Assembly: GCF_009789225.1 (NCBI RefSeq)
Contig: NZ_WSTA01000013.1
Coordinates: 1-56,946, forward strand
Origin: Agromyces seonyuensis
GTDB taxonomy: Bacteria > Actinomycetota > Actinomycetes > Actinomycetales > Microbacteriaceae
DNA length: 56,946 bases
Direction: 5' to 3'
The notes beneath the pieces are model-generated. The model searched no databases. It had not been told where the DNA came from and worked only from the letters and a program-made list of their open reading frames with translations. Both the position numbers and the translations under genes were made by a program. Shown here piece after piece: positions 1 through 56,946 of this stretch. Within the stretch, counting starts at the first letter, position 1. Every line of letters starts with the position of its first letter.

Positions 1-1
1 G

Positions 2-133
2 CTCGTGGCGCGCAAGGGCCGGGCGAGCTACCTCGGCGAGCGCGCCGTGGGCCACCGCGACCCGGGGGCGCAGTCGAGCGCGCTGCTGCTGCGCGCGGCG
101 GCCGACGCCGCGGCCTCGGCGGCCGGGGCCTGA
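2..133 (+). CDS. dhaL: Dihydroxyacetone kinase subunit DhaL, C-terminal end (partial)
   Basis: This is the last 43 codons of a gene cut by the window edge. The peptide contains [16 protein letters not shown] and DPGAQSS, the C-terminal signature of the ADP-binding DhaL subunit of PTS-type dihydroxyacetone kinase. DhaL carries the ADP cofactor that is rephosphorylated by DhaM and passes phosphate to dihydroxyacetone bound on DhaK in the cytoplasm. The stop is 2 bases before the dhaM start, as expected for a dhaKLM operon. DhaK itself would lie left of the window. The identification rests on a short but characteristic stretch plus the neighbour. Confidence 0.85.
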
Positions 134-135
134 TC

Positions 136-855
136 GTGGGCGGTGTGCCCGGCAAGGTCGGGCTGGTGTTCGTGTCGCACTCCGAGAAGCTCGCCGACGG
201 GCTCGTGGAGCTCGCCGGCCAGATGGCGGTGGCGACCGCGCTCGAATCGGCCGGCGGTACCGACGACGGCCGGATCGGCACGAGCTTCGAGAAGGTCGGG
301 GCCGCCATCGCCCGCGCGGACTCGGGTGCCGGCGTCGTCGTGGTCTGCGACCTGGGTTCGGCGATCCTCACCTCGGAGACGGCGCTCGAGTTCCTGGGCG
401 ACGAGGAGCGGGCTCGCACGCGGATCGCGTCGGCGCCGTTCGTCGAGGGCGGGGTGGCCGCCGCAGTGGCGGCGGAGTCCGGCGATCCGCTCGACGTCGT
501 GCTGCGCGCCGCCGAGGACGCCGCGGCCTCCCTCGGACCGGACTCGGGCGCCGCCCCGCCGGAATCGGCTGTTGCGGCACCGGCGGCACCCGCCGAGGGC
601 GGCTACCGCCGCACGGTGACGCTCATCAACGAGACGGGGCTGCACGCGCGTCCCGCGGCGGAGCTGGTCAAGCTCGCGGGCACCTTCCCGGCTGCCGTGA
701 CGGTGAACGGCACGAACGCGAAGAGCCTCCTCGGCATCATGTCGATGGGGCTCGTCAAGGGCGCCGTGGTCGAGGTCGCGAGCGTCGACGCCGAAGGGCG
801 CGACGCCGTGGACGCGCTCGCGGATCTCATCGAGACGGGATTCGGCGAGGTCTGA
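136..855 (+). CDS. dhaM: DhaM, PTS phosphoryl donor of dihydroxyacetone kinase (EIIA-HPr fusion)
   Basis: The 239-residue protein carries phosphate from the PTS (EI/HPr) to the ADP on DhaL. Residues 7-135 form a mannose-type EIIA domain with the phospho-histidine H15 in VSHSEKLADG. A Pro/Ala-rich linker (about 138-155) leads into a complete HPr domain (157-239) with active His170 in ETGLHARPA and a serine at 197 in the position of the HPr regulatory serine (KSLLGIMSMG). A third EI-like domain, present in E. coli DhaM, is absent, which is usual for actinobacterial forms. The GTG start follows the dhaL stop by two bases, so the two are translationally coupled. A hairpin terminator lies just downstream. 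Confidence 0.92.
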   Translation: MGGVPGKVGLVFVSHSEKLADGLVELAGQMAVATALESAGGTDDGRIGTSFEKVGAAIARADSGAGVVVVCDLGSAILTSETALEFLGDEERARTRIASAPFVEGGVAAAVAAESGDPLDVVLRAAEDAAASLGPDSGAAPPESAVAAPAAPAEGGYRRTVTLINETGLHARPAAELVKLAGTFPAAVTVNGTNAKSLLGIMSMGLVKGAVVEVASVDAEGRDAVDALADLIETGFGEV

Positions 856-865
856 GACGACGCGC

Positions 866-898
866 CGGGCGGTCGGATGCGCCGCATCCGGCCGCCCG
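866..898. terminator. Bidirectional hairpin terminator between dhaM and SDR
   Basis: Bases 866-880 pair with 884-898 over 15 positions (one G-T wobble) around a GCC loop. It sits between two convergent genes and can end transcription from both sides. Confidence 0.75.
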
Positions 899-931
899 AC
901 GTCGTGCGGGCGCAGCGTGCGCGGTCGCGGC

Positions 932-1696
932 TCAACTGCCTCCGGCGACGCGGAGGTCGGCGCCGGTGGTGAACGCGGCGCCCGCTCCGAAGAAGTACGC
1001 GACGGCGTCGGCGATCTCGTGCGGGTGCGCCGCGCGGCGCAGCGGGATACCGGGGGCGCGTTCCGCCGGGGCGTTCGGACGGCCGCCCGCCGCGTGGATG
1101 TCGGTGTACGCGGTCCCCGGCGACACGGTGTTGATCCGCACGCCCTGCGGCCCGAACTCCTTGGACAGGCCGATCGTCATGGCGTTGATCGCGGCCTTGC
1201 TCATGGCGTACGGCACGTAGGTGTCCGGCGAGCCGGTGGTCGCGGCGCCCGAGGAGATGTTGACGACGACCCCGCCCTCGCCACCGCGCTCGGTCGACAT
1301 GGCCTCGAGCGCGTCGCGCGTGACGGCGATCGGGGCGAGGACGTTGATGCGGAGCATCCGCTCGACCTCGTCGAGGTCGAGGTCGAGGTAGCCGCCGATG
1401 CGCATGGTCACGCCGGCGTTGTTCACGAGGCCGGTGATGCGGCCGAACTCGGCGAGCGCGGCCGGGACGACGGATCGCGCGGCGTCCGCATCCGCGAGGT
1501 CGGCCCGCACGAGGAGCACCCGGGCGCCGCGGGCGCGGCAGGACTCGGCGACGATCGCCGCTTCGTCGGCGGCGACGCGGTAGGTGAGGACCAGGTCGTG
1601 GCCGTCGGAGGCGAGGCGTTCGGCGATCGCCGCGCCGATGCCGCGACTGCCTCCCGTGACGATCGTGACGGGCCGGGATGCGGGGGAGTCGGTCAT
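932..1696 (-). CDS. SDR-family NAD(P)-dependent oxidoreductase
   Basis: A 254-residue classical short-chain dehydrogenase/reductase. The nucleotide-binding motif TGGSRGIG is at 14-21, NNAG at 92-95, the catalytic serine in NISSG near 148-149, and the YAMSK catalytic pair at Y163/K167, so all catalytic residues are present. The C-terminal part has a PG(T) motif after the fold's fifth strand, as in fabG-like enzymes. The substrate cannot be told from sequence; a sugar- or 3-oxoacyl-type reductase is possible. The start ATG at 1696 is preceded by TAGGCT and a 6-base spacer, so the mRNA is probably leaderless. It is divergent from the small gene at 1781. Confidence 0.88.
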   Translation of the reverse strand: MTDSPASRPVTIVTGGSRGIGAAIAERLASDGHDLVLTYRVAADEAAIVAESCRARGARVLLVRADLADADAARSVVPAALAEFGRITGLVNNAGVTMRIGGYLDLDLDEVERMLRINVLAPIAVTRDALEAMSTERGGEGGVVVNISSGAATTGSPDTYVPYAMSKAAINAMTIGLSKEFGPQGVRINTVSPGTAYTDIHAAGGRPNAPAERAPGIPLRRAAHPHEIADAVAYFFGAGAAFTTGADLRVAGGS

Positions 1697-1780
1697 CCCG
1701 ACAGCCTAGGCAGCGGCGCGTGCCGTGCCGCGCGTCCCGTTCGCCGGGCCGCCTCCGGGGGCCGGGGTTAGGTTGCCGCC
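1697..1780. promoter_or_regulatory. Divergent pair of leaderless promoters
   Basis: On the minus strand TAGGCT (1703-1708) ends 6 bases before the ATG at 1696. On the plus strand TAGGTT (1769-1774) ends 6 bases before the ATG at 1781. Neither start has a Shine-Dalgarno sequence. Both hexamers fit TANNNT, so transcription should begin at or next to the A of each start codon. Confidence 0.55.
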
Positions 1781-2113
1781 ATGGCACGCACGATGGCGGG
1801 CCGACCCGCCGGCAATGGATTCACGCACTTCTGGGAGCGTGTGGACCGGGTTCTCCTGCCCGTGTTCGAGGCTCCCGTGCTGCACGACGCGGACCGCGAC
1901 GTCGGTCCCATCGGCGCCGCACCCTGCCCCGTCTGCGGGCATCCGATGACGGAGCACGCGATCGAGCGTTCCGAATACGACACGGTGCTCGAGTGCCCGA
2001 CGTCGGAGCGCCTGCCGTTGGCCTCGACGCATTCGCCGCTCAACGAGTTCGGGATGCCGCTCAGCGGGCGTCGCCGAGAACGCTACGAGCAGGAGCTCGC
2101 GACGACCGGCTGA
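1781..2113 (+). CDS. Small conserved-looking protein with one CxxC knuckle, function unknown
   Basis: A 110-residue soluble protein that I do not recognise. It has a CPVCGH motif at about 49-54, half of a zinc-ribbon, with a later single Cys (ECPTSER) and several His residues that might complete a metal site. The N-terminal half is aromatic and hydrophobic (FTHFWERVDRVLLPVFEAP) and the C-terminus is charged. No signal peptide or membrane segment is seen. The ATG is preceded by TAGGTT and a 6-base gap, pointing to a leaderless transcript. It is divergent from the SDR gene; nothing in the context fixes a role. Confidence 0.7.
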   Translation: MARTMAGRPAGNGFTHFWERVDRVLLPVFEAPVLHDADRDVGPIGAAPCPVCGHPMTEHAIERSEYDTVLECPTSERLPLASTHSPLNEFGMPLSGRRRERYEQELATTG

Positions 2114-2154
2114 GCCCGGGGACCTCGGCGCGGTGCTGGCCCCGCGGGACGAAC

Positions 2155-2205
2155 TGCAACCACGCGGTTGCAATTGCTGTCTTCGAGTGCAACCGTGAGG
2201 TTGCA
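2155..2205. promoter_or_regulatory. Twin ArsR-type operators
   Basis: Two perfect 18-bp palindromes, TGCAACC-N4-GGTTGCA, lie at 2155-2172 (N4 acgc) and 2188-2205 (N4 gtga). Their centres are 33 bp apart, about three helical turns. They sit 26 bases upstream of the AHSA1-arsR start, where an autoregulating ArsR repressor is expected to bind. Assignment to the ArsR protein encoded at 2704 is inference from position. Confidence 0.75.
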
Positions 2206-2230
2206 GTCAATGCTCGAAGGGAGCAGCATC

Positions 2231-2707
2231 ATGACCATGACCGACAACCCGCCCGCCGTCGCCGACGGCTTCGTCGTGCGGCGCTCGATCGACATCGCCG
2301 CAGGGATCGATCGCGTCTGGGCCGCCGTCACGCAACCCGACCTCATCGCGCAGTGGTTCGGCGATCGGTGCCGGCTCGACTCGCTCGAGGTCGGCGCCGG
2401 CGGCGCGTTCGGCTGGGACGACGCCGGGGACTTCCCGTTCCGCATCGAGGAGTTCGACCCGCCCCGCGCCATCGCCTATCGCTGGAGCAATGCCGTCGCA
2501 GGCGCACTCGACCCCCTCCAGGTCGTCGACGCGCACTCCACGCTCTTCCGCTTCACCCTCGAGGAACGGCCCGGCGGCACCCGGCTCACCGTCGTCGAGA
2601 CCGGCTTCGAGTCCCACGAACGTCCTGATGCGGTCGTCGAGGACCACCGCCAGGGCTGGACGAGCGAACTCGACGAACTCGTCGCACTCGTCGAAGGCGC
2701 GGCGTGA
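2231..2707 (+). CDS. SRPBCC / AHSA1-family protein
   Basis: A 158-residue START-like (SRPBCC) cavity protein of the Activator of Hsp90 ATPase homologue 1 type. The N-terminal pattern RRSIDIAAGIDRVWAAVTQPD followed by IAQWFGD and the C-terminal long helix (DHRQGWTSELDELVALV) are typical. Such proteins bind small hydrophobic ligands; here the ligand is unknown. The ATG at 2231 was chosen because GAAGGGAGC lies 5-11 bases upstream and because upstream in-frame codons run through the operators. The stop overlaps the GTG of the ArsR gene, a pairing seen widely in actinomycetes, so the two proteins probably act as a ligand-linked regulatory pair. Confidence 0.85.
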   Translation: MTMTDNPPAVADGFVVRRSIDIAAGIDRVWAAVTQPDLIAQWFGDRCRLDSLEVGAGGAFGWDDAGDFPFRIEEFDPPRAIAYRWSNAVAGALDPLQVVDAHSTLFRFTLEERPGGTRLTVVETGFESHERPDAVVEDHRQGWTSELDELVALVEGAA

Positions 2708-3048
2708 GCGAACCCGGACTCGTCGCCGTGTTCGCCGCGCTCGGCGACGACACCCGGTGGCGCATCCTCATCGCGCTCGGCGAGGGCGAGGCCTCGGCCT
2801 CCGCCCTCGCCGGGCGCCTCCCCGTGACGCGGCAGGCCATCGCCAAGCACCTCGCCGTGCTCGAGGAGGCCGGCCTCGTCGAACCCGTGCGCGTCGGACG
2901 CGAACTGCGCTACCGCGCCCTCGGGAGCGAGCTGGGACGCACTGCGCGGGAGCTCGACCGGATCGGCGCGGAATGGGAGCGGCGGCTCGCGCTCATCAAG
3001 CGGCTCGCCGAGTCGCCGGCCGACGGCGAGGCGTCCTCGTCCGCCTGA
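2704..3048 (+). CDS. ArsR-family winged-helix repressor
   Basis: A 114-residue winged-helix regulator. FAALGDDTRWRILIALGEGEA (helix 1-2) is followed by the recognition segment VTRQAIAKHLAVLEEAGLV (about 41-59) and a wing with GRELRYRALG, the standard ArsR/SmtB layout. No Cys is present, so it is not a classic metal-thiolate sensor; it belongs to the group paired with AHSA1 proteins. The GTG start overlaps the TGA of the upstream gene, giving translational coupling. It very likely binds the twin palindromes at 2155-2205 and represses its own operon. Confidence 0.9.
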   Translation: MSEPGLVAVFAALGDDTRWRILIALGEGEASASALAGRLPVTRQAIAKHLAVLEEAGLVEPVRVGRELRYRALGSELGRTARELDRIGAEWERRLALIKRLAESPADGEASSSA

Positions 3049-3140
3049 AGCGGCGGACCCGGCGGCCCGACTCCGGAGTCGAGTCGAGGAGACCGCCGCC
3101 GGCATCCCGTCGCGCGACGGCGCCGTGGGAGGCTGTCCCG

Positions 3141-3884
3141 GTGACGGAACTCGAGCTCGCGGTCATCCCAGGGGGCACGGTCGTGCTGCACGATGCGCGA
3201 CGGAAGGCTCGCCGCACCGTCGAACTCGAGCCGTTCGAGCTGGGGGTGTACCCGGTGACCGAGGAGCAGGTCGGCGAGCTGCTGGGCGAGACCGCGCACC
3301 ACCCGCGCCGGCCCGCGACCGATGTCAGTTGGCTGCGCGCGATCCGTTTCTGCAACGCCGCCTCCGAATGGGAGGGGCTCGAGCCCGCGTATGCGTACGA
3401 CGGCGAGGTCGTCACCTGGCACGTCGACGCGGACGGGTTCCGGCTGCCGACCGAGGCCGAGTGGGAGTTCGCCTGCCGCGCCGGCTCGACCGGCCCGCAC
3501 TACGGCCCGCTCGACGAGGTCGCCTGGACGGCCGCCGACGGCGTGACCCATCCGCAGGACGTCGGCGGGAGGCATCCGAACCTCAACGGCCTCTTCGACA
3601 CGCTCGGCAACGTGTGGGAGTGGTGCTGGGACCTGCTCGACCCGGCCCGCTACGGCGACTACCGCGTGTTCCGGGGCGGCGGATACGCCGACGACGCCTG
3701 GAACGTCCGGGCGTCGGCCCGCCGGGGCGGTGCTCCGCGGATGCACCACGAGGACGTCGGCTTCCGCATCGCGCGCGGCGGGTTCGACGCCGAGGATGCT
3801 GCGCAGGGCTGGTCGGCGGCCGTCGACCTCGAGCGCGCCGACGTCGACGGGCCGCTGCCGCCGGGATGGACGCCGCTGCGCTGA
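3141..3884 (+). CDS. SUMF1 / formylglycine-generating-enzyme-fold protein, probably not a true FGE
   Basis: The 247-residue protein has the FGE-sulfatase (SUMF1) fold: an N-terminal strand with a PGGT element, FELGVYPVTEEQ, RLPTEAEWEFACRAGS near 105-120, GNVWEWCWD near 160, and a final RVFRGGGYADD...RASARRG...VGFRIAR. True FGE enzymes carry two catalytic cysteines in the RGGSW.C....C region; here that segment has none, so formylglycine formation is unlikely. It may be a structural or ligand-binding SUMF1 protein. The GTG start has GGGAGG 8 bases upstream. It ends 7 bases from the convergent SnoaL gene. Confidence 0.82.
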   Translation: MTELELAVIPGGTVVLHDARRKARRTVELEPFELGVYPVTEEQVGELLGETAHHPRRPATDVSWLRAIRFCNAASEWEGLEPAYAYDGEVVTWHVDADGFRLPTEAEWEFACRAGSTGPHYGPLDEVAWTAADGVTHPQDVGGRHPNLNGLFDTLGNVWEWCWDLLDPARYGDYRVFRGGGYADDAWNVRASARRGGAPRMHHEDVGFRIARGGFDAEDAAQGWSAAVDLERADVDGPLPPGWTPLR

Positions 3885-3891
3885 CGCGCGC

Positions 3892-4284
3892 TCAGGTCGA
3901 GTCTGCGTGCCGATGTGCGACCCGCCAGGCGCCGTCCTCCCGGCGGTACACCTGCGTCACCCGGAGCGTCAGGGTGCGCGGCGAGCCGTCGATCGAGGTC
4001 GTGAAGCGCTCGTACCCGACCGTGTACGCCATGTCGCCGATGACGTCGTGGGCGATCAGGTCGAACGCGAACTCCCGGCAGTCCGTGAAACTCCGCGCGA
4101 TCTCCTCGAAGGCCTCGACGACGCCGGCGCGGCCGAGGCCATTGCGCCACGCGCCGAGGACGCTCACGGGATCGGTGCGCGACCAGATGGCCGCACGGGC
4201 GCGGGCGTCGCCGCTGAGCAGCTCGCGTTCCGCCTCCGTGTACTCGGTGTCCAGCCAGCCGAGGAACTCGTCGTCGTCGCTCAT
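3892..4284 (-). CDS. SnoaL-like / NTF2-fold protein
   Basis: A 130-residue protein of the NTF2-like superfamily: an N-terminal helix (EFLGWLDTEYTEAERELLSGD), a middle helix pair (EAFEEIARSFTD) and a C-terminal curved sheet ending RVTQVYRREDGAWRVAHRHAD, the typical DUF4440/SnoaL_3 ending. The fold can host cyclases, isomerases or binding proteins; no role can be assigned. ATG 4284 was chosen because CATCCT and a 6-base spacer precede it, as at the GNAT start at 10020, suggesting a leaderless start. An in-frame upstream ATG at 4398 encodes an unrelated phosphatase fragment. Confidence 0.8.
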   Translation of the reverse strand: MSDDDEFLGWLDTEYTEAERELLSGDARARAAIWSRTDPVSVLGAWRNGLGRAGVVEAFEEIARSFTDCREFAFDLIAHDVIGDMAYTVGYERFTTSIDGSPRTLTLRVTQVYRREDGAWRVAHRHADST

Positions 4285-4314
4285 GGGTTCAGGATGCTCC
4301 GCCGCAGCGCATCC

Positions 4315-4398
4315 GGCAACGCCCGTCGGGGAGAGGTCGGTCGGCAGGCCGCCCAGGTCGCGCACGTTCGGGTTGCCGCCCCAGTCGAGGTCTCGCAT
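4315..4398 (-). pseudogene. N-terminal remnant of a tyrosine-phosphatase-like gene
   Basis: The 28 codons from ATG 4398 read MRDLDWGGNPNVRDLGGLPT and then continue with LSPTG. This is the conserved opening of protein-tyrosine phosphatases of the Y_phosphatase3 group (NVRDLGGLPT motif). The match stops after about 28 residues and the frame runs without a stop into the SnoaL gene. The catalytic HCxxxxxR part is missing everywhere nearby. I read this as the 5' scar of a gene lost by deletion; an N-terminal extension of the SnoaL protein is the alternative. Confidence 0.45.
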
Positions 4399-4503
4399 GC
4401 GGTCACGCGAGCGGCGGAGGAGCGGGCGGTCGGGCCCCGTTCAGGATTCGCTCAGGTTCGCATCGGCGGCACGCATCCGCACGGGGTCGGGCAGGGTGGA
4501 CCC

Positions 4504-5073
4504 ATGACCGCGATTCCGCCGTTGCCCGAGGAGCTGGAGACGGAGCGGCTCGTCCTGCGCACTCCGAGCAGCGAGGATGCGGCCGTCTACCGCCGACTCT
4601 GGACCGAGCGCGACCCGCGCGTCCCGCCGCACCGCCGCATCGACGCCGACGGGCGGCCGACCGAGGACGACATCGCCGCGGAGCTCGCGGACCCCGCGTG
4701 GAGCGGCCGGTCGGGGCTGCGCACCGTGGTTCGGAAGAAGGACGGCGCGGTCCTCGGATACTGCGGGATCGTCGCCGACGCCGAGCGGGCGCACGAAGCT
4801 CCGGAGATCGCGTTCGAGCTGCTGCGCGCCGTGCACGGCCGGGGGTACGCCACGGAGGCCGCCCGAGCTGTGCTCGACCGGGCGCAGGACGCGTCGCTCG
4901 CGACCCTCCGGGCGAGCGTCTGGGACTGGAACACCGCCTCCCGGCGCGTGCTCGCCAAGCTGGGTTTCGTCGAGACGGGTGAGGTCGACCGCGTCTCCAC
5001 GCACGGCCGGAGCCTCGTGACACTGCGGGACCTCGCGCACGGGCGGAGGGACGGCGGGGCGCCCATCCAGTGA
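4504..5073 (+). CDS. GNAT acetyltransferase, RimJ/RimL type
   Basis: A 189-residue acetyl-CoA-dependent N-acetyltransferase. It opens ETERLVLRTPSSEDAAVY, the usual beginning of the RimJ/RimL family. The acetyl-CoA-binding motif A is IAFELLRAVHGRGYATEAARAVLDRA (Q/RxxGxG/A variant) around 100-125, followed by WNTASRRVLAKLGFVETG. The substrate (ribosomal protein N-terminus or small amine) is not predictable. ATG 4504 fits the start of the family; the ORF continues far upstream without homology. It ends 20 bases before the convergent arfB. Confidence 0.87.
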   Translation: MTAIPPLPEELETERLVLRTPSSEDAAVYRRLWTERDPRVPPHRRIDADGRPTEDDIAAELADPAWSGRSGLRTVVRKKDGAVLGYCGIVADAERAHEAPEIAFELLRAVHGRGYATEAARAVLDRAQDASLATLRASVWDWNTASRRVLAKLGFVETGEVDRVSTHGRSLVTLRDLAHGRRDGGAPIQ

Positions 5074-5093
5074 GCGCGGCCGCTCCGCGGCGA

Positions 5094-5531
5094 TCAATCG
5101 ATCGGTCGACGCCGCAACTGCTTCACGTCGGAGCGCTGGGTCTTCGCCCGCAGCCGTCGCTCGGCCGAGCCCTTCGTCGGCTTCGTCGCCCTCCGCGGCG
5201 GCGCCGGGGGGCGCAGAGCCGCCGCCACGACGGCCGCGAGCCGGTCGCGCGCCGCCTCGCGATTGCGCAGCTGCTCCCGATGCTCCGAAGCGGCGATCGT
5301 CAGCACGCCGTCGACGAGACGATCGCCGAGACGGCCGAGCAGGCGGTCGCGATCGACGGGCAGGAGGATGCCCGATCCCGCGACGTCCCAACTCAGCTCG
5401 ACGCGCGAGTCGGCCGTGTTCACGCCCTGGCCGCCCGGCCCCGACGAGCGGGAGAAGCGCCACGACAGCTCGGACTCGGGGATCGTGATCCTGGAGTCGA
5501 CGCGGAGGCCTGGGCGGTGGACGGCGGGCAT
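5094..5531 (-). CDS. arfB: Peptidyl-tRNA hydrolase ArfB-like ribosome-rescue factor
   Basis: A 145-residue class I release-factor-like protein. The catalytic GGQ motif is at 33-35 in RSSGPGGQGVN, which hydrolyses peptidyl-tRNA on stalled ribosomes. The codon-recognition domain of full RFs is absent, and a basic C-terminal tail (RRATKPTKGSAERRLRAKTQRS) is present; in E. coli ArfB this tail enters the empty mRNA channel. Length and layout fit ArfB (YaeJ). The ATG at 5531 matches the family's short N-terminus; upstream codons in frame do not. Confidence 0.92.
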   Translation of the reverse strand: MPAVHRPGLRVDSRITIPESELSWRFSRSSGPGGQGVNTADSRVELSWDVAGSGILLPVDRDRLLGRLGDRLVDGVLTIAASEHREQLRNREAARDRLAAVVAAALRPPAPPRRATKPTKGSAERRLRAKTQRSDVKQLRRRPID

Positions 5532-5566
5532 GGGTCCATCTTCCTCGTCCGCACCGCCTCGGCGCG

Positions 5567-5707
5567 AGGCGACTGCGCCCGCTCGACCGGCAGCCAGAGC
5601 TCCGTCGACGCCGTGCCGAAATCGTCGGCGCCTTCGAGAACGGCCACCATCGAGGGGCCGGGTCGCAGCCGCCACGGGTTCGAGGGGAACCAGTCGGCCG
5701 CCGCAGC
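5567..5707 (-). pseudogene. Probable C-terminal remnant of an AraC/GyrI-type regulator
   Basis: Read on the minus strand from 5695, this stretch encodes DWFPSNPWRLRPGPS, then VAVLEGADDFGTA and ELWLPVE. This resembles the end of AraC-type regulators with a GyrI-like effector domain, where an ELWLPVE-like strand closes the protein. There is no start, and an in-frame stop lies at about 5718-5720 upstream; downstream the frame runs into arfB. It abuts the plus-strand remnant at 5701. Recognition is from memory of the motif pattern and is tentative. Confidence 0.4.
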
Positions 5708-6150
5708 TGCCCGTGCTCACGCCGTGGCTCGCCGGTCAGTGGGTGAATCTCGTCACGCCGATCCCGCGTCGGCTCGCGGTACCGATCATCGAGTCGCTGC
5801 AGTTCGACTGCGTCGTGCACGATCACGAGGTGGACGCGGTCATCCCGCCGCCGATCGCGGGCCTGACGTCCTACCGGCGGGCCGTTCGACTCGCCCTCAC
5901 CCGCGAGCGCGAGGGCCGGATCGAGACGGGCTGGCGCGACGGGGGAGTGCCGGGCGCCCCGAGCGACCCGCTGCCGAGCGACCCGGACTGGGCCGACGGC
6001 TCGCGGTACGCGCAGCGCGCGGTGTTCTTCCCCCGCGGGCTGGCCGGGCGCGCCTACCGGTGGGCGATCCTCCCGTTCCACGGCGTGATCTTCGCCGGCA
6101 TGGCGAACCGGATCACGGCCGAGGCCGTCGAGGCGGCGCGATCGCGGTGA
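5701..6150 (+). pseudogene. Remnant of an SDR/epimerase-DUF2867 fusion gene, doubly deleted
   Basis: The frame starting at 5701 encodes VLTPWLAGQWVNLVTPIP and PIIESL, then VPGAPSDPLPSDPDWADGS. This is the middle of NAD(P)-binding epimerase-like proteins that carry a C-terminal DUF2867 domain. It then jumps to RYAQRAVFFPRGLAGRAYRW and FHGVIFAGMANRI, the extreme end of DUF2867. The Rossmann N-terminus (roughly 300 residues) and most of DUF2867 (roughly 100 residues) are missing, and there is no start codon or ribosome site at 5701. The last 38 bases overlap the methyltransferase on the other strand. Not expected to be functional. Confidence 0.6.
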
Positions 6151-7003
6151 CGAACCCGCCGCGGCCGCCGTCCGCAGGCTCGTCGGCTGCGTCGATCCGG
6201 AGCGCTCGCCCGTAGCGGCGCTCCAGACCCGAGACCTGGACCTCTTCGGCCCGCCAGCCCGCATCGCCGAGCACTTCGACTGGGTCGGGCGGATCGGTGC
6301 GCTGGAGCAGTTCGTCGAGCGGGATGCCCGTCGCCAGCGCATACGTCTCGAGACGCTCCCGGGTCTCCGGGGTGTCGACGAGGGCCGGCGCGCGCTCGAT
6401 CACCGCCCGCGATCCGGGGCCGGACAGCGCGATGACATCGTCGAGCAGCGCTCGCTGGTCGTGGGCGGTGAGATAGGGGAGCAGGCCCTCGAGCACCCAG
6501 TGGGTCGGCTCGCCGAGCCGGAAGCCCGCGGTGACGAGCTTCGCGGCCCACGCCAGTGTCACGTCACCCGGAACTGCGCTTCGCTCGCACGCCGGGACGG
6601 CGCCGGCGGCGGCCATGGCCGCCTCGAGGAAACCGACGACCTCCGCGTCATCCAGTTCGAAGACCCGGGCGCCCGCCGGCCAATCGAGGCGCCAGGCGCG
6701 CGTGTCGAGGCCGCTGCCGAGGATGACCGCCTGGGTCAGACCGCCGGAGCGGAGCTCGTCGTCGATGAATCGCGTACGCAATCCGATGTAGCCGGCACCG
6801 ATGAGCAGCGACCGCTCGATCTCGGGGACGTCCTCGAGCCGGTCCGGCCAACGTTCCGGGAACGGGACCGCCACTCCGGAGGCGCGGACGAGCCGTGCCG
6901 CCCATGGATCGGCGACGAGGGAGTCGGGGCGGTCGGATTCGAGCGCTCGGGCGGCCGCGACGGCCACCGCGGTCACGCCCACGCCGGTGACGGAATTCGA
7001 CAT
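6113..7003 (-). CDS. SAM-dependent methyltransferase, leucine carboxyl methyltransferase-like
   Basis: A 296-residue class I methyltransferase of the Ppm1/LCMT-like (UPF0677) family common in actinomycetes. It shows SVTGVGVTAVAVAAARALE and DSLVADPWAARLV near the N-terminus, FIDDEL, then the SAM site VILGSGLDTRAWRLDWP with FELD a strand later, and WVLEGLLPYLT. These are the usual motifs. Substrates of most members are unknown. The start was set at ATG 7003 because TAGGTT (7011-7016) ends 7 bases upstream; a TTG at 7012 would lie inside this -10 box. The 3' end overlaps the pseudogene tail. Confidence 0.88.
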   Translation of the reverse strand: MSNSVTGVGVTAVAVAAARALESDRPDSLVADPWAARLVRASGVAVPFPERWPDRLEDVPEIERSLLIGAGYIGLRTRFIDDELRSGGLTQAVILGSGLDTRAWRLDWPAGARVFELDDAEVVGFLEAAMAAAGAVPACERSAVPGDVTLAWAAKLVTAGFRLGEPTHWVLEGLLPYLTAHDQRALLDDVIALSGPGSRAVIERAPALVDTPETRERLETYALATGIPLDELLQRTDPPDPVEVLGDAGWRAEEVQVSGLERRYGRALRIDAADEPADGGRGGFVTAIAPPRRPRP

Positions 7004-7082
7004 GGAGGTCAACCTAGACCGCGTCGGGATCGACGAACGGACGGTTCCGCTTGCAGCGCAACGCCCCTCAGAGGCGGCAGCC

Positions 7083-7484
7083 TCAGGACAACAGGAGCCC
7101 CGAGACTTCGAACACCAAGAGCGTCACGACGACGAACTGGAGCCCGGTGAACACGAGGTCCTCGATCCAGTCGGCGATCGTCGGTTGCCGTTCGAGCATG
7201 ATCGTCGGGTTGTAGAAGAAGATCGAGACGACGATGACGATCGCGGAGAAACCGAGGCCGATCCACGCCGCGAACGGCACACCCAGGAAGAGCAGCACGA
7301 TCACGACCGCGCCGAGCGCGTACTGCCACAGTTGCGCGACGAAGCCGCGCATCGTGTCGTGGCGCGAGGTGCCCGCCTTCGCGGTCGAGCGCCAGAACTC
7401 GTAGGCGATCGAGTAGACGCACGCGACGGTGAGCGCCCACGCCGCGATCGATTCGAGCAGTGTCGGGTGCGCGGCGCCGTCCAT
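7083..7484 (-). CDS. Four-helix membrane protein, function unknown
   Basis: A 133-residue integral membrane protein. Hydrophobic segments are visible at roughly 9-27, 50-68, 72-90 and 112-131, giving about four helices. No catalytic motif is seen and I do not recognise the family. The ATG has GAGGAG 7 bases upstream, a good ribosome site. It follows the FAD monooxygenase on the same strand at a distance of about 110 bases, so co-transcription is possible but not needed. Confidence 0.75.
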   Translation of the reverse strand: MDGAAHPTLLESIAAWALTVACVYSIAYEFWRSTAKAGTSRHDTMRGFVAQLWQYALGAVVIVLLFLGVPFAAWIGLGFSAIVIVVSIFFYNPTIMLERQPTIADWIEDLVFTGLQFVVVTLLVFEVSGLLLS

Positions 7485-7593
7485 GGCGGGCTCCTCTGAG
7501 TTCGGTGTTGCAGACCGAAGGACGGTTCACGGTAGCGGGAACGCATTCCCGCCGGAAGGCGCGACCGGGATGCCGCGGTCGAGCGGCTCGGGC

Positions 7594-8775
7594 TCAGGCC
7601 CGGCCGAGCGATACCCGGTGGTCGTAGGTCGCGGCCGTCGACCGTTCGGTCACGAGGTGGCGGAACACCCAACGCAGCATCGCGTCCTGGAAGATCCGGG
7701 CGATCGGTCCCGCGGTCTTCGAGCTGCTCGACCGCGCGCCATCCGCCACGATCCGCTCGACGCGCGCCCGTCGCGCGGTCTCGAACGAGGCGAAGGCGGC
7801 AGCCAGCGTCGCCTCGTCGCGGAGGCGCGCCGCGAGGACGACGGCGTCCTCGAGCGCCATCGACGCGCCCTGCCCGGAACTCGGCGACGGCGCGTGCAGC
7901 GCGTCGCCGATGAGGGCGAGCCGACCGCGATGCCAGGTGCGCACCGTCGGAAGGTCGTAGGTGCTGTCGCCGGCGAGGTCGAGCTCGCCGGCGGCGATCA
8001 GGTCGGCGAACGGTCCGGCGTCGGGGCGCGCCAGGTCGACGAGGTGATCGCGCCATTCCGTGGACGACGTGCCGGCGCGTTCCTCACGGGAGACCGGCTC
8101 GCGCGGCTCGTTGACGAACCAGACCACGTCCCCGTCGGGCGTCGGCAGTCCGCCGAAGAACGCGCGCCGCCCGAATACGAACGTCCACGCCTCGAGGTCG
8201 AGGCCCGCCGACGCTGCCCCACCGCGCGTGACGCCGCCGAAGTTCGCCAGGCCGACGTACCGCGCGGCGGCCGCCTGCGGGTCGATCGCGGTCCGCACGA
8301 TCGAGCGGATGCCGTCGGCGCCGATCACGATGTCGCCCTCGACGCGGGTACCGTCGGCGAGCACCACGGCGGCCCCGGAGTCCGCCGTCTCCGCCGCGAC
8401 GGCGCGCGCGCCGTGGCGCACGTCGACGCCGCGATGCGCAGCCTCGGCCATGAGCGCGGCGGAGAGGTCGGGGCGCCGGAACGAGAGCGCCGGGGTGCCG
8501 TCGTCGAGCGGGCGGCCGAGGGGGAGCCGTCCGAGCACGGAGCCGGTCGCGCCGACCATGACGTTGGCCCGCGTCGGCACGCCGTAGCGGCGCACCGGAT
8601 CGAGGGCGTCCAGTTCGTCGAGGGCGGCGAGTCCGTTCGGCGCGATCGTGAACCACGATCCAGCCGCCCGGTCGGTGGAAGCCGCCTCGAGCACGATCGG
8701 CTCGGCGCCGACCGCGACGAGGGCCATGCCGAGGGCCGGTCCGGCAATACCGCCGCCCACCACGATCGCGCGCAT
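7594..8775 (-). CDS. FAD-dependent monooxygenase (PHBH-like aromatic hydroxylase family)
   Basis: A 393-residue group A flavoprotein monooxygenase. The Rossmann GxGxxG motif is VVGGGIAGPALG at 5-16, the DG motif is GADGIRSIVRTAID near 152-165, and the second FAD site is LALIGDALHAPSPSSGQGASMALEDA near 290-315. It would use NAD(P)H and O2 to hydroxylate an unknown substrate, often an antibiotic or aromatic compound in this family. It is divergent from a MarR regulator, with palindromic sites between them, so it is probably induced by its substrate through that regulator. Confidence 0.9.
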   Translation of the reverse strand: MRAIVVGGGIAGPALGMALVAVGAEPIVLEAASTDRAAGSWFTIAPNGLAALDELDALDPVRRYGVPTRANVMVGATGSVLGRLPLGRPLDDGTPALSFRRPDLSAALMAEAAHRGVDVRHGARAVAAETADSGAAVVLADGTRVEGDIVIGADGIRSIVRTAIDPQAAAARYVGLANFGGVTRGGAASAGLDLEAWTFVFGRRAFFGGLPTPDGDVVWFVNEPREPVSREERAGTSSTEWRDHLVDLARPDAGPFADLIAAGELDLAGDSTYDLPTVRTWHRGRLALIGDALHAPSPSSGQGASMALEDAVVLAARLRDEATLAAAFASFETARRARVERIVADGARSSSSKTAGPIARIFQDAMLRWVFRHLVTERSTAATYDHRVSLGRA

Positions 8776-8793
8776 AGAATCGTCTCCAGTTCT

Positions 8794-8824
8794 TACGAAT
8801 CTCGTATCTTTCGAATATCGAAAG
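8794..8824. promoter_or_regulatory. Probable MarR operators between monooxygenase and marR
   Basis: Two palindromes share this 58-base divergent spacer: TACGA-ATC-TCGTA at 8794-8806 and CTTTCGA-ATA-TCGAAAG at 8808-8824, both perfect. A GAATAT hexamer within the second could be the -10 box for marR. The layout fits MarR autoregulation plus control of the divergent monooxygenase; binding itself is inferred. Confidence 0.55.
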
Positions 8825-8833
8825 GATAAGCCG

Positions 8834-9289
8834 ATGACGGAATCCCGTCAAGCCGCGATCAGCGCGGCCGGCGCGGCCTTGCAGCGCTACCAGCGGAGCG
8901 TGCAGCGGTTCGACGACGCGGTCGGACGGGCGCTCGGCGTGAACGCCGCCGACATGCGCAGTCTCGATCGACTGAGCGAGGGCTCGTGCACCGCGGGGGA
9001 GCTCGCGGCCGCCACGGGCCTACGGCCGGCGGCGACGACCGCGCTCGTGGACCGCCTGAGCGAGCGGGGCCTCGTGCGCCGGAGGACGTCACCGGAGGAC
9101 CGGCGCCGGGTGCTCGTCGAGCTCACGCCCGAGGGGCGGGCGCAGGTCTGGGCGGCCTACGGGCCGCTCGTCGAGGAGGGTGCGGTCCTGCTCGAGGGCA
9201 TCGACACCGAGCAGATCGTCGCAATGGGGGCGCTGTTCGAACGCATGACGGCGGTCACCGACCTGCACCGCGCGCGCGTCGAGGGCTAG
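8834..9289 (+). CDS. MarR-family transcriptional regulator
   Basis: A 151-residue winged-helix regulator. The DNA-binding part runs GVNAADMRSLDRLSEGSCTAGELAAATGLRPAATTALVDRLSERGLVRRR and the wing carries SPEDRRRVLVELTPEG, the signature DRR region of MarR proteins. Flanking helices (N-terminal RYQRSVQRFDDAVGRAL and C-terminal GALFERMTAVTDLHRA) form the dimer interface. The ATG has AAAGGA 7 bases upstream. Divergence from the FAD monooxygenase suggests it represses that gene until a phenolic or related ligand binds. Confidence 0.9.
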   Translation: MTESRQAAISAAGAALQRYQRSVQRFDDAVGRALGVNAADMRSLDRLSEGSCTAGELAAATGLRPAATTALVDRLSERGLVRRRTSPEDRRRVLVELTPEGRAQVWAAYGPLVEEGAVLLEGIDTEQIVAMGALFERMTAVTDLHRARVEG

Positions 9290-9540
9290 GTCGTCCGGCC
9301 GAGCCGTCCGGGGGAGCGGTGGGCCGGAAGGGCTCCGATCGGGGCGTGCCGAACGTCCAGCGCTGTCCACTCGCGTCCACCGCTGCGTCCACATGGTTGT
9401 CCACAGCGCGCCGAGGCGAGTTGCAGCGGTCCGGAGGCTGCGAATGCGCGCAGATGTAACGCCCGATCAGCCCGAGTTGCACCGCAGCGGGGAAGCTCGG
9501 CAACGTTCCGACGGGGAGCGGTCTCGAGGTGCTCCGCTCA

Positions 9541-9575
9541 GTGAACTGACATAATGTGCATTATCGGTCATTCAC
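9541..9575. repeat. Imperfect 35-bp inverted repeat with AACTGACATAAT
   Basis: The left arm GTGAACTGACATAATG and right arm CATTATCGGTCATTCAC are complementary apart from small offsets, with a perfect core ATAATG-TG-CATTAT at 9551-9564. It overlaps the last codons of the GNAT gene. The 12-mer AACTGACATAAT (9544-9555) recurs at 10055-10066 on the other side of that gene. This may be a terminator, an operator or a recombination scar. The 250 bases between marR and this repeat hold nothing I can name. Confidence 0.5.
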
Positions 9576-10020
9576 CGAGAACAGCCGGGGACGGCCTGCG
9601 CACCAGGATGACGTCGATCTCGTCCTCGGACTCGAAGACGAATCCGTGCCGCTCGTAGAGACCGCGCGCGCGACTGCCCTGCAGCACGTCGAGTCGCAGC
9701 TCGCGGTCGTCGAACTCGGTCAGGATGCTCCGCAGCACGCCGGCGCCGATACCGCGGCCCTGCAACGCCGGATCGACGTAGAACAGCTCGAGCCAGACGC
9801 TCTCGCCGTCGCGGCGCAGCGAGATGCTGCCGGCGGTCCGGCCGTCGATCTGAATGACGCGCGTCCGATCCGGCGCGAACGCGCCGGCGACCCGGGCAGC
9901 TGATCGTTCGTCGTCCCAGCGTCCGAGGCGCTCCAGATCGGCCCGCATCGTCGCCGCCTTGAGCGCCACGACGTCGGCGAGGTCGGAAGGTTCTGCGGCA
10001 CGGAGCATCCACTCGGTCAT
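9568..10020 (-). CDS. GNAT-family acetyltransferase
   Basis: A 150-residue N-acetyltransferase. It begins MLRAAEPSDLADVVALKAATMRADLERLGRW, then the motif A segment VWLELFYVDPALQGRGIGAGVLRSIL with the QGRGIG acetyl-CoA pyrophosphate loop, and ends LDVLQGSRARGLYERHGFVFESE. The substrate is unknown. The ATG at 10020 is preceded by CATCCT and a 6-base spacer, suggesting a leaderless mRNA. The gene is bracketed by two copies of AACTGACATAAT, hinting that it moved in as a small unit. Confidence 0.87.
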   Translation of the reverse strand: MTEWMLRAAEPSDLADVVALKAATMRADLERLGRWDDERSAARVAGAFAPDRTRVIQIDGRTAGSISLRRDGESVWLELFYVDPALQGRGIGAGVLRSILTEFDDRELRLDVLQGSRARGLYERHGFVFESEDEIDVILVRRPSPAVLGE

Positions 10021-10044
10021 GCGTTCAGGATGCCCCCCTTCACC

Positions 10045-10071
10045 GCGGGATGGAAACTGACATAATCCCGC
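10045..10071. repeat. Hairpin with second copy of AACTGACATAAT
   Basis: GCGGGAT (10045-10051) pairs with ATCCCGC (10065-10071) around a 13-base loop containing most of AACTGACATAAT (10055-10066). It lies 25 bases upstream of the GNAT start at 10020 and may be promoter-proximal or part of a recombination site. A related GGAAACYGACAT string occurs at 38889-38900. Confidence 0.45.
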
Positions 10072-10209
10072 TCCCCCGGCTCGGTCGCCCCTCGGCGCAC
10101 TCCGCAACATCTGTAGCGTCTCTGTTGCATACGGTGGGAGCTTGGTCGCAGTCGACAGGCACCGGCAGGGACGGACGCCGGATCCGACCGGCACTGCGAT
10201 ACTGCTCGA

Positions 10210-10677
10210 ATGGATGCCTCCCTCTCCCCCATGCCGCCCGACGAACTCGGCCCGTGGCTCGCGGAGCAGCAGCGCGAGTACGCGGCTTCCCGCCAGCGGG
10301 CCGGCGAGGATGCGGAGACCGCCGCCCGTACGGCTGCGGAGTCGACCGCGCAGCACTTCCCGGACGGCCGCCCGGGCCCCGGCCACGAGGTCTTCCACGT
10401 CGTCGCCGACGGGCATCCGGTCGGCGTGCTGTGGCTGGGTCCGCATCCGCACGGTGTCCGGGGCGTGACCTGGGTGTACGACGTCGAGATTTTCGCCGCC
10501 GACCGCGGTCGCGGCCTCGGCCGCGCGGCGATGCTGCTCGCCGAGGAGCGCATCCGCGCATCCGGGGGCCATGGCATCGCGCTCAACGTCTTCGGCGACA
10601 ACGCCGTCGCCCGCGCCCTGTACGGCTCGCTCGGCTTCGAACCGACGGCGATCAACCTCCACAAGGCCCTCGACTGA
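10210..10677 (+). CDS. GNAT-family acetyltransferase
   Basis: A 155-residue acetyltransferase. The N-terminal half is a Glu/Ala-rich helix region (DELGPWLAEQQREYAASRQ...), typical of GNATs with ARSxxxA motifs. Strand-loop motif A is VTWVYDVEIFAADRGRGLGRAAMLLAEERIR with the RGRGLG loop, then NVFGDNAVARALYGSLGFEPT. Substrate unknown. The ATG follows GATACT (10198-10203) by 6 bases, so a leaderless transcript is likely. A convergent antiporter gene lies 180 bases downstream. Confidence 0.87.
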   Translation: MDASLSPMPPDELGPWLAEQQREYAASRQRAGEDAETAARTAAESTAQHFPDGRPGPGHEVFHVVADGHPVGVLWLGPHPHGVRGVTWVYDVEIFAADRGRGLGRAAMLLAEERIRASGGHGIALNVFGDNAVARALYGSLGFEPTAINLHKALD

Positions 10678-10817
10678 CGACTCCCCCGGGCGCCGCTCTG
10701 CGCCGTTCTGCGGCCCCATTCCGGGTCTGCAACCATCAAAGGGCACAGCGCCCAGATATCGCGCTGATCAGGGGTTTCTAGGCGATTCAAGACTGGATCG
10801 ACGGATGCCGCCGCCGT

Positions 10818-10834
10818 CGGGGCCCGCGGCCCCG
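10818..10834. terminator. Short GC hairpin downstream of the antiporter gene
   Basis: CGGGGCC (10818-10824) and GGCCCCG (10828-10834) form a 7-bp stem with a CGC loop, 24 bases past the antiporter stop on the minus strand. There is no U-run, as is common in actinomycetes. Confidence 0.45.
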
Positions 10835-10857
10835 GCTCGACGTGCGCACCGACAACG

Positions 10858-12453
10858 TCAGTCGAGGATGGTGCGTCCGGTGAAGCGGACCTCCTCGGCA
10901 TCGAGTTGTGCCTGAATGCGCCGCAGCACGGTGTCGTCGATCGTCTGCTGGTCCCGGAGTCGGAGCACGACGGCTCGCTGCTGCTCCAGCACGGCGAGCT
11001 TGAGCCTGCGGTAGTCCTCATGACCTCGGACGAGTTCGACGTCGTCGTCAGCGGGCCGCTCGACGCCCTGCGCGTCGAGCACGCGCCGTTGCCGCTCGAG
11101 TTCTCGCTGCACGCGCTCGCGAGCGGCGTCGCCGACCCCGAGTCCGGCGACGAGTTCCGGGAGGGCGGCGAGGGTCTCCGCGATCGCGGTCGACTGCGCA
11201 AGACGGCGCTCCTCGAGCGCGAGGTTGTCGGCGGGGAACCGAGCCCAGCGCACGAGCCACGGCAGCAGGGGTGCCTGCACGGCGAGCGTGAGCAGGATGA
11301 CGCCCGCTGCCGCGAACACGATGACGGCCCGATCGGGGAAGGCCGAGCCGTCGTCGAGCACCATCGGGATGCCGAGGGCGGCCGCGAGGGAGACCGCGCC
11401 CCGGAACCCGGCCAGTCCGCTGACGACGCGAGCACGCGGACCGAGCCGGTGGTCCTCGCGATGCGGGCCGTGATCGAAGGCGCCGATGAGCAGTCCGCTG
11501 AGGAACTGGAACGCCATCCGCACGAGTACCAACGCGAGCCAGACGGCGACGGCGAGCAAGCACGCGGTTCCGAGCGAGGCGGCGGGCACTGCGCGGGTGT
11601 CGGCGTTCATCTCGAGCCCGACGAGCACGAACAGCGACCCGTTGATCACGAGGCTCGCGAACACGAAGACGCTCGTGGTCTGCTGCCGGGCCTCCGGGGT
11701 GTTGCGCCGTGGGCCGGCCCGACCCATGAAGATGCCGGCGACCACGACGGCGATGACGCCGGATGCGCTGATGAGTTCGGCGACCAGGTACGCCGTGAAC
11801 GGCACGAGCACATGGGCGACCGTATTCAGCGACGGATCGACGAAGCGGTTGCGCACCCGCAGCCCCACCCATCCGATCGCGAAGCCGACGATCGCGCCGC
11901 CGGCATACGCGAGCACGAACATCCCCGAGATCTCAAGCGGACCGAGCGCGTGCTCGCTCACGGTCGCGGCGATCGCGATGCCGTAGAGCACGAGTGCCGT
12001 GCCGTCGTTGACGAGGCTCTCGGCGCGCAGCAGCGTGAGGTTGCGCTGCGGGAGCGCCTTGGCCAGGGCGGCAGTCGCCGTCGCGTCGGTCGGAGCGACC
12101 GCGGCGCCGAGCACCCACGCCGGACCCCACGGTAGACCGAACGCGTGGGCGATGACGGCAACGACCGCGGCGCTCAGCACGACGAGCACCGTGCTCGCGA
12201 GCACGATGGTCCAGAGATCGCGGCGGATGCCGCGCAGCGAGATCGTGAGGGACTCCCAGTAGAGCAGCACGGGCAGGAACCAGAGCAGCACGACGTCGGG
12301 ATCGAGGTGGAAGCCGTCCAGCATCGGGGCGAAGGCGAGCAGGATGCCGACCGCGACGAGCAGCACCGGCGACGCGATGCGCGTTCGGCGTTCGCCCGCC
12401 GCCGCCGCGAGCACCGCGATCCCGACGACGACGACCATTTCGAGTCCGAGCAC
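10858..12453 (-). CDS. Na+/H+ antiporter, CPA1 (NhaP/NHE-like) family
   Basis: A 531-residue cation/proton antiporter of the inner membrane. About twelve hydrophobic helices fill residues 1-405. The transport-site signature ESLVNDGTALVLY (the ND pair of CPA1) is near 155-167 and FRGAVSLAAALGIP near 357-370. The last 120 residues are a charged cytoplasmic tail with helices (ERVQRELERQRRVLDAQG, YRRLKLAVLEQQRAVVLRL) as in NhaP-type proteins. It would expel Na+ (or K+) in exchange for H+ for pH and salt balance. GTG 12453 gives the family's usual MLGLE-type beginning; ATG 12438 is an alternative. Confidence 0.9.
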   Translation of the reverse strand: MLGLEMVVVVGIAVLAAAAGERRTRIASPVLLVAVGILLAFAPMLDGFHLDPDVVLLWFLPVLLYWESLTISLRGIRRDLWTIVLASTVLVVLSAAVVAVIAHAFGLPWGPAWVLGAAVAPTDATATAALAKALPQRNLTLLRAESLVNDGTALVLYGIAIAATVSEHALGPLEISGMFVLAYAGGAIVGFAIGWVGLRVRNRFVDPSLNTVAHVLVPFTAYLVAELISASGVIAVVVAGIFMGRAGPRRNTPEARQQTTSVFVFASLVINGSLFVLVGLEMNADTRAVPAASLGTACLLAVAVWLALVLVRMAFQFLSGLLIGAFDHGPHREDHRLGPRARVVSGLAGFRGAVSLAAALGIPMVLDDGSAFPDRAVIVFAAAGVILLTLAVQAPLLPWLVRWARFPADNLALEERRLAQSTAIAETLAALPELVAGLGVGDAARERVQRELERQRRVLDAQGVERPADDDVELVRGHEDYRRLKLAVLEQQRAVVLRLRDQQTIDDTVLRRIQAQLDAEEVRFTGRTILD

Positions 12454-12701
12454 GTCTCCCCCGATCCGGACGGCACGGACACTCCCCGCGCCCCGCCGCC
12501 CCGTCAGGCCAGAATGCCAGAACGCGCTGCAGCGCCCGGGCCGATCGCGGGGCGGGCGACGATCCGAGGCCGGCTTCGCGACACGAGCACTCGGGTCTCG
12601 CGCATCGACCCCGATCAGGGCCAGAATCAGAGATGCGAACCGGCGACGCCGGAACGCCGTGTCGTGGGGGCGACCGGTCGCTCCCCCTTGGAAGGAGCGC
12701 C

Positions 12702-13301
12702 ATGTCCACCTCATCGTCCCCGTTCTCGGGGTTCGCCATCGATTCCGCGGGTCTCGCGAAGTCCGCGATCAACTCGATCCGCATCGGGCTCGGCATCTCG
12801 GGCGTGCTCATGCTCGTCATCGGCATCTGGATGACGTTCGCGCCGAAGAGCGCGATCACGGTCTTCACCTGGCTGCTCGCGTTCTACCTCATCATCGCGG
12901 GACTGATCTACCTCGGCATGGGCATCTTCGCCCGAGGGATCTCGGGCGGTGCGAGAGCCCTCGACCTCGTGCTCGGCGTGCTCTTCATCGTCGGGTCGAT
13001 CGTCGTCTTCATGAACCTGCAGTCCTCGGCCGTCGCCCTGGCCGCCTTCATCGGTATCCTCGTCGGCATCCTCTGGATCGTGGAGGGAATCGTCTCGCTC
13101 GCGACCGCGGGCGATGCCGCATCCAAGGGCTGGTCGATCTTCTTCGGCATCCTCGGCATCCTCGCCGGCCTCGTGCTGCTCTTCTCCCCGATCTGGGGCT
13201 TCACGTTCCTCTTCATCTTCACCGGCATCAGCCTGATCGTGTTCGGCATCTTCCAGATCGTGCGCGCGTTCACGTTCGGACGCGGCGCGACGACGGTCTG
13301 A
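12702..13301 (+). CDS. DUF308 (HdeD-like) membrane protein
   Basis: A 199-residue protein with six hydrophobic segments arranged as three repeated helix pairs (starting near 30, 55, 85, 110, 145 and 170), with GIWMTFAPKSAITVFTWLLAFYLIIAGLI as the characteristic first pair. This matches the DUF308/HdeD family; HdeD in E. coli is linked to acid resistance at high cell density. Whether the role carries over is unknown. GAAGGAG lies 5 bases before the ATG. It is divergent from the antiporter, which also concerns ion or pH balance. Confidence 0.87.
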   Translation: MSTSSSPFSGFAIDSAGLAKSAINSIRIGLGISGVLMLVIGIWMTFAPKSAITVFTWLLAFYLIIAGLIYLGMGIFARGISGGARALDLVLGVLFIVGSIVVFMNLQSSAVALAAFIGILVGILWIVEGIVSLATAGDAASKGWSIFFGILGILAGLVLLFSPIWGFTFLFIFTGISLIVFGIFQIVRAFTFGRGATTV

Positions 13302-13324
13302 GCCGCGCGACCGGCCCGACGAGA

Positions 13325-13359
13325 CGAGCGGGGCGGATGCATCGCATCCGCCCCGCTCG
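13325..13359. terminator. Bidirectional terminator, 16-bp perfect hairpin
   Basis: Bases 13325-13340 pair perfectly with 13344-13359 around an ATC loop, between the convergent DUF308 and SDR genes. Confidence 0.85.
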
Positions 13360-13380
13360 ACGTCTTCGGACGTCGGCCAG

Positions 13381-14154
13381 TTAGTCGAGGGTCGCGGGGC
13401 TGAATCCCGAGACGTCGCCGACGTAGCGGGTGTGCTCCGCCGGGATCGGGTCGACGGCTGCCAACGCGACCTCGGCGGCGAACTCGGCGACGTTGAAGAG
13501 CTTGCCCGCCTCCTCCTTGCGGAGGGCGATGGCACCCGGGTTCGCCCGCTCGAGGAGCGTCGCGGTGATCGTGCCCTCGATCATGTCGCCCGAGACCACG
13601 ACGAACTCGACGCCGGCGGCCTCGTACTCGGGCAGCTTCTCGCGCAGCGCGTCCTCGCCGGCCCGCTTGGAGAGGGCGACCGGCTCGTACTCCGGCATGG
13701 TCGGGGTGGTGCGGATGAAGTGCGCCTGGTGGCTCGTCACGAAGACGATGCGCGAGCCGGCGCCGAGGTGCGGCAGTGCCTGCTCGACCACGTTGAGCTG
13801 CGCGTCGCGGTTGAGCCGCATGGCGTAGTCCTCGCCCATGCCGGTCTCCATGCCGCCCGAGGCGTTCAGGACCAGCAGGTCGACGTGGCCGAACGCGGTC
13901 TCCGCGGCCTCGAACATCGCCGCGACGGATGCCGCATCGGTGAGGTCGGCGCCGACGGCGATCGCCCGGCCGCCGGCCGCTTCGATCTCGCCGACGACTT
14001 TCAGCGCGCGCGCCTCCTTGTTGCGGTAGTTGATGACGACCGCGGCACCGGCGGCGGCCAGGTACTTCGCGGTGTCGGCACCGATCCCGCGCGAGGAGCC
14101 GGTGACGACGGCGACACGGCCGGCGAGGGAATCGGGGGCGAGGGGGTTGGTCAC
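13381..14154 (-). CDS. SDR-family oxidoreductase with altered active site
   Basis: A 257-residue Rossmann-fold SDR. The cofactor motif is VVTGSSRGIGADTAKYL at about 17-33 and the NNAG position reads LNASGG. The catalytic region reads FVTSHQAHFIRT...EYEPVALSKRAGE: the lysine is present but the residue four before it is Val, not Tyr, so the classical Tyr-xxx-Lys is not intact. The Tyr of EYEP is seven residues before the Lys. This YEPVA.SKRAGE pattern is, as far as I recall, shared by a group of actinobacterial SDRs, so the enzyme may use a different proton relay. GTG 14154 is the start; ATG alternatives are absent. Confidence 0.85.
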   Translation of the reverse strand: MTNPLAPDSLAGRVAVVTGSSRGIGADTAKYLAAAGAAVVINYRNKEARALKVVGEIEAAGGRAIAVGADLTDAASVAAMFEAAETAFGHVDLLVLNASGGMETGMGEDYAMRLNRDAQLNVVEQALPHLGAGSRIVFVTSHQAHFIRTTPTMPEYEPVALSKRAGEDALREKLPEYEAAGVEFVVVSGDMIEGTITATLLERANPGAIALRKEEAGKLFNVAEFAAEVALAAVDPIPAEHTRYVGDVSGFSPATLD

Positions 14155-14308
14155 GTGGGAACTCCAGACGGTTCGAGCAGGTCGTCGGCGGCGAGGGCCT
14201 GCCCCCGGCGCCGCTTCGACATTACCGGCCCGGATATGCCGCCGTTGCGCCTCCGGCACCGGGGTGCCGACTGCTAGGTTCGAGGCAGCCCGGAACGAAG
14301 GAGTCGCG

Positions 14309-14779
14309 TTGGACGTCTTGACCCAGTACGCCTGGATCGGTTGGCTGGTCCTCATCCTCGTCTTCGCCGTGATCGAGATCTTCACGCTCGAGATGACGTT
14401 CCTCATGCTCGCGATCGGCAGCGTCGGCGGGCTCCTCTCCGGGCTCGCGGGCATCCCGTGGTGGGCGCAGGTCGTCGTGGCCGCCGCGCTCGCCCTCCTC
14501 CTCATCTTCACGTTGCGCCCGAGGCTCTTGCGCGCCCTCCAGAAGAGCGGTGATCCGACGAAATCAAACGTCGACGCGCTCGTCGGCGAGTCCGGCAGCG
14601 TCGTGCGCACGATCGGCACGTCCGGCGGCCAGGTGAAGCTGCGCAACGGCGACATCTGGACCGCTCGCCTCTCCCCCATCACCGAGCAGCGCGACGTCCC
14701 AGTCGGCGAAGCCGTGCTCGTCACCGCCATCGACGGCGCGACCGCCGTCGTCGTCCCGCTCGAACGGAGTGCGTCGTAA
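14309..14779 (+). CDS. NfeD-like membrane protein (SPFH partner)
   Basis: A 156-residue protein with an N-terminal pair of membrane helices (WLVLILVFAVIEIFTLEM; then WWAQVVVAAALALLLIFTL) and a C-terminal OB-fold beta domain (NVDALVGESGSVVRTI...GEAVLVTAIDGATAVV), the layout of short NfeD proteins. Genes of this type sit beside SPFH/stomatin genes, and the proteins are thought to join in membrane microdomain quality control. The TTG start was chosen because GAAGGAG ends 5 bases upstream. A TAGGTT at 14275-14280 may be its -10 box. The stop overlaps the SPFH start by one base. Confidence 0.87.
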   Translation: MDVLTQYAWIGWLVLILVFAVIEIFTLEMTFLMLAIGSVGGLLSGLAGIPWWAQVVVAAALALLLIFTLRPRLLRALQKSGDPTKSNVDALVGESGSVVRTIGTSGGQVKLRNGDIWTARLSPITEQRDVPVGEAVLVTAIDGATAVVVPLERSAS

Positions 14780-15672
14780 TGGAAGCCGGCACTGTCATCG
14801 TCATCATCGCGGTCGTCGCGATCGTCATCTTCGTGATCGTCGTCATCTCGAGATCGATCCGCATCATCCCGCAGGCGCAGACGGGCGTCGTCGAGCGGCT
14901 CGGCCGGTACCACAAGACCCTCCAGCCCGGACTGAACATCCTCGTGCCGTTCATCGACCACATCCGTGCGCACGTCGACATGCGCGAGCAGGTCGTCTCG
15001 TTCCCGCCGCAGCCGGTGATCACCGAGGACAACCTCGTCGTCTCGATCGACACCGTCGTCTACTTCCAGGTCACCGACTCCCGTGCCGCGACGTACGAGA
15101 TCGCCGACTACCTCGGGGCGGTCGAGCAGCTCACGACCACGACGCTCCGAAACGTAGTCGGCGGCATGAACCTCGAAGAGGCGCTCACGAGCCGCGACAA
15201 CATCAACGGGCAGCTCCGCATCGTGCTCGACGAAGCCACCGGCAAGTGGGGCATCCGCGTCGGACGCGTCGAGCTCAAGGCGATCGACCCGCCCGTCTCC
15301 ATCCAGGACTCGATGGAGAAGCAGATGCGCGCCGAGCGAGACCGCCGCGCGGCGATCCTCACGGCCGAGGGCACGAAGCAGTCGGCGATCCTCCAGGCCG
15401 AAGGCCTCCGGCAGGCCGAGATCCTCCGCGCCGAGGGCGACGCGAAGGCCGCCGTGCTCCGCGCCCAGGGCGAGGCCGAAGCCATCCAGACGGTGTTCGC
15501 CGCGATCCACGAGGGCGGTCCCGACTCGCCGTTGCTCGCCTACCAGTACCTGCAGACCCTGCCCGAGCTCGCGAAGGGCGACGCGAACAAGCTCTGGATC
15601 ATCCCGAGCGAGCTCACCGAGGCGCTCAAAGGCATCGGCTCGGCGTTCACCCCCAAGCCGCCGGCGGCGTGA
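14779..15672 (+). CDS. SPFH/Band 7 (stomatin/paraslipin) protein
   Basis: A 297-residue prohibitin-homology protein. A single N-terminal membrane helix (TVIVIIAVVAIVIFVIVVI) anchors it, followed by the SPFH domain (IRIIPQAQTGVVERLGRYHKTLQPGLNILVPFID and VDMREQVVSFPPQPVITEDN) and a long Ala/Glu-rich coiled coil (about 195-245: RRAAILTAEGTKQSAILQAEGLRQAEILRAEG). It should oligomerise at the membrane, with NfeD as partner. The TAATG overlap with nfeD and the GTGA overlap with the next gene make a three-gene translationally coupled operon. Confidence 0.93.
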   Translation: MEAGTVIVIIAVVAIVIFVIVVISRSIRIIPQAQTGVVERLGRYHKTLQPGLNILVPFIDHIRAHVDMREQVVSFPPQPVITEDNLVVSIDTVVYFQVTDSRAATYEIADYLGAVEQLTTTTLRNVVGGMNLEEALTSRDNINGQLRIVLDEATGKWGIRVGRVELKAIDPPVSIQDSMEKQMRAERDRRAAILTAEGTKQSAILQAEGLRQAEILRAEGDAKAAVLRAQGEAEAIQTVFAAIHEGGPDSPLLAYQYLQTLPELAKGDANKLWIIPSELTEALKGIGSAFTPKPPAA

Positions 15673-16457
15673 GCGGCGACGTGCGCTCGCGGTACTTCGA
15701 CGGACCGACTCCTCGCGTGCTGGCCCATCGCGGCCTCGCGCTCGAGTCCCCCGAGAACACGGTCGGCGCCTTCGCGGCCGCGCTGTCGGCCGGCGCCGAC
15801 TCCCTCGAGACCGACGTCCACGCGAGCCGCGACGGCGTCGCGATCGTCTCCCACGACCCCGACCTCGAGCGGGTCGCCGGTCGGCGCGGCCGCATCGGCG
15901 ACTTCACGGTCATCCAGTTGGCGTCCATCGACCTCGGCGGCGGCGAGCATCCGGAGCGACTCGAGGACGTCCTCGTGCGCTTCCCCGACGCGCGCTTCAA
16001 CATCGACGTCAAACAGGAGGCCGCGCTCGGGCCGGCGATCGAGGCGGTGCTGGCCGCTGATGCAGCCGATCGCGTGCTGCTGACCTCGTTCGACGACGGC
16101 CGTCGGATGCGTCTCGCCGAGCGGCTCCCGGGCGTCGCCACCTCCGGCGGCCGGCGCGCGGTCATCCTGTGCCTCGTCGGCTCCTGGTTCGGGAGCACCG
16201 CGCTCGTCCGTGCCGGGCTCCGCGGCGCGGGCGCGCTCCAAGTGCCGGAGCGGGCGGGATTCCTGCGCATCGTGAGCGCGCGGTTCCTCCGCATCGTGCA
16301 CCGCGCCGGCGCCGAGGTCCACGTGTGGACCGTCAACGACCCGGAGGACATGCGGCGGCTGCTCGACCTCGGCGTCGACGGTCTCGTCACCGACCGCTGC
16401 GATCTCGCGGTACCGTTGGTCGCCGCACGACGCGGCAGACGATCCGACGGCGGCTGA
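15669..16457 (+). CDS. Glycerophosphodiester phosphodiesterase
   Basis: A 262-residue GDPD-family TIM barrel that hydrolyses glycerophosphodiesters to an alcohol and glycerol 3-phosphate. The catalytic residues are visible: VLAHRGLALESPENTVGAF (His and the metal-binding E-N-T), LETDVHASRDG and VSHDPDLERVAG (second catalytic His). The C-terminal barrel strand VHVWTVNDPEDMRRLLDLGVDGLVTD is typical. No signal peptide, so cytoplasmic. The GTG overlaps the SPFH stop (GTGA), placing it in the nfeD-SPFH operon and hinting at lipid turnover near the microdomain proteins. Confidence 0.92.
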   Translation: MSGDVRSRYFDGPTPRVLAHRGLALESPENTVGAFAAALSAGADSLETDVHASRDGVAIVSHDPDLERVAGRRGRIGDFTVIQLASIDLGGGEHPERLEDVLVRFPDARFNIDVKQEAALGPAIEAVLAADAADRVLLTSFDDGRRMRLAERLPGVATSGGRRAVILCLVGSWFGSTALVRAGLRGAGALQVPERAGFLRIVSARFLRIVHRAGAEVHVWTVNDPEDMRRLLDLGVDGLVTDRCDLAVPLVAARRGRRSDGG

Positions 16458-16634
16458 GCGGCGTCCTCGACGTCCGTCCGCTTCGCACGCCGCGAGCCTG
16501 ACTGCAGTTCCACCGCTGCCGAGGCGCGCGCGAAACTGAGAAATCCCCGCCAATCGTTCGGCTTGCGGCAAGGATCCCCACAGCTTGATCCGTTATACAG
16601 AGTGACGTTCGAAAGCGGAAGGAGCGAGAGCGAA

Positions 16635-17003
16635 ATGGCAGAGCGGAGCCTTCGAGGCATGCGCATCGGCGCACAGAGCATGCAGAGCGAGGACGGCGTC
16701 GTGTTCGCCGACCGCGCGCAGTTCACCTACCGATGCGAGGACTGCGGCAAGGACACGGTCCTGGTCTTCGCGACCGAGGCGGACACTCCTGAGACCTGGG
16801 AATGCAAGCAGTGCAACGGCACCGCTTCCCTCGTCGTCGGCGACGCACCGCTGGTCGTGGACCACTCGGGCGACAAGGTCGCCCGCACCCACTGGGACAT
16901 GCTGCTCGAGCGCCGCACGCGCGCCGAGCTCGAGGAGATCCTCGAGGAGCGACTCCAGTACCTGCGCGCCCGCCGCGGCGAGACTGCCAAGCAGAGCGCG
17001 TAA
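16635..17003 (+). CDS. rbpA: RNA polymerase-binding protein RbpA
   Basis: A 122-residue actinobacterial transcription factor that binds the primary sigma factor and RNA polymerase and stabilises the open complex. The N-terminal MAERSLRGMRIGAQSMQSEDG is nearly the family consensus. The core domain has C34/C37 and C57/C60 (CEDC...CKQC), a zinc site like that of Streptomyces RbpA. The C-terminal helix HWDMLLERRTRAELEEILEERLQYLR is the sigma-interacting domain. The ATG has GGAAGGAG upstream; a TATACA hexamer at 16594-16599 is a possible -10 box. Confidence 0.95.
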   Translation: MAERSLRGMRIGAQSMQSEDGVVFADRAQFTYRCEDCGKDTVLVFATEADTPETWECKQCNGTASLVVGDAPLVVDHSGDKVARTHWDMLLERRTRAELEEILEERLQYLRARRGETAKQSA

Positions 17004-17028
17004 GTCCCCCTGTACGATCCCGGCCGGT

Positions 17029-17117
17029 GCGCATGGCGCATCGGCCGATTTCGTGCGCCCCGGATCCCCGGGCCTGGACCAGAGCGCGCATGGCGCATCG
17101 GCCGTTTTCGTGCGCCC
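17029..17117. repeat. Two 32-bp direct repeats, hairpin-forming, between rbpA and lnt
   Basis: A 32-bp unit occurs at 17029-17060 and 17086-17117 with one mismatch (period 57 bp). Each unit has GGCGCA...TGCGCC arms and an internal TCGGCCG, so each can fold. The second is followed by the lnt 3' end on the other strand. They probably act as tandem terminators for the convergent rbpA and lnt genes. Confidence 0.6.
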
Positions 17118-17137
17118 GGAACGGGGCGGAGTCGGCG

Positions 17138-18778
17138 TCAGGAGCGCTTCGGGCGGCGGCCGAACCAGAGTGCGACGCCGAGCCCCGCGAGTCCGATGCC
17201 CGCGGCGAGCCACTCGAGCTGACGGCCCGCGGCCGACGCCGGCGTGATCGCCGTGGCCAGCGGCACGGAGTCGACCATGGACTCGGCTCGCCAGGTCGGC
17301 ACCTGATCCTCGATCGTGCCGTCCGGAAGGATGATCGCGCTCGTGCCGACCGTCGAGATGTTCACGACGGTGCGGCCGGTCTCCACCGCGCGCATCCGCG
17401 CGATCGCGAGCTGCTGGAGACTCTCGTCCGTGTGCCCGAAGTCGGCGTTGTTGGTCTGCGCCAGGATGAGCTGCGAGCCGTCGCCGATCATCTCGTACAT
17501 GAGCTGGTCGTCGCTGATGTCGAAGCAGATCGCCGAGCTCACGACCGTGCCGGCGACGTCGAAGACGGCGTCGCGGGTGCCCGCCGTGTAGTCGCGGCTG
17601 ACGAGGTCGATGAGGTCGGGCGCGAACGGCCGCCAGAACGCCCGGTCGGGCATGTACTCGGCGAACGGCACGGGATGCGCCTTGTCGTACCAGTCCGTGA
17701 CGCCGACGCCGGCCTCCCAGACGAGCGAAGTGTTGTAGAAGTCGTCGCCGCGGGCCGTGATGGTGCCGACGACGAACGGCGCGTCGTAGCGCTCGGCGAG
17801 CGAGTTCAGCACGCGCGACGACGCTTCCGAGCGGAGCGGATCAAGGTCGGCGCCGTTCTCCGGCCAGACCACGAGGTCGACGTCCTCGATCACGCCGTCG
17901 CCCTCGAGCGCGCGGACGGTCTCGTCGATGTGGGCCTGCATGACCTCGCCCTGGCGGACCTCGGTGAAGAGCGACGCATCGGCGCCGCCCTGGATCGCGG
18001 CCACCTTCAGCTCGTCGGCGGTCGGGGCCGGCCAGGCCGGGAAGACGAGCAGGATCGCCGTCGCACCGACGAGGGCCGTCACCCTGCCGAGGCCCGTGTC
18101 GAAGAGTCGGCCGACCCGGCTGCTCGAGCGCACCCGGCCGAACGACTGCTGCACGAACGGCGACTGCGCCCACGCGGGCTGCCGGTCGAGGCCTTCGCGA
18201 CCGAGCTGCAGCGCGAACGCACCGAGGAACGCCAGGAGGAAACCGACGCCGGCGGCGCCGACCCAGGCGACGAGTTGCGCGAGCTCGCCGTTCGCCTGTG
18301 CAATGGCGAGGCGCCCCCAGGCGAACCCGCCGTACGGCCACGTCGACTGGATGCCCTCGCGGGCGACCCAGAGTCCCGCGACGACCGCGGGCACGAGCAC
18401 GAGGCGGCCGAACCGCGTCGGCCACGCCCGGGGTCCGCGATCGAGGGCGAGCGCGGTGAGGCCGAGCCCGAGCCCCCACCAGAGCATCATCACGCCGGCC
18501 AGCGCAGCCCACGGGAGCGGCCCGAGGTAGAGCGTCAGCCACTCGATGTGCGTGAGCCAGAAGGCGCCGCCCGCGACGAGTCCCACGAGCGCCCCGGACC
18601 AGAAGCCGCGTCCGACGAGCGCCGCGAACAGCGCGACGAGCGCGACGGGGGCGAGCATCCACCACGAGCGGTCGGGCGTGCTCGCGTCGAACGCGATACC
18701 GGCCGCGAAGGCGAGGAGGACGGCGAGCCAGAGCGGCAGCCGCGAATCGGTGCGCAGCACCTGGGGCGTCGGGAGCAC
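17138..18778 (-). CDS. lnt: Apolipoprotein N-acyltransferase
   Basis: A 546-residue membrane enzyme that N-acylates the lipid-modified cysteine of lipoproteins. Six to seven hydrophobic helices fill residues 1-225, followed by a nitrilase domain with the triad: Glu in WPENGAD, Lys in YDKAHPVPF and Cys in SSAICFDIS; the last helix is near 520-538. Start: TAGGAT (18786-18791) ends 7 bases before GTG 18778, and the codons between ATG 18838 and this GTG are atypically A/T-rich for this genome, so the leaderless GTG is preferred; ATG 18838 would add 20 residues. It follows helY on the same strand. Confidence 0.9.
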   Translation of the reverse strand: MLPTPQVLRTDSRLPLWLAVLLAFAAGIAFDASTPDRSWWMLAPVALVALFAALVGRGFWSGALVGLVAGGAFWLTHIEWLTLYLGPLPWAALAGVMMLWWGLGLGLTALALDRGPRAWPTRFGRLVLVPAVVAGLWVAREGIQSTWPYGGFAWGRLAIAQANGELAQLVAWVGAAGVGFLLAFLGAFALQLGREGLDRQPAWAQSPFVQQSFGRVRSSSRVGRLFDTGLGRVTALVGATAILLVFPAWPAPTADELKVAAIQGGADASLFTEVRQGEVMQAHIDETVRALEGDGVIEDVDLVVWPENGADLDPLRSEASSRVLNSLAERYDAPFVVGTITARGDDFYNTSLVWEAGVGVTDWYDKAHPVPFAEYMPDRAFWRPFAPDLIDLVSRDYTAGTRDAVFDVAGTVVSSAICFDISDDQLMYEMIGDGSQLILAQTNNADFGHTDESLQQLAIARMRAVETGRTVVNISTVGTSAIILPDGTIEDQVPTWRAESMVDSVPLATAITPASAAGRQLEWLAAGIGLAGLGVALWFGRRPKRS

Positions 18779-18843
18779 GGGGGAAATCCTAGGCCGCGGC
18801 GCCGATGGATTCGCCGAGAGCGTGGTCGTGGCCGTCATCCCCC

Positions 18844-21273
18844 TCACCCCGCGTACGCGTCGACGACGTCGACGACCACGCCGCGTCGGATCGCGTCGAT
18901 CGCCGCCCGGGCGTTCGTCGCGAGCTCGGGCTCGGCGACGATCGAGATCTGGTCGAGGAGGTCGATGACCTGCTTCGTGACGCGCACGAAGTCGCCGGCG
19001 GCGAGGCCCGCGAGCTCGAGGACCTGGCCGAGGCCGAGGCCGCGCGCCCACGCGTGCATGGGGCCGGCGAGGGACGGGGTCGGCTGGTCGGTGCCGGGCA
19101 GCTTCGCGTCGTGCTCGACGTCGTCGAGGTCGCTCCATGCGTCGAGGGTGGCGTCGAGCGCCGTGCGGAAGCGTCCTCGGGGCAGGTCGCGCGGGTCGAA
19201 GGCGTCGTCGCGCCGCGGCTCGTAGACGATCGTCGCCGCCATCGCCGCGATCTGCGGCACGTCCAGGCCGTCCCAGATTCCGCGGCGCAGGCATTCGGCG
19301 ACGAGGAGATCGCGTTCGCCGTAGATGCGCTTGAGCGCGCGACCGGCCGAGGTCGGACGGACGACGCCGTGCTCGTCGCGCTCGAGGTAGCCGCACTCCA
19401 GCAGCACATCGACGACGCGGTCGAAGATCTTCGCGACCTGCCCCGTGCGCGAGCGGATTTGCCCCCGCAGCTTGTCGTGGTCCTGCTCGAGACGCCACCA
19501 GCGCTCGGCCCAGCGGGCGTGCTGCTCCCGCTCGGCGCAGCCCTGGCAGGGATGCGCCCGCATCGCCTTGCGCTTCACGCCGAGCTCGTGCTGGATGCGC
19601 TCGCGCTGCACGTGCGACAGGTTGCCGCGGGTGTTCTCCTTCTCGAGCCGCCCGATGTCGCGGCGGATCGCGGCGAACTCGCCGAAGTCGCCCAAATGGC
19701 AGCGCATGGCCTCGGCGTAGCCGGCGAGCGACTCCTCCTGCTTGCGGAGCGTGCGGGCGAGGTCGACGACGGCCCGGTCGGCCTGGAACTGCGCGAACGA
19801 CTGCTCGAGGATCTGCCGCGTGCGCTCGCGCCCGAACTGGTCGATGAGATTGACCGCCATGTTGTAGGTCGGCCGGAACGACGAGTTCATGGGGTACGAA
19901 CGGCGCGATGCGAGCGATGCGACCGCTTCGGGGTCGAGTCCGTCGACCCACTGGATGACCGAATGGCCCTCGACGTCGATGCCGCGGCGGCCGGCGCGGC
20001 CGGTGAGCTGCGTGTACTCCCCCGGCGTGATCGGCACGCGGGCCTCGCCGTTGAACTTCTCGAGCTTCTCGAGCACGACGGTGCGGGCCGGCATGTTCAC
20101 CCCGAGCGCGAGCGTCTCGGTGGCGAAGACCATCTTCACGAGCTTCTTCTGGAAGAGCTCCTCGACCGTCTCCTTGAACGCGGGCAGGAGCCCGGCGTGG
20201 TGCGCGGCGATGCCGCGCTCGAGCCCGTCGCGCCACTCCCAGAAGCCGAGGACGGCGAGATCCTCGTCGCGGAGCATCCGGGCTCGGGCTTCGACCACTT
20301 CGCGGATCTGATCGCGCTCCTCGCGGTCGGTGAGGCGCACGTCGGCCCGGAGCAATTGCCGGACGGCCTGGTCGCAGCCGGCGCGGGAGAAGATGAAGCA
20401 GATCGCGGGCAGCAGGTTCGCCTGTGCGAGCATCCCGGTGATCTCGACGCGGTCGGCCCGATGGGCGGTGGGGCGTTGACGCTGGGACCGGTCGCCGCCG
20501 CGGCGCCCGCGGCGCGAGCGCTCGCCGAGGTTGCGACCGGATGCCAGGCGCTTCAGCTCCGGGTTGACGCGATGCGTCGCGGCCTGACCCGACGAGTCGA
20601 ACAGGTCGACGAGCTTGCGGTCGAGCAGCACGTGCTGTTCGAGCGGCACGGGCCGGTCTTCCGAGACGATGACGTCGGTGTCGCCGCGCACGGCCTGGAG
20701 CCAATCGCCGAACTCCTCGGCGTTGGAGACCGTCGCCGACAGCGACACGAGCCGCACTCGCTCCGGCAGGTGGATGATCACTTCCTCCCACACGGCGCCG
20801 CGGAAGCGGTCGGCGAGGTAGTGCACTTCGTCCATGACCACGTAGGCGAGCCGGTCGAGCAGCGGCGACTCGGCGTAGAGCATGTTGCGCAGCACCTCGG
20901 TCGTCATGACGACGATCCGCGCCGTCGAGTTGACGTTGGTGTCGCCCGTGAGCAGGCCGACGTGCTCGGCGCCCCACGTCTCGACGAACTCCTGGTACTT
21001 CTGGTTCGAGAGCGCCTTGATCGGCGTCGTGTAGAAGACCTTCGCGTCGGTCTCCTGCATCGCGAGGTAGACCGCGAACTCGGCGACGACCGTCTTGCCC
21101 GCGCCCGTCGGCGCCGCGACGAGCACGCTGCGGTCCTCGTCGAGCGCGGTGCACGAGGCGCGCTGGAACTCGTCGAGGTCGAAGCGCTGCCCTGCGGCGA
21201 AGGACTCGAGACGGGGCTGCCGGCGCTGCTGCCGCGAGCGGGCGTAGCGTTCGGCCGGGGAGAGGTCGGTCAC
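18844..21273 (-). CDS. helY: HelY/Ski2-like superfamily II RNA helicase
   Basis: An 809-residue DExH helicase. Walker A is AAPTGAGKTVVAEF (about 53-66), motif Ia TTPIKALSNQKY, motif II VMDEVHYL, motif III SLSATVSNAEEF, and motif VI TQLTGRAGRRGID. A Ski2-like arch and C-terminal helical domain follow, with a CxxC pair (HPCQGCAEREQH). Homologues (mycobacterial HelY) lie beside tatC as here. The role is probably RNA unwinding or turnover. GTG 21273 is preceded by TAGGCT and 6 bases, suggesting a leaderless start independent of tatC. Confidence 0.93.
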   Translation of the reverse strand: MTDLSPAERYARSRQQRRQPRLESFAAGQRFDLDEFQRASCTALDEDRSVLVAAPTGAGKTVVAEFAVYLAMQETDAKVFYTTPIKALSNQKYQEFVETWGAEHVGLLTGDTNVNSTARIVVMTTEVLRNMLYAESPLLDRLAYVVMDEVHYLADRFRGAVWEEVIIHLPERVRLVSLSATVSNAEEFGDWLQAVRGDTDVIVSEDRPVPLEQHVLLDRKLVDLFDSSGQAATHRVNPELKRLASGRNLGERSRRGRRGGDRSQRQRPTAHRADRVEITGMLAQANLLPAICFIFSRAGCDQAVRQLLRADVRLTDREERDQIREVVEARARMLRDEDLAVLGFWEWRDGLERGIAAHHAGLLPAFKETVEELFQKKLVKMVFATETLALGVNMPARTVVLEKLEKFNGEARVPITPGEYTQLTGRAGRRGIDVEGHSVIQWVDGLDPEAVASLASRRSYPMNSSFRPTYNMAVNLIDQFGRERTRQILEQSFAQFQADRAVVDLARTLRKQEESLAGYAEAMRCHLGDFGEFAAIRRDIGRLEKENTRGNLSHVQRERIQHELGVKRKAMRAHPCQGCAEREQHARWAERWWRLEQDHDKLRGQIRSRTGQVAKIFDRVVDVLLECGYLERDEHGVVRPTSAGRALKRIYGERDLLVAECLRRGIWDGLDVPQIAAMAATIVYEPRRDDAFDPRDLPRGRFRTALDATLDAWSDLDDVEHDAKLPGTDQPTPSLAGPMHAWARGLGLGQVLELAGLAAGDFVRVTKQVIDLLDQISIVAEPELATNARAAIDAIRRGVVVDVVDAYAG

Positions 21274-21301
21274 CCGTTCAGCCTAAGCCGCCGGACCGAC
21301 G

Positions 21302-21339
21302 GAGACGGCGGGTCGGCGGCGATGCCGACCCGCCGTCTC
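21302..21339. terminator. 16-bp perfect hairpin terminator after tatC
   Basis: Bases 21302-21317 pair perfectly with 21324-21339 (loop GGCGAT). It begins one base past the tatC stop on the minus strand, separating the pafBC-tatAC unit from helY. Confidence 0.85.
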
Positions 21340-21340
21340 G

Positions 21341-22141
21341 TCAGGTCGCTTCGATCTCGGTGCCGAGCTCCTGCGCCAGCTTGCGGGCCGCACGTCGGTC
21401 GTGGAGGAACGCGATGAACCACGCGACGAAGTAGAGCACCACCATCGGCACCGCGAGGAGGAACATCGAGAACACGTCGGCGGCCGGCGTCGCGATCGCG
21501 GAGAACAGCGCGATGACGAGCACCGCGATGCGCCAGGACTTGATGATCGTCTCGGCCGAGAGGATGCTCGCGAAGTTCAGCAGCACGAGGAACACCGGCA
21601 CCACGAAGGCGACGCCGACGGCGATCATGAGCTTCAGCACGAAGTCGACGTAGTAGTCGGCCGACAGGTACGAGGAGGCGCCCGTCGGCACGAAGCTCGT
21701 CATGAGCTCGACGATGTGCGGCAGGACGTACCAGGCGGCGACGCAACCGGCCGCGAAGAGCGGCACGGCCGAGAAGAAGAAGCCGAACACGTAGCCGCGC
21801 TCGCGCTTCGTGAGCCCCGGGACGAGGAAGGCGAAGATCTGGTAGAGCCAGACCGGCGCCGAGACGACGACGCCGATGTAGAGCGAGATCTTCAGTCGCA
21901 GGTCGAACGCACCGGTGATCGTCGGGAAGACGAGCTCGGCGTTCTGCGCCTCGGCGATGAGGCGGATCGGACCCTGCAGCGCGTACCACACCCAGTCGGA
22001 GACGATGAAGCCGGCGACCATGCCGACCACGAGTCCGATCGCGGCGATGAAGAGCCGTTTGCGCAGCTCGCGGAGGTGCTCGCCGAGCGACATGCGCCGC
22101 TCGCGGTTCCTACCGTCGGAGCGGGCCGCGGTGGCGGTCAT
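21341..22141 (-). CDS. tatC: Sec-independent protein translocase TatC
   Basis: A 266-residue six-helix membrane protein, the receptor for twin-arginine signal peptides. The N-terminal MSLGEHLRELRKRLFIAAIGL is the conserved cytoplasmic TatC opening with the key Glu (EHLRELRKR). Helices are near 32-52, 90-110, 122-145, 175-200, 210-225 and 230-247, and the F.V.PG...R.RRY region reads FAFLVPGLTKRERGYV. It starts 4 bases after the tatA stop, so the two are co-translated. The second helix loop with the P.E.F-like segment is replaced by LVFPTITGAFDLRL, normal for actinobacteria. Confidence 0.95.
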   Translation of the reverse strand: MTATAARSDGRNRERRMSLGEHLRELRKRLFIAAIGLVVGMVAGFIVSDWVWYALQGPIRLIAEAQNAELVFPTITGAFDLRLKISLYIGVVVSAPVWLYQIFAFLVPGLTKRERGYVFGFFFSAVPLFAAGCVAAWYVLPHIVELMTSFVPTGASSYLSADYYVDFVLKLMIAVGVAFVVPVFLVLLNFASILSAETIIKSWRIAVLVIALFSAIATPAADVFSMFLLAVPMVVLYFVAWFIAFLHDRRAARKLAQELGTEIEAT

Positions 22142-22145
22142 CCGT

Positions 22146-22403
22146 TCAGGCCGACGGTCCGCCGGCCGAGGGCTTCGACGTGTCGTCGGCGGTGCTCGGT
22201 GCGGCGTCCTTGGCGGTCGAGTCGGGGTTCGTGGAGGTGGCGGTGCCGTCCTTGGCGCCGTCGTTCTCGCGGACTTCGCTCTTGAGGATCTTCATCGACT
22301 GCCCCAGGCTCCGCGCCAGTGCGGGCAGCTTGGGCGCTCCGAAGAGCAGCAGGATGATGACCAGGATGATGAGGAAGTGCCATCCGGTGAGATTTGCGAA
22401 CAT
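22146..22403 (-). CDS. tatA: Sec-independent protein translocase TatA
   Basis: An 85-residue protein with one N-terminal membrane helix (GWHFLIILVIILLLFGAPKLP), the FG.xKLP hinge and an amphipathic helix (ALARSLGQSMKILKSEV), then an acidic, Ala/Thr-rich tail. This is the TatA/E pattern; it forms the pore of the twin-arginine export system with TatC, encoded 4 bases downstream. Confidence 0.95.
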   Translation of the reverse strand: MFANLTGWHFLIILVIILLLFGAPKLPALARSLGQSMKILKSEVRENDGAKDGTATSTNPDSTAKDAAPSTADDTSKPSAGGPSA

Positions 22404-22446
22404 CAGGCGGGATCCGTTCCTGAGTGAATAAGCGGTCTGCGGCAGT

Positions 22447-23472
22447 CTAGCGGGCGGAGTCGCCCGCGGCTGCCGTCCCGGCATCCTCGCTCGGATAGCG
22501 CGCCGCAGCGGCGGCGGCCCAGTGCTCGACGGCGAGGCGCGCAGGCTCCGGAGCGACGACGCGCACGAGACCCGGCAGGCTCGAGACGAGGCGCACGAGG
22601 CCCGGCAGGTGAGCGATGCGCAGGGTCACGCGGGTGCGATCGCCGACCACTGCGCGCTCGTCGTCGGCGAGGTAGTCGACGAGGAACGGCAGACCGCCCG
22701 CGGCGACGTCGACGACGACCTGGAGGTCGGAGTCGGACGGGTGGAACAGGCCGTCCTCGAGCGGCAGATCGCTGTGGTCGTCGACCGGCACGTCGGTCAT
22801 GACCGGTCCGATCATGCGATCGAGCCGGAAGTTGCGCAGGCCCTCGCGGAGGTGGCAGTAGCCGCGGACGTACCAGTCCGGGCCGTCGGAGTAGACCTGC
22901 AACGGGTCGACCTGACGGCGCAGGGTCTCGTCCTTGCCGCTGCGGTACTCGAACTCGAGGCGCCGCCCGGCGTCGCGCGCCGCGACGACGAGCGCCAGTA
23001 CGCCGTCGTCGGGGTCCGGGTCGGCAGTGCCGACCCCGTTCGTCGCGGAGGACACGAGCAGCGGCATCGGGTCGCCGACGGTTCCTTCGCGCAGCCGTGC
23101 GGCGAGGTCGTCCATCGCGGCCCGCTCGCCGAGCTGCAGGCGCGAAAGGTAGGTGAGGCCGCTGATGAGCGCGGCGGACTCGCTGGAGGAGAAGCGCAAG
23201 TACTCGCCGATGCCGACGGCGTTGGAGAGCACGATGACGTCCTCGTCGAGGAACGCGTCCCAATCGATGTCGAACATCTCGTCGTGCATCGGCTCCTCCC
23301 CCGCGGTAGCCGCAATGCCGGTCAGCGCGATGAGCCGCACCGCCTCGCGGATCGCTTCGGGGGTGAGACCGAGCTGTTCGGCGGCCTCCTCGACGGCGAC
23401 GACACGCTGCGCCACGAGATAGGGCACGAGCGCGAGCAGCACGGAGAGCTTGTCGTCGGCGCGGCCGGCCAT
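22447..23472 (-). CDS. pafC: WYL-domain regulator PafC
   Basis: A 341-residue transcription factor with an N-terminal winged-helix domain (DKLSVLLALVPYLVAQRVVAVEEAAEQLGLTPEAIREAVRLI), a central WYL domain (about 165-235: LEFEYRSGKDETLRRQVDPLQVYSDGPDWYVRGYCHLREGLRNFRLDRM) and a WCX C-terminal extension. In mycobacteria PafB and PafC act as one unit that switches on LexA-independent DNA-damage genes, probably after binding single-stranded DNA. Its start overlaps the pafB stop by one base, confirming the pair. Confidence 0.92.
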   Translation of the reverse strand: MAGRADDKLSVLLALVPYLVAQRVVAVEEAAEQLGLTPEAIREAVRLIALTGIAATAGEEPMHDEMFDIDWDAFLDEDVIVLSNAVGIGEYLRFSSSESAALISGLTYLSRLQLGERAAMDDLAARLREGTVGDPMPLLVSSATNGVGTADPDPDDGVLALVVAARDAGRRLEFEYRSGKDETLRRQVDPLQVYSDGPDWYVRGYCHLREGLRNFRLDRMIGPVMTDVPVDDHSDLPLEDGLFHPSDSDLQVVVDVAAGGLPFLVDYLADDERAVVGDRTRVTLRIAHLPGLVRLVSSLPGLVRVVAPEPARLAVEHWAAAAAARYPSEDAGTAAAGDSAR

Positions 23473-24500
23473 CAGCGGGCTCCCTCCGGGTCGGGGGCGG
23501 ATGCCCCGTGGGCGCTCGCCACGAGGCGCAGCCGGTCGACGACGCGGTCCACGAGAGCCGCGGGCTCGAGCACGCGCACCTCCGGCCCGTAGCCCGCGAG
23601 CTCGTCGGCGAGCACGAGCAGGTCGGTGTAGTGCAGTCGCACCAGGTCGCCGTCCCGCGCGTACGCACGGCGTCCGAGCCGGAGTGCGGCTTCGCTGCCG
23701 GCGGCGACCTCGACCGTCGCGGACTGCGCGGCGCGGAGCGCGCGGAGACGTTCCTTCACGGCTTCGCCGGCGCCCTCGGGCGCGGGCGGCGAGCTCGCCC
23801 CGCGGATCGGCTTGACCTCGCCGCTGATGCGGCTGAGCAGATAGGTGCGCTCGGCGTCGCGATCGCGGTCACGACCGTGAAGGTGCCAGCGACCCTCGTG
23901 CTCGACGAGGGCGATCGGGTCGACCCGGCGGAGCCGGGGGCCGTCGGTGCCGGGGGTGAAGTACAGGAACGAGACCGCCTGGCCGCGATCGAGCGCCTGC
24001 TGCAGCGGGTCGAACGCGGTGTCGCGCACGCGGATGCGCGGGGCGTAGCCGACGAGCGGCGAGGCACCCTCCACGCCGAACGCGCGCAGCTTCATGACGG
24101 CGCGGCGCGCGGGCGCGGAGAGCGCGCCGACGCCGGACCACGTCTGGGCGGCGAGCAGCAGGAGCGGCAGTTCGTCGGCCGTGAACCGCACGGAGGCCGG
24201 GAGCTCGAACGCCTCGCGCGGGATGCGGTAGCGCGTGTAGCGCCCGTCCCCGACGTGGTCGGGCGAGTCCGCGGTCTCGAGCGGGATACCGAGGTCGCGC
24301 AGGAGGGCCTTGTCGCGTTCGAACTGCTTGTCGAGGGCTTCCGTGGACACGCCTGCGCCGGCGCGTCCGCGATACCCGCGGACCCGCGCGAAGAGGTCGG
24401 ACTTCAGCAGTCCGCCGCGCGTCTCCACGAGGGCGAGGACCAGATTGAAGAGCCGGTCCTCGTTGGGGACTCGGTCCTGCGAAGCTCGCTCGTCGGGCAC
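23472..24500 (-). CDS. pafB: WYL-domain regulator PafB
   Basis: A 342-residue partner of PafC with the same layout: winged helix (RLFNLVLALVETRGGLLKSDLFARV...), WYL domain around 190-250 (VSFLYFTPGTDGPRLRRVDPIALVEHEGRWHLHGRDR) and WCX tail. It pairs with PafC in the DNA-damage response. The start was set at GTG 24500 because TATGAT (24508-24513), a near-consensus -10 box, ends 7 bases upstream. The ATG at 24512 lies inside that box and cannot be the start of an mRNA made from this promoter. Confidence 0.92.
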   Translation of the reverse strand: MPDERASQDRVPNEDRLFNLVLALVETRGGLLKSDLFARVRGYRGRAGAGVSTEALDKQFERDKALLRDLGIPLETADSPDHVGDGRYTRYRIPREAFELPASVRFTADELPLLLLAAQTWSGVGALSAPARRAVMKLRAFGVEGASPLVGYAPRIRVRDTAFDPLQQALDRGQAVSFLYFTPGTDGPRLRRVDPIALVEHEGRWHLHGRDRDRDAERTYLLSRISGEVKPIRGASSPPAPEGAGEAVKERLRALRAAQSATVEVAAGSEAALRLGRRAYARDGDLVRLHYTDLLVLADELAGYGPEVRVLEPAALVDRVVDRLRLVASAHGASAPDPEGAR

Positions 24501-24507
24501 GTCAGCG

Positions 24508-24513
24508 ATCATA
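24508..24513 (-). promoter_or_regulatory. -10 box of leaderless pafB promoter
   Basis: TATGAT on the minus strand is the best -10 match in the region and ends 7 bases before GTG 24500, so transcription should begin at the start codon. Confidence 0.6.
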
Positions 24514-24567
24514 GCGAGCGCACGGGGAGCCGGACCCGGGCGCACGCGCCCGTCGCCCGGACGCCGA

Positions 24568-25524
24568 TCACTCGTCGCCGTAGATCCCGAGGATGTCGAC
24601 GACGTACACGAGCGTCGCGTCCGCCGGGATCTCGCCCGAGCCGCTCGAGCCGTAGCCCTGGTCCGGCGGCACGACGACGACGACCTGCGACCCGACGGTC
24701 TTGCCGATGAGCGCATCGGAGAGGCCCGTGGGGATGTTCCCGCCCTCGCCGACGCTCCACACGGTGGGCGAGGTGCCCTCGTCCTTCCACGTGGTGTCGA
24801 ACACGGTGTTGTCGTCCCAGAGGACGCCGGTGAAGTTGACGACGACGAGGTCGCCGTCTTCGACGGTCGCGCCGGAGCCCTGCTTGAGCGTCTCGACCTC
24901 GAGGTCCTCGAACGGGCCGGAGCTCGGGACGGTCACGCCGGGGCGCCCGTCACCGTCGAGCACGACGGCCGGGAAGCCGTCGCGCGAGAGCCGCACGGCG
25001 CCGTCGGCGCGATCGGGGTAGGCCTTGATGACGTCCATCACGAACACGAGGGTGTCGCCGGGGGCGATGCCCTGCGCGTCGTTGCCGCGGTCGGGGCCGT
25101 AGAACTCCTCGGCGGTCGTCGTCACCACGACGCGGCTGCCGTCGCGGGCGCAGCTGAGGCCCTCGACGAGCGGGGCCGGGGTCGTCGAGGCGCTCGGGGT
25201 GAGCACCTGGGTCTGCTCGTCGTCGAAACCGGCGGTCGCGATGACCTCGCCGGTCGTGCCGTTGGCCCAGTACAGGCCGAGCTCGAGGAACTGGCCGGGC
25301 GAGAGGTAGTCGCCCTCCCCCTCGATGACCTCTCGGCACTGGGTGTCCTGCGCGGTCAGCGGCGTCGGGAACTCCACATCGGGCGTCTCCCCGAACTCGC
25401 CGCTCACGTGGACCGCGTCGACCGTCGCACCGCTCGTCGCCTGCGGCTCGGCGGGGGCCGCGCAACCGGTCAGGGCGACGGCGATCAGCCCGCCGGTGGC
25501 GATGAGCGCGAAGTACTTGCGCAC
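24568..25524 (-). CDS. FKBP-type peptidyl-prolyl isomerase lipoprotein
   Basis: A 318-residue lipoprotein. The signal peptide (RKYFALIATGGLIAVALTGC) ends with lipobox LTGC, lipidated Cys21. The C-terminal domain (about 215-318) is a full FKBP fold: GDLVVVNFTGVLWDDNTVFDTTW, IPTGLSDALIGKTVGSQVVVVVPPDQGYG, DATLVYVVDIL. An upstream region (about 60-170) looks like a second, degenerate FKBP. It should help fold exported proteins outside the membrane. GTG 25524 has GAGGATCC just upstream and gives a clean signal peptide; ATG 25551 lacks a ribosome site. TAGGCT at 25583-25588 is a likely -10 box. Confidence 0.9.
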   Translation of the reverse strand: MRKYFALIATGGLIAVALTGCAAPAEPQATSGATVDAVHVSGEFGETPDVEFPTPLTAQDTQCREVIEGEGDYLSPGQFLELGLYWANGTTGEVIATAGFDDEQTQVLTPSASTTPAPLVEGLSCARDGSRVVVTTTAEEFYGPDRGNDAQGIAPGDTLVFVMDVIKAYPDRADGAVRLSRDGFPAVVLDGDGRPGVTVPSSGPFEDLEVETLKQGSGATVEDGDLVVVNFTGVLWDDNTVFDTTWKDEGTSPTVWSVGEGGNIPTGLSDALIGKTVGSQVVVVVPPDQGYGSSGSGEIPADATLVYVVDILGIYGDE

Positions 25525-25633
25525 GGATCCTCGATTCCTACGACGACGCATCGGGCAGGCCGGCTGGGCCGACCAAGGTCACAGCCTACCGGCAGCGCAC
25601 CGCGCCTCGATGCGCCGCCGATCGGCCACGGGT

Positions 25634-27402
<1,769 letters not shown>

Positions 27403-27728
27403 GATGCCTTTCGAAGTGTTCCGGGTGACGATCCGTGCGACTCTCCACCCGAGATCGGGGGTCGCGTGCATTGGAAGCAGTCCCGCTCACGGCCGCGCGT
27501 TGGGCGGCGAGTGGATGTCGGGCGAAGCCGCCGGTGCACCTCCGGGGTATGACGAACCACACTATCGCGACCAGGATCACGACCTCGTCGGAACCGGCCG
27601 GCACGGCGCAAGCGGCTGGTCGGGGCCGCGAACAGTTCGATCGTCCTCCCGCACGCGGTGAGTCGGCATCCCGTCACGGTGCGCCAGGATCGGGGGCCGC
27701 GCTGCGGCGGTCGTACTCCGGCTGCGGG
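27403..27728. other. Non-coding spacer between HAD and LtrA genes
   Basis: No gene, RNA or clear hairpin is recognised in these 326 bases. A minus-strand frame at 27380-27604 has one hydrophobic stretch (VVILVAIVWFVIP) but overlaps the HAD promoter and has no ribosome site, so it is not called. Confidence 0.5.
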
Positions 27729-28979
27729 TCATCCGAGCTCGAAGTCTGCACTGCGACCCGGCCGCCGGTCGGCGAGAGCCGCGAGGGCGAGCGCTGCGGC
27801 GACCGCTGCCGCCGTCGCGGCCGGTGGCAGCAGTGAGATCACGGGGACGAGCGCCAGGAGAAACGCCGCCGCGGAGATGCGGATGCGGATGGCGCCGGCG
27901 GATGCGCGTGCGGCCACGGCGGCGCCGGCCAGCAGGAAGAGCGCCGGGCCCAGGGCGAGTGCCGCCGCGGCGAACCATCCCGTGCGGCCCTCGCCTGCGC
28001 CGACCAGTTCGACGAGGCGCTCGCCGCCGACGGCCGTGGCGAGTATGCCGACGATCAGTGGGAAGTGCCCGTAGGCGTACGCGTCCCGACCGAGGTGGGA
28101 GCGCGCCGGACCGCCGAGCCGCGCGAGGCGGGCGCGCAGGGCATCGGCGAACGACGCGAAGTACCACCGCCACAGGGCGAGCGAGATGAGGAGGCTCAGC
28201 GCCACGACGAGCACGACCGGCGCGCTCAGCTCGCCGACTGCGCTCGTGCCGATCGCCAGGAGCGTCTCCCCCAGTGCGAGGAGGACGATGAGGCCGTGGC
28301 GCTCGGCGAAATGGCCGGCTGCGGCGAGATGCTCACCGCCCAGCGCCGAGGTCGCGTAGGCGGCGATCACATCGGCGGCGAAGGCCGCGAGCCACAACCA
28401 GGTCTGCGCGTCGCCGCCGACGACCGCACCCACGACCAGCAACGTCCCGGTCGGCATCACCGAGGCGACGAGCGAGATGACGAGCTGCCGGCGAAGCGGG
28501 CTGTCGCCGGCAGCGACGAGGAAGCACGCCGCGTGCACGATCTTCACGGCCGTGTACCCGACCGCGATCGCCAGCGCCGCGCCCCGGCTCGACGACGACT
28601 GCTCGAACGCCTGCGAGATCGTGAGCGCGATGACGAGGACGAGGACCATCGCGACGATCAATCCGATACGGATGACGCCGCGATCGGCTCGCGCCTCGTT
28701 GCAGAGCCACACGAACGACTCCCACGTCCACCAGAGCAGGCCGAGGACGGTGACCGCATGGATCAGGCCGATCGCATCCGGCTGCTCGACGACGAGGTGC
28801 GTCACCTGCGTGAATGCGAAGACGAAGAGCAGATCGAAGAACAGTTCGAGGGTCGTGACCCGGTGCTCGCCGCGGGCGCGCACGACGAGGGGCGATCCGC
28901 CGCGGTCGACGGCCGCGACGACCTGCCGGAGCAGCGACCGGTGCTCGGTGCTCCGGTGCGAGGACGTGCTTCCCACCAC
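27729..28979 (-). CDS. LtrA-like (low temperature requirement A) membrane protein
   Basis: A 416-residue membrane protein with about twelve helices. The family signature is clear: VTTLELFFDLLFVFAFTQVTHLV at the first helix, WWTWESFVWLCNEAR near 83-97, and FAERHGLIVLLALGETLLAIG near 222-242, followed by AYAYGHFPLIVGI. LtrA was named for a Listeria mutant unable to grow in the cold; the molecular role is unknown. GTG 28979 is the most plausible start. A second LtrA-like gene is at 47373; the two share all motifs but differ in much of the sequence. Confidence 0.88.
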   Translation of the reverse strand: MVGSTSSHRSTEHRSLLRQVVAAVDRGGSPLVVRARGEHRVTTLELFFDLLFVFAFTQVTHLVVEQPDAIGLIHAVTVLGLLWWTWESFVWLCNEARADRGVIRIGLIVAMVLVLVIALTISQAFEQSSSSRGAALAIAVGYTAVKIVHAACFLVAAGDSPLRRQLVISLVASVMPTGTLLVVGAVVGGDAQTWLWLAAFAADVIAAYATSALGGEHLAAAGHFAERHGLIVLLALGETLLAIGTSAVGELSAPVVLVVALSLLISLALWRWYFASFADALRARLARLGGPARSHLGRDAYAYGHFPLIVGILATAVGGERLVELVGAGEGRTGWFAAAALALGPALFLLAGAAVAARASAGAIRIRISAAAFLLALVPVISLLPPAATAAAVAAALALAALADRRPGRSADFELG

Positions 28980-29005
28980 TCGAGGATGACCGCAGGCCCG
29001 GACCC

Positions 29006-29032
29006 GATGCGCCCGTCGGCCTTACGGGCATC
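29006..29032. terminator. Hairpin after serine hydrolase gene
   Basis: GCCCGT (29011-29016) pairs with ACGGGC (29024-29029), extended by GAT/ATC across a bulge. It lies 35-60 bases past the hydrolase stop on the minus strand. Confidence 0.4.
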
Positions 29033-29065
29033 CCACTGGGCAGGGCGCACGGGGGTCGCGGCGGC

Positions 29066-30238
29066 TCAGGCGTAGAACGCGCGCTCGAAGTCGTAGTAGA
29101 GCCGGAGTGCCGCGGGGTCGGCGAACGGGAGGATCTGCGTCATGAAGACTCCGGCGATGCCGCTCGTCCGATCGATCCAGAAGTAGGTGTTGGCCAAGCC
29201 CGCCCACATCAGTCCGCCCGCGGGGCGGCCGGTCGGCGCAGGCTGCTCGTTGATCTGGAAGCTCAGCCCCCATGTCTTGTCGACCCCGGGGAAGAACTCG
29301 GCGTCGAGCGAGTACCCCGGGTTGGCCGACCTCATGGCCCGCACCCGTGTCCGCCCGATCGCATTCCTCGACATCGCGTGCACGGTCTCCGGAGCGAGCA
29401 CCTGAGCGCCCGCCGCGCGTCCGCCGTCGAGGATCATGCGAACGAAGCCGAGGTAGTCCCGGGCGGTGCTGTACAGGCCGCCCCCGCCCATCTCGAACTC
29501 CGGATCCTGGGGGATCTCGAACTCGAGCTGCGGAGCGAGGACGTCGGCGGCCTCCCGCTGATGCACGGCGGCGAGGCGGGACCGCATGTCCGAGGTCAGC
29601 CTGAATGCCGTGCTGCCCATGCCGATGGGCCCGAACACGTGCTCCTCGAGGTAGTGACCGAGGCACTGTCCGCTGGCGGCCTCGATCATCTTGCCCGCCC
29701 AGTCGATGCCGATTCCGTAGCGCCACTCGTCGCCGGGATCGAACAGGAGCGGCGTGGCGAGTGCGGCATCCAGGCCCGAGATGAGGGGCGGCACGTCCCG
29801 CGCGACACGAAAGCGCGTGATGTCCGCGGCCCAGATCTCGTCGGCGAAGCCCGCCGTGTGCGTCAGCAGATGGCGGAGCGTGACGGGCCTCCGGGGCGGC
29901 CGCGTTCGCGGCATCCCCTCGTCGTCGAACCCTTCCAGCACCTGCACGGCCCCAAGGTCGGGCACCATGACGGATGCCGCTTCGTCGAGGTGCAGCCGGC
30001 CTCGCTCGACGAGCTGCATCGCCGCGACCGCGGTGATCGCCTTGGTCATGGAGGCGAGCCACACCACCGAGTCGGGCGTCATCGCCTCGGGGCGACCCAG
30101 CACGCGGCTACCGAAGGCTCCCTCGTAGATCGTCCCGCTCCGATCGGTCACGGCCGCGGCGACGCCGGGCACCAGCCCGTCGCGTACGGCGTTGCTGAGG
30201 GCCGCGTCGATTCCGTCCGCCCGTGCTGCGGCATCCAT
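29066..30238 (-). CDS. Class C beta-lactamase-fold serine hydrolase
   Basis: A 390-residue penicillin-binding-protein/beta-lactamase-like hydrolase. The SxxK motif is S63-M-T-K66 in LASMTKAITA; VTLRHLLTHTAGF is the usual following helix, and WRYGIGIDWAG holds the Tyr of the YxN/YxS motif. No signal peptide is present, so it is probably a cytoplasmic esterase of the EstB type rather than an antibiotic-resistance enzyme. Three bases separate AGGGGATGGAACC-type purine-rich leader from the ATG. Substrate unknown. Confidence 0.87.
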   Translation of the reverse strand: MDAAARADGIDAALSNAVRDGLVPGVAAAVTDRSGTIYEGAFGSRVLGRPEAMTPDSVVWLASMTKAITAVAAMQLVERGRLHLDEAASVMVPDLGAVQVLEGFDDEGMPRTRPPRRPVTLRHLLTHTAGFADEIWAADITRFRVARDVPPLISGLDAALATPLLFDPGDEWRYGIGIDWAGKMIEAASGQCLGHYLEEHVFGPIGMGSTAFRLTSDMRSRLAAVHQREAADVLAPQLEFEIPQDPEFEMGGGGLYSTARDYLGFVRMILDGGRAAGAQVLAPETVHAMSRNAIGRTRVRAMRSANPGYSLDAEFFPGVDKTWGLSFQINEQPAPTGRPAGGLMWAGLANTYFWIDRTSGIAGVFMTQILPFADPAALRLYYDFERAFYA

Positions 30239-30368
30239 GCTGGTTCCATCCCCTCTGCGCGGAGGCCAGACTCCCACGGCTCGGGCAGCCGGTGAACCCC
30301 CGACCCGGATCGCGCGGTCGCGGGAACGCGGATCGACGCATCGGCGGAGCGGGCCGTGAGCCCGCACG

Positions 30369-30770
30369 TCAGATCGCGCCGGCCGGACGTCGCGGGTCGA
30401 GGCGCAAGGTCGCGGCGCGTGCGCCGGGCCCGAAGGAGGCGAGCCCCCCGTACTTGCGCCGGTAGGCGTCGTCGATCGCCGGCAACGCCGACGGTGCCGC
30501 ATCGCTCAGCAGCACGTCGAACGACACGTCGCCGAGCCGGACCCTCCCGGAGCCGTGCCGCTTCGAGGCCCGATACCACTGCGAAGCGATTCCGCGCTGG
30601 GCGCGGACGTAGACCTCGCCGCCCGAGACCACCATCCCGATCTCCACCTCGGGGGCGTCCGGACCGCTCGCGCCCGCGGTGAGATGCAGCGAGAACGCCG
30701 CCTGGAATGCGCCGAGCTCGGGTCCGGTCCACCGTGTCCGTCCCGACGATCCTCCGCCGACGTCGCTCAT
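30369..30770 (-). CDS. DUF2255 family protein
   Basis: A 133-residue protein matching the DUF2255 pattern: an N-terminal TGPELGAFQAAFSLHLT, a central strand MVVSGGEVYVRAQRGIASQWYRASKRHGSGRV and a C-terminal DDAYRRKYG...ATLRLDPRRPAG. Function unknown; the fold is thought to resemble flavin-binding split barrels, but that is not visible here. GGAGGAG lies 8 bases before the ATG. It is divergent from the leader-SnoaL-LuxR unit. Confidence 0.83.
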   Translation of the reverse strand: MSDVGGGSSGRTRWTGPELGAFQAAFSLHLTAGASGPDAPEVEIGMVVSGGEVYVRAQRGIASQWYRASKRHGSGRVRLGDVSFDVLLSDAAPSALPAIDDAYRRKYGGLASFGPGARAATLRLDPRRPAGAI

Positions 30771-31075
30771 GTCCGCACTCCTCCGCTTTCTCCGGTCTCG
30801 GCCGCGCGCCGTCGATTCGTCGTTCGCGCCGACCTCATGGCCGTACCGGCCTCCATGCTCCGTCCGAGGGCCGGCCGGCCGCGCCCGTGGTCGACGCGGG
30901 CCGATCCCGGGGCGCCCCCGGGGGCTCGCGCACCCGCCGCGGTCATCGGCCGACGGCCACGACGACCAGGGAGTCGACCAGTGGGTTGCCCTGGTGACTG
31001 CGTGCGTTCGGGACGGCAGGCTCGAACGAGCCGCCCGGGACGCCGTGGCGGGCCCCCATGGAAAGGAACCACCCG
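30771..31075. other. Divergent spacer between DUF2255 and SnoaL genes
   Basis: Open frames run through this 305-base region but none resembles a known protein. It should hold the two divergent promoters; AAAGGA near 31062 serves the short leader frame at 31076. No strong -10 match or hairpin was found. Confidence 0.45.
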
Positions 31076-31117
31076 ATGATGACCACCCCCACGTTCTCGT
31101 CGGCGGAACACGGATGA
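31076..31117 (+). CDS. Possible 13-codon leader peptide coupled to SnoaL gene
   Basis: ATG ATG starts the peptide MMTTPTFSSAEHG. AAAGGA lies 8 bases upstream, while the following SnoaL gene has no ribosome site of its own. The TGA at 31115 overlaps the SnoaL ATG at 31114 (ATGA). This arrangement suggests that ribosomes load here and re-initiate on the SnoaL frame. The peptide has no run of one amino acid that would suggest classical attenuation. It could also be chance. Confidence 0.4.
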   Translation: MMTTPTFSSAEHG

Positions 31118-31551
31118 CCGAAGCGCTGCCGCCCCTCGACCGGCTGCTCGTGCTCGAAGAACTGCGTCGCCTGCAAGCGCGGCTCTGCGACGCGGCCGTC
31201 GCCCGCGAGTGGACCGAGGTGGACGCCCTGTTCAGCGCCGACGGCCGCTTCCGGGCGTACGAGATCGGAGGCGAACTGGCCTGCTTCACGTCGAGCCCCG
31301 GCATCGGCGCGGCTCTCGAGCATGCGGTCGGCGCTGGGCGGGTCGTCCTGAGCTCGAGCGACGAGGAACTCGACGCGCTCGCCGAGGATCGCGCCGACGG
31401 AACCTGGACGATCGACGACTCCTGGTACGCGGACGACGGCGATCGGGCGGTGCACGGCGCCGGGTCGCTCGCGCTCGGGTATCGACGCGAGGACGGACAG
31501 TGGAGGATCGCGACCGCCGAGTACACCAGGACCGCACGTGAACCGGCTTGA
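31114..31551 (+). CDS. SnoaL-like / NTF2-fold protein
   Basis: A 145-residue NTF2-like protein: LEELRRLQARLCDAAVAREWTEVDALFSADGRFRAY at the N-terminus (helices with the usual D..F..D pattern) and a closing sheet GAGSLALGYRREDGQWRIATAEYTRT. Such folds include polyketide cyclases and steroid isomerases; the role here is unknown. It is only distantly like the SnoaL protein at 3892. Its start overlaps the small leader frame; it ends 43 bases before the first LAL regulator and could be co-transcribed with it. Confidence 0.78.
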   Translation: MTEALPPLDRLLVLEELRRLQARLCDAAVAREWTEVDALFSADGRFRAYEIGGELACFTSSPGIGAALEHAVGAGRVVLSSSDEELDALAEDRADGTWTIDDSWYADDGDRAVHGAGSLALGYRREDGQWRIATAEYTRTAREPA

Positions 31552-31594
31552 GGCGCTCCCCGCGCCGCTGCGGCGCCCGATACACTCCCTACCC

Positions 31595-34408
31595 ATGGTG
31601 CCCAGGGAGCACGGGCCCGGTCTGATCGGGCGCCGCCGCGAGCAGGAGCGGCTCGATCGGCTCATCGCGAGCGTCCGCGGCGGCGAGAGCCGCGCGCTGG
31701 TGATCCGCGCCGAAGCCGGGCTCGGGAAGACGCTGCTGCTGGATCACCTCGCCGCGCAGGCCCGGGGCTGCCGCGTGCTGCGGGTCGTCGGCGTCGAGTC
31801 CGAAATGGAACTCGCCCACGCGGGCCTGCAGCAGCTCTGCGCGCCGATCGTCGACGGCATCGACGCGCTGCCCGAACCGCAGTCGCTCGCCCTCGGCGTC
31901 GCGCTCGGCCTGCGCACCGGGCCGGCGCCCGACCGCTTCCTGCTGGGCCTGGCCGTGCTCGGACTGCTCAGCCATGCCGCCGAGGCGCAGCCGCTGCTCT
32001 GCCTCGTCGACGACGCCCAGTGGCTCGATCAGGCCTCCTCCCAAGTACTGACGTTCGCCGCCCGACGCCTCGTCGCCGAGTCCGTCGGACTCGTCTTCGC
32101 GGTGCGCGAGCCGGTCGACGAACGCTTCGCCGCGATCGAGGACCTGGTCGTCCGACCGCTCGATGACGACGCCGCACGGACGCTGCTCGGCTCGGTCCTC
32201 AGCGGGCCGATCGACCCCGCGGTGCGCGATCGGATCATCGCCGAAGCGCACGGGAACCCGCTCGCCCTCGTCGAACTGCATCGCGGCGTCGGCGAGTTCG
32301 GACCGCCGGCGATCGGGCGGACCGGGATGGGCGCGAAGCTCGAGGACGCATTCCGTCGCCGCATCGAACGGCTCTCGCCGGAGACGCGGCGCATGCTGCT
32401 CATCGCGGCGCTCGAACCGGTCGGGGACCCCGCGCTCGTCCTCGCGGCAGGCGCCGAGTTCGACCTGGACGACTCGGCCATCGTGCCCGCCATCGAAGCC
32501 GAGCTCCTCGAACTCGGCGGTCGATTGCGCTTCCGGCACCCGATGGCCCGATCCGCCGTGCTCGCCGCCGAATCGGCCGCGGATCGGCGAGCAGCGCACC
32601 GGGCGATCGCCGAGGCCACCGACCCCGATCGCGACCCCGACCGGCGCGCCTGGCACCTGGCCGAAAGCACGATCGGGTTCGACGAGGAGATCGCCGCCGA
32701 GCTCGTGCACTCGGCCGACCGCGCCCGCCTCCGCGGTGGGATGGTCGCGGCCGCGAGGTTCCACGCGAGGGGCGCCGAACTGACCCCCGACCGACGCCTC
32801 CGCTCCCGACGCACCCTCATGGCCGCGGAGGACACACTCCGTGCGGGCGCCGCGAACGAGGCGCTCCGACTGCTCGACCGCATCGAGCCGGGTCTGCTCG
32901 ACGCGCATCAACGCGCTCGCGCCGAGCTGGTCCGCGGGCATGCGCAGTTCTACACCCGCGGGACCGACAGCGTCGGCATCCTCCTCGAAGCCGCGCGAAG
33001 CCTGGAGTCGTATGACGGCCACGCCGCGGTCGCGACGTACTCGGACGCGCTCATCCGCGCCCTGCTCGCCGGTTCGACCGATCGCGACGCCGGCATCGAA
33101 CAGGTCGCGGCGGGCATTCTCGCAGCGGACCCGAGCGACCTCGATGCCCGCTCGGGCGCCGCGTTCGAGGCGCTTCGCGGTCTCGCCATCCTCATCCGCG
33201 ACGGATACGCGGCCGCCGCCCCGACGTTGCGCGCGGCGCTCGCAGCCCTCCGGTCGCCGGCCGCGGTCGCCGGGAGCGGGCGCCGAACCGACCCGCGTCG
33301 TGGACTCGGCGCCGACGTGAGCGAGGGCATCCGGGCGATGAGCTGGATGCCGCTGACCTGCCTGGTCGCGCGAGTCCTGCTCGATGACGCCGTGCTCGAG
33401 GAGTGCTCGCGCGAGTTCGTCGACGCCTGCCTGGCCGACGGGGTGCTCTCGAGGCTCGCGATGGCGACGGCCGAGTACTATCCGGTCCTGCTCATGAGCG
33501 GCCGGATCGCCGAAGCCGAAGGGCTGCACGAACGCGTCCGCGACGTCATGTCGGCGACGGATGTGCCGGCCCACCCGGACCGCGGCGGCTGGTTCGCCGC
33601 CTACCGCGGCGACGACGAGGCCGCGCGTCGCTCGTCGGAGGCGGTGCACGCCCGAGTCGCCGCGCGGCGGGAGCGCCAGTGGTTGCTTGCGGACGCCGTG
33701 GTGGCGGGTGTCCTGCACAACTCGCAAGCGCGCTATGCCGAGGCGTTGGCGGCGACGACCACGGTGGACGGGCATCCGTTCGACCTCGGCATGGCCGGTT
33801 GGGTGCTGCCGGAGCAGGTCGAGGCCGCCGTTCGGTCGGGCGACCCCGAACTGGGCAGAGCCGCAGCCGAGCGCCTCGACGAGATCGCGGCCGCGTCCGG
33901 CACCGACCTGGCGGTCGGTCTTGCGGCGCGGTCGGCGGCGCTGCTGGCCGATGACGCGGACGCCGAGGCCCTCTACCTGGCCGCGATCGACGCCCTCGCA
34001 CGCACCCGCATCGGCACCGCACAAGCCCGCGCCCACCTGCTCTACGGCGAATGGCTGCGCCGGCAGAACCGTCGCGTCGAAGCCCGCGAGAGCCTCCGCC
34101 TGGCCCACGAACGATTCGTCGCCGACGGCGCCCACGCCTTCGCCGAACGCGCCGCCCGCGAACTGTCCGCCACCGGCGAGATCGTGCACCGCTCCGCCGT
34201 CGGCCCCGTCGACGAACTCACCGCCCAGGAACGCCAGATCGCCCGCCTGGCCGCCGGCGGCGCCACCAACCCCGAGATCGGCGCCCAACTCTTCCTCAGC
34301 CCCCGCACCGTCGAATGGCACCTGCGCAAAGTGTTCGGCAAACTCGCCGTCACCTCCCGCCGCCAACTCGCCGCAGCCCTGCGCGACCCCGCCGCCGCAA
34401 CCGGCTGA
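31595..34408 (+). CDS. LAL-type LuxR-family ATPase regulator (copy 1)
   Basis: A 937-residue STAND-type regulator. The N-terminal AAA/NACHT-like ATPase has Walker A AEAGLGKT (39-46) and a Walker B-like LLCLVDDAQWLDQAS near 128-142. A long helical, TPR-like middle (about 330-790) probably senses a ligand. The C-terminal LuxR HTH is LTAQERQIARLAAGG...PEIGAQLFLSPRTVEWHLRKVFGKL. ATG 31595 was chosen because TACACT (31581-31586) lies 8 bases upstream, suggesting a leaderless start; GTG 31538 is an alternative. The last ~165 codons are identical in DNA to copy 2. Confidence 0.9.
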   Translation: MVPREHGPGLIGRRREQERLDRLIASVRGGESRALVIRAEAGLGKTLLLDHLAAQARGCRVLRVVGVESEMELAHAGLQQLCAPIVDGIDALPEPQSLALGVALGLRTGPAPDRFLLGLAVLGLLSHAAEAQPLLCLVDDAQWLDQASSQVLTFAARRLVAESVGLVFAVREPVDERFAAIEDLVVRPLDDDAARTLLGSVLSGPIDPAVRDRIIAEAHGNPLALVELHRGVGEFGPPAIGRTGMGAKLEDAFRRRIERLSPETRRMLLIAALEPVGDPALVLAAGAEFDLDDSAIVPAIEAELLELGGRLRFRHPMARSAVLAAESAADRRAAHRAIAEATDPDRDPDRRAWHLAESTIGFDEEIAAELVHSADRARLRGGMVAAARFHARGAELTPDRRLRSRRTLMAAEDTLRAGAANEALRLLDRIEPGLLDAHQRARAELVRGHAQFYTRGTDSVGILLEAARSLESYDGHAAVATYSDALIRALLAGSTDRDAGIEQVAAGILAADPSDLDARSGAAFEALRGLAILIRDGYAAAAPTLRAALAALRSPAAVAGSGRRTDPRRGLGADVSEGIRAMSWMPLTCLVARVLLDDAVLEECSREFVDACLADGVLSRLAMATAEYYPVLLMSGRIAEAEGLHERVRDVMSATDVPAHPDRGGWFAAYRGDDEAARRSSEAVHARVAARRERQWLLADAVVAGVLHNSQARYAEALAATTTVDGHPFDLGMAGWVLPEQVEAAVRSGDPELGRAAAERLDEIAAASGTDLAVGLAARSAALLADDADAEALYLAAIDALARTRIGTAQARAHLLYGEWLRRQNRRVEARESLRLAHERFVADGAHAFAERAARELSATGEIVHRSAVGPVDELTAQERQIARLAAGGATNPEIGAQLFLSPRTVEWHLRKVFGKLAVTSRRQLAAALRDPAAATG

Positions 34409-34433
34409 ACACCCCCGGGGAGCGACCAGGGAG
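33910..34433 (+). repeat. 524-bp direct repeat, copy 1 (3' end of LuxR gene)
   Basis: From 33910 to the stop at 34408 and on to 34433 the sequence matches 36994-37519 base for base as far as I can read, apart from a C-run of five versus seven at 34412. Upstream of 33910 the genes differ, with patches of near identity around 33715-33840. Confidence 0.92.
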
Positions 34434-34549
34434 CACGATTCGGGGAATCGAGTCGTTCGTCCCTGGTGCGCGCACCCGGTGCGGGAGTTGACTTCCGGAG
34501 AACACGCACGGACGCCCGACTGCGCCCGGACCGGAAGGGATCCCCGACC

Positions 34550-37492
34550 ATGCACCCCACCCCCGAGTCGCCTTGGACGCAGCGCGCGACGGAACCCCCG
34601 GTGTCTCTGAGCGGCGCGAGCACGCCGACCGTGCGGGCGCTGCCGCCGCGCCCCTCGAACTCGACGAGCTCGACGCCGGGCGAGCGCCGACCCGGTCTGA
34701 TCGGCCGTCGGCGCGAGCGGGACCGACTCGATCGGGTGGTCGCGAGCGTCCGAGGCGGTGAGAGCCGTGCCCTCGTGGTGCGCGCTGCAGCGGGACTCGG
34801 CAAGACGATGCTGCTCGATCAGCTCGCGGAACGGGCATCCGGCTGCCGCGTGCTGCGGGTCGTCGGCGTCGAATCCGAGATGGAGCTCGCCCTCGCGGGC
34901 CTGCAGCAGCTCTGCGGCCCGATCATCGACGGCATCGACGCGCTGCCCGAGCCGCAGTCGCTCGCCCTCGGCGTCGCCCTGGGCCTGCGCGCCGGGCCGG
35001 CCGCGGATCGCTTCGTGCTGGGCCTGGCCGTGCTCGGGCTGCTGAGCAACGCGGCTGAGGCCCAGCCGCTGATCTGCCTGATCGACGACGCCCAGTGGCT
35101 CGACCAGGCGTCCTCCCAAGTGCTGGCGTTCGTCGCGCGCCGCCTCCACGCCGAGTCCGTCGCGGTCGTCTTCGCCATGCGCGAGCCGGTCGACGAGCGT
35201 TTCGCCGCGATCGAGGAACTCGTCGTCCGGCCCCTCGACGACGTCGACGCGCGGACCCTGCTGGATGCCTCGGCGCGGGGGCCGCTCGACCGCGCGGTGC
35301 GGGAACGGATCGTCGCCGAAGCTCGCGGGAACCCGTTGGCGCTCGTCGAACTGCACCGGGGCGCCGGGGAGTTCGAGCCGTCGGCGTCGGGCCGGGCCGG
35401 GATCGGCACGCAGCTCGAGGAGGCCTTCCTCGGCCGCATCCGGCGGCTGCCGGCCGCCACCCGCCGCATCCTGCTCCTCGCCGCACTCGAACCGGTCGGC
35501 GACCCCGGGCTCGTGCTCGAGGCGGCCTCCTCGTTCGACCTCGATGCCGCCGCGCTCGCCCCGGCGATCGAGGACGACCTGATCGAGTTCGCCGGTCTGC
35601 TGCGGTTCCGCCACCCGCTCGTGCGGTCCACGGTCGTCGCCGCGGAGTCCGCCTCGGATCGCCGGGCGGCGCATCGCGCGCTCGCGGATGCCACCGATCC
35701 CGAATCGGACCCCGACCGGCGGGCGTGGCACCTCGCGGAGAGCACCCTCGGGTACGACGAGGAGGTGGCGGCCGAACTCGTCCGCTCGGCGGACCGCGCC
35801 CGGGTGCGGGGCGGCATGCTCGCGGCCGCGAGCTTCCACGCCCGCGGTGCCGAGCTGACGCCGGATCGTCGGATGCGCTCGCGCCGAACGCTCATGGCGG
35901 CGGAGGACACGCTCCGGTCCGGGGCGGTGCAGGACGCGCTGCGGCTGATCGAGGGAGTGGAGCCGGAGCTGCTCGACGACCATCAGCGCGCGCGTGCCGA
36001 CCTGGTCCGCGGGCACAGTCGGTTCTACGTCTCCCCCGGCCGGGACGGCGCCCGCGTGCTGCTCGAGGCCGCCCGACGTCTCGAGCCCTTCGATGGCGAC
36101 GCCGCCGTGGCGACGTATGCGAACGCGGTCATCGCGGCGGTCCTCGCCGGTTCGCTCGCGGGCGAAGTCGGCATCCGGGAGACTGCCGCCGCGATCATCG
36201 CCGCCTCCCCGGCGCGGCCGATGAGCGTCGGTTCGGCGGCGGCGTTCGACGCGCTGCACGGGATCGCGACGGTCGTCCTCCACGGGTACGGAGCAGCCGC
36301 ACCCTCCCTGCGGGCGGCGCTGGCGACCCTGCGCTCCCTCGTCGATGTCGCCCCGACCGCACCGGAGCGCACGAGCGACGTCCGCGGGTACGGCGCCGAT
36401 CTCAGCGAGGACGTCTGGGAGATGCGCTGGCAGCCCCTCATCTGCCTGCTCGCCCGCATCCTGCTCGACGACGACGCGTATGTCGATGCGTCGCGGCGGT
36501 TCGTCGATTCCTCCCGCCGCAACGGTGCGCTCTCGACGCTCGCCATGGCGATGTCGGAGCACTACCCCGCCTTGCTCATGAGCGGTCGGATCGCCGAGGC
36601 CGAGGAGCTCTACGACGCGGTCCGCGAGATCATGGCGGCCAGCGACGTGCCGGAGGGACCGGACCGGGCCGGATGGTTCGCCGCGTACCGCGGCGACGAT
36701 GCGGCCAAACAGGAGTCGGCCGCCGCGGTCGCGCATCGCGTCGCGGAGCGCGGCGAAGCCCAGTGGCGGCTCTCGGACCGCATGCAGGACGGCATCCTGC
36801 ACAACTCGCAGGCGCGCTATGCCGAGGCGTTGGCAGCGACGGCGTCGGCCGACGGGCATCCGTTCGATCTCGGGTTGGCCGGTTGGGTGCTGCCGGAGCA
36901 GGTCGAGGCGGCCGCACGGTCGGGCGAACCCGACTCGGGGCGAGCGGCGCTGCGCCGCCTCCAGGAGATCGCCGAGGCGACCGGTACCGACTGGGCGGTC
37001 GGTCTTGCGGCGCGGTCGGCGGCGCTGCTGGCCGATGACGCGGACGCCGAGGCCCTCTACCTGGCCGCGATCGACGCCCTCGCACGCACCCGCATCGGCA
37101 CCGCACAAGCCCGCGCCCACCTGCTCTACGGCGAATGGCTGCGCCGGCAGAACCGTCGCGTCGAAGCCCGCGAGAGCCTCCGCCTGGCCCACGAACGATT
37201 CGTCGCCGACGGCGCCCACGCCTTCGCCGAACGCGCCGCCCGCGAACTGTCCGCCACCGGCGAGATCGTGCACCGCTCCGCCGTCGGCCCCGTCGACGAA
37301 CTCACCGCCCAGGAACGCCAGATCGCCCGCCTGGCCGCCGGCGGCGCCACCAACCCCGAGATCGGCGCCCAACTCTTCCTCAGCCCCCGCACCGTCGAAT
37401 GGCACCTGCGCAAAGTGTTCGGCAAACTCGCCGTCACCTCCCGCCGCCAACTCGCCGCAGCCCTGCGCGACCCCGCCGCCGCAACCGGCTGA
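34550..37492 (+). CDS. LAL-type LuxR-family ATPase regulator (copy 2)
   Basis: A 980-residue paralogue of the preceding gene with the same layout: Walker A RAAAGLGKT at 78-86, LICLIDDAQWLDQAS, a TPR-like middle and the LuxR HTH at the end. The N-terminal 45 residues (Pro/Ser/Thr-rich) are longer than in copy 1. The ATPase part is strongly similar (many identical blocks) and the middle less so, but residues ~816-980 are identical, codon for codon. GGAAGGGA lies 9 bases before the ATG. Oxalate decarboxylase follows 141 bases downstream on the same strand. Confidence 0.9.
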   Translation: MHPTPESPWTQRATEPPVSLSGASTPTVRALPPRPSNSTSSTPGERRPGLIGRRRERDRLDRVVASVRGGESRALVVRAAAGLGKTMLLDQLAERASGCRVLRVVGVESEMELALAGLQQLCGPIIDGIDALPEPQSLALGVALGLRAGPAADRFVLGLAVLGLLSNAAEAQPLICLIDDAQWLDQASSQVLAFVARRLHAESVAVVFAMREPVDERFAAIEELVVRPLDDVDARTLLDASARGPLDRAVRERIVAEARGNPLALVELHRGAGEFEPSASGRAGIGTQLEEAFLGRIRRLPAATRRILLLAALEPVGDPGLVLEAASSFDLDAAALAPAIEDDLIEFAGLLRFRHPLVRSTVVAAESASDRRAAHRALADATDPESDPDRRAWHLAESTLGYDEEVAAELVRSADRARVRGGMLAAASFHARGAELTPDRRMRSRRTLMAAEDTLRSGAVQDALRLIEGVEPELLDDHQRARADLVRGHSRFYVSPGRDGARVLLEAARRLEPFDGDAAVATYANAVIAAVLAGSLAGEVGIRETAAAIIAASPARPMSVGSAAAFDALHGIATVVLHGYGAAAPSLRAALATLRSLVDVAPTAPERTSDVRGYGADLSEDVWEMRWQPLICLLARILLDDDAYVDASRRFVDSSRRNGALSTLAMAMSEHYPALLMSGRIAEAEELYDAVREIMAASDVPEGPDRAGWFAAYRGDDAAKQESAAAVAHRVAERGEAQWRLSDRMQDGILHNSQARYAEALAATASADGHPFDLGLAGWVLPEQVEAAARSGEPDSGRAALRRLQEIAEATGTDWAVGLAARSAALLADDADAEALYLAAIDALARTRIGTAQARAHLLYGEWLRRQNRRVEARESLRLAHERFVADGAHAFAERAARELSATGEIVHRSAVGPVDELTAQERQIARLAAGGATNPEIGAQLFLSPRTVEWHLRKVFGKLAVTSRRQLAAALRDPAAATG

Positions 37493-37519
37493 ACACCCCC
37501 CCGGGGAGCGACCAGGGAG
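36994..37519 (+). repeat. 526-bp direct repeat, copy 2 (3' end of second LuxR gene)
   Basis: Matches 33910-34433. It includes the whole helix-turn-helix, the stop codon and about 25 bases beyond. Because silent sites are also identical, selection on the protein alone cannot explain it. Confidence 0.92.
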
Positions 37520-37633
37520 TGCCAGTCGACTGGTCGCGTCGTCCGGCCCTTCCCCATCGCCCCCGCGCCGCGTTGACTGTCAGGCATCGAACGGTTCTCG
37601 ATCGAGGCCGACCACGGAGAGAGGACACCGACG

Positions 37634-38836
37634 ATGACCGATGCGCCCCATCACGAGACGCCCACGTTCGGCAACCCCGACCTGCCGCCGGAAGGCGAGG
37701 TGAACACGGCTGGAGATCCGCAGAGCCTGAGGATGCCGGGTCCGCAGAATCCGGTGATCGAGTCCCAGTTCCCGAACCAGATCGACGCCCCGGCCACGGA
37801 CGTCGGCACGCAGGCGTTCTTCTGGTCCTCGTTCAACATCTCCCCGAGGCGGGTGCAGCGCGGCGGCTGGGCCCGAGAGCTCACTCAGCACGACTTCGCG
37901 ATCTCCGACGAGATCGCCGGCGTGAACATGTACCTGGAGGCCGGCGGCATCCGCGAACTCCACTGGCATCAGACCGCCGAGTGGGCCATCATGACCCGCG
38001 GTCGGTGCCGGGTCACCACCCTGGGGCGCACCGGTCTGCCGAGCGTGGAGGACGTCGAAGAGGGCGACCTGTGGTTCTTCCCCGCCGGCACCCCGCACTC
38101 GCTGCAGGGCCTCGGCCCCGACGGAGCCGAGTTCGTGCTCGCCTTCGACGACGGCGACCAGTCCGAATCCAACACCCTCCTGCTCTCGGAGTGGTTCGCC
38201 CACACTCCGCCGGACGTGCTCGCGAAGAACTTCGGCGTCGCCCAGGAAGCCTTCCAGGACATCCCCTTGCACGGCCTCTGGATCTTCCCCGGCGACGAGC
38301 CCGGCCCGCTCGAGGACGATCAGGCCGCCGCCGGCGTCGAGTGGGGCTCCGAAGCCGTGATCTTCCGGATGTCCCGGACGGCTCCTCGCTTCGAGAACAG
38401 CGGCGGCAGCATCCGCATCGCCGATTCCTCGAACTTCGCCTCCACCACGGTGGCCGCCGCGCTCACGGTCGTCAATCCCGGCTCGATGCGCGAACTGCAC
38501 TGGCATCCCAACGCCGACGAGTGGCAGTACTACCTGCAGGGGCAGGGGCGGATGACCGTGTTCAACACGGGTCCGCACGCGAACACCACCGACTTCCGGG
38601 CCGGCGACGTCGGTGTGGTGCGGCGCAATCTCGGGCACTACGTCGAGAACACCGGTGACGAACCGCTCGTCTACCTCGAGACGTTCCGGTCGAGCCGCTA
38701 CGAGGAGGTCTCGCTCGCGAATTGGCTCGCCCACGTCCCGCCGGCGCTCGCCGCCGCGCATCTGAACATTCCGCCGGAGGTGCTCGCGACGTTCCCGCGG
38801 ACGACTCAGGGGATCACGCCGCTGCGCGGTCAGTGA
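37634..38836 (+). CDS. oxdC: Oxalate decarboxylase-like bicupin
   Basis: A 400-residue two-cupin protein. Mn-binding residues are intact in both cupins: H110, H112, E116, H155 and H289, H291, E296, H335 (ELHWHQTAEW; ELHWHPNADEWQYY; GHYVEN). The lid loop reads S177-E178-S179-N180, close to SENS of Bacillus OxdC, whose Glu is the proton donor that separates decarboxylase from oxidase, so decarboxylation of oxalate to formate and CO2 is likely. This consumes a proton and can raise pH. GGAGAGAGG lies upstream of the ATG. It sits between LAL regulators. Confidence 0.9.
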   Translation: MTDAPHHETPTFGNPDLPPEGEVNTAGDPQSLRMPGPQNPVIESQFPNQIDAPATDVGTQAFFWSSFNISPRRVQRGGWARELTQHDFAISDEIAGVNMYLEAGGIRELHWHQTAEWAIMTRGRCRVTTLGRTGLPSVEDVEEGDLWFFPAGTPHSLQGLGPDGAEFVLAFDDGDQSESNTLLLSEWFAHTPPDVLAKNFGVAQEAFQDIPLHGLWIFPGDEPGPLEDDQAAAGVEWGSEAVIFRMSRTAPRFENSGGSIRIADSSNFASTTVAAALTVVNPGSMRELHWHPNADEWQYYLQGQGRMTVFNTGPHANTTDFRAGDVGVVRRNLGHYVENTGDEPLVYLETFRSSRYEEVSLANWLAHVPPALAAAHLNIPPEVLATFPRTTQGITPLRGQ

Positions 38837-39017
38837 CGCCGGAGGTCCGATTCGGAGGGCTGCTCCCGATATCGGACGAAAAGCGGCGGGAAACCGACAT
38901 TTGTTGCTGATCATGTCCCGCTGTGCGTGGTCGGCGGCGTGCCCGGTGATCCAATACAGGCATGCGTTTTCCGAGGTTCCCCCGAACGGAAACCGCCCTC
39001 GCAGCCGAGCTCCGCCC

Positions 39018-41786
39018 GTGAGCGCCGTTCGGGTCTCAGGGCCGGGTCGAGCCACGCTCTTCGGACGAGCCGCCGAAGTCGCCCGCCTCGACGAGTTCGT
39101 CGACCGAGTGGTGCGCGGCGGCGGCGGCACGATGGTGGTGCGCGGGCCGGCCGGCGTCGGCAAGTCGCGGCTCCTCGGCGAGGCGGCGGATGCCGCGCGC
39201 TCCCGCGACTCCTCGGTGATCTCGGCCTCGGGAGTCGAGTTCGAAGCCGAGATCGGCTTCGCGGTGCTGCAGATCATCGTCGCCCCGCACCTCGAGCACC
39301 GGTCCGAGCTGCCGGCCGGCCATGCCGAAGCGCTCGGCGTCGCCCTCGGACTGCACGACGGCCCGACCCCTCGACCGCTCGTGCTCGGTTCGGCCGTCCA
39401 CTCGCTGCTCACGCTCGCCGCCGCGCGGCGCCCGATCCTCATCGTCGTCGACGACCTGCCCTGGGTCGACCCCGCCAGCGCCGGCATCCTCGCGTTCCTG
39501 TCGCGGCGGTTGGACGGGACGCGCATCGGCATCCTCATCGCGCACCGCTCCGAAGACGGACCGGGCGTCGAGCTCCCCGACGCCGAGGTGCTCGACGTCG
39601 GGCCACTCGACGAGCATCCTGCCCGGCAATTGCTCGCCGCTCGCCGCCCCGACCTACCCGCGCATCTGCGCGCACGGATCCTCGACGACGCCAGCGGCAA
39701 TCCGCTCGCCCTCGTCGAGCTCTCGCGCGGGGCATCCGACGAACACCGCCGCTGGCCGGCCGTGCTCCCCCGCACCCGCACCCTCCCCCAGCGCCTGCTC
39801 GCCCTCTTCGCCGATCGCATCGACGCGCTGCCCGCGGATGCCCGCCGCGCCCTCCTCACCGCGGCACTCGACGCCCGGACCGGCCTCCGGGAGCTGCGAT
39901 CGATCGGCATCACGGCCGACGACCTCGAGGCCGCGCAGCGCGTGGGCCTCGTCACCATCGACACGGTCCGGATGAGCGTCGTCTTCACGCATCCCCTCAT
40001 GCGCGCCGCCGTGGTCGAGCGCGCGGAGCCCGCCGACCGGCGCGCGGCCCACGGCGACCTCGCGCGGGCGCTCGCCGCATACCCCGACCGCCAGGCCTGG
40101 CATCTCGCGGACGCCGCCACGGGGCCGGATGACCGCATCGCGGACGAACTCGCCGCACTGGCGCATCGGCTGCTCCGACGCGGCGACGCCAGCAGCTCGG
40201 TGCGCGCGCTCATCCGCGCCGCCCACCTCAGCGAGTCCCGGGCCGTCGAGAGCAGTCGCCTCGCCGAGGCCGCCTACCTCGGCGCGCACGTCACCGGCGA
40301 GATCGGCCAGGCCACGCAGCTGCTCACGCGCGCCGAGGAGGCGAGCCCGGAATCGGCGACGTCGCTGCTCGCCGCAACCGCCGGCGCACTCACCGGCATC
40401 AACGCCGACGGCGACGTGGACTCCCTCCACCGCCTGCTGGTCGCCGCGATCGAGCACGGCGACCACGACTGGAGTTCGGGCAACGACCAACTCGTCGAAG
40501 CGATCAGCGCCCTCGTGCTGCTGTGCTGGTGGTCGGGCCGCCCCGAGTTCTGGGAGCCGCTGCACCGCGCACTCGAGCGCTTCGGCGACGACCTGCCCGA
40601 ACTGCTCGACGTGCAGAGCAAGGCGTTTCCCGACACCGTCCGCACGGGCGCCGCCGTGCGGGACCGGCTCGCCGCACTGATCGACACCCAGCAGTCGGTC
40701 TACGAGCCGCAGAAGATGATCCGGTTGCAGACCTCGGCGGTCTACCTCGACCTGCTCGGCGGCTGCCGAGCTGCCGCCTGGCGCATCGTCGAGGACGGGC
40801 GTGCCGGGGGCGCGGTCCGTTCGAGCATCGGCGGCTACATGCACCTCTGCCTCGACGACTTCGTGACCGGGCGCTGGGAGGAGGCGCGAGCCCTCGCCGA
40901 CGAAGGACTCGCCGTCAGCCGGGACCGCGGCTACGACTACATCGCCTGGTACTTCGTGTTCAACCAGGCGCTCATCGAGTCGGTCCGGGGCGAACCGGCC
41001 GAGGCCTTCCGGCTCGCCGACGAGGTCACCGCGATCACCGCGGCGCGGAACGCACTCGGCGGCGAACGGTTCGGGCATCAGGCCCGCACCCTCGCGGCGA
41101 TCGCGCAGGGCGACTGGGAGGCCGCGTTCCGGCACGCCTCCGCGCTCAGCCCCGCCGGCGAGTTCCGCGCCTACACGCCGCATGCGATGTGGGTGGCCTT
41201 CGACCTCGTCGAAGCCGCGCTCCGCACGGGGCGCCGGGCCGAGGCCGAGGCGCATGTTCGGGCCATGGACGACGTCGGACTCGAGCACGTGTCGCCGCGC
41301 ATGGCGCTCATCGCACACGGCGCCCGCTCGCTCGTCGCCGAGCCCGAGGAGGCGGCCGCGGCGTTCGAGCGGGCCGTCTCGGTGCCGAGCGCGGAGCGGT
41401 GGATCTTCGACCTCGCCAAAGTGCGCCTCGCGTACGGCGACCGACTTCGCCGCGGCGGCGAGAGCCGAGCCGCCAGGCCCCAGCTCCACCTCGCGCACGA
41501 CGCCTTCGAACGACTGGGCGCACGTGCCTGGACGGAGCGCGCGAACGAGTCGCTCCGGGCCGCGTACGACCCGGAGGTGCGCGGGACCGCGACCGGCGAG
41601 GCGCTGACCGCCCAGGAGCGCGCGGTGGTCGAACTCGCGGCCCAGGGCCTCAGCAACCACGACATCTCGGTGCGCCTCTTCCTCTCGCCCCGTACGGTCG
41701 GCGGCCACCTCTACCGCGCGTTCCCGAAGCTCGGTGTGACGAGCCGGGCCGGCCTGCGAGACGTGCTGGACCGGCTCGACCAGTGA
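39018..41786 (+). CDS. LAL-type LuxR-family ATPase regulator (third)
   Basis: A 922-residue regulator with Walker A GPAGVGKS (43-50), a Walker B-like LIVVDDLPWVDPASAG, a helical middle and a C-terminal LuxR HTH (LTAQERAVVELAAQGLSNHDISVRLFLSPRTVGGHLYRAFPKLG). It shares the architecture of the two upstream genes but is only distantly similar, and its recognition helix (SPRTVGGHLYRAF) differs from theirs (SPRTVEWHLRKVF), so it should read other sites. GTG 39018 gives the usual N-terminus; no good ribosome site is seen, so the start is uncertain. Confidence 0.87.
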   Translation: MSAVRVSGPGRATLFGRAAEVARLDEFVDRVVRGGGGTMVVRGPAGVGKSRLLGEAADAARSRDSSVISASGVEFEAEIGFAVLQIIVAPHLEHRSELPAGHAEALGVALGLHDGPTPRPLVLGSAVHSLLTLAAARRPILIVVDDLPWVDPASAGILAFLSRRLDGTRIGILIAHRSEDGPGVELPDAEVLDVGPLDEHPARQLLAARRPDLPAHLRARILDDASGNPLALVELSRGASDEHRRWPAVLPRTRTLPQRLLALFADRIDALPADARRALLTAALDARTGLRELRSIGITADDLEAAQRVGLVTIDTVRMSVVFTHPLMRAAVVERAEPADRRAAHGDLARALAAYPDRQAWHLADAATGPDDRIADELAALAHRLLRRGDASSSVRALIRAAHLSESRAVESSRLAEAAYLGAHVTGEIGQATQLLTRAEEASPESATSLLAATAGALTGINADGDVDSLHRLLVAAIEHGDHDWSSGNDQLVEAISALVLLCWWSGRPEFWEPLHRALERFGDDLPELLDVQSKAFPDTVRTGAAVRDRLAALIDTQQSVYEPQKMIRLQTSAVYLDLLGGCRAAAWRIVEDGRAGGAVRSSIGGYMHLCLDDFVTGRWEEARALADEGLAVSRDRGYDYIAWYFVFNQALIESVRGEPAEAFRLADEVTAITAARNALGGERFGHQARTLAAIAQGDWEAAFRHASALSPAGEFRAYTPHAMWVAFDLVEAALRTGRRAEAEAHVRAMDDVGLEHVSPRMALIAHGARSLVAEPEEAAAAFERAVSVPSAERWIFDLAKVRLAYGDRLRRGGESRAARPQLHLAHDAFERLGARAWTERANESLRAAYDPEVRGTATGEALTAQERAVVELAAQGLSNHDISVRLFLSPRTVGGHLYRAFPKLGVTSRAGLRDVLDRLDQ

Positions 41787-41802
41787 CCCCGTGACACGCC
41801 CG

Positions 41803-41831
41803 GGGGCCCGGCGAGGTCGCCCCGGGGCCCC
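41803..41831. terminator. GC hairpin after third LuxR gene
   Basis: GGGGCCC (41803-41809) pairs with GGGCCCC (41825-41831), about 20 bases past the stop. Confidence 0.4.
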
Positions 41832-41935
41832 GGCGGATGGTCCCGGGGTTCCGGCCGGCCGACGGATCGAGTCATCCGACCGAGGCGGCGGCCGGCGGGC
41901 CTGCGGTGTACTTGCCGTACCGAACGGAGGAACCC

Positions 41936-42169
41936 ATGAACTCGATTGCAGCCTCGCCCCGCCGCTCCTGCGGCGCCGGCGCCGCGTCGACGTCGGGTCC
42001 CGCCGTGTTCGGACTCCGCCGCTCGGTCCTTCGGGACCGCGGGGCCGTTCGGGGGAACGGCTCCGCGTCGAGGTGCGCGGTGGCCGGCGGTGCGCGTCGC
42101 AGTTCGGGTGCTCGACGTCGCGCCGACCGGCCGTGCGCGGGAGGAAGCCCGGGCCGATCGGCCCGCTGA
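41936..42169 (+). CDS. Possible small Arg/Ser/Gly-rich protein, doubtful
   Basis: A 77-codon frame starts MNSIAASPRRSCGAGA and is rich in Arg, Ser, Gly and Ala without recognisable fold. Its amino-acid make-up is what random GC-rich DNA gives. In its favour, a strong GGAGGA lies 5 bases before the ATG, it fills a space with no other gene, and a perfect 17-bp hairpin follows 9 bases after its stop. It may be a real small protein, a decayed gene, or mark a short regulatory RNA ending at the hairpin. Confidence 0.3.
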   Translation: MNSIAASPRRSCGAGAASTSGPAVFGLRRSVLRDRGAVRGNGSASRCAVAGGARRSSGARRRADRPCAGGSPGRSAR

Positions 42170-42178
42170 TCCCGCGCC

Positions 42179-42219
42179 GACGAGGCCCTCGCAGTTTCGG
42201 GTACTGCGAGGGCCTCGTC
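42179..42219. terminator. 17-bp perfect hairpin terminator
   Basis: Bases 42179-42195 pair perfectly with 42203-42219 around a TTCGGGT loop. It lies between the small frame at 41936 and the convergent yoaK-like gene. Confidence 0.85.
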
Positions 42220-42309
42220 CCATCCCATGCGCGGTGCGGCGCCGCCCGGAGTGGCGCTCGAGCCCCACGGCGTCGGGGGCGCGCGACGCGGCGACGCCCG
42301 CGGCGATGC

Positions 42310-43062
42310 TCAGGGCGTCGGTGCGCCCTGGCTCGGATCGATGCCGGGGCCGTGCGCGGCGGCGGGGACGGCGATGCCGGCCGCGAGGAGCGCGGCGACG
42401 ACGAGCGGAAGCTCCGCCGCGATCGTGCCGAGGGCGAACCCGGCGGCCGCCCCGCCGGCGAAGGCCAGGATGACGCCGCCGTACACGAGGCCGGGCCGAA
42501 GGTGCTCTTCGCCGTCGTCGTACCGCCGCACGGCCAGCGCGCGGGCGAAGTAGGAGAACGCCGCCTGCAGGACGAAGGTGACGGCGACGTTGCCGTAGAG
42601 CATCCCGCGATCGCGGTGGAAGGCGTTGCCTTGCGCACCGGCCAGGAATCCGAGGCCGCAGGCGATCCAGATCGGCTCGACGGCGTGCAGTGCGGCGAGC
42701 ACCGCGAGTGCCGAGAGCGACACGGCTTCGACGCCGAGGACGACGCGCGAGTAGTTGCGGCCGCGGCGCTCCAGGAGCGCCACGGCGAGCGCGCAGAGGA
42801 ACGCACCGGCGGCGAACGCGACGATCGACATGATCGCCGCGGCGAACTGCGGCCATTGTCCGGCTGCGAGACGGTAGCCCGCGGTGACGATGTTGCCCGA
42901 CTGCACGGTCGCGAACGACTGCACCTGGGTCAGGCTCCACGCGTCCAACAAGCCGGAGAGCACCGCGAGCAGCGCGGCGGTCGTCGGCCGCTCCATGAGG
43001 GGGAATCGGGGCGCGGCGCCCGATGTCCGCGGCCTCGGTCGTTCACTGGTCCGGTTCGTCAT
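42310..43062 (-). CDS. YoaK / DUF1275 membrane protein
   Basis: A 250-residue membrane protein with about six helices. LLAVLSGLLDAWSLTQVQSFATVQSGNIVTAGY is the DUF1275 signature (D-A...F...QTGN), and the later QGNAFHRDRGMLYGNVAVTF is the second half of the internal repeat. Function is unknown; small-molecule transport has been suggested for the family. Its ATG overlaps the stop of the truncated MFS frame upstream (ATGA), so it now depends on translation of that fragment. Confidence 0.85.
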   Translation of the reverse strand: MTNRTSERPRPRTSGAAPRFPLMERPTTAALLAVLSGLLDAWSLTQVQSFATVQSGNIVTAGYRLAAGQWPQFAAAIMSIVAFAAGAFLCALAVALLERRGRNYSRVVLGVEAVSLSALAVLAALHAVEPIWIACGLGFLAGAQGNAFHRDRGMLYGNVAVTFVLQAAFSYFARALAVRRYDDGEEHLRPGLVYGGVILAFAGGAAAGFALGTIAAELPLVVAALLAAGIAVPAAAHGPGIDPSQGAPTP

Positions 43063-43397
43063 CGTGGTATCCCTTCGTCGGTTCGTACGCCTGCGGGCAC
43101 TGTCCGCCCGCCGAGACGGGAGGAGCGCCGTCGGGCACCCGCATCCACGAGGCCCACGGCCACGAGACCGAAGGTGAGGGTGTACCCGGCGACGACGAGC
43201 TGCAGTTCGGTCGGTCCGGCGCCGAGCGCCGTCTCGATCGACGGCAGGGCGACGTTGACCTTCGAGAGGTCGAGGATGGTGAGCGTCGTCACCGCCACCG
43301 CCACCCAGTAGGCCTGCCGGCGCCGGCGCCCGGTCAGCGGCACGTCCGCTCTCGCGGGCGGCCCGCCGGCCGCGGTCCCAGCTCGTTCGGCGCTCAT
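43059..43397 (-). pseudogene. Truncated MFS transporter (N-terminal helices only)
   Basis: The frame from ATG 43397 (GGAGGG 7 bases upstream) encodes a short polar lead and then AYWVAVAVTTLTILDLSKVNVALPSIETALGAGPTELQLVVAGYTLTFGLV, the first two helices of a DHA2/EmrB-type drug transporter. After that the normal sequence (PAGRLGD...) is missing; a 30-residue non-homologous tail follows and the frame stops on the start of yoaK. A full-length member has about 450-500 residues, so roughly three quarters is lost. It can no longer transport but may still serve as a translated leader for yoaK. Confidence 0.75.
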
Positions 43398-43428
43398 CCG
43401 CTGCCCTCCGTTCGCCGAGGCCGGACCG

Positions 43429-44097
43429 CTACTCGGGCAGTTCCTGGCCGGCTGCCGCGCGCACGAGGTACTCGGCGTACCAGTCGGGCCAGTCGGGGTC
43501 CTCGTGCCCGATGCGGGTTTCGTGCTCGCCATGGGCGGCAGCGGCCGCGCGCAGGGCGGCCGCGAGCTCCGCGACCGAGTCGTAGCGCGTCTGCACGATG
43601 CGGCCGGGATGGCGGGTCGTGACCTCCTGCACGAGCCATTCGTTCCCGTCCGGATCGGCGAACGCGACCCAGGAGCCGTACGACGGGCGACCGGTGCCGG
43701 GGCCGGGCACTCTGGCGGCGCCGGCGGCGTGGTGGAAGATGCCGGTCTCGTCGTGGAAGACCTCGCTCACCGCGGCGCCGCCTTCGAGCAGTGCCGCGCG
43801 AGCGGCCCCGATGTCGGAGGCGACGAGCTGGAGGCCTCGGCTGCTGCCGGGGGCGGCCTCCGTCACCCCGTCGCCGAAGATGATCGAGGCGGGCGAACCG
43901 GGCGGGGTGAACTCGACGACGCGGAAGCCGTCCGCGACGTGGAGGTCGGTGTCGAGGGTCCAGCCGAGCCCGGCGTAGAACGCCTTCGCGCGTTCGACGT
44001 CGGAGACCGGGATGACGACGACTTCGAGCTTCAGCGCGGGCGCCTCGTCTCGGGTCGCCGCATCGGCGGCAGCGGTGCGCATCGTGGTGTCGACCAT
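43429..44097 (-). CDS. VOC-superfamily (glyoxalase-like) protein
   Basis: A 222-residue vicinal-oxygen-chelate protein. LEVVVIPVSDVERAKAFYAGLGWTLDTD opens the first beta-alpha-beta unit and WVAFADPDGNEWLVQEVT closes the second with the metal-binding Glu. An extra C-terminal part (about 170-222) with HPGRIVQTRYDSVAELAAALRAA and DPDWPDWYAEYLV is found in many actinobacterial members. The substrate is unknown. AAAGGAG lies 8 bases before the ATG. It is divergent from poxB. Confidence 0.87.
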   Translation of the reverse strand: MVDTTMRTAAADAATRDEAPALKLEVVVIPVSDVERAKAFYAGLGWTLDTDLHVADGFRVVEFTPPGSPASIIFGDGVTEAAPGSSRGLQLVASDIGAARAALLEGGAAVSEVFHDETGIFHHAAGAARVPGPGTGRPSYGSWVAFADPDGNEWLVQEVTTRHPGRIVQTRYDSVAELAAALRAAAAAHGEHETRIGHEDPDWPDWYAEYLVRAAAGQELPE

Positions 44098-44165
44098 GGG
44101 AGTGCTCCTTTCGAATCAGGCTTCGAGGATGCGCCGACCGCCGGTCCGGGCGCGCCCGTCGGATA

Positions 44166-44246
44166 CACGTGCCCGACCCCGTGCGACCACCCCCGTCCAC
44201 GTGCACCGACCTGCGTCCACGCGCGACGACCCCCGTTCACGTGCGC
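44166..44246. promoter_or_regulatory. Array of CACGTG palindromes between VOC gene and poxB
   Basis: CACGTG occurs at 44166-44171, 44198-44203 and 44238-44243. The last two lie in a 24-bp repeat (44183-44206 and 44223-44246, 21 of 24 identical, period 40). Spacing near multiples of the helical turn suggests cooperative binding by a dimeric regulator. Confidence 0.5.
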
Positions 44247-44346
44247 GTGCTCGGGAGCCCGTCGTCGGACCCGGGTGTCCCACGGGTGCCCCCGCGCGCC
44301 GGCGAGCGCGAACCTGACGGGGTACCCAGTCGATCGGAGGCCCACC

Positions 44347-46065
44347 ATGTCGTTCACCGTCGCCCATCTCATCGCCGACACGCTCGCCGCCTGCGGTGTC
44401 GAGCGCGTCTACGGCCTGCCCGGCGATTCGCTCAACGGCTTCACGGATGCGTTGCGGCGACGTCCCGACATCGCGTGGGTGCACGTGCGCCACGAAGAGG
44501 CCGCGGCGTTCGCCGCCGCGGGCGAAGCGGCTCTCACGGGTCGGCTCGCGGTCGTCGCGGCCAGTTGCGGCCCGGGCAACCTCCACCTCGTCAACGGCCT
44601 CTTCGACGCCCAGCGCTCCCGTGTCCCGATGCTCGTGATCGCCGCCCACATCCCGTCGGCCGAGATCGGCACGGGCTACTTCCAGGAGACGCACCCCGAG
44701 GAGCTGTTTCGCGAGTGCAGCGTGTACTGCGAGCTGGCCTCGACCCCGGAGCAGTTCCCGCAGGTGTTGAACATCGCCGTGCGCACGGCCGTGGAGCGGC
44801 AGGGCGTCGCGGTGCTCGTCGTCCCCGGCGACGTCCTCCTCGCCCGGATCGCCGAACCGGCGAGGATCCCGCCGATCCGGGCGAGCGAGTCGACCGCTCG
44901 GCCGAGCGATCGCGAGATCGCTTCCGCCGCTGCGGCCCTCGACGCGGTCGATCGCGTCACGATCCTCGCGGGCGCGGGCTGCGCCGGCGCCCACGACGAA
45001 CTGGTGGCGCTCGCGGCGCGGCTGCGGGCACCGATCGTGCACACGCTGCGCGGCAAGGACGCGGTCGAAGCGGACAACCCGTTCGATGCGGGGATGACGG
45101 GGCTGCTCGGGATGCCCGCGGGCTACCACGCCATGCGCCGCGCCGAGGCCCTGCTGATGGTCGGCTCCGACTTCCCGTACCGGGACTTCTACCCGGAGCA
45201 CGCGACGGTGATCCAGATCGACGACCGGGGCGAGCAGATCGGGCGTCGCATCGCGGTCGACGTGCCGCTGGTCGGCACCGCGAAGGAGACCCTCGCCGCG
45301 CTGTCGGCGAGCGTCGCGGCCAAATCCGACGGCAGCCATCTCGACGCCGCCATCCGAGCCCACGCGCACGACGTCCACGGGCTCGAGCACGCGGCGGCGT
45401 CCGGCGGATCGCGTCGTCGGATCCATCCGCAGTTCGTCGCGCGCACGATCGACGAACTCGCCGCCGACGACGCCGTGCTCGTGCCCGACGTGGGAACCCC
45501 GGTCGTCTGGGCGGCCCGGCACCTGCGGATGAACGGCCGCCGACGTCTGATCGGCTCGTTCACCCACGGCAGCATGGCGAATGCGCTCCCCCAGGCGATC
45601 GGGGTGCAGTCCGCCGAGCCGCATCGTCAGGTCATCGCCCTCTCCGGCGACGGCGGACTCGCGATGCTCCTCGGCGAACTGCTGACGCTGCGGCAGTCGG
45701 CGCTGCCTGTGAACGTCGTCGTCTTCAACAACGGAGCCCTCGGATTCGTGGAGCTCGAGATGAAGGCATCCGGATTCGTCAATTTCGGCACCGACCTCGA
45801 CAACCCGAGCTTCGCGGCGATCGCCGCGGCGATCGGCATCCACGCCGAGCGCGTCGACCGGCCGGATCTGGTCCGGCCGGCGATGCGGGCGGCATTCGCC
45901 CACGAGGGCCCCGCGCTCGTCGAAGTCATGACCGCGCGCCAGGAACTCTCCCTGCCGCCGCACATCTCGTTCGGACAGGCGGAGGGGTTCGCCCTCTACG
46001 CGACGCGGAGCGTGCTGTCAGGTCGCGCGGACGAGCTCATCGATCTCGCACGCACCAACCTCTGA
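44347..46065 (+). CDS. poxB: Pyruvate dehydrogenase (quinone) PoxB
   Basis: A 572-residue thiamine diphosphate- and FAD-dependent flavoenzyme that converts pyruvate to acetate and CO2 and passes electrons to membrane quinone. The length equals that of E. coli PoxB. The catalytic Glu50 is in VRHEEAAAF, the ThDP/Mg motif is SGDGGLAMLL (433-442) with VVFNNGALGF, and the FAD domain has VTILAGAGCAGAHDEL. The C-terminal end (about 549-572) is the membrane-binding region. GGAGG lies 6 bases before the ATG. A small membrane-protein gene follows 14 bases downstream in the same operon. Confidence 0.92.
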   Translation: MSFTVAHLIADTLAACGVERVYGLPGDSLNGFTDALRRRPDIAWVHVRHEEAAAFAAAGEAALTGRLAVVAASCGPGNLHLVNGLFDAQRSRVPMLVIAAHIPSAEIGTGYFQETHPEELFRECSVYCELASTPEQFPQVLNIAVRTAVERQGVAVLVVPGDVLLARIAEPARIPPIRASESTARPSDREIASAAAALDAVDRVTILAGAGCAGAHDELVALAARLRAPIVHTLRGKDAVEADNPFDAGMTGLLGMPAGYHAMRRAEALLMVGSDFPYRDFYPEHATVIQIDDRGEQIGRRIAVDVPLVGTAKETLAALSASVAAKSDGSHLDAAIRAHAHDVHGLEHAAASGGSRRRIHPQFVARTIDELAADDAVLVPDVGTPVVWAARHLRMNGRRRLIGSFTHGSMANALPQAIGVQSAEPHRQVIALSGDGGLAMLLGELLTLRQSALPVNVVVFNNGALGFVELEMKASGFVNFGTDLDNPSFAAIAAAIGIHAERVDRPDLVRPAMRAAFAHEGPALVEVMTARQELSLPPHISFGQAEGFALYATRSVLSGRADELIDLARTNL

Positions 46066-46079
46066 AGAAAGGGAACACC

Positions 46080-46577
46080 ATGAAACTCGTCACGACCGCC
46101 GCTGCCGGCGTCCTCGCCGGCGCGGTCGGCACGCTCGCGATGGATCTCGTCTGGTACCGGCGCTACCGCCGTTCCGGCGGGACCGAGCGCTTCCTGGCCT
46201 GGGAGTTCGCCGAGGACACGACCTCCTGGGAGACCGCGTCTGCGCCCGGGCAGGTCGGGCTGCGGGCATTCCGGGTCGCACTCCGTCGCACCCCGCCGGA
46301 CACGTGGGCGCGCCCGACGACGAACCTCGTGCACTGGGCGACGGGCGCCGGCTGGGGGGTCGCCTACGCGCTCGCACGGCGCTCCGTCGTCCGCTCGGAG
46401 GCCGCCGCGGCCGCCCTCGGTCCGGCCGCCTGGCTCACCTCGTACGCGACCCTGCCGCTCCTGGGCGTCTACCGACCCATCTGGAAGTACGACGCCCGAA
46501 CGCTCGCCCGCGATCTCGGGGCGCACACGATCTTCGGGCTCGCCACCGCGACGACGCTCGCCGCCGTCGACCGCTGA
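46080..46577 (+). CDS. Membrane protein of unknown function, poxB operon
   Basis: A 165-residue protein with an N-terminal glycine-rich helix (TAAAGVLAGAVGTLAMDLVWY), a second hydrophobic part near 82-100 and a C-terminal pair (AAWLTSYATLPLLGVY and TIFGLATATTLAAV). The pattern recalls small membrane proteins of the YagU/DUF1440 kind but I cannot place it firmly. AAAGGGA lies upstream of the ATG. It is 14 bases from the poxB stop, so the two are surely co-transcribed; it may serve the membrane association of PoxB or be unrelated. Confidence 0.75.
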   Translation: MKLVTTAAAGVLAGAVGTLAMDLVWYRRYRRSGGTERFLAWEFAEDTTSWETASAPGQVGLRAFRVALRRTPPDTWARPTTNLVHWATGAGWGVAYALARRSVVRSEAAAAALGPAAWLTSYATLPLLGVYRPIWKYDARTLARDLGAHTIFGLATATTLAAVDR

Positions 46578-46583
46578 ACCGGA

Positions 46584-46633
46584 ACGGACGGACGCCCGCG
46601 CGCTGCTCCGGCAGCGCGCGGGCGTCCGTCCGT
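46584..46633. terminator. 23-bp perfect hairpin terminator
   Basis: Bases 46584-46606 pair perfectly with 46611-46633 around a TCCG loop. It separates the poxB operon from the convergent BI-1 gene and is the strongest hairpin in the window. Confidence 0.9.
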
Positions 46634-46644
46634 CCTCGTCCGCG

Positions 46645-47331
46645 TCAGTCGCGGCCGCCGGTGAAGAGGGACAGGAAGAACGTGAACACGTTCAGGATGT
46701 CCAGGAAGATCGATGCCGCCAGCAGCGGGGCCGAGTCGACGTCGCTCGAGCGCCGGAGTCGCTGGAAGTCCCAGGCCGTGTAGACCGCGAAGATCGCGAG
46801 GCCGATCACGGAGAACAGCACGTCCGCACCGGGGAGGTTCACGAAGATGATCACGATCCCGAACACCAGCAGCGCGAGCAAGGCCCAGGAGGAGACCCGG
46901 GCCAGCGGCGCGAGATCGCGACTGGTCGCATACCCGTACGCGCCGAACCCGGCGATGAACAGCGCGGTCGCCCCGCCCGCATGCCACACGGCATCCGGGT
47001 TCACGGATGCGTAGTACGCGAGCGTCGGCGCGAGTGCCAGGCCGAGGAGCAGACCGACCGCGCCCAGCAACGCGATCGTGCCGTTCCGCGAGCGGGTCGA
47101 GGTCGCGTTCATCGCGATCAGGGCGATGAAGGCCCCGACGAACGCCACGATGCCCGCGACGCCGTTCAATCCCCGACCGGCGTAGGCGCCGACCGTGAAC
47201 AGCACGGCGGTGCCCGCCACGAAGCTCATGGTCTGTCCGAAGAGCAGCGGTGCGGTGCGGGTCGACTCCTCCTGCGCTCGGACGCCGCCCGTCGGTGGGT
47301 TCGGCACGGCGGGTTCGATGGACATGGACAT
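46645..47331 (-). CDS. Bax inhibitor-1 (BI-1/YccA-like) membrane protein
   Basis: A 228-residue seven-helix membrane protein of the BI-1/TMBIM family. It shows TAPLLFGQTMSFVAGTAVLFTVGAY near the first helix, a middle of paired helices, and the closing VYTAWDFQRLRR then SAPLLAASIFLDILNVFTFFLSLF. The D in LDILNVF and D in TAWDFQ correspond to the acidic pair of the family's calcium/pH-gated channel. GAAGGAG lies upstream of the ATG at 47331. It is followed on the same strand by no other gene. Confidence 0.88.
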   Translation of the reverse strand: MSMSIEPAVPNPPTGGVRAQEESTRTAPLLFGQTMSFVAGTAVLFTVGAYAGRGLNGVAGIVAFVGAFIALIAMNATSTRSRNGTIALLGAVGLLLGLALAPTLAYYASVNPDAVWHAGGATALFIAGFGAYGYATSRDLAPLARVSSWALLALLVFGIVIIFVNLPGADVLFSVIGLAIFAVYTAWDFQRLRRSSDVDSAPLLAASIFLDILNVFTFFLSLFTGGRD

Positions 47332-47372
47332 GGTTTCTCCTTCCGGTTGCAGCCGGAGCTGCGATTTCAGCG

Positions 47373-48599
47373 TCATGACAGCGGATGCTGCCCGCGCGCG
47401 GCCGTCGGCGGCGTCGTCCTGCCGACGAGGCTGGATGCCACGGTCACGATGGCCGCGATCGCTGCGGCGACGGTCCACGCGGGAATCCAGGGCGACGCCG
47501 CCGCGGCGACCAGCACGGCGGCGGCCGCGACGATCGAGGCCCGGCGCCGCCTGCGGAACAGGACCCACCGGAACGTCTCCAGGCCGAGCAGGAACGACAC
47601 GGCACCGCCGGCGAGCGCGACGACGGACACGGCGTCCGCCGGCGCGTTCGGGGCGACCGAGACGTCGTCGAGGACGAGCGCGCTCCCGAGGGCGACGAGC
47701 ACGACGCCGGCCACGATCGGAAAATGGCCGAGGGTGTAGGCGTCGCGTGCGAGCGCCGATCGACGCGCCCGGTCGCTGCTGCCGAGCACCACGGCCGCGT
47801 CGGCCGAGAGCCGCCCGAAGAACGCCCACCACAGGCTCGCCGTGGTGAGGAATCCGAGCAGCGCCACGGCGAGCGCCGCCGGAGCCGACGTCCACAGGTC
47901 CACGCGGGCTCCGGTGGCCAGGACCGTCTCCCCGAGGGCGATGATGAGCACGAGGTCGTGCCGTTCGGCGAAATGCCGGGCGCTGCCGACCCGCCAGCCG
48001 CGGTACTGCGAAGCGGAACGGCCGCCGACGAAGTCGACGACGAACGCTGTGGCCCAGAGCGCGGTCTGCCACGTGCCGCCGAGCCCCGCGCCGATGAACA
48101 CCAGGCCGATCGACACCGATTGCGGCACGACATCCAGCAGGATCTGCGTGCGCAGCCGCCGATGCGGCCAGGCGATCAGCGCGAACAGGACGAGGTAGCA
48201 GCCGCGCACCACCGTGAAGGCGATGGCGAGGATGACGGCGGGGGCGATCCGGCCCGGCAGCTCGTGCCAGGCCTCGGGGATGACGAGCCCGACGACGAAG
48301 AGCGCGGCCATCGCGACGAGCATCCCGACCCGCACGAACCCGCGGTCGAGGCGCACCTGGTTGCCGAGCCAGATGAAGGCGCACCACGCCCACCAGAGCA
48401 TCAGGAGCAGGACGAGCGCCCGTACGAGCGATTTGGCACCCGGGTTCGCCTCCACCAGCGCGACGACGCGGGTGAGGGCGAACACGAACACGAGGTCGAA
48501 GAAGATCTCGAACGGCGTCGTGCGGTCGGCGGCGCGCGTCGGAACGGCGGAGCCCCGCACTCGGGCGCGGGCGCCGCTGTGCGTCGTCGCCGTGGCCAT
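47373..48599 (-). CDS. LtrA-like membrane protein (second)
   Basis: A 408-residue multi-helix LtrA protein with the family motifs TTPFEIFFDLVFVFALTRVVALV, WWAWCAFIWLGNQVRLDRG and FAERHDLVLIIALGETVLATG. Twelve or so helices are predicted by eye. The role is unknown. GGGAGG lies 6 bases before the ATG. The stop is 41 bases before the BI-1 start, so LtrA and BI-1 genes form a minus-strand unit with the SRPBCC gene upstream. The other LtrA is at 27729. Confidence 0.88.
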   Translation of the reverse strand: MATATTHSGARARVRGSAVPTRAADRTTPFEIFFDLVFVFALTRVVALVEANPGAKSLVRALVLLLMLWWAWCAFIWLGNQVRLDRGFVRVGMLVAMAALFVVGLVIPEAWHELPGRIAPAVILAIAFTVVRGCYLVLFALIAWPHRRLRTQILLDVVPQSVSIGLVFIGAGLGGTWQTALWATAFVVDFVGGRSASQYRGWRVGSARHFAERHDLVLIIALGETVLATGARVDLWTSAPAALAVALLGFLTTASLWWAFFGRLSADAAVVLGSSDRARRSALARDAYTLGHFPIVAGVVLVALGSALVLDDVSVAPNAPADAVSVVALAGGAVSFLLGLETFRWVLFRRRRRASIVAAAAVLVAAAASPWIPAWTVAAAIAAIVTVASSLVGRTTPPTAARGQHPLS

Positions 48600-48629
48600 G
48601 TTCAGCCTCCCGTCCGGTCGCCGGATCGG

Positions 48630-49061
48630 TCAGGCGGTCGCGTGCAGCGGGCCGCTGAACGCTTTGCGCAGCGAGTTCGGCGCGACCAGGGGCAGCAGCG
48701 ACGCGAGGAGCTTGCCCTTGACGGACGCCGGATGCCGGGTGAGTTCGACGTCGACCCGCGACCCGGAGTCCGTCGGGACGACCGTGAACGACCAACCGCC
48801 GCCGGGGCCGAATACCTTGGAATCGAGCGTCGTGATGTCGACGCGCCCGGCCTCGGCATCCCACTCGTAGTGCGCGTGCTCCCACGCGGACGCGGTGCCC
48901 TCGGTGATGTCGGCCCAGTTGGATCCGATGCCGTGCACTTCGAAGTGCTCGGCGTCGATCGTCGGCCACGCCTCAGCGCGGGCGGGCGTGAAGTCGGTCA
49001 GCACGCCGATGACCTCGGCGGGGCTGAGGGTGGAGTCGAGGTGGAATCGGATGACGGGCAT
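48630..49061 (-). CDS. SRPBCC / START-like protein
   Basis: A 143-residue START-like protein: IRFHLDSTLSPAEVIGVLTDFTPARAEAWPTID at the N-terminus, WADITEGTASAWEHAHYEWD, GGGWSFTVVPTDSGSRVDVELTR, and a C-terminal helix. It may bind a lipid or polyketide-like ligand; nothing identifies it. ATG 49061 was chosen because AGGGA lies 6 bases upstream; an ATG at 49067 sits directly on that site. It starts a short minus-strand run SRPBCC-LtrA-BI-1. Confidence 0.82.
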   Translation of the reverse strand: MPVIRFHLDSTLSPAEVIGVLTDFTPARAEAWPTIDAEHFEVHGIGSNWADITEGTASAWEHAHYEWDAEAGRVDITTLDSKVFGPGGGWSFTVVPTDSGSRVDVELTRHPASVKGKLLASLLPLVAPNSLRKAFSGPLHATA

Positions 49062-49133
49062 GGCCATTCCCTTCTGCGAGGCGACCGGTGCTTCCGGGCG
49101 CACTCCGACGATCCCGCGCCGGGCCGCTCGAAG

Positions 49134-49182
49134 GCACCGGTGCCGGTCCCTGGCCACGGCCCCGGGCCGTGCCCGGGCACGG
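49134..49182. promoter_or_regulatory. Cluster of perfect palindromes
   Basis: GCACCGGTGC (49134-49143), CACGGCCC-C-GGGCCGTG (49155-49171) and CCGTGCCCGGGCACGG (49167-49182) follow each other in the divergent spacer between the SRPBCC gene and a small membrane protein. The last two overlap, so they may be alternative hairpins or operators. Confidence 0.5.
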
Positions 49183-49237
49183 GCCCAGTGGGTTGCACCG
49201 GCGCACCGCGATCGCGTCCGAGCGCACGCTGGGGTGC

Positions 49238-49399
49238 ATGGACACCGACACCTCATCCGCATCGGAAACCCCGCGCGAGCGCAGTCGCCTCGCACGGCTC
49301 GGTCGCATCGCCCTCCGCGCCGCCGGCATCATCGGCGCCGTCTTCGTCCTGCTCGCCTGCTGGGCCGAACTCGGCGCTCCGATCTTCGTCGGCCGTTGA
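49238..49399 (+). CDS. Small single-helix membrane protein
   Basis: A 53-residue protein: a polar, charged N-terminal half (MDTDTSSASETPRERSRLARLGR) and one hydrophobic segment (ALRAAGIIGAVFVLLACWAELG), ending shortly after. Positive charges before the helix predict the N-terminus inside. There is a modest GGGG ribosome-like site. The contrast between polar and hydrophobic halves makes it look like a real gene, but no family is recognised. Confidence 0.5.
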   Translation: MDTDTSSASETPRERSRLARLGRIALRAAGIIGAVFVLLACWAELGAPIFVGR

Positions 49400-49534
49400 G
49401 CGTCGTGGACCGCCGGACGCCGCGCCCCGGGCGAGCGCCGCCCGGGTCGCCCGGCTGCACGTGCACCGCATCCGCCGTTGTCCGCTCAGGGCGGACGCCC
49501 GCCGCCCACGGGGTCGCCGCGGGCCCCACGGGAC

Positions 49535-49540
49535 TAATCT
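49535..49540 (+). promoter_or_regulatory. -10 box upstream of PAC2 gene
   Basis: TAATCT would start transcription near 49547, giving a leader of about 33 bases that carries GGAGGA before the GTG at 49580. Confidence 0.45.
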
Positions 49541-49579
49541 GGATCGACGGCTCGGACGGGCCGGGAACACGGAGGACGC

Positions 49580-50479
49580 GTGGAGTCGAACGGCGCATTC
49601 GGCAAGCGGCTGCTCATCGTCGCATTCGAGGGCTGGAACGACGCCGGCGATGCCGCGACGGGTGCGTTGCGCGCGATCCGGCGCTCGCTCGACCTCGTCG
49701 AGATCGCGGCCGTCGACCCGGAGCTCTACTTCGACTATCAGTTCACGCGTCCGACCGTCACGACCGCGCCCGACGGAACCCGGAGCCTCGAGTGGCCGGG
49801 GGCCGTGCTGTACGGCCCGACCGGCGCCACGCCGGAGCCCGGCGAGCCGCAGCTCACCGGCCCGGGTGCCGACGCCGCGCACCTCCTCGTCGGCCAGGAA
49901 CCCGCCCGCACGTGGAAGGGTTTCGCCGCCGAGCTGGTCGACGCCGCGCTCGCCGCGGACGTCGACGGCGTCCTCTTCCTGGGTGCGATGCTCGCCGACG
50001 CGCCGCACACTCGCCCGCTCACGGTCTTCGCCTCGAGCGAGAACCCCGAGGTCCGCAGCTCGTTCGGGCTCGAGCGCAGCGAGTACGAGGGCCCGGTGGG
50101 CATCCTCTCCGTGCTCGCCGCCGCCGCCGAGCAGGCCGGCCTGCCCACGCTCACCCTCTGGGCGTCCGTGCCCCACTATGTGCACCAGTCGCCCTCGCCG
50201 AAGGCCGTGCTCGCGCTGCTGTCGAAGATCGAGGAGCTCACGGGCTGGTCGATCCCCCGCGGCGACCTCGAGCGCGAGGCCGAGGACTGGGTCGCCAACG
50301 TCGACGCCCTCGCCGAGGAGGACGAGGACATGGCCGCCTACATCGAGCAGCTCGAGCGCCACCGGGACGCGGTCGACTCCCCCGAGGCCAGCGGCGACGC
50401 GATCGCCGAGGAGTTCGAGCAGTACCTGCGCCGGCGCGGCGACGGGCCGGTCGAGCCCTGGCAGCGCCCCGGCTCCTGA
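49580..50479 (+). CDS. PAC2-family protein
   Basis: A 299-residue member of the PAC2 (proteasome assembly chaperone 2-like) family widespread in actinobacteria. Recognisable parts are LLIVAFEGWNDAGDAATGALRAI, DPELYFDYQFTRPTV, VLFLGAMLADAPHTRP and WASVPHYVHQSPSPKAVLALLSKIEELTG. An acidic C-terminal helix (LAEEDEDMAAYIEQLERHRD) follows. Its molecular role in bacteria is unknown. The GTG start has GGAGGA upstream. It is convergent with uppP, with an interspersed repeat cluster between them. Confidence 0.9.
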   Translation: MESNGAFGKRLLIVAFEGWNDAGDAATGALRAIRRSLDLVEIAAVDPELYFDYQFTRPTVTTAPDGTRSLEWPGAVLYGPTGATPEPGEPQLTGPGADAAHLLVGQEPARTWKGFAAELVDAALAADVDGVLFLGAMLADAPHTRPLTVFASSENPEVRSSFGLERSEYEGPVGILSVLAAAAEQAGLPTLTLWASVPHYVHQSPSPKAVLALLSKIEELTGWSIPRGDLEREAEDWVANVDALAEEDEDMAAYIEQLERHRDAVDSPEASGDAIAEEFEQYLRRRGDGPVEPWQRPGS

Positions 50480-50497
50480 GCGGCCGCTCGCGGTCCC

Positions 50498-50723
50498 CGG
50501 TCTCGATACTCTCCTTCGTCGCTCCTCGACCAGCGCAGGCACCCCCGCTGGTCGAGTAGCGAAGCGTATCGAGACCCCGGCACCCTCGTCGGTCGAGTAG
50601 CGAAGCGTATCGAGACCCCGGCACCCTCGTCGGTCGAGTAGCGAAGCGTATCGAGACCCCGGCGCCCGGTCTCGAGACGCTCCTTCGTCGCTACTCGACC
50701 AGCGGGCAGAGCTCGACCAGCGG
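50498..50723. repeat. REP-like interspersed repeat cluster
   Basis: Three tandem 41-bp units begin at 50550, 50591 and 50632, each holding GGTCGAGTAGCGAAG and TATCGAGACC. They are flanked by copies in the opposite orientation at about 50499-50535 and 50669-50705, with a partial one at 50711-50723. Each unit is itself a near palindrome. The cluster lies between two convergent genes, like bacterial REP/BIME elements. No spacers or cas genes, so not CRISPR. Confidence 0.85.
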
Positions 50724-50731
50724 CCGAGCCC

Positions 50732-51550
50732 TCAGGGCTGCAGGATCCCCATCGACAGCAGCACGAGCAACGTTCCGCCGAGCAGGATGCGGTAGATCAC
50801 GAACGGCAGGAAGCTGCGCTTCGAGATGTAGCCCATGAAGAAGGCGATCACGAGCAGCGCGACGATGAAGGCGACGACCGTCGCGACGGCGGTCTCGATG
50901 CCCGAGAACACCGACGGCTCGTCGAGGCTCGACACGAGCTGGAACAGGCCGGAGGCGAACACGGCCGGGATGGCCAGCAGGAACGCGTACCGCGCCGCAT
51001 CCGCTCGCTTGTACCCGAGGAAGAGGCCCATCGTGATCGTGCCGCCCGAACGCGAGACGCCCGGGATGAGCGCGAGCGCCTGCGCGAGGCCGTAGAGGAT
51101 GCCGTGGCCGTAGGTCAGGTCGCCGAGCGTGCGCCGCTTCGCGCCTACCCAGTCGGCGACGCCGAGCAGGATGCCGAAGACGATGAGCATCGTCGCCACG
51201 ATCCAGAGCGAGCGGAACGTCGTCTCGATCTGGTCCTGGAAGAGCAGGCCGAGGATGCCGATCGGCAGCGAGCCGATGATGATGAGCCAGCCCATGCGGG
51301 CATCCGGGTCGTTGCGCGGGATGCGGCCCCAGAGTGCCAGCCACCAGTGCGAGATGATTCGCACGATGTCGCGCCAGAAGAAGATGACGACGGCCGTTTC
51401 CGTGCCGAGCTGCGTGATCGCGGTGAAGGCCGCGCCCGGATCTTCGGCGTTCGGGAAGAACTCGCCGACGATGCGCAGGTGCGCACTCGAGGAGATCGGG
51501 AGGAACTCGGTCAGGCCCTGGACCAGACCCAGGATGAAGGCTTCGAACAC
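50732..51550 (-). CDS. uppP: Undecaprenyl-diphosphatase UppP (BacA)
   Basis: A 272-residue membrane enzyme with about eight helices that removes a phosphate from undecaprenyl diphosphate, recycling the carrier lipid of cell-wall synthesis. Signatures are [20 protein letters not shown] at 5-24, with the QGLTE acidic motif, and [20 protein letters not shown] near 165-184. The GTG start follows GGAG. It also gives some bacitracin tolerance in other species. It lies just downstream of the M20 peptidase on the same strand. Confidence 0.94.
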
Positions 51551-51603
51551 GGTGCTCCGGATTCTCGTGGAGTGGCCGGGGGCGCGACGCCGCCCGGCGC
51601 GGG

Positions 51604-52926
51604 TCAGTATGCCAGCAGCAGGTCGCGCAGGACCGCGCGCCCGAAGGACAGCGAGTCGAGGGGCACGCGCTCGTCGACGCCGTGGAACATGGCCGGGAAG
51701 TCGAGTTCGGCGGGCAACCGCAGCGGCGCGAACCCGTAGCCGGCGATGCCGAGCTTCGAGAGCGCCTTGTTGTCGGTGCCGCCGGAGAGCAGGTACGGGA
51801 AGACCTGCGCGCCGGGGTCGTGCGCGCCGAGCGCGGCGGTGACGGCGTCGACGAGCGGGCCACGGCTCGGCGCTTCGAGGCCGACGTCCTGGTGGACGAT
51901 CTCGATCTCGATGTCGGGCCCGACGATCTCGGCGACAGCGGCGAGCACCGCATCCTCCTCGCCGGGCAGCGTGCGGATGTCGACGAGCGCCTCGGCCCGA
52001 TCCGGGATGACGTTGTGCTTGTAGCCCGCTTCGAGCACCGTCGGGTTGGTCGTGGTGCGGAGCGTGGCCGTGATGAAGCCCGACGCCGAACCGGTCGCGA
52101 GCACGATCTCGTCCGGGTCGGAGGTCTCGGGGTCGACCCCGAGCACGCCCGCGACCGCGGCGACGAGCTCGCGCGTCGTGCGGGTGAGCCGCACGGGCCA
52201 CTCGGTGCGTCCGAGCCGCGCGACGGCCTCCGCGAGCTTCGTGACGGCGTTGTCGTGGATGACGCGCGAGCCGTGGGCGGCCGTGCCGCGGGCGACGAGC
52301 CGCACCCAGATGAGCGACTTCTCCCCCGTCTGCAAGAGGTACGCGCGCTGCCCGCCGACATGGATCGAGTAGCCGCCGACCTCGCTGATCGCCTCGGTCG
52401 CCCCGGCGAAGAGATCGGGGTGGTGGTCGACCAGCCAGTGGGCGCCGGCGAGACCGCCGGCCTCCTCGTCGGCGAAGAATCCGACGACGAGCTCGCGCTC
52501 GGGCAGCCGCCCGGAGCCGAGGATGTCGCCGAGCGAGGTCAGGATCATGGCGTCCATGTCCTTCATGTCGACGGCGCCGCGGCCCCAGAGCATCCCGTCG
52601 CGGATCTCGCCCGCGAAGGGATCGACGCTCCAGTTGCGGGGGTCGGCGGGCACGACGTCGAGGTGGCCGTGGAGGACGAGCGCCGGCTTCTCGGCATTCG
52701 CGCCCGGAACGCGGGCGACGACGCTCGTGCGCCCCGGAGCGGACTCGAACACCTGCGGGGTCAGGCCGATGCGCCGTAGTTCGGCTTCGACGTACCCGGC
52801 CGCCTCGGTCTCGCCGTTGGAACGGCCCTCGCCGTGGTTCGTGGTATCGAACCGGATGAGGTCCCGGGCGATGCGGGCCGTCGCCTCGAGCTCGGCGTCG
52901 GGATGACGGTCGGAGGGGCGCTGCAT
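51604..52926 (-). CDS. M20-family metallopeptidase
   Basis: A 440-residue zinc hydrolase of the M20/ArgE/DapE/carboxypeptidase family. Metal ligands are H88 and the catalytic D90 (LHGHLDVVP), D120 (WGRGAVDMK), E154/E155 (FADEEAGG) and the late His in [10 protein letters not shown]; the dimerisation domain lies about 200-320. The substrate is an N-acyl amino acid or dipeptide. ATG 52926 was chosen because TAGCGT (52934-52939) ends 7 bases upstream; GTG 52935 lies within that -10 box. It is 53 bases from uppP and may share its mRNA. Confidence 0.92.
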
Positions 52927-52976
52927 GGCTTCCACGCTAGTGCCAGCCCGCAGGTCGCCCGATCCGAAGCGGCATC

Positions 52977-53018
52977 CTCATCCGCCCGGACGACGCGGAG
53001 CGCCGACGGGCGGATGAG
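52977..53018. terminator. 12-bp hairpin terminator after DUF2510 gene
   Basis: CTCATCCGCCCG (52977-52988) pairs perfectly with CGGGCGGATGAG (53007-53018), 10 bases past the stop of the DUF2510 gene. Confidence 0.7.
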
Positions 53019-53027
53019 GCGGATCGG

Positions 53028-54245
53028 TCAGTCGAGGGCGATCAGGTAGCCGTCGCCGTCGAAGTCGTCCGGCAGGATCTCCAGGGAGTTGACCGCGTCG
53101 TCCGCGAGGACGACGACGAGGTTGCCGGTCACAGGCACGCCGGGGGTCAGTTCGACGAAGTCGAGCGCGGGCTCGGGCGCCGTGAGGAACGCGTAGGACA
53201 CGGGCCAGCCCTCTTCGTCGACGACCGTGATCGGGGCGCTGTACACGTCGCCGACGCCTGCGCCCGTGTACGTGTAAGTCGCGTTCACGATCGCGTAGGA
53301 CGTGCCGGGCTCGGGCGCGTCGTTGTACTCGTCGGCGGCGAGGACGGCCTCGGTCGCGCCGAGCTCGATCGAGTTGACGACGATCTCGTATTCGGCGCCG
53401 ACGAGCGTCTCGCCGAACTCGGCGGACTGCATCTGCGAACCGAGCGAGTCGCCGCCGGTGCCCGATCCGCCGTCCTCGAGCGATTGCTCGAGCTCGTCGA
53501 GCTGATCGACGAACGAGTCGGACGACTCCACCGCGCCGCCGATGAGCGCGACCGCCAGGATGATCGAGACGATCACGCTGATGATCGTCGCGCCGACGGA
53601 GACGGCGATCGCGGTGATGCCCATCCACTTCGGCTGGCGCTTGACGAGCGAGATGATGCCGAGCACGATGCCCGTCAGCAACAGCAGGTACCCGAGGAAG
53701 CCGACGTACGGGACCCACGCGACGAGGGCGCCGACGCCCGCGGCGACGAGGGCCAGGATGCCGAGGAGCTTCGAGTCGCCGGTCGGCGCGGCGCCGTACT
53801 GCGAGGCGCCGTAGGGCGTCGCGCCGTACGGCTGCGGAGCCGGGTAGGCCGGCGCGGCGTACTGCGGCTCCGGGTACCCCGCCGCCGCGAACGCCTGCGG
53901 CTCCGGGGAGGGCTGCGGCGCCGGGTAGGACGGGACGGCCGGCGTCGGCGCGGCGGGAGCCTCGCCGTAGGCGGGACCGTACGACGCGCCCTGACCGGCC
54001 TCCGACGGAGCGGGTGCGACCGGAGCCGAGGCGGCGGGAGCCGTGAACGCGGGCGCGGCCTCGGCCGCCGGCGCGGGGGCCGCCTCCGAGACGGGGATTG
54101 GAGCAGGGGCCGGCTCGGCGACCGCCGGTGCGGGCGCGACGTGCTCCGTCCAGGTCGCGCCGTCCCAGTAGCGGATCGTGCCGGTGCCGTCGTCGTACCA
54201 GCCGGCCGCAGGCGCGTTGGAAGCAGGAGAGGTCGGGTCGCTCAT
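53028..54245 (-). CDS. DUF2510 membrane protein with Pro/Ala linker and exported beta domain
   Basis: A 405-residue protein. Residues 12-36 are a DUF2510 module (PAAGWYDDGTGTIRYWDGATWTEHV). A Pro/Ala/Tyr-rich low-complexity stretch follows (about 37-155), then two or three helices with LLGILALVAAGVGALVAWVPYVGFLGYLLLLTGIVLGIISLVKR (DUF4190-like) and a third near 215-238. The outer part (about 240-405) looks like a DUF4352-type beta sandwich (GETLVGAEYEIVVNSIELG...GTSYAIVNATYTYTG). It is probably a surface protein of unknown role. GGAG lies 4 bases before the ATG. Confidence 0.85.
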   Translation of the reverse strand: MSDPTSPASNAPAAGWYDDGTGTIRYWDGATWTEHVAPAPAVAEPAPAPIPVSEAAPAPAAEAAPAFTAPAASAPVAPAPSEAGQGASYGPAYGEAPAAPTPAVPSYPAPQPSPEPQAFAAAGYPEPQYAAPAYPAPQPYGATPYGASQYGAAPTGDSKLLGILALVAAGVGALVAWVPYVGFLGYLLLLTGIVLGIISLVKRQPKWMGITAIAVSVGATIISVIVSIILAVALIGGAVESSDSFVDQLDELEQSLEDGGSGTGGDSLGSQMQSAEFGETLVGAEYEIVVNSIELGATEAVLAADEYNDAPEPGTSYAIVNATYTYTGAGVGDVYSAPITVVDEEGWPVSYAFLTAPEPALDFVELTPGVPVTGNLVVVLADDAVNSLEILPDDFDGDGYLIALD

Positions 54246-54362
54246 GGCTCCGATGATGGCAGATCTCCCGGAACGGGGGTCACGACCATGCACAGGCTGA
54301 CCGGGCCCGACCGCGGGGCGCTCGTCCGTGCGGCGCGGGTTCGCGCGGGTGCGCGGGCGGCG

Positions 54363-54380
54363 TCCGCACGGCCGTGCGGA
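54363..54380. repeat. 18-bp perfect palindrome
   Basis: TCCGCACGGCCGTGCGGA is self-complementary with no loop. It lies in the 274-base spacer between the DUF2510 gene and the tRNA promoter; its role is unclear. Confidence 0.45.
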
Positions 54381-54440
54381 TGAGGCATCCTCGACATGTC
54401 GGCAGGGTGGCTCGTGGACGAACGCCCCGGAAAAGCGTGC

Positions 54441-54446
54441 TAGAGT
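54441..54446 (+). promoter_or_regulatory. Extended -10 promoter of the tRNA-Leu pair
   Basis: TGC-TAGAGT is an extended -10 element about 74 bases upstream of the first tRNA. No -35 match is obvious. Confidence 0.45.
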
Positions 54447-54519
54447 CTTCTTCGGCCCGAGGGACACCGCAAGGAAGCCCGGAGGGTCAAACCCAGAGTT
54501 TCGACTCCGGAACGTGCAT

Positions 54520-54603
54520 GCGCGGGTGGCGGAAATGGCAGACGCGCTAGCTTGAGGTGCTAGTGCCCGAAAGGGCGTGGGGGTTCAAGTCCCCCCTCGC
54601 GCA
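54520..54603 (+). tRNA. tRNA-Leu(GAG), copy 1
   Basis: An 84-base tRNA with a long variable arm. The acceptor GCGCGGG pairs with CTCGCGC (one G-T), the anticodon stem is CTAGC/GCTAG with loop TTGAGGT (anticodon GAG, reading CUC/CUU), the variable arm is TGCCCGAAAGGGCG, and the T arm is GGGGG-TTCAAGT-CCCCC. The discriminator is A; CCA is not encoded. Confidence 0.95.
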
Positions 54604-54612
54604 CGTTGACGG

Positions 54613-54643
54613 AAGAGGCCGGGTCCCATGGATCCGGCCTCTT
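54613..54643 (+). terminator. Terminator after tRNA-Leu copy 1
   Basis: Bases 54613-54626 pair with 54630-54643 (14 bp, one wobble, CAT loop), followed by TTCTCTGTT. Confidence 0.75.
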
Positions 54644-54677
54644 TCTCTGTTCGGAATCGAAACTCGGGGACGTGCTC

Positions 54678-54761
54678 GCGCGGGTGGCGGAAATGGCAGA
54701 CGCGCTAGCTTGAGGTGCTAGTGCCCGAAAGGGCGTGGGGGTTCAAGTCCCCCCTCGCGCA
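54678..54761 (+). tRNA. tRNA-Leu(GAG), copy 2
   Basis: Identical to the copy at 54520-54603 over all 84 bases, offset by 158 bases. The flanks share only short stretches (cgtgc before; cacgt.gacggaa after), so the duplication covers little more than the gene and its terminator. Confidence 0.95.
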
Positions 54762-54769
54762 CGTCGACG

Positions 54770-54801
54770 GAACGGCCGGATCCCATCGGATCCGGCCGTT
54801 C
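54770..54801 (+). terminator. Terminator after tRNA-Leu copy 2
   Basis: Bases 54770-54783 pair perfectly with 54788-54801 (14 bp, loop CATC), then cgtcgttt. Confidence 0.75.
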
Positions 54802-54856
54802 GTCGTTTCCGGGGGCGTTCCGCCCGCGCGTCGGCCCGGTGCGGAAGGATCGCAGC

Positions 54857-55639
54857 ATGACCGACGCCGACGAGACGCCCCTGAGCGGCGGGAACAGCGG
54901 CGACGTCGTGCGGGTCAGCGACACCGTCCGCCGCACGGCCGCGCTATGGACTCCGTCGGTGCACGCACTGCTCGACGCCTACGGCCGAGTCGGCATCGAG
55001 GGCGTGCCGCGACCGCTCGGCACCGACGAGGACGGCCGCGAGGTGCTCGCGTTCCTCCCGGGAGCACTCGCCGAGGCCGCGCCCGACGCCTGGGCGCCCG
55101 CGGTGCTCGACGATCTCGGCGCGCTGCTCGGCCGGCTGCACGAGGCGAGCGTCGGCCTCGCCGGGCATCCGGGTCCCTGGCGCCTCGCCGCGCACGAACC
55201 GGCCGAAGTCGTCTGCCACAACGACGTCGCGCCCTACAACGTGCTGCTGGGCGCCGACGGCCGCTTCGCCGGACTCATCGACTTCGACGCGGCCTCCCCC
55301 GGCCCGCGCGCCTGGGACCTCGCCTACGCCGTCTACCGGTTCGCTCCGTTCGTCGAGGATGCTCCGCCCGCCGCGCCGACGGACCCCGCGGAGCGCCGCG
55401 CCCGCGGGCAGCGGCTCCTCGACGCCTACGGCGGAGGCATCCGTCTGGTGGAGCTCGCCGCGACCCTCGTCGTCCGGCTCGACGAACTCGCCGAGTGGAC
55501 CGATCGGCACGCCGCGACGACCGGACGGAGCGAGCTGCACGCCCACGCGGCGATGTACCGCCGCGACCGGGACCGCATCGCGCAGAACGGTTTCGGCGAC
55601 GGTTTCGGCGCAGCCGGGCGGGAGCCCGTCGCCGACTGA
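54857..55639 (+). CDS. APH-family phosphotransferase (aminoglycoside/choline kinase fold)
   Basis: A 260-residue kinase-like protein. The Brenner motif is H121-N-D123...N128 (VVCHNDVAPYNVLLG) and the metal Asp is in LIDFDAASPGP (about 140-150). The N-terminal lobe is short: SGGNSGDVVRVSDTVRR takes the place of the nucleotide loop. The substrate might be an aminoglycoside, homoserine or choline-like alcohol; sequence alone does not say, and resistance should not be assumed. GGAAGGA lies upstream of the ATG. Confidence 0.87.
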   Translation: MTDADETPLSGGNSGDVVRVSDTVRRTAALWTPSVHALLDAYGRVGIEGVPRPLGTDEDGREVLAFLPGALAEAAPDAWAPAVLDDLGALLGRLHEASVGLAGHPGPWRLAAHEPAEVVCHNDVAPYNVLLGADGRFAGLIDFDAASPGPRAWDLAYAVYRFAPFVEDAPPAAPTDPAERRARGQRLLDAYGGGIRLVELAATLVVRLDELAEWTDRHAATTGRSELHAHAAMYRRDRDRIAQNGFGDGFGAAGREPVAD

Positions 55640-55677
55640 TCCGAGTGCGGACGGACGGGTGCTCCGGCTTGCATCCT

Positions 55678-55693
55678 TCGAACATCTGTTCGA
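55678..55693. promoter_or_regulatory. LexA (SOS) box upstream of imuA'
   Basis: TCGAAC-ATCT-GTTCGA is a perfect 16-bp actinobacterial SOS box. It overlaps a GAATAT hexamer (55692-55697), the likely -10 box, which ends 5 bases before the imuA' ATG. LexA binding would block this promoter until DNA damage. Confidence 0.88.
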
Positions 55694-55702
55694 ATATCGA
55701 GT

Positions 55703-56560
55703 ATGCCCGTTTCCGCTCCGCTCCGCTCCCCCGGCACCGACCGGGTCGCCGAGCTGCAGGCGCGCATCCAGGGCATGCAGGCGACCAAGCTCGGCCGCGA
55801 GCTGCCCACCCACCCCGCGATCGCCGCGGTGCTCGGCGGCGGGCTCCGCGAGGGCGGCGTCTACCGGGTCGCGGGTGCGACGAGCCTCGTCATGGCGATG
55901 CTCGCCGGTCCGAGCGCCGCGGGCCGCTGGTGCGCCGTCGTCGGCATGCCCGGCTTCGGCCTCGAGGCGGCCGCGCGCACGGGCATCCGGCTCGATCGGC
56001 TCGCCCTCGTGCCCGAACCGGGGGCGAACTGGCTCGCGGTCGTCGCGGCGCTCGCCGACGCCGTCCCGATGATCGCGCTGGCGCAGCCCGGCCGTGTCGG
56101 GCAGGCCGAAGCGAGCCGGCTCGCGGCGCGGCTGCGGCAGCGCGGCGGGGTGCTCGTCACGACGGGCGAGTGGCCGCAGGCCGAGGCGTCGGTGCGCATC
56201 GCCAGGAGCGACTGGCACGGCCTCGGCGACGGCCACGGGCTGCTCGCCGACCGCGAGGCCCTCGTCGAGCGCTCCGGCCGCGGCGGGTTCGGCCCGGCGC
56301 ATCGGGTGCGGCTCGCACTGCCCGACGCCTCGCTCGCGGTCTCCGTGCTGCCGGAGGCGCCCGAGGTCCCCGTCGCACCGGCGGGCGGCGCGCCGCTGCT
56401 CTCCCTGGTGCCGCCGCTGGCCGAGCCGACGGGCCCCGAAGCGGATGCCGCGGTGCGGTCCGACGCGGAGATCGCCGCCGCCGAACTCGCGGCGCGCATC
56501 CGCTGGGCGGGCGGCACGCGGCGCACCGGGCGCGCCCGCGACGGGCGGCGGGCCGGATGA
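55703..56560 (+). CDS. imuA': ImuA'-like RecA-fold protein of the mutasome cassette
   Basis: A 285-residue protein resembling the central RecA fold but with a degenerate P-loop (VLGGGLREGGVYRVAGATSLVMAML in place of GxxGxGKT), then WCAVVGMPGFGLEAAARTGIRLDRLALVPEPGANWLAVVAALADAV. This is the pattern of actinobacterial ImuA', which with ImuB and DnaE2 performs error-prone translesion synthesis. The C-terminal tail is Arg-rich. It has a LexA box directly upstream and its stop overlaps the imuB start (ATGA). Confidence 0.85.
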   Translation: MPVSAPLRSPGTDRVAELQARIQGMQATKLGRELPTHPAIAAVLGGGLREGGVYRVAGATSLVMAMLAGPSAAGRWCAVVGMPGFGLEAAARTGIRLDRLALVPEPGANWLAVVAALADAVPMIALAQPGRVGQAEASRLAARLRQRGGVLVTTGEWPQAEASVRIARSDWHGLGDGHGLLADREALVERSGRGGFGPAHRVRLALPDASLAVSVLPEAPEVPVAPAGGAPLLSLVPPLAEPTGPEADAAVRSDAEIAAAELAARIRWAGGTRRTGRARDGRRAG

Positions 56561-56946
56561 CCCCCGAACGCACGATCGTGCTGTGGTGCCCCGACTGGCC
56601 CGTGCACGCCGTGATCCGCGAGCACGGCCTCGACGCGGGCGCGCCGATCGCCCTCATCGACCGCGGCCTCGTCTTCGCCTGCTCGGCCGCGGCCCGCGCC
56701 GCCGGCGTCGCCCGCGGGCTGAAGCTGCGCGAAGCGCAGTACCGCTGCCCCGAAGTGCTCGTCTTCGACGTCGACGCCGACCTCGACGCCCGCTCGTTCG
56801 AGCCCGTCGTGCGCGCGGTCGAGGCGGTCGTGCCCGGCGTCGAGGTGCGCCGGCCGGGGCTCCTCGCGATGCGGGCCCGCGGCCCCGTGCGCTACTACGG
56901 CGGCGAAGACGCGGCGGCGGCCGCGCTCCTCGCGACCGCCGCGGCC
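56557..56946 (+). CDS. imuB: ImuB-like Y-family polymerase, N-terminal part (partial)
   Basis: The first 130 codons are present; the gene runs off the window. It begins MTPERTIVLWCPDWPVHAV, where ImuB proteins replace the acidic DxD of active Y-family polymerases with CPDWPV. LIDRGLVFACSAAARAAGVARGLKLREAQYRCPEV matches the palm-finger region of DinB-like proteins. ImuB acts as a catalytically inactive hub joining DnaE2, ImuA' and the beta clamp. dnaE2 probably follows beyond the window. Confidence 0.88.
   Translation, partial: MTPERTIVLWCPDWPVHAVIREHGLDAGAPIALIDRGLVFACSAAARAAGVARGLKLREAQYRCPEVLVFDVDADLDARSFEPVVRAVEAVVPGVEVRRPGLLAMRARGPVRYYGGEDAAAAALLATAAA

Follow-up and report, generated by a model that had tools for sequence, protein, structure and literature searches.

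Identical 3' ends in two diverged tandem LAL-type regulator genes of Agromyces seonyuensis, most likely a gene conversion tract

How did two neighbouring regulator genes that differ over most of their length come to end in the same sequence, silent sites included? The question is raised by a locus of Agromyces seonyuensis within a stretch of 56,946 nucleotides (contig NZ_WSTA01000013.1, positions 1 to 56,946, hereafter the window). An initial annotation had attributed this pattern to recent gene conversion or recombination, and had further proposed that conversion keeps a common DNA-binding output uniform. We assessed the extent of the shared sequence, the age of the gene pair, the explanations that compete for the pattern and the likely direction of copying. 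The features concerned are the following.

31114..31551, + strand: gene for a SnoaL-like small protein (Pfam SnoaL_4, E 1.9e-9), just upstream of A, marking the ancestral position
31595..34408, + strand: LAL regulator A, 937 aa (AAA_16 and GerE), positional orthologue by synteny, likely donor
34550..37492, + strand: LAL regulator B, 980 aa (AAA_16 and GerE), tandem duplicate, likely recipient
33910..34433, + strand: A's copy of the shared tract, made up of 165 codons, the stop codon and 25 further bases
36994..37519, + strand: B's copy of the shared tract, with two more bases in the C-run and hence 27 bases after the stop
33992..34405 (A) and 37076-37489 (B), + strand: patch of C-ending codons inside the tract
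34422..34471, + strand: terminator-like hairpin after A, lacking a T-run (-34.6 kcal/mol), left arm in the shared tract and right arm in A's own flank
37493..37560, + strand: region after B, with the same left arm, a different right flank and residual in-register homology to the A flank

The two regulators and their shared 3' end

Taking ATG 31595 and ATG 34550 as gene starts, A and B lie head to tail on the + strand, only 141 bases apart. AAA_16 scored above its cut-off in both, and GerE matched with E about 1e-14 at residues 874-926 of A and 919-971 of B (the latter numbered from 34544). Judged by these sequence features, i.e. an N-terminal AAA/STAND-type ATPase, a C-terminal LuxR-type helix-turn-helix and a large size, A and B are LAL-type regulators. 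Residues G42, G44 and K45, together with D139 and D140 (A numbering), are unchanged across 14 aligned proteins and are what we take to be the Walker A and Walker B motifs. An AlphaFold2 model of A built from 14 sequences (mean pLDDT 82.7, pTM 0.64) displays the ATPase, then almost nothing but helix from about residue 316 to 858, then the helix-turn-helix, the last being less certain (10-residue means of 37-73). Solved structures searched with A returned 12 sequences at E <= 0.01, all of them LuxR-type DNA-binding domains aligned to its C-terminal end. An open frame of 1996 codons (31592-37579, - strand) runs antisense to both genes; we attribute it to high GC content.

The identity described by the initial annotation, silent sites included and with a C-run differing by two, is borne out to the base. 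Positions 33910-34416 equal 36994-37500 over 507 bases; there follows a run of 5 C in A and 7 in B, after which identity resumes up to 34433 and 37519, respectively. All 165 tract codons are the same in the two genes. The silent-site comparison agrees with this: among codons for a shared residue other than Met or Trp, all 163 inside the tract are identical vs 327 of 526 upstream. When A and B are aligned with seven relatives (nine rows in all), they agree over an unbroken run of 288 variable sites, the maximum in 2000 permutations being 36. Upstream of the tract, the bodies share 68-70% of amino acids and 0.76 of nucleotides, with dN 0.20 and dS 0.64 (NG86) or 1.88 (YN00). A search of the own genome with the tract (E <= 0.001) recovered two full copies and nine further matches, each spanning at most 101 query bases.

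The tract had been presented as an identical DNA-binding end; the end is indeed identical, but the tract exceeds it. It begins at residue 773 of A, inside a helix of the helical-repeat domain (771-784 in the model), and the GerE match leaves 101 of its 165 residues on the N-terminal side and 11 on the C-terminal side, so that its start is not a domain boundary and about two-thirds of it lie outside the DNA-binding domain. Shorter patches of identity had also been pointed out further upstream. Silent identity is raised at 33713-33845 (33 of 38 codons vs 294 of 488 in the remaining upstream part; p = 0.0008 by Fisher's test for a patch picked post hoc), but the longest secondary runs of A-B agreement (20 and 18 sites) stay within chance, the 95% point of the permutations being 20.

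Age of the pair and origin of the tract

A tree of 29 protein bodies places A and B as sisters (100/99), with branch lengths of 0.23 and 0.24; Microbacterium kyungheense (L039) comes next, and four genomes of the own genus form a separate branch. Among 60 genomes of the genus (the own included), five others gave a match at E <= 1e-100, with one gene each, that of G021 being split over two contigs. Among 398 genomes sampled from the family, in a search scoring two candidates per genome, three matched at E <= 1e-150 and two copies were found only in the genome of the window; neither search, at these thresholds, recovered a second genome with the A-B pair.

A SnoaL match directly precedes the LAL orthologue in all eight loci that include this end (L039, L040, L041, L125, L126, L127, L128 and L133). 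Since the SnoaL-like gene adjoins A, and the 141 bases before B are too short to hold one, A is in the ancestral place. LtrA matches occur in seven of these eight loci, and L135 and L136, which carry a different LAL paralogue, have neither SnoaL nor LtrA. This recurrent neighbourhood could reflect a ligand or partner link; a literature search for the combination of SnoaL, LuxR and LtrA found none. Downstream of B, the window also holds a bicupin of the oxalate decarboxylase family (37634-38836, TIGR03404) and, beyond it, a third LAL regulator (38901-41786) whose body is 32-34% identical to A and B and whose recognition region differs. The close orthologues L126 and L127 (genomes G028 and G023) present patchy differences along the LAL gene, with stretches in the middle that are near-identical, which suggests recombination between these species. 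Their tails looked more diverged (0.85 vs 0.93 of variable sites); window by window, this pattern is patchy and not specific to the 3' end.

At the tandem pair, what is seen is sharply bounded identity, silent sites included, between diverged paralogues, i.e. the pattern expected of a conversion tract. The best explanation, to which we give a probability of about 0.84, is an old tandem duplication followed by one recent conversion event of about 520 bases. Tandem duplication would have produced A and B, which then diverged over most of their length. More recently, a single event of non-reciprocal homologous recombination, presumably RecA-dependent, would have overwritten about 520 bases of one 3' end with the other. 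The copied segment would run from the last helical-repeat helices through the helix-turn-helix and the stop codon as far as the left arm of the terminator-like hairpin, and the C-run would have changed by two afterwards. The part of the initial annotation that proposed recent gene conversion or recombination is thus strongly supported, because the boundaries are abrupt, silent sites are identical and the bodies are those of old sister paralogues. A third copy was considered as donor and rejected, the own genome holding two full copies of the tract and wider searches giving no near donor: six of 398 genomes sampled from the family had a match at E <= 1e-45 (the own included; best other 75%), and seven of 396 sampled from the phylum had a match (best other the same 75%).

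The main open risk to the conversion reading is an assembly artefact, by which two merely similar 3' ends would have been merged into one consensus, or wrong flanks joined through the repeat. The genome is a draft of 169 contigs, and an exact repeat of 507 bases is awkward for short reads. Against this, the copies differ in the C-run and in their flanks, one contig spans both, the window contains no N, and the A and B bodies are about 24% different in sequence; it would be unusual for an assembler to merge ends as different as that. The 400 bases at each contig end have only short matches elsewhere in the genome. On balance, we regard such an artefact as quite unlikely.

A codon switch within the tract and the remaining explanations

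Part of the tract stands out by its codon usage. At fourfold sites of C/G-ending codons, the share of C rises from 0.56 (A) and 0.51 (B) before 33992 and 37076, respectively, to 0.89 after; none of 300 permutations gave a change point of this strength. In A, alanine codons GCC and GCG are found 23:0 in the last 135 codons vs 80:67 before, and leucine shows no shift to C over the same 135 codons (7 to 7). The share of C among all C/G-ending codons of this stretch is 0.85 in A and B vs 0.48-0.61 in L039 and L010-L013, and the highest value for any 135 codons among the 26 other called frames of the window is 0.75. The switch is absent from close orthologues. Among 123 LAL genes, L081 and L086 switch as strongly or more so, far from the 3' end, and C-rich ends also occur in the Kribbella genes L056, L066 and L068. 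A general C-ending cassette was considered and set aside, the ends of L056 and L068 not being duplicated in their own genomes (best other match 71% and 72%, respectively). In the tree of tail proteins, the A/B tail still groups beside M. kyungheense (96/89).

The tail may perhaps be an older mosaic that was present in one copy before the copying. In a stronger version, the 3' end would be an exchangeable output cassette: a foreign-looking, C-ending segment would have entered one copy at about codon 800 and been copied over to the other, such exchanges being selected to keep both sensors on the same operators. We hold this version to be very unlikely.

Being tandem paralogues on the same strand, A and B could also have undergone unequal crossover; a deletion in the triplicate so formed, leaving part of one gene inside the other, would yield the same end product as a conversion tract. 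This route requires two events and is not separable from conversion by sequence alone; we leave it a slim chance.

The sequences beyond the tract bear on a further explanation. Past the end of identity, the A and B flanks agree in register at 19 of 32 bases. As 6 of 20000 shuffles and 2 of 8131 31-mers from the window match as well as this, the flanks appear to derive from a single terminator. B could instead have arrived by duplicative insertion of a foreign body, joined by homology within the tail and illegitimately beyond it, the tail being then duplicated and not converted. Identity does stop 25 bases past the stop codon, where an illegitimate joint could sit; the in-register homology and the position of A and B as mutual sisters nevertheless speak for tandem duplication, and make the insertion highly improbable.

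Lastly, purifying selection on the DNA itself, as a cause of identical tails, finds some echo in the better conservation of the tail protein (82% of amino acids shared with M. kyungheense vs 65-66% in the body) but is already contradicted by the silent sites, the tail's silent identity to the seven relatives being ordinary (0.45-0.62 vs 0.42-0.57 in the body), and retains next to no probability.

Direction of copying, functional output and comparison with known systems

Under the conversion reading, copying probably went from A to B. The fold of tract end and flank is stronger after A (z -3.3) than after B (z -0.7). When only the flank was shuffled, at five flank lengths, 0-12 of 1000 shuffles were as good as native for A vs 11-425 for B; with only the tract end shuffled, the figures were 0-65 and 18-676 of 1000, respectively. 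The better fold of A is partly due to a hairpin that forms entirely inside its flank. Each flank holds one stretch of 8 bases that is perfectly complementary to the tract; 29 of 2000 shuffles attain this for A and 75 of 2000 for B. When tract end and flank are paired as a plain duplex, the energy is an unexceptional -20.8 for A (649 of 2000 shuffles and 587 of 1963 segments of the window do as well) and a stronger -25.6 for B (207 of 2000 and 161 of 1963). The direction is therefore given as likely only, since folding of the whole hairpin favours A as donor whereas plain duplex energy does not. A promoter and terminator consensus scan and Rfam, run over 31000-39000, returned nothing. The last 11 bases of the shared tract (CGACCAGGGAG) occur again at 30963-30973, before the SnoaL gene, with 0.08 matches expected by chance in the window; the similarity stops at about a dozen bases, and we regard this second occurrence as chance or unexplained.

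Concerning output, LSPRTVEWHLRKV, which we take by LuxR family to be the recognition helix, is the same in A, B and all seven aligned relatives (L039, L040, L041 and L125-L128) and differs in the third LAL gene of the window. Given this constancy, the binding specificity of A and B would probably be common even without conversion. An OR gate, in which A and B would respond to different signals on common operators, is plausible, and that the two proteins act on the same sites under different signals is something we only infer. If they truly sense different signals, the pair would make a handy natural system with two inputs and one output.

The proposal that the output module is kept uniform by conversion fares less well. 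Only one significant tract was found, in one genome, and it starts in the helical-repeat domain. A comparison of 50 further LAL pairs from 23 loci, 39 of them complete at both 3' ends, revealed no pair with a common end, the highest silent identity over the last 135 codons being 0.69; this comparison is weak, because the bodies of those pairs are more diverged (nucleotide identity at most 0.66 vs 0.76) and many are on opposite strands. An exact match of 736 bases in the L059 pair was discarded, the stop-to-stop frame of the second gene extending back over the first. Since a common end was seen in none of the other pairs, and the searches recovered A and B together in one genome only, repeated homogenisation is without support, and nothing here shows conversion being used to maintain a pair with two inputs and one output. 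The locus is of interest as a clean natural case in which conversion has most likely affected only part of a gene in a diverged tandem pair of regulators, some hint of its direction being preserved, and as a warning that trees built from the helix-turn-helix end of such genes can mislead on paralogy.

As to architecture, A and B presumably resemble E. coli MalT (ATPase, helical-repeat middle, LuxR helix-turn-helix); the match of the MalT model NF003420 (NCBIfam) is confined to the helix-turn-helix and falls far under its cut-off. An N-terminal ATPase, a long helical-repeat middle and a C-terminal LuxR helix-turn-helix in a protein of the size of A and B (937-980 aa) are likewise found in SCO0877 and SCO7173 of Streptomyces, as far as the available text of PMC3282765 describes them. 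As a point of difference, none of the named NCBIfam equivalog models reached its own cut-off with either A or B.

A survey of LuxR proteins in Actinobacteria (PMC3466318) does not use the words 'tandem' or 'recombination' in its main text, and in the open-licence literature no title on gene conversion in LAL regulators was found. Gene conversion and concerted evolution of paralogues are reported for a PE_PGRS gene pair of tubercle bacilli (PMC1762029), and concerted evolution for 26 prokaryotic genes, tandem pairs included (PMC6053082). In contrast to the latter cases, A and B display one partial-gene tract in one genome and not a recurrent process over a long time. They nonetheless resemble those cases in that paralogues within a genome are closer to each other than to their orthologues, and most likely represent a clean but ordinary case of gene conversion.
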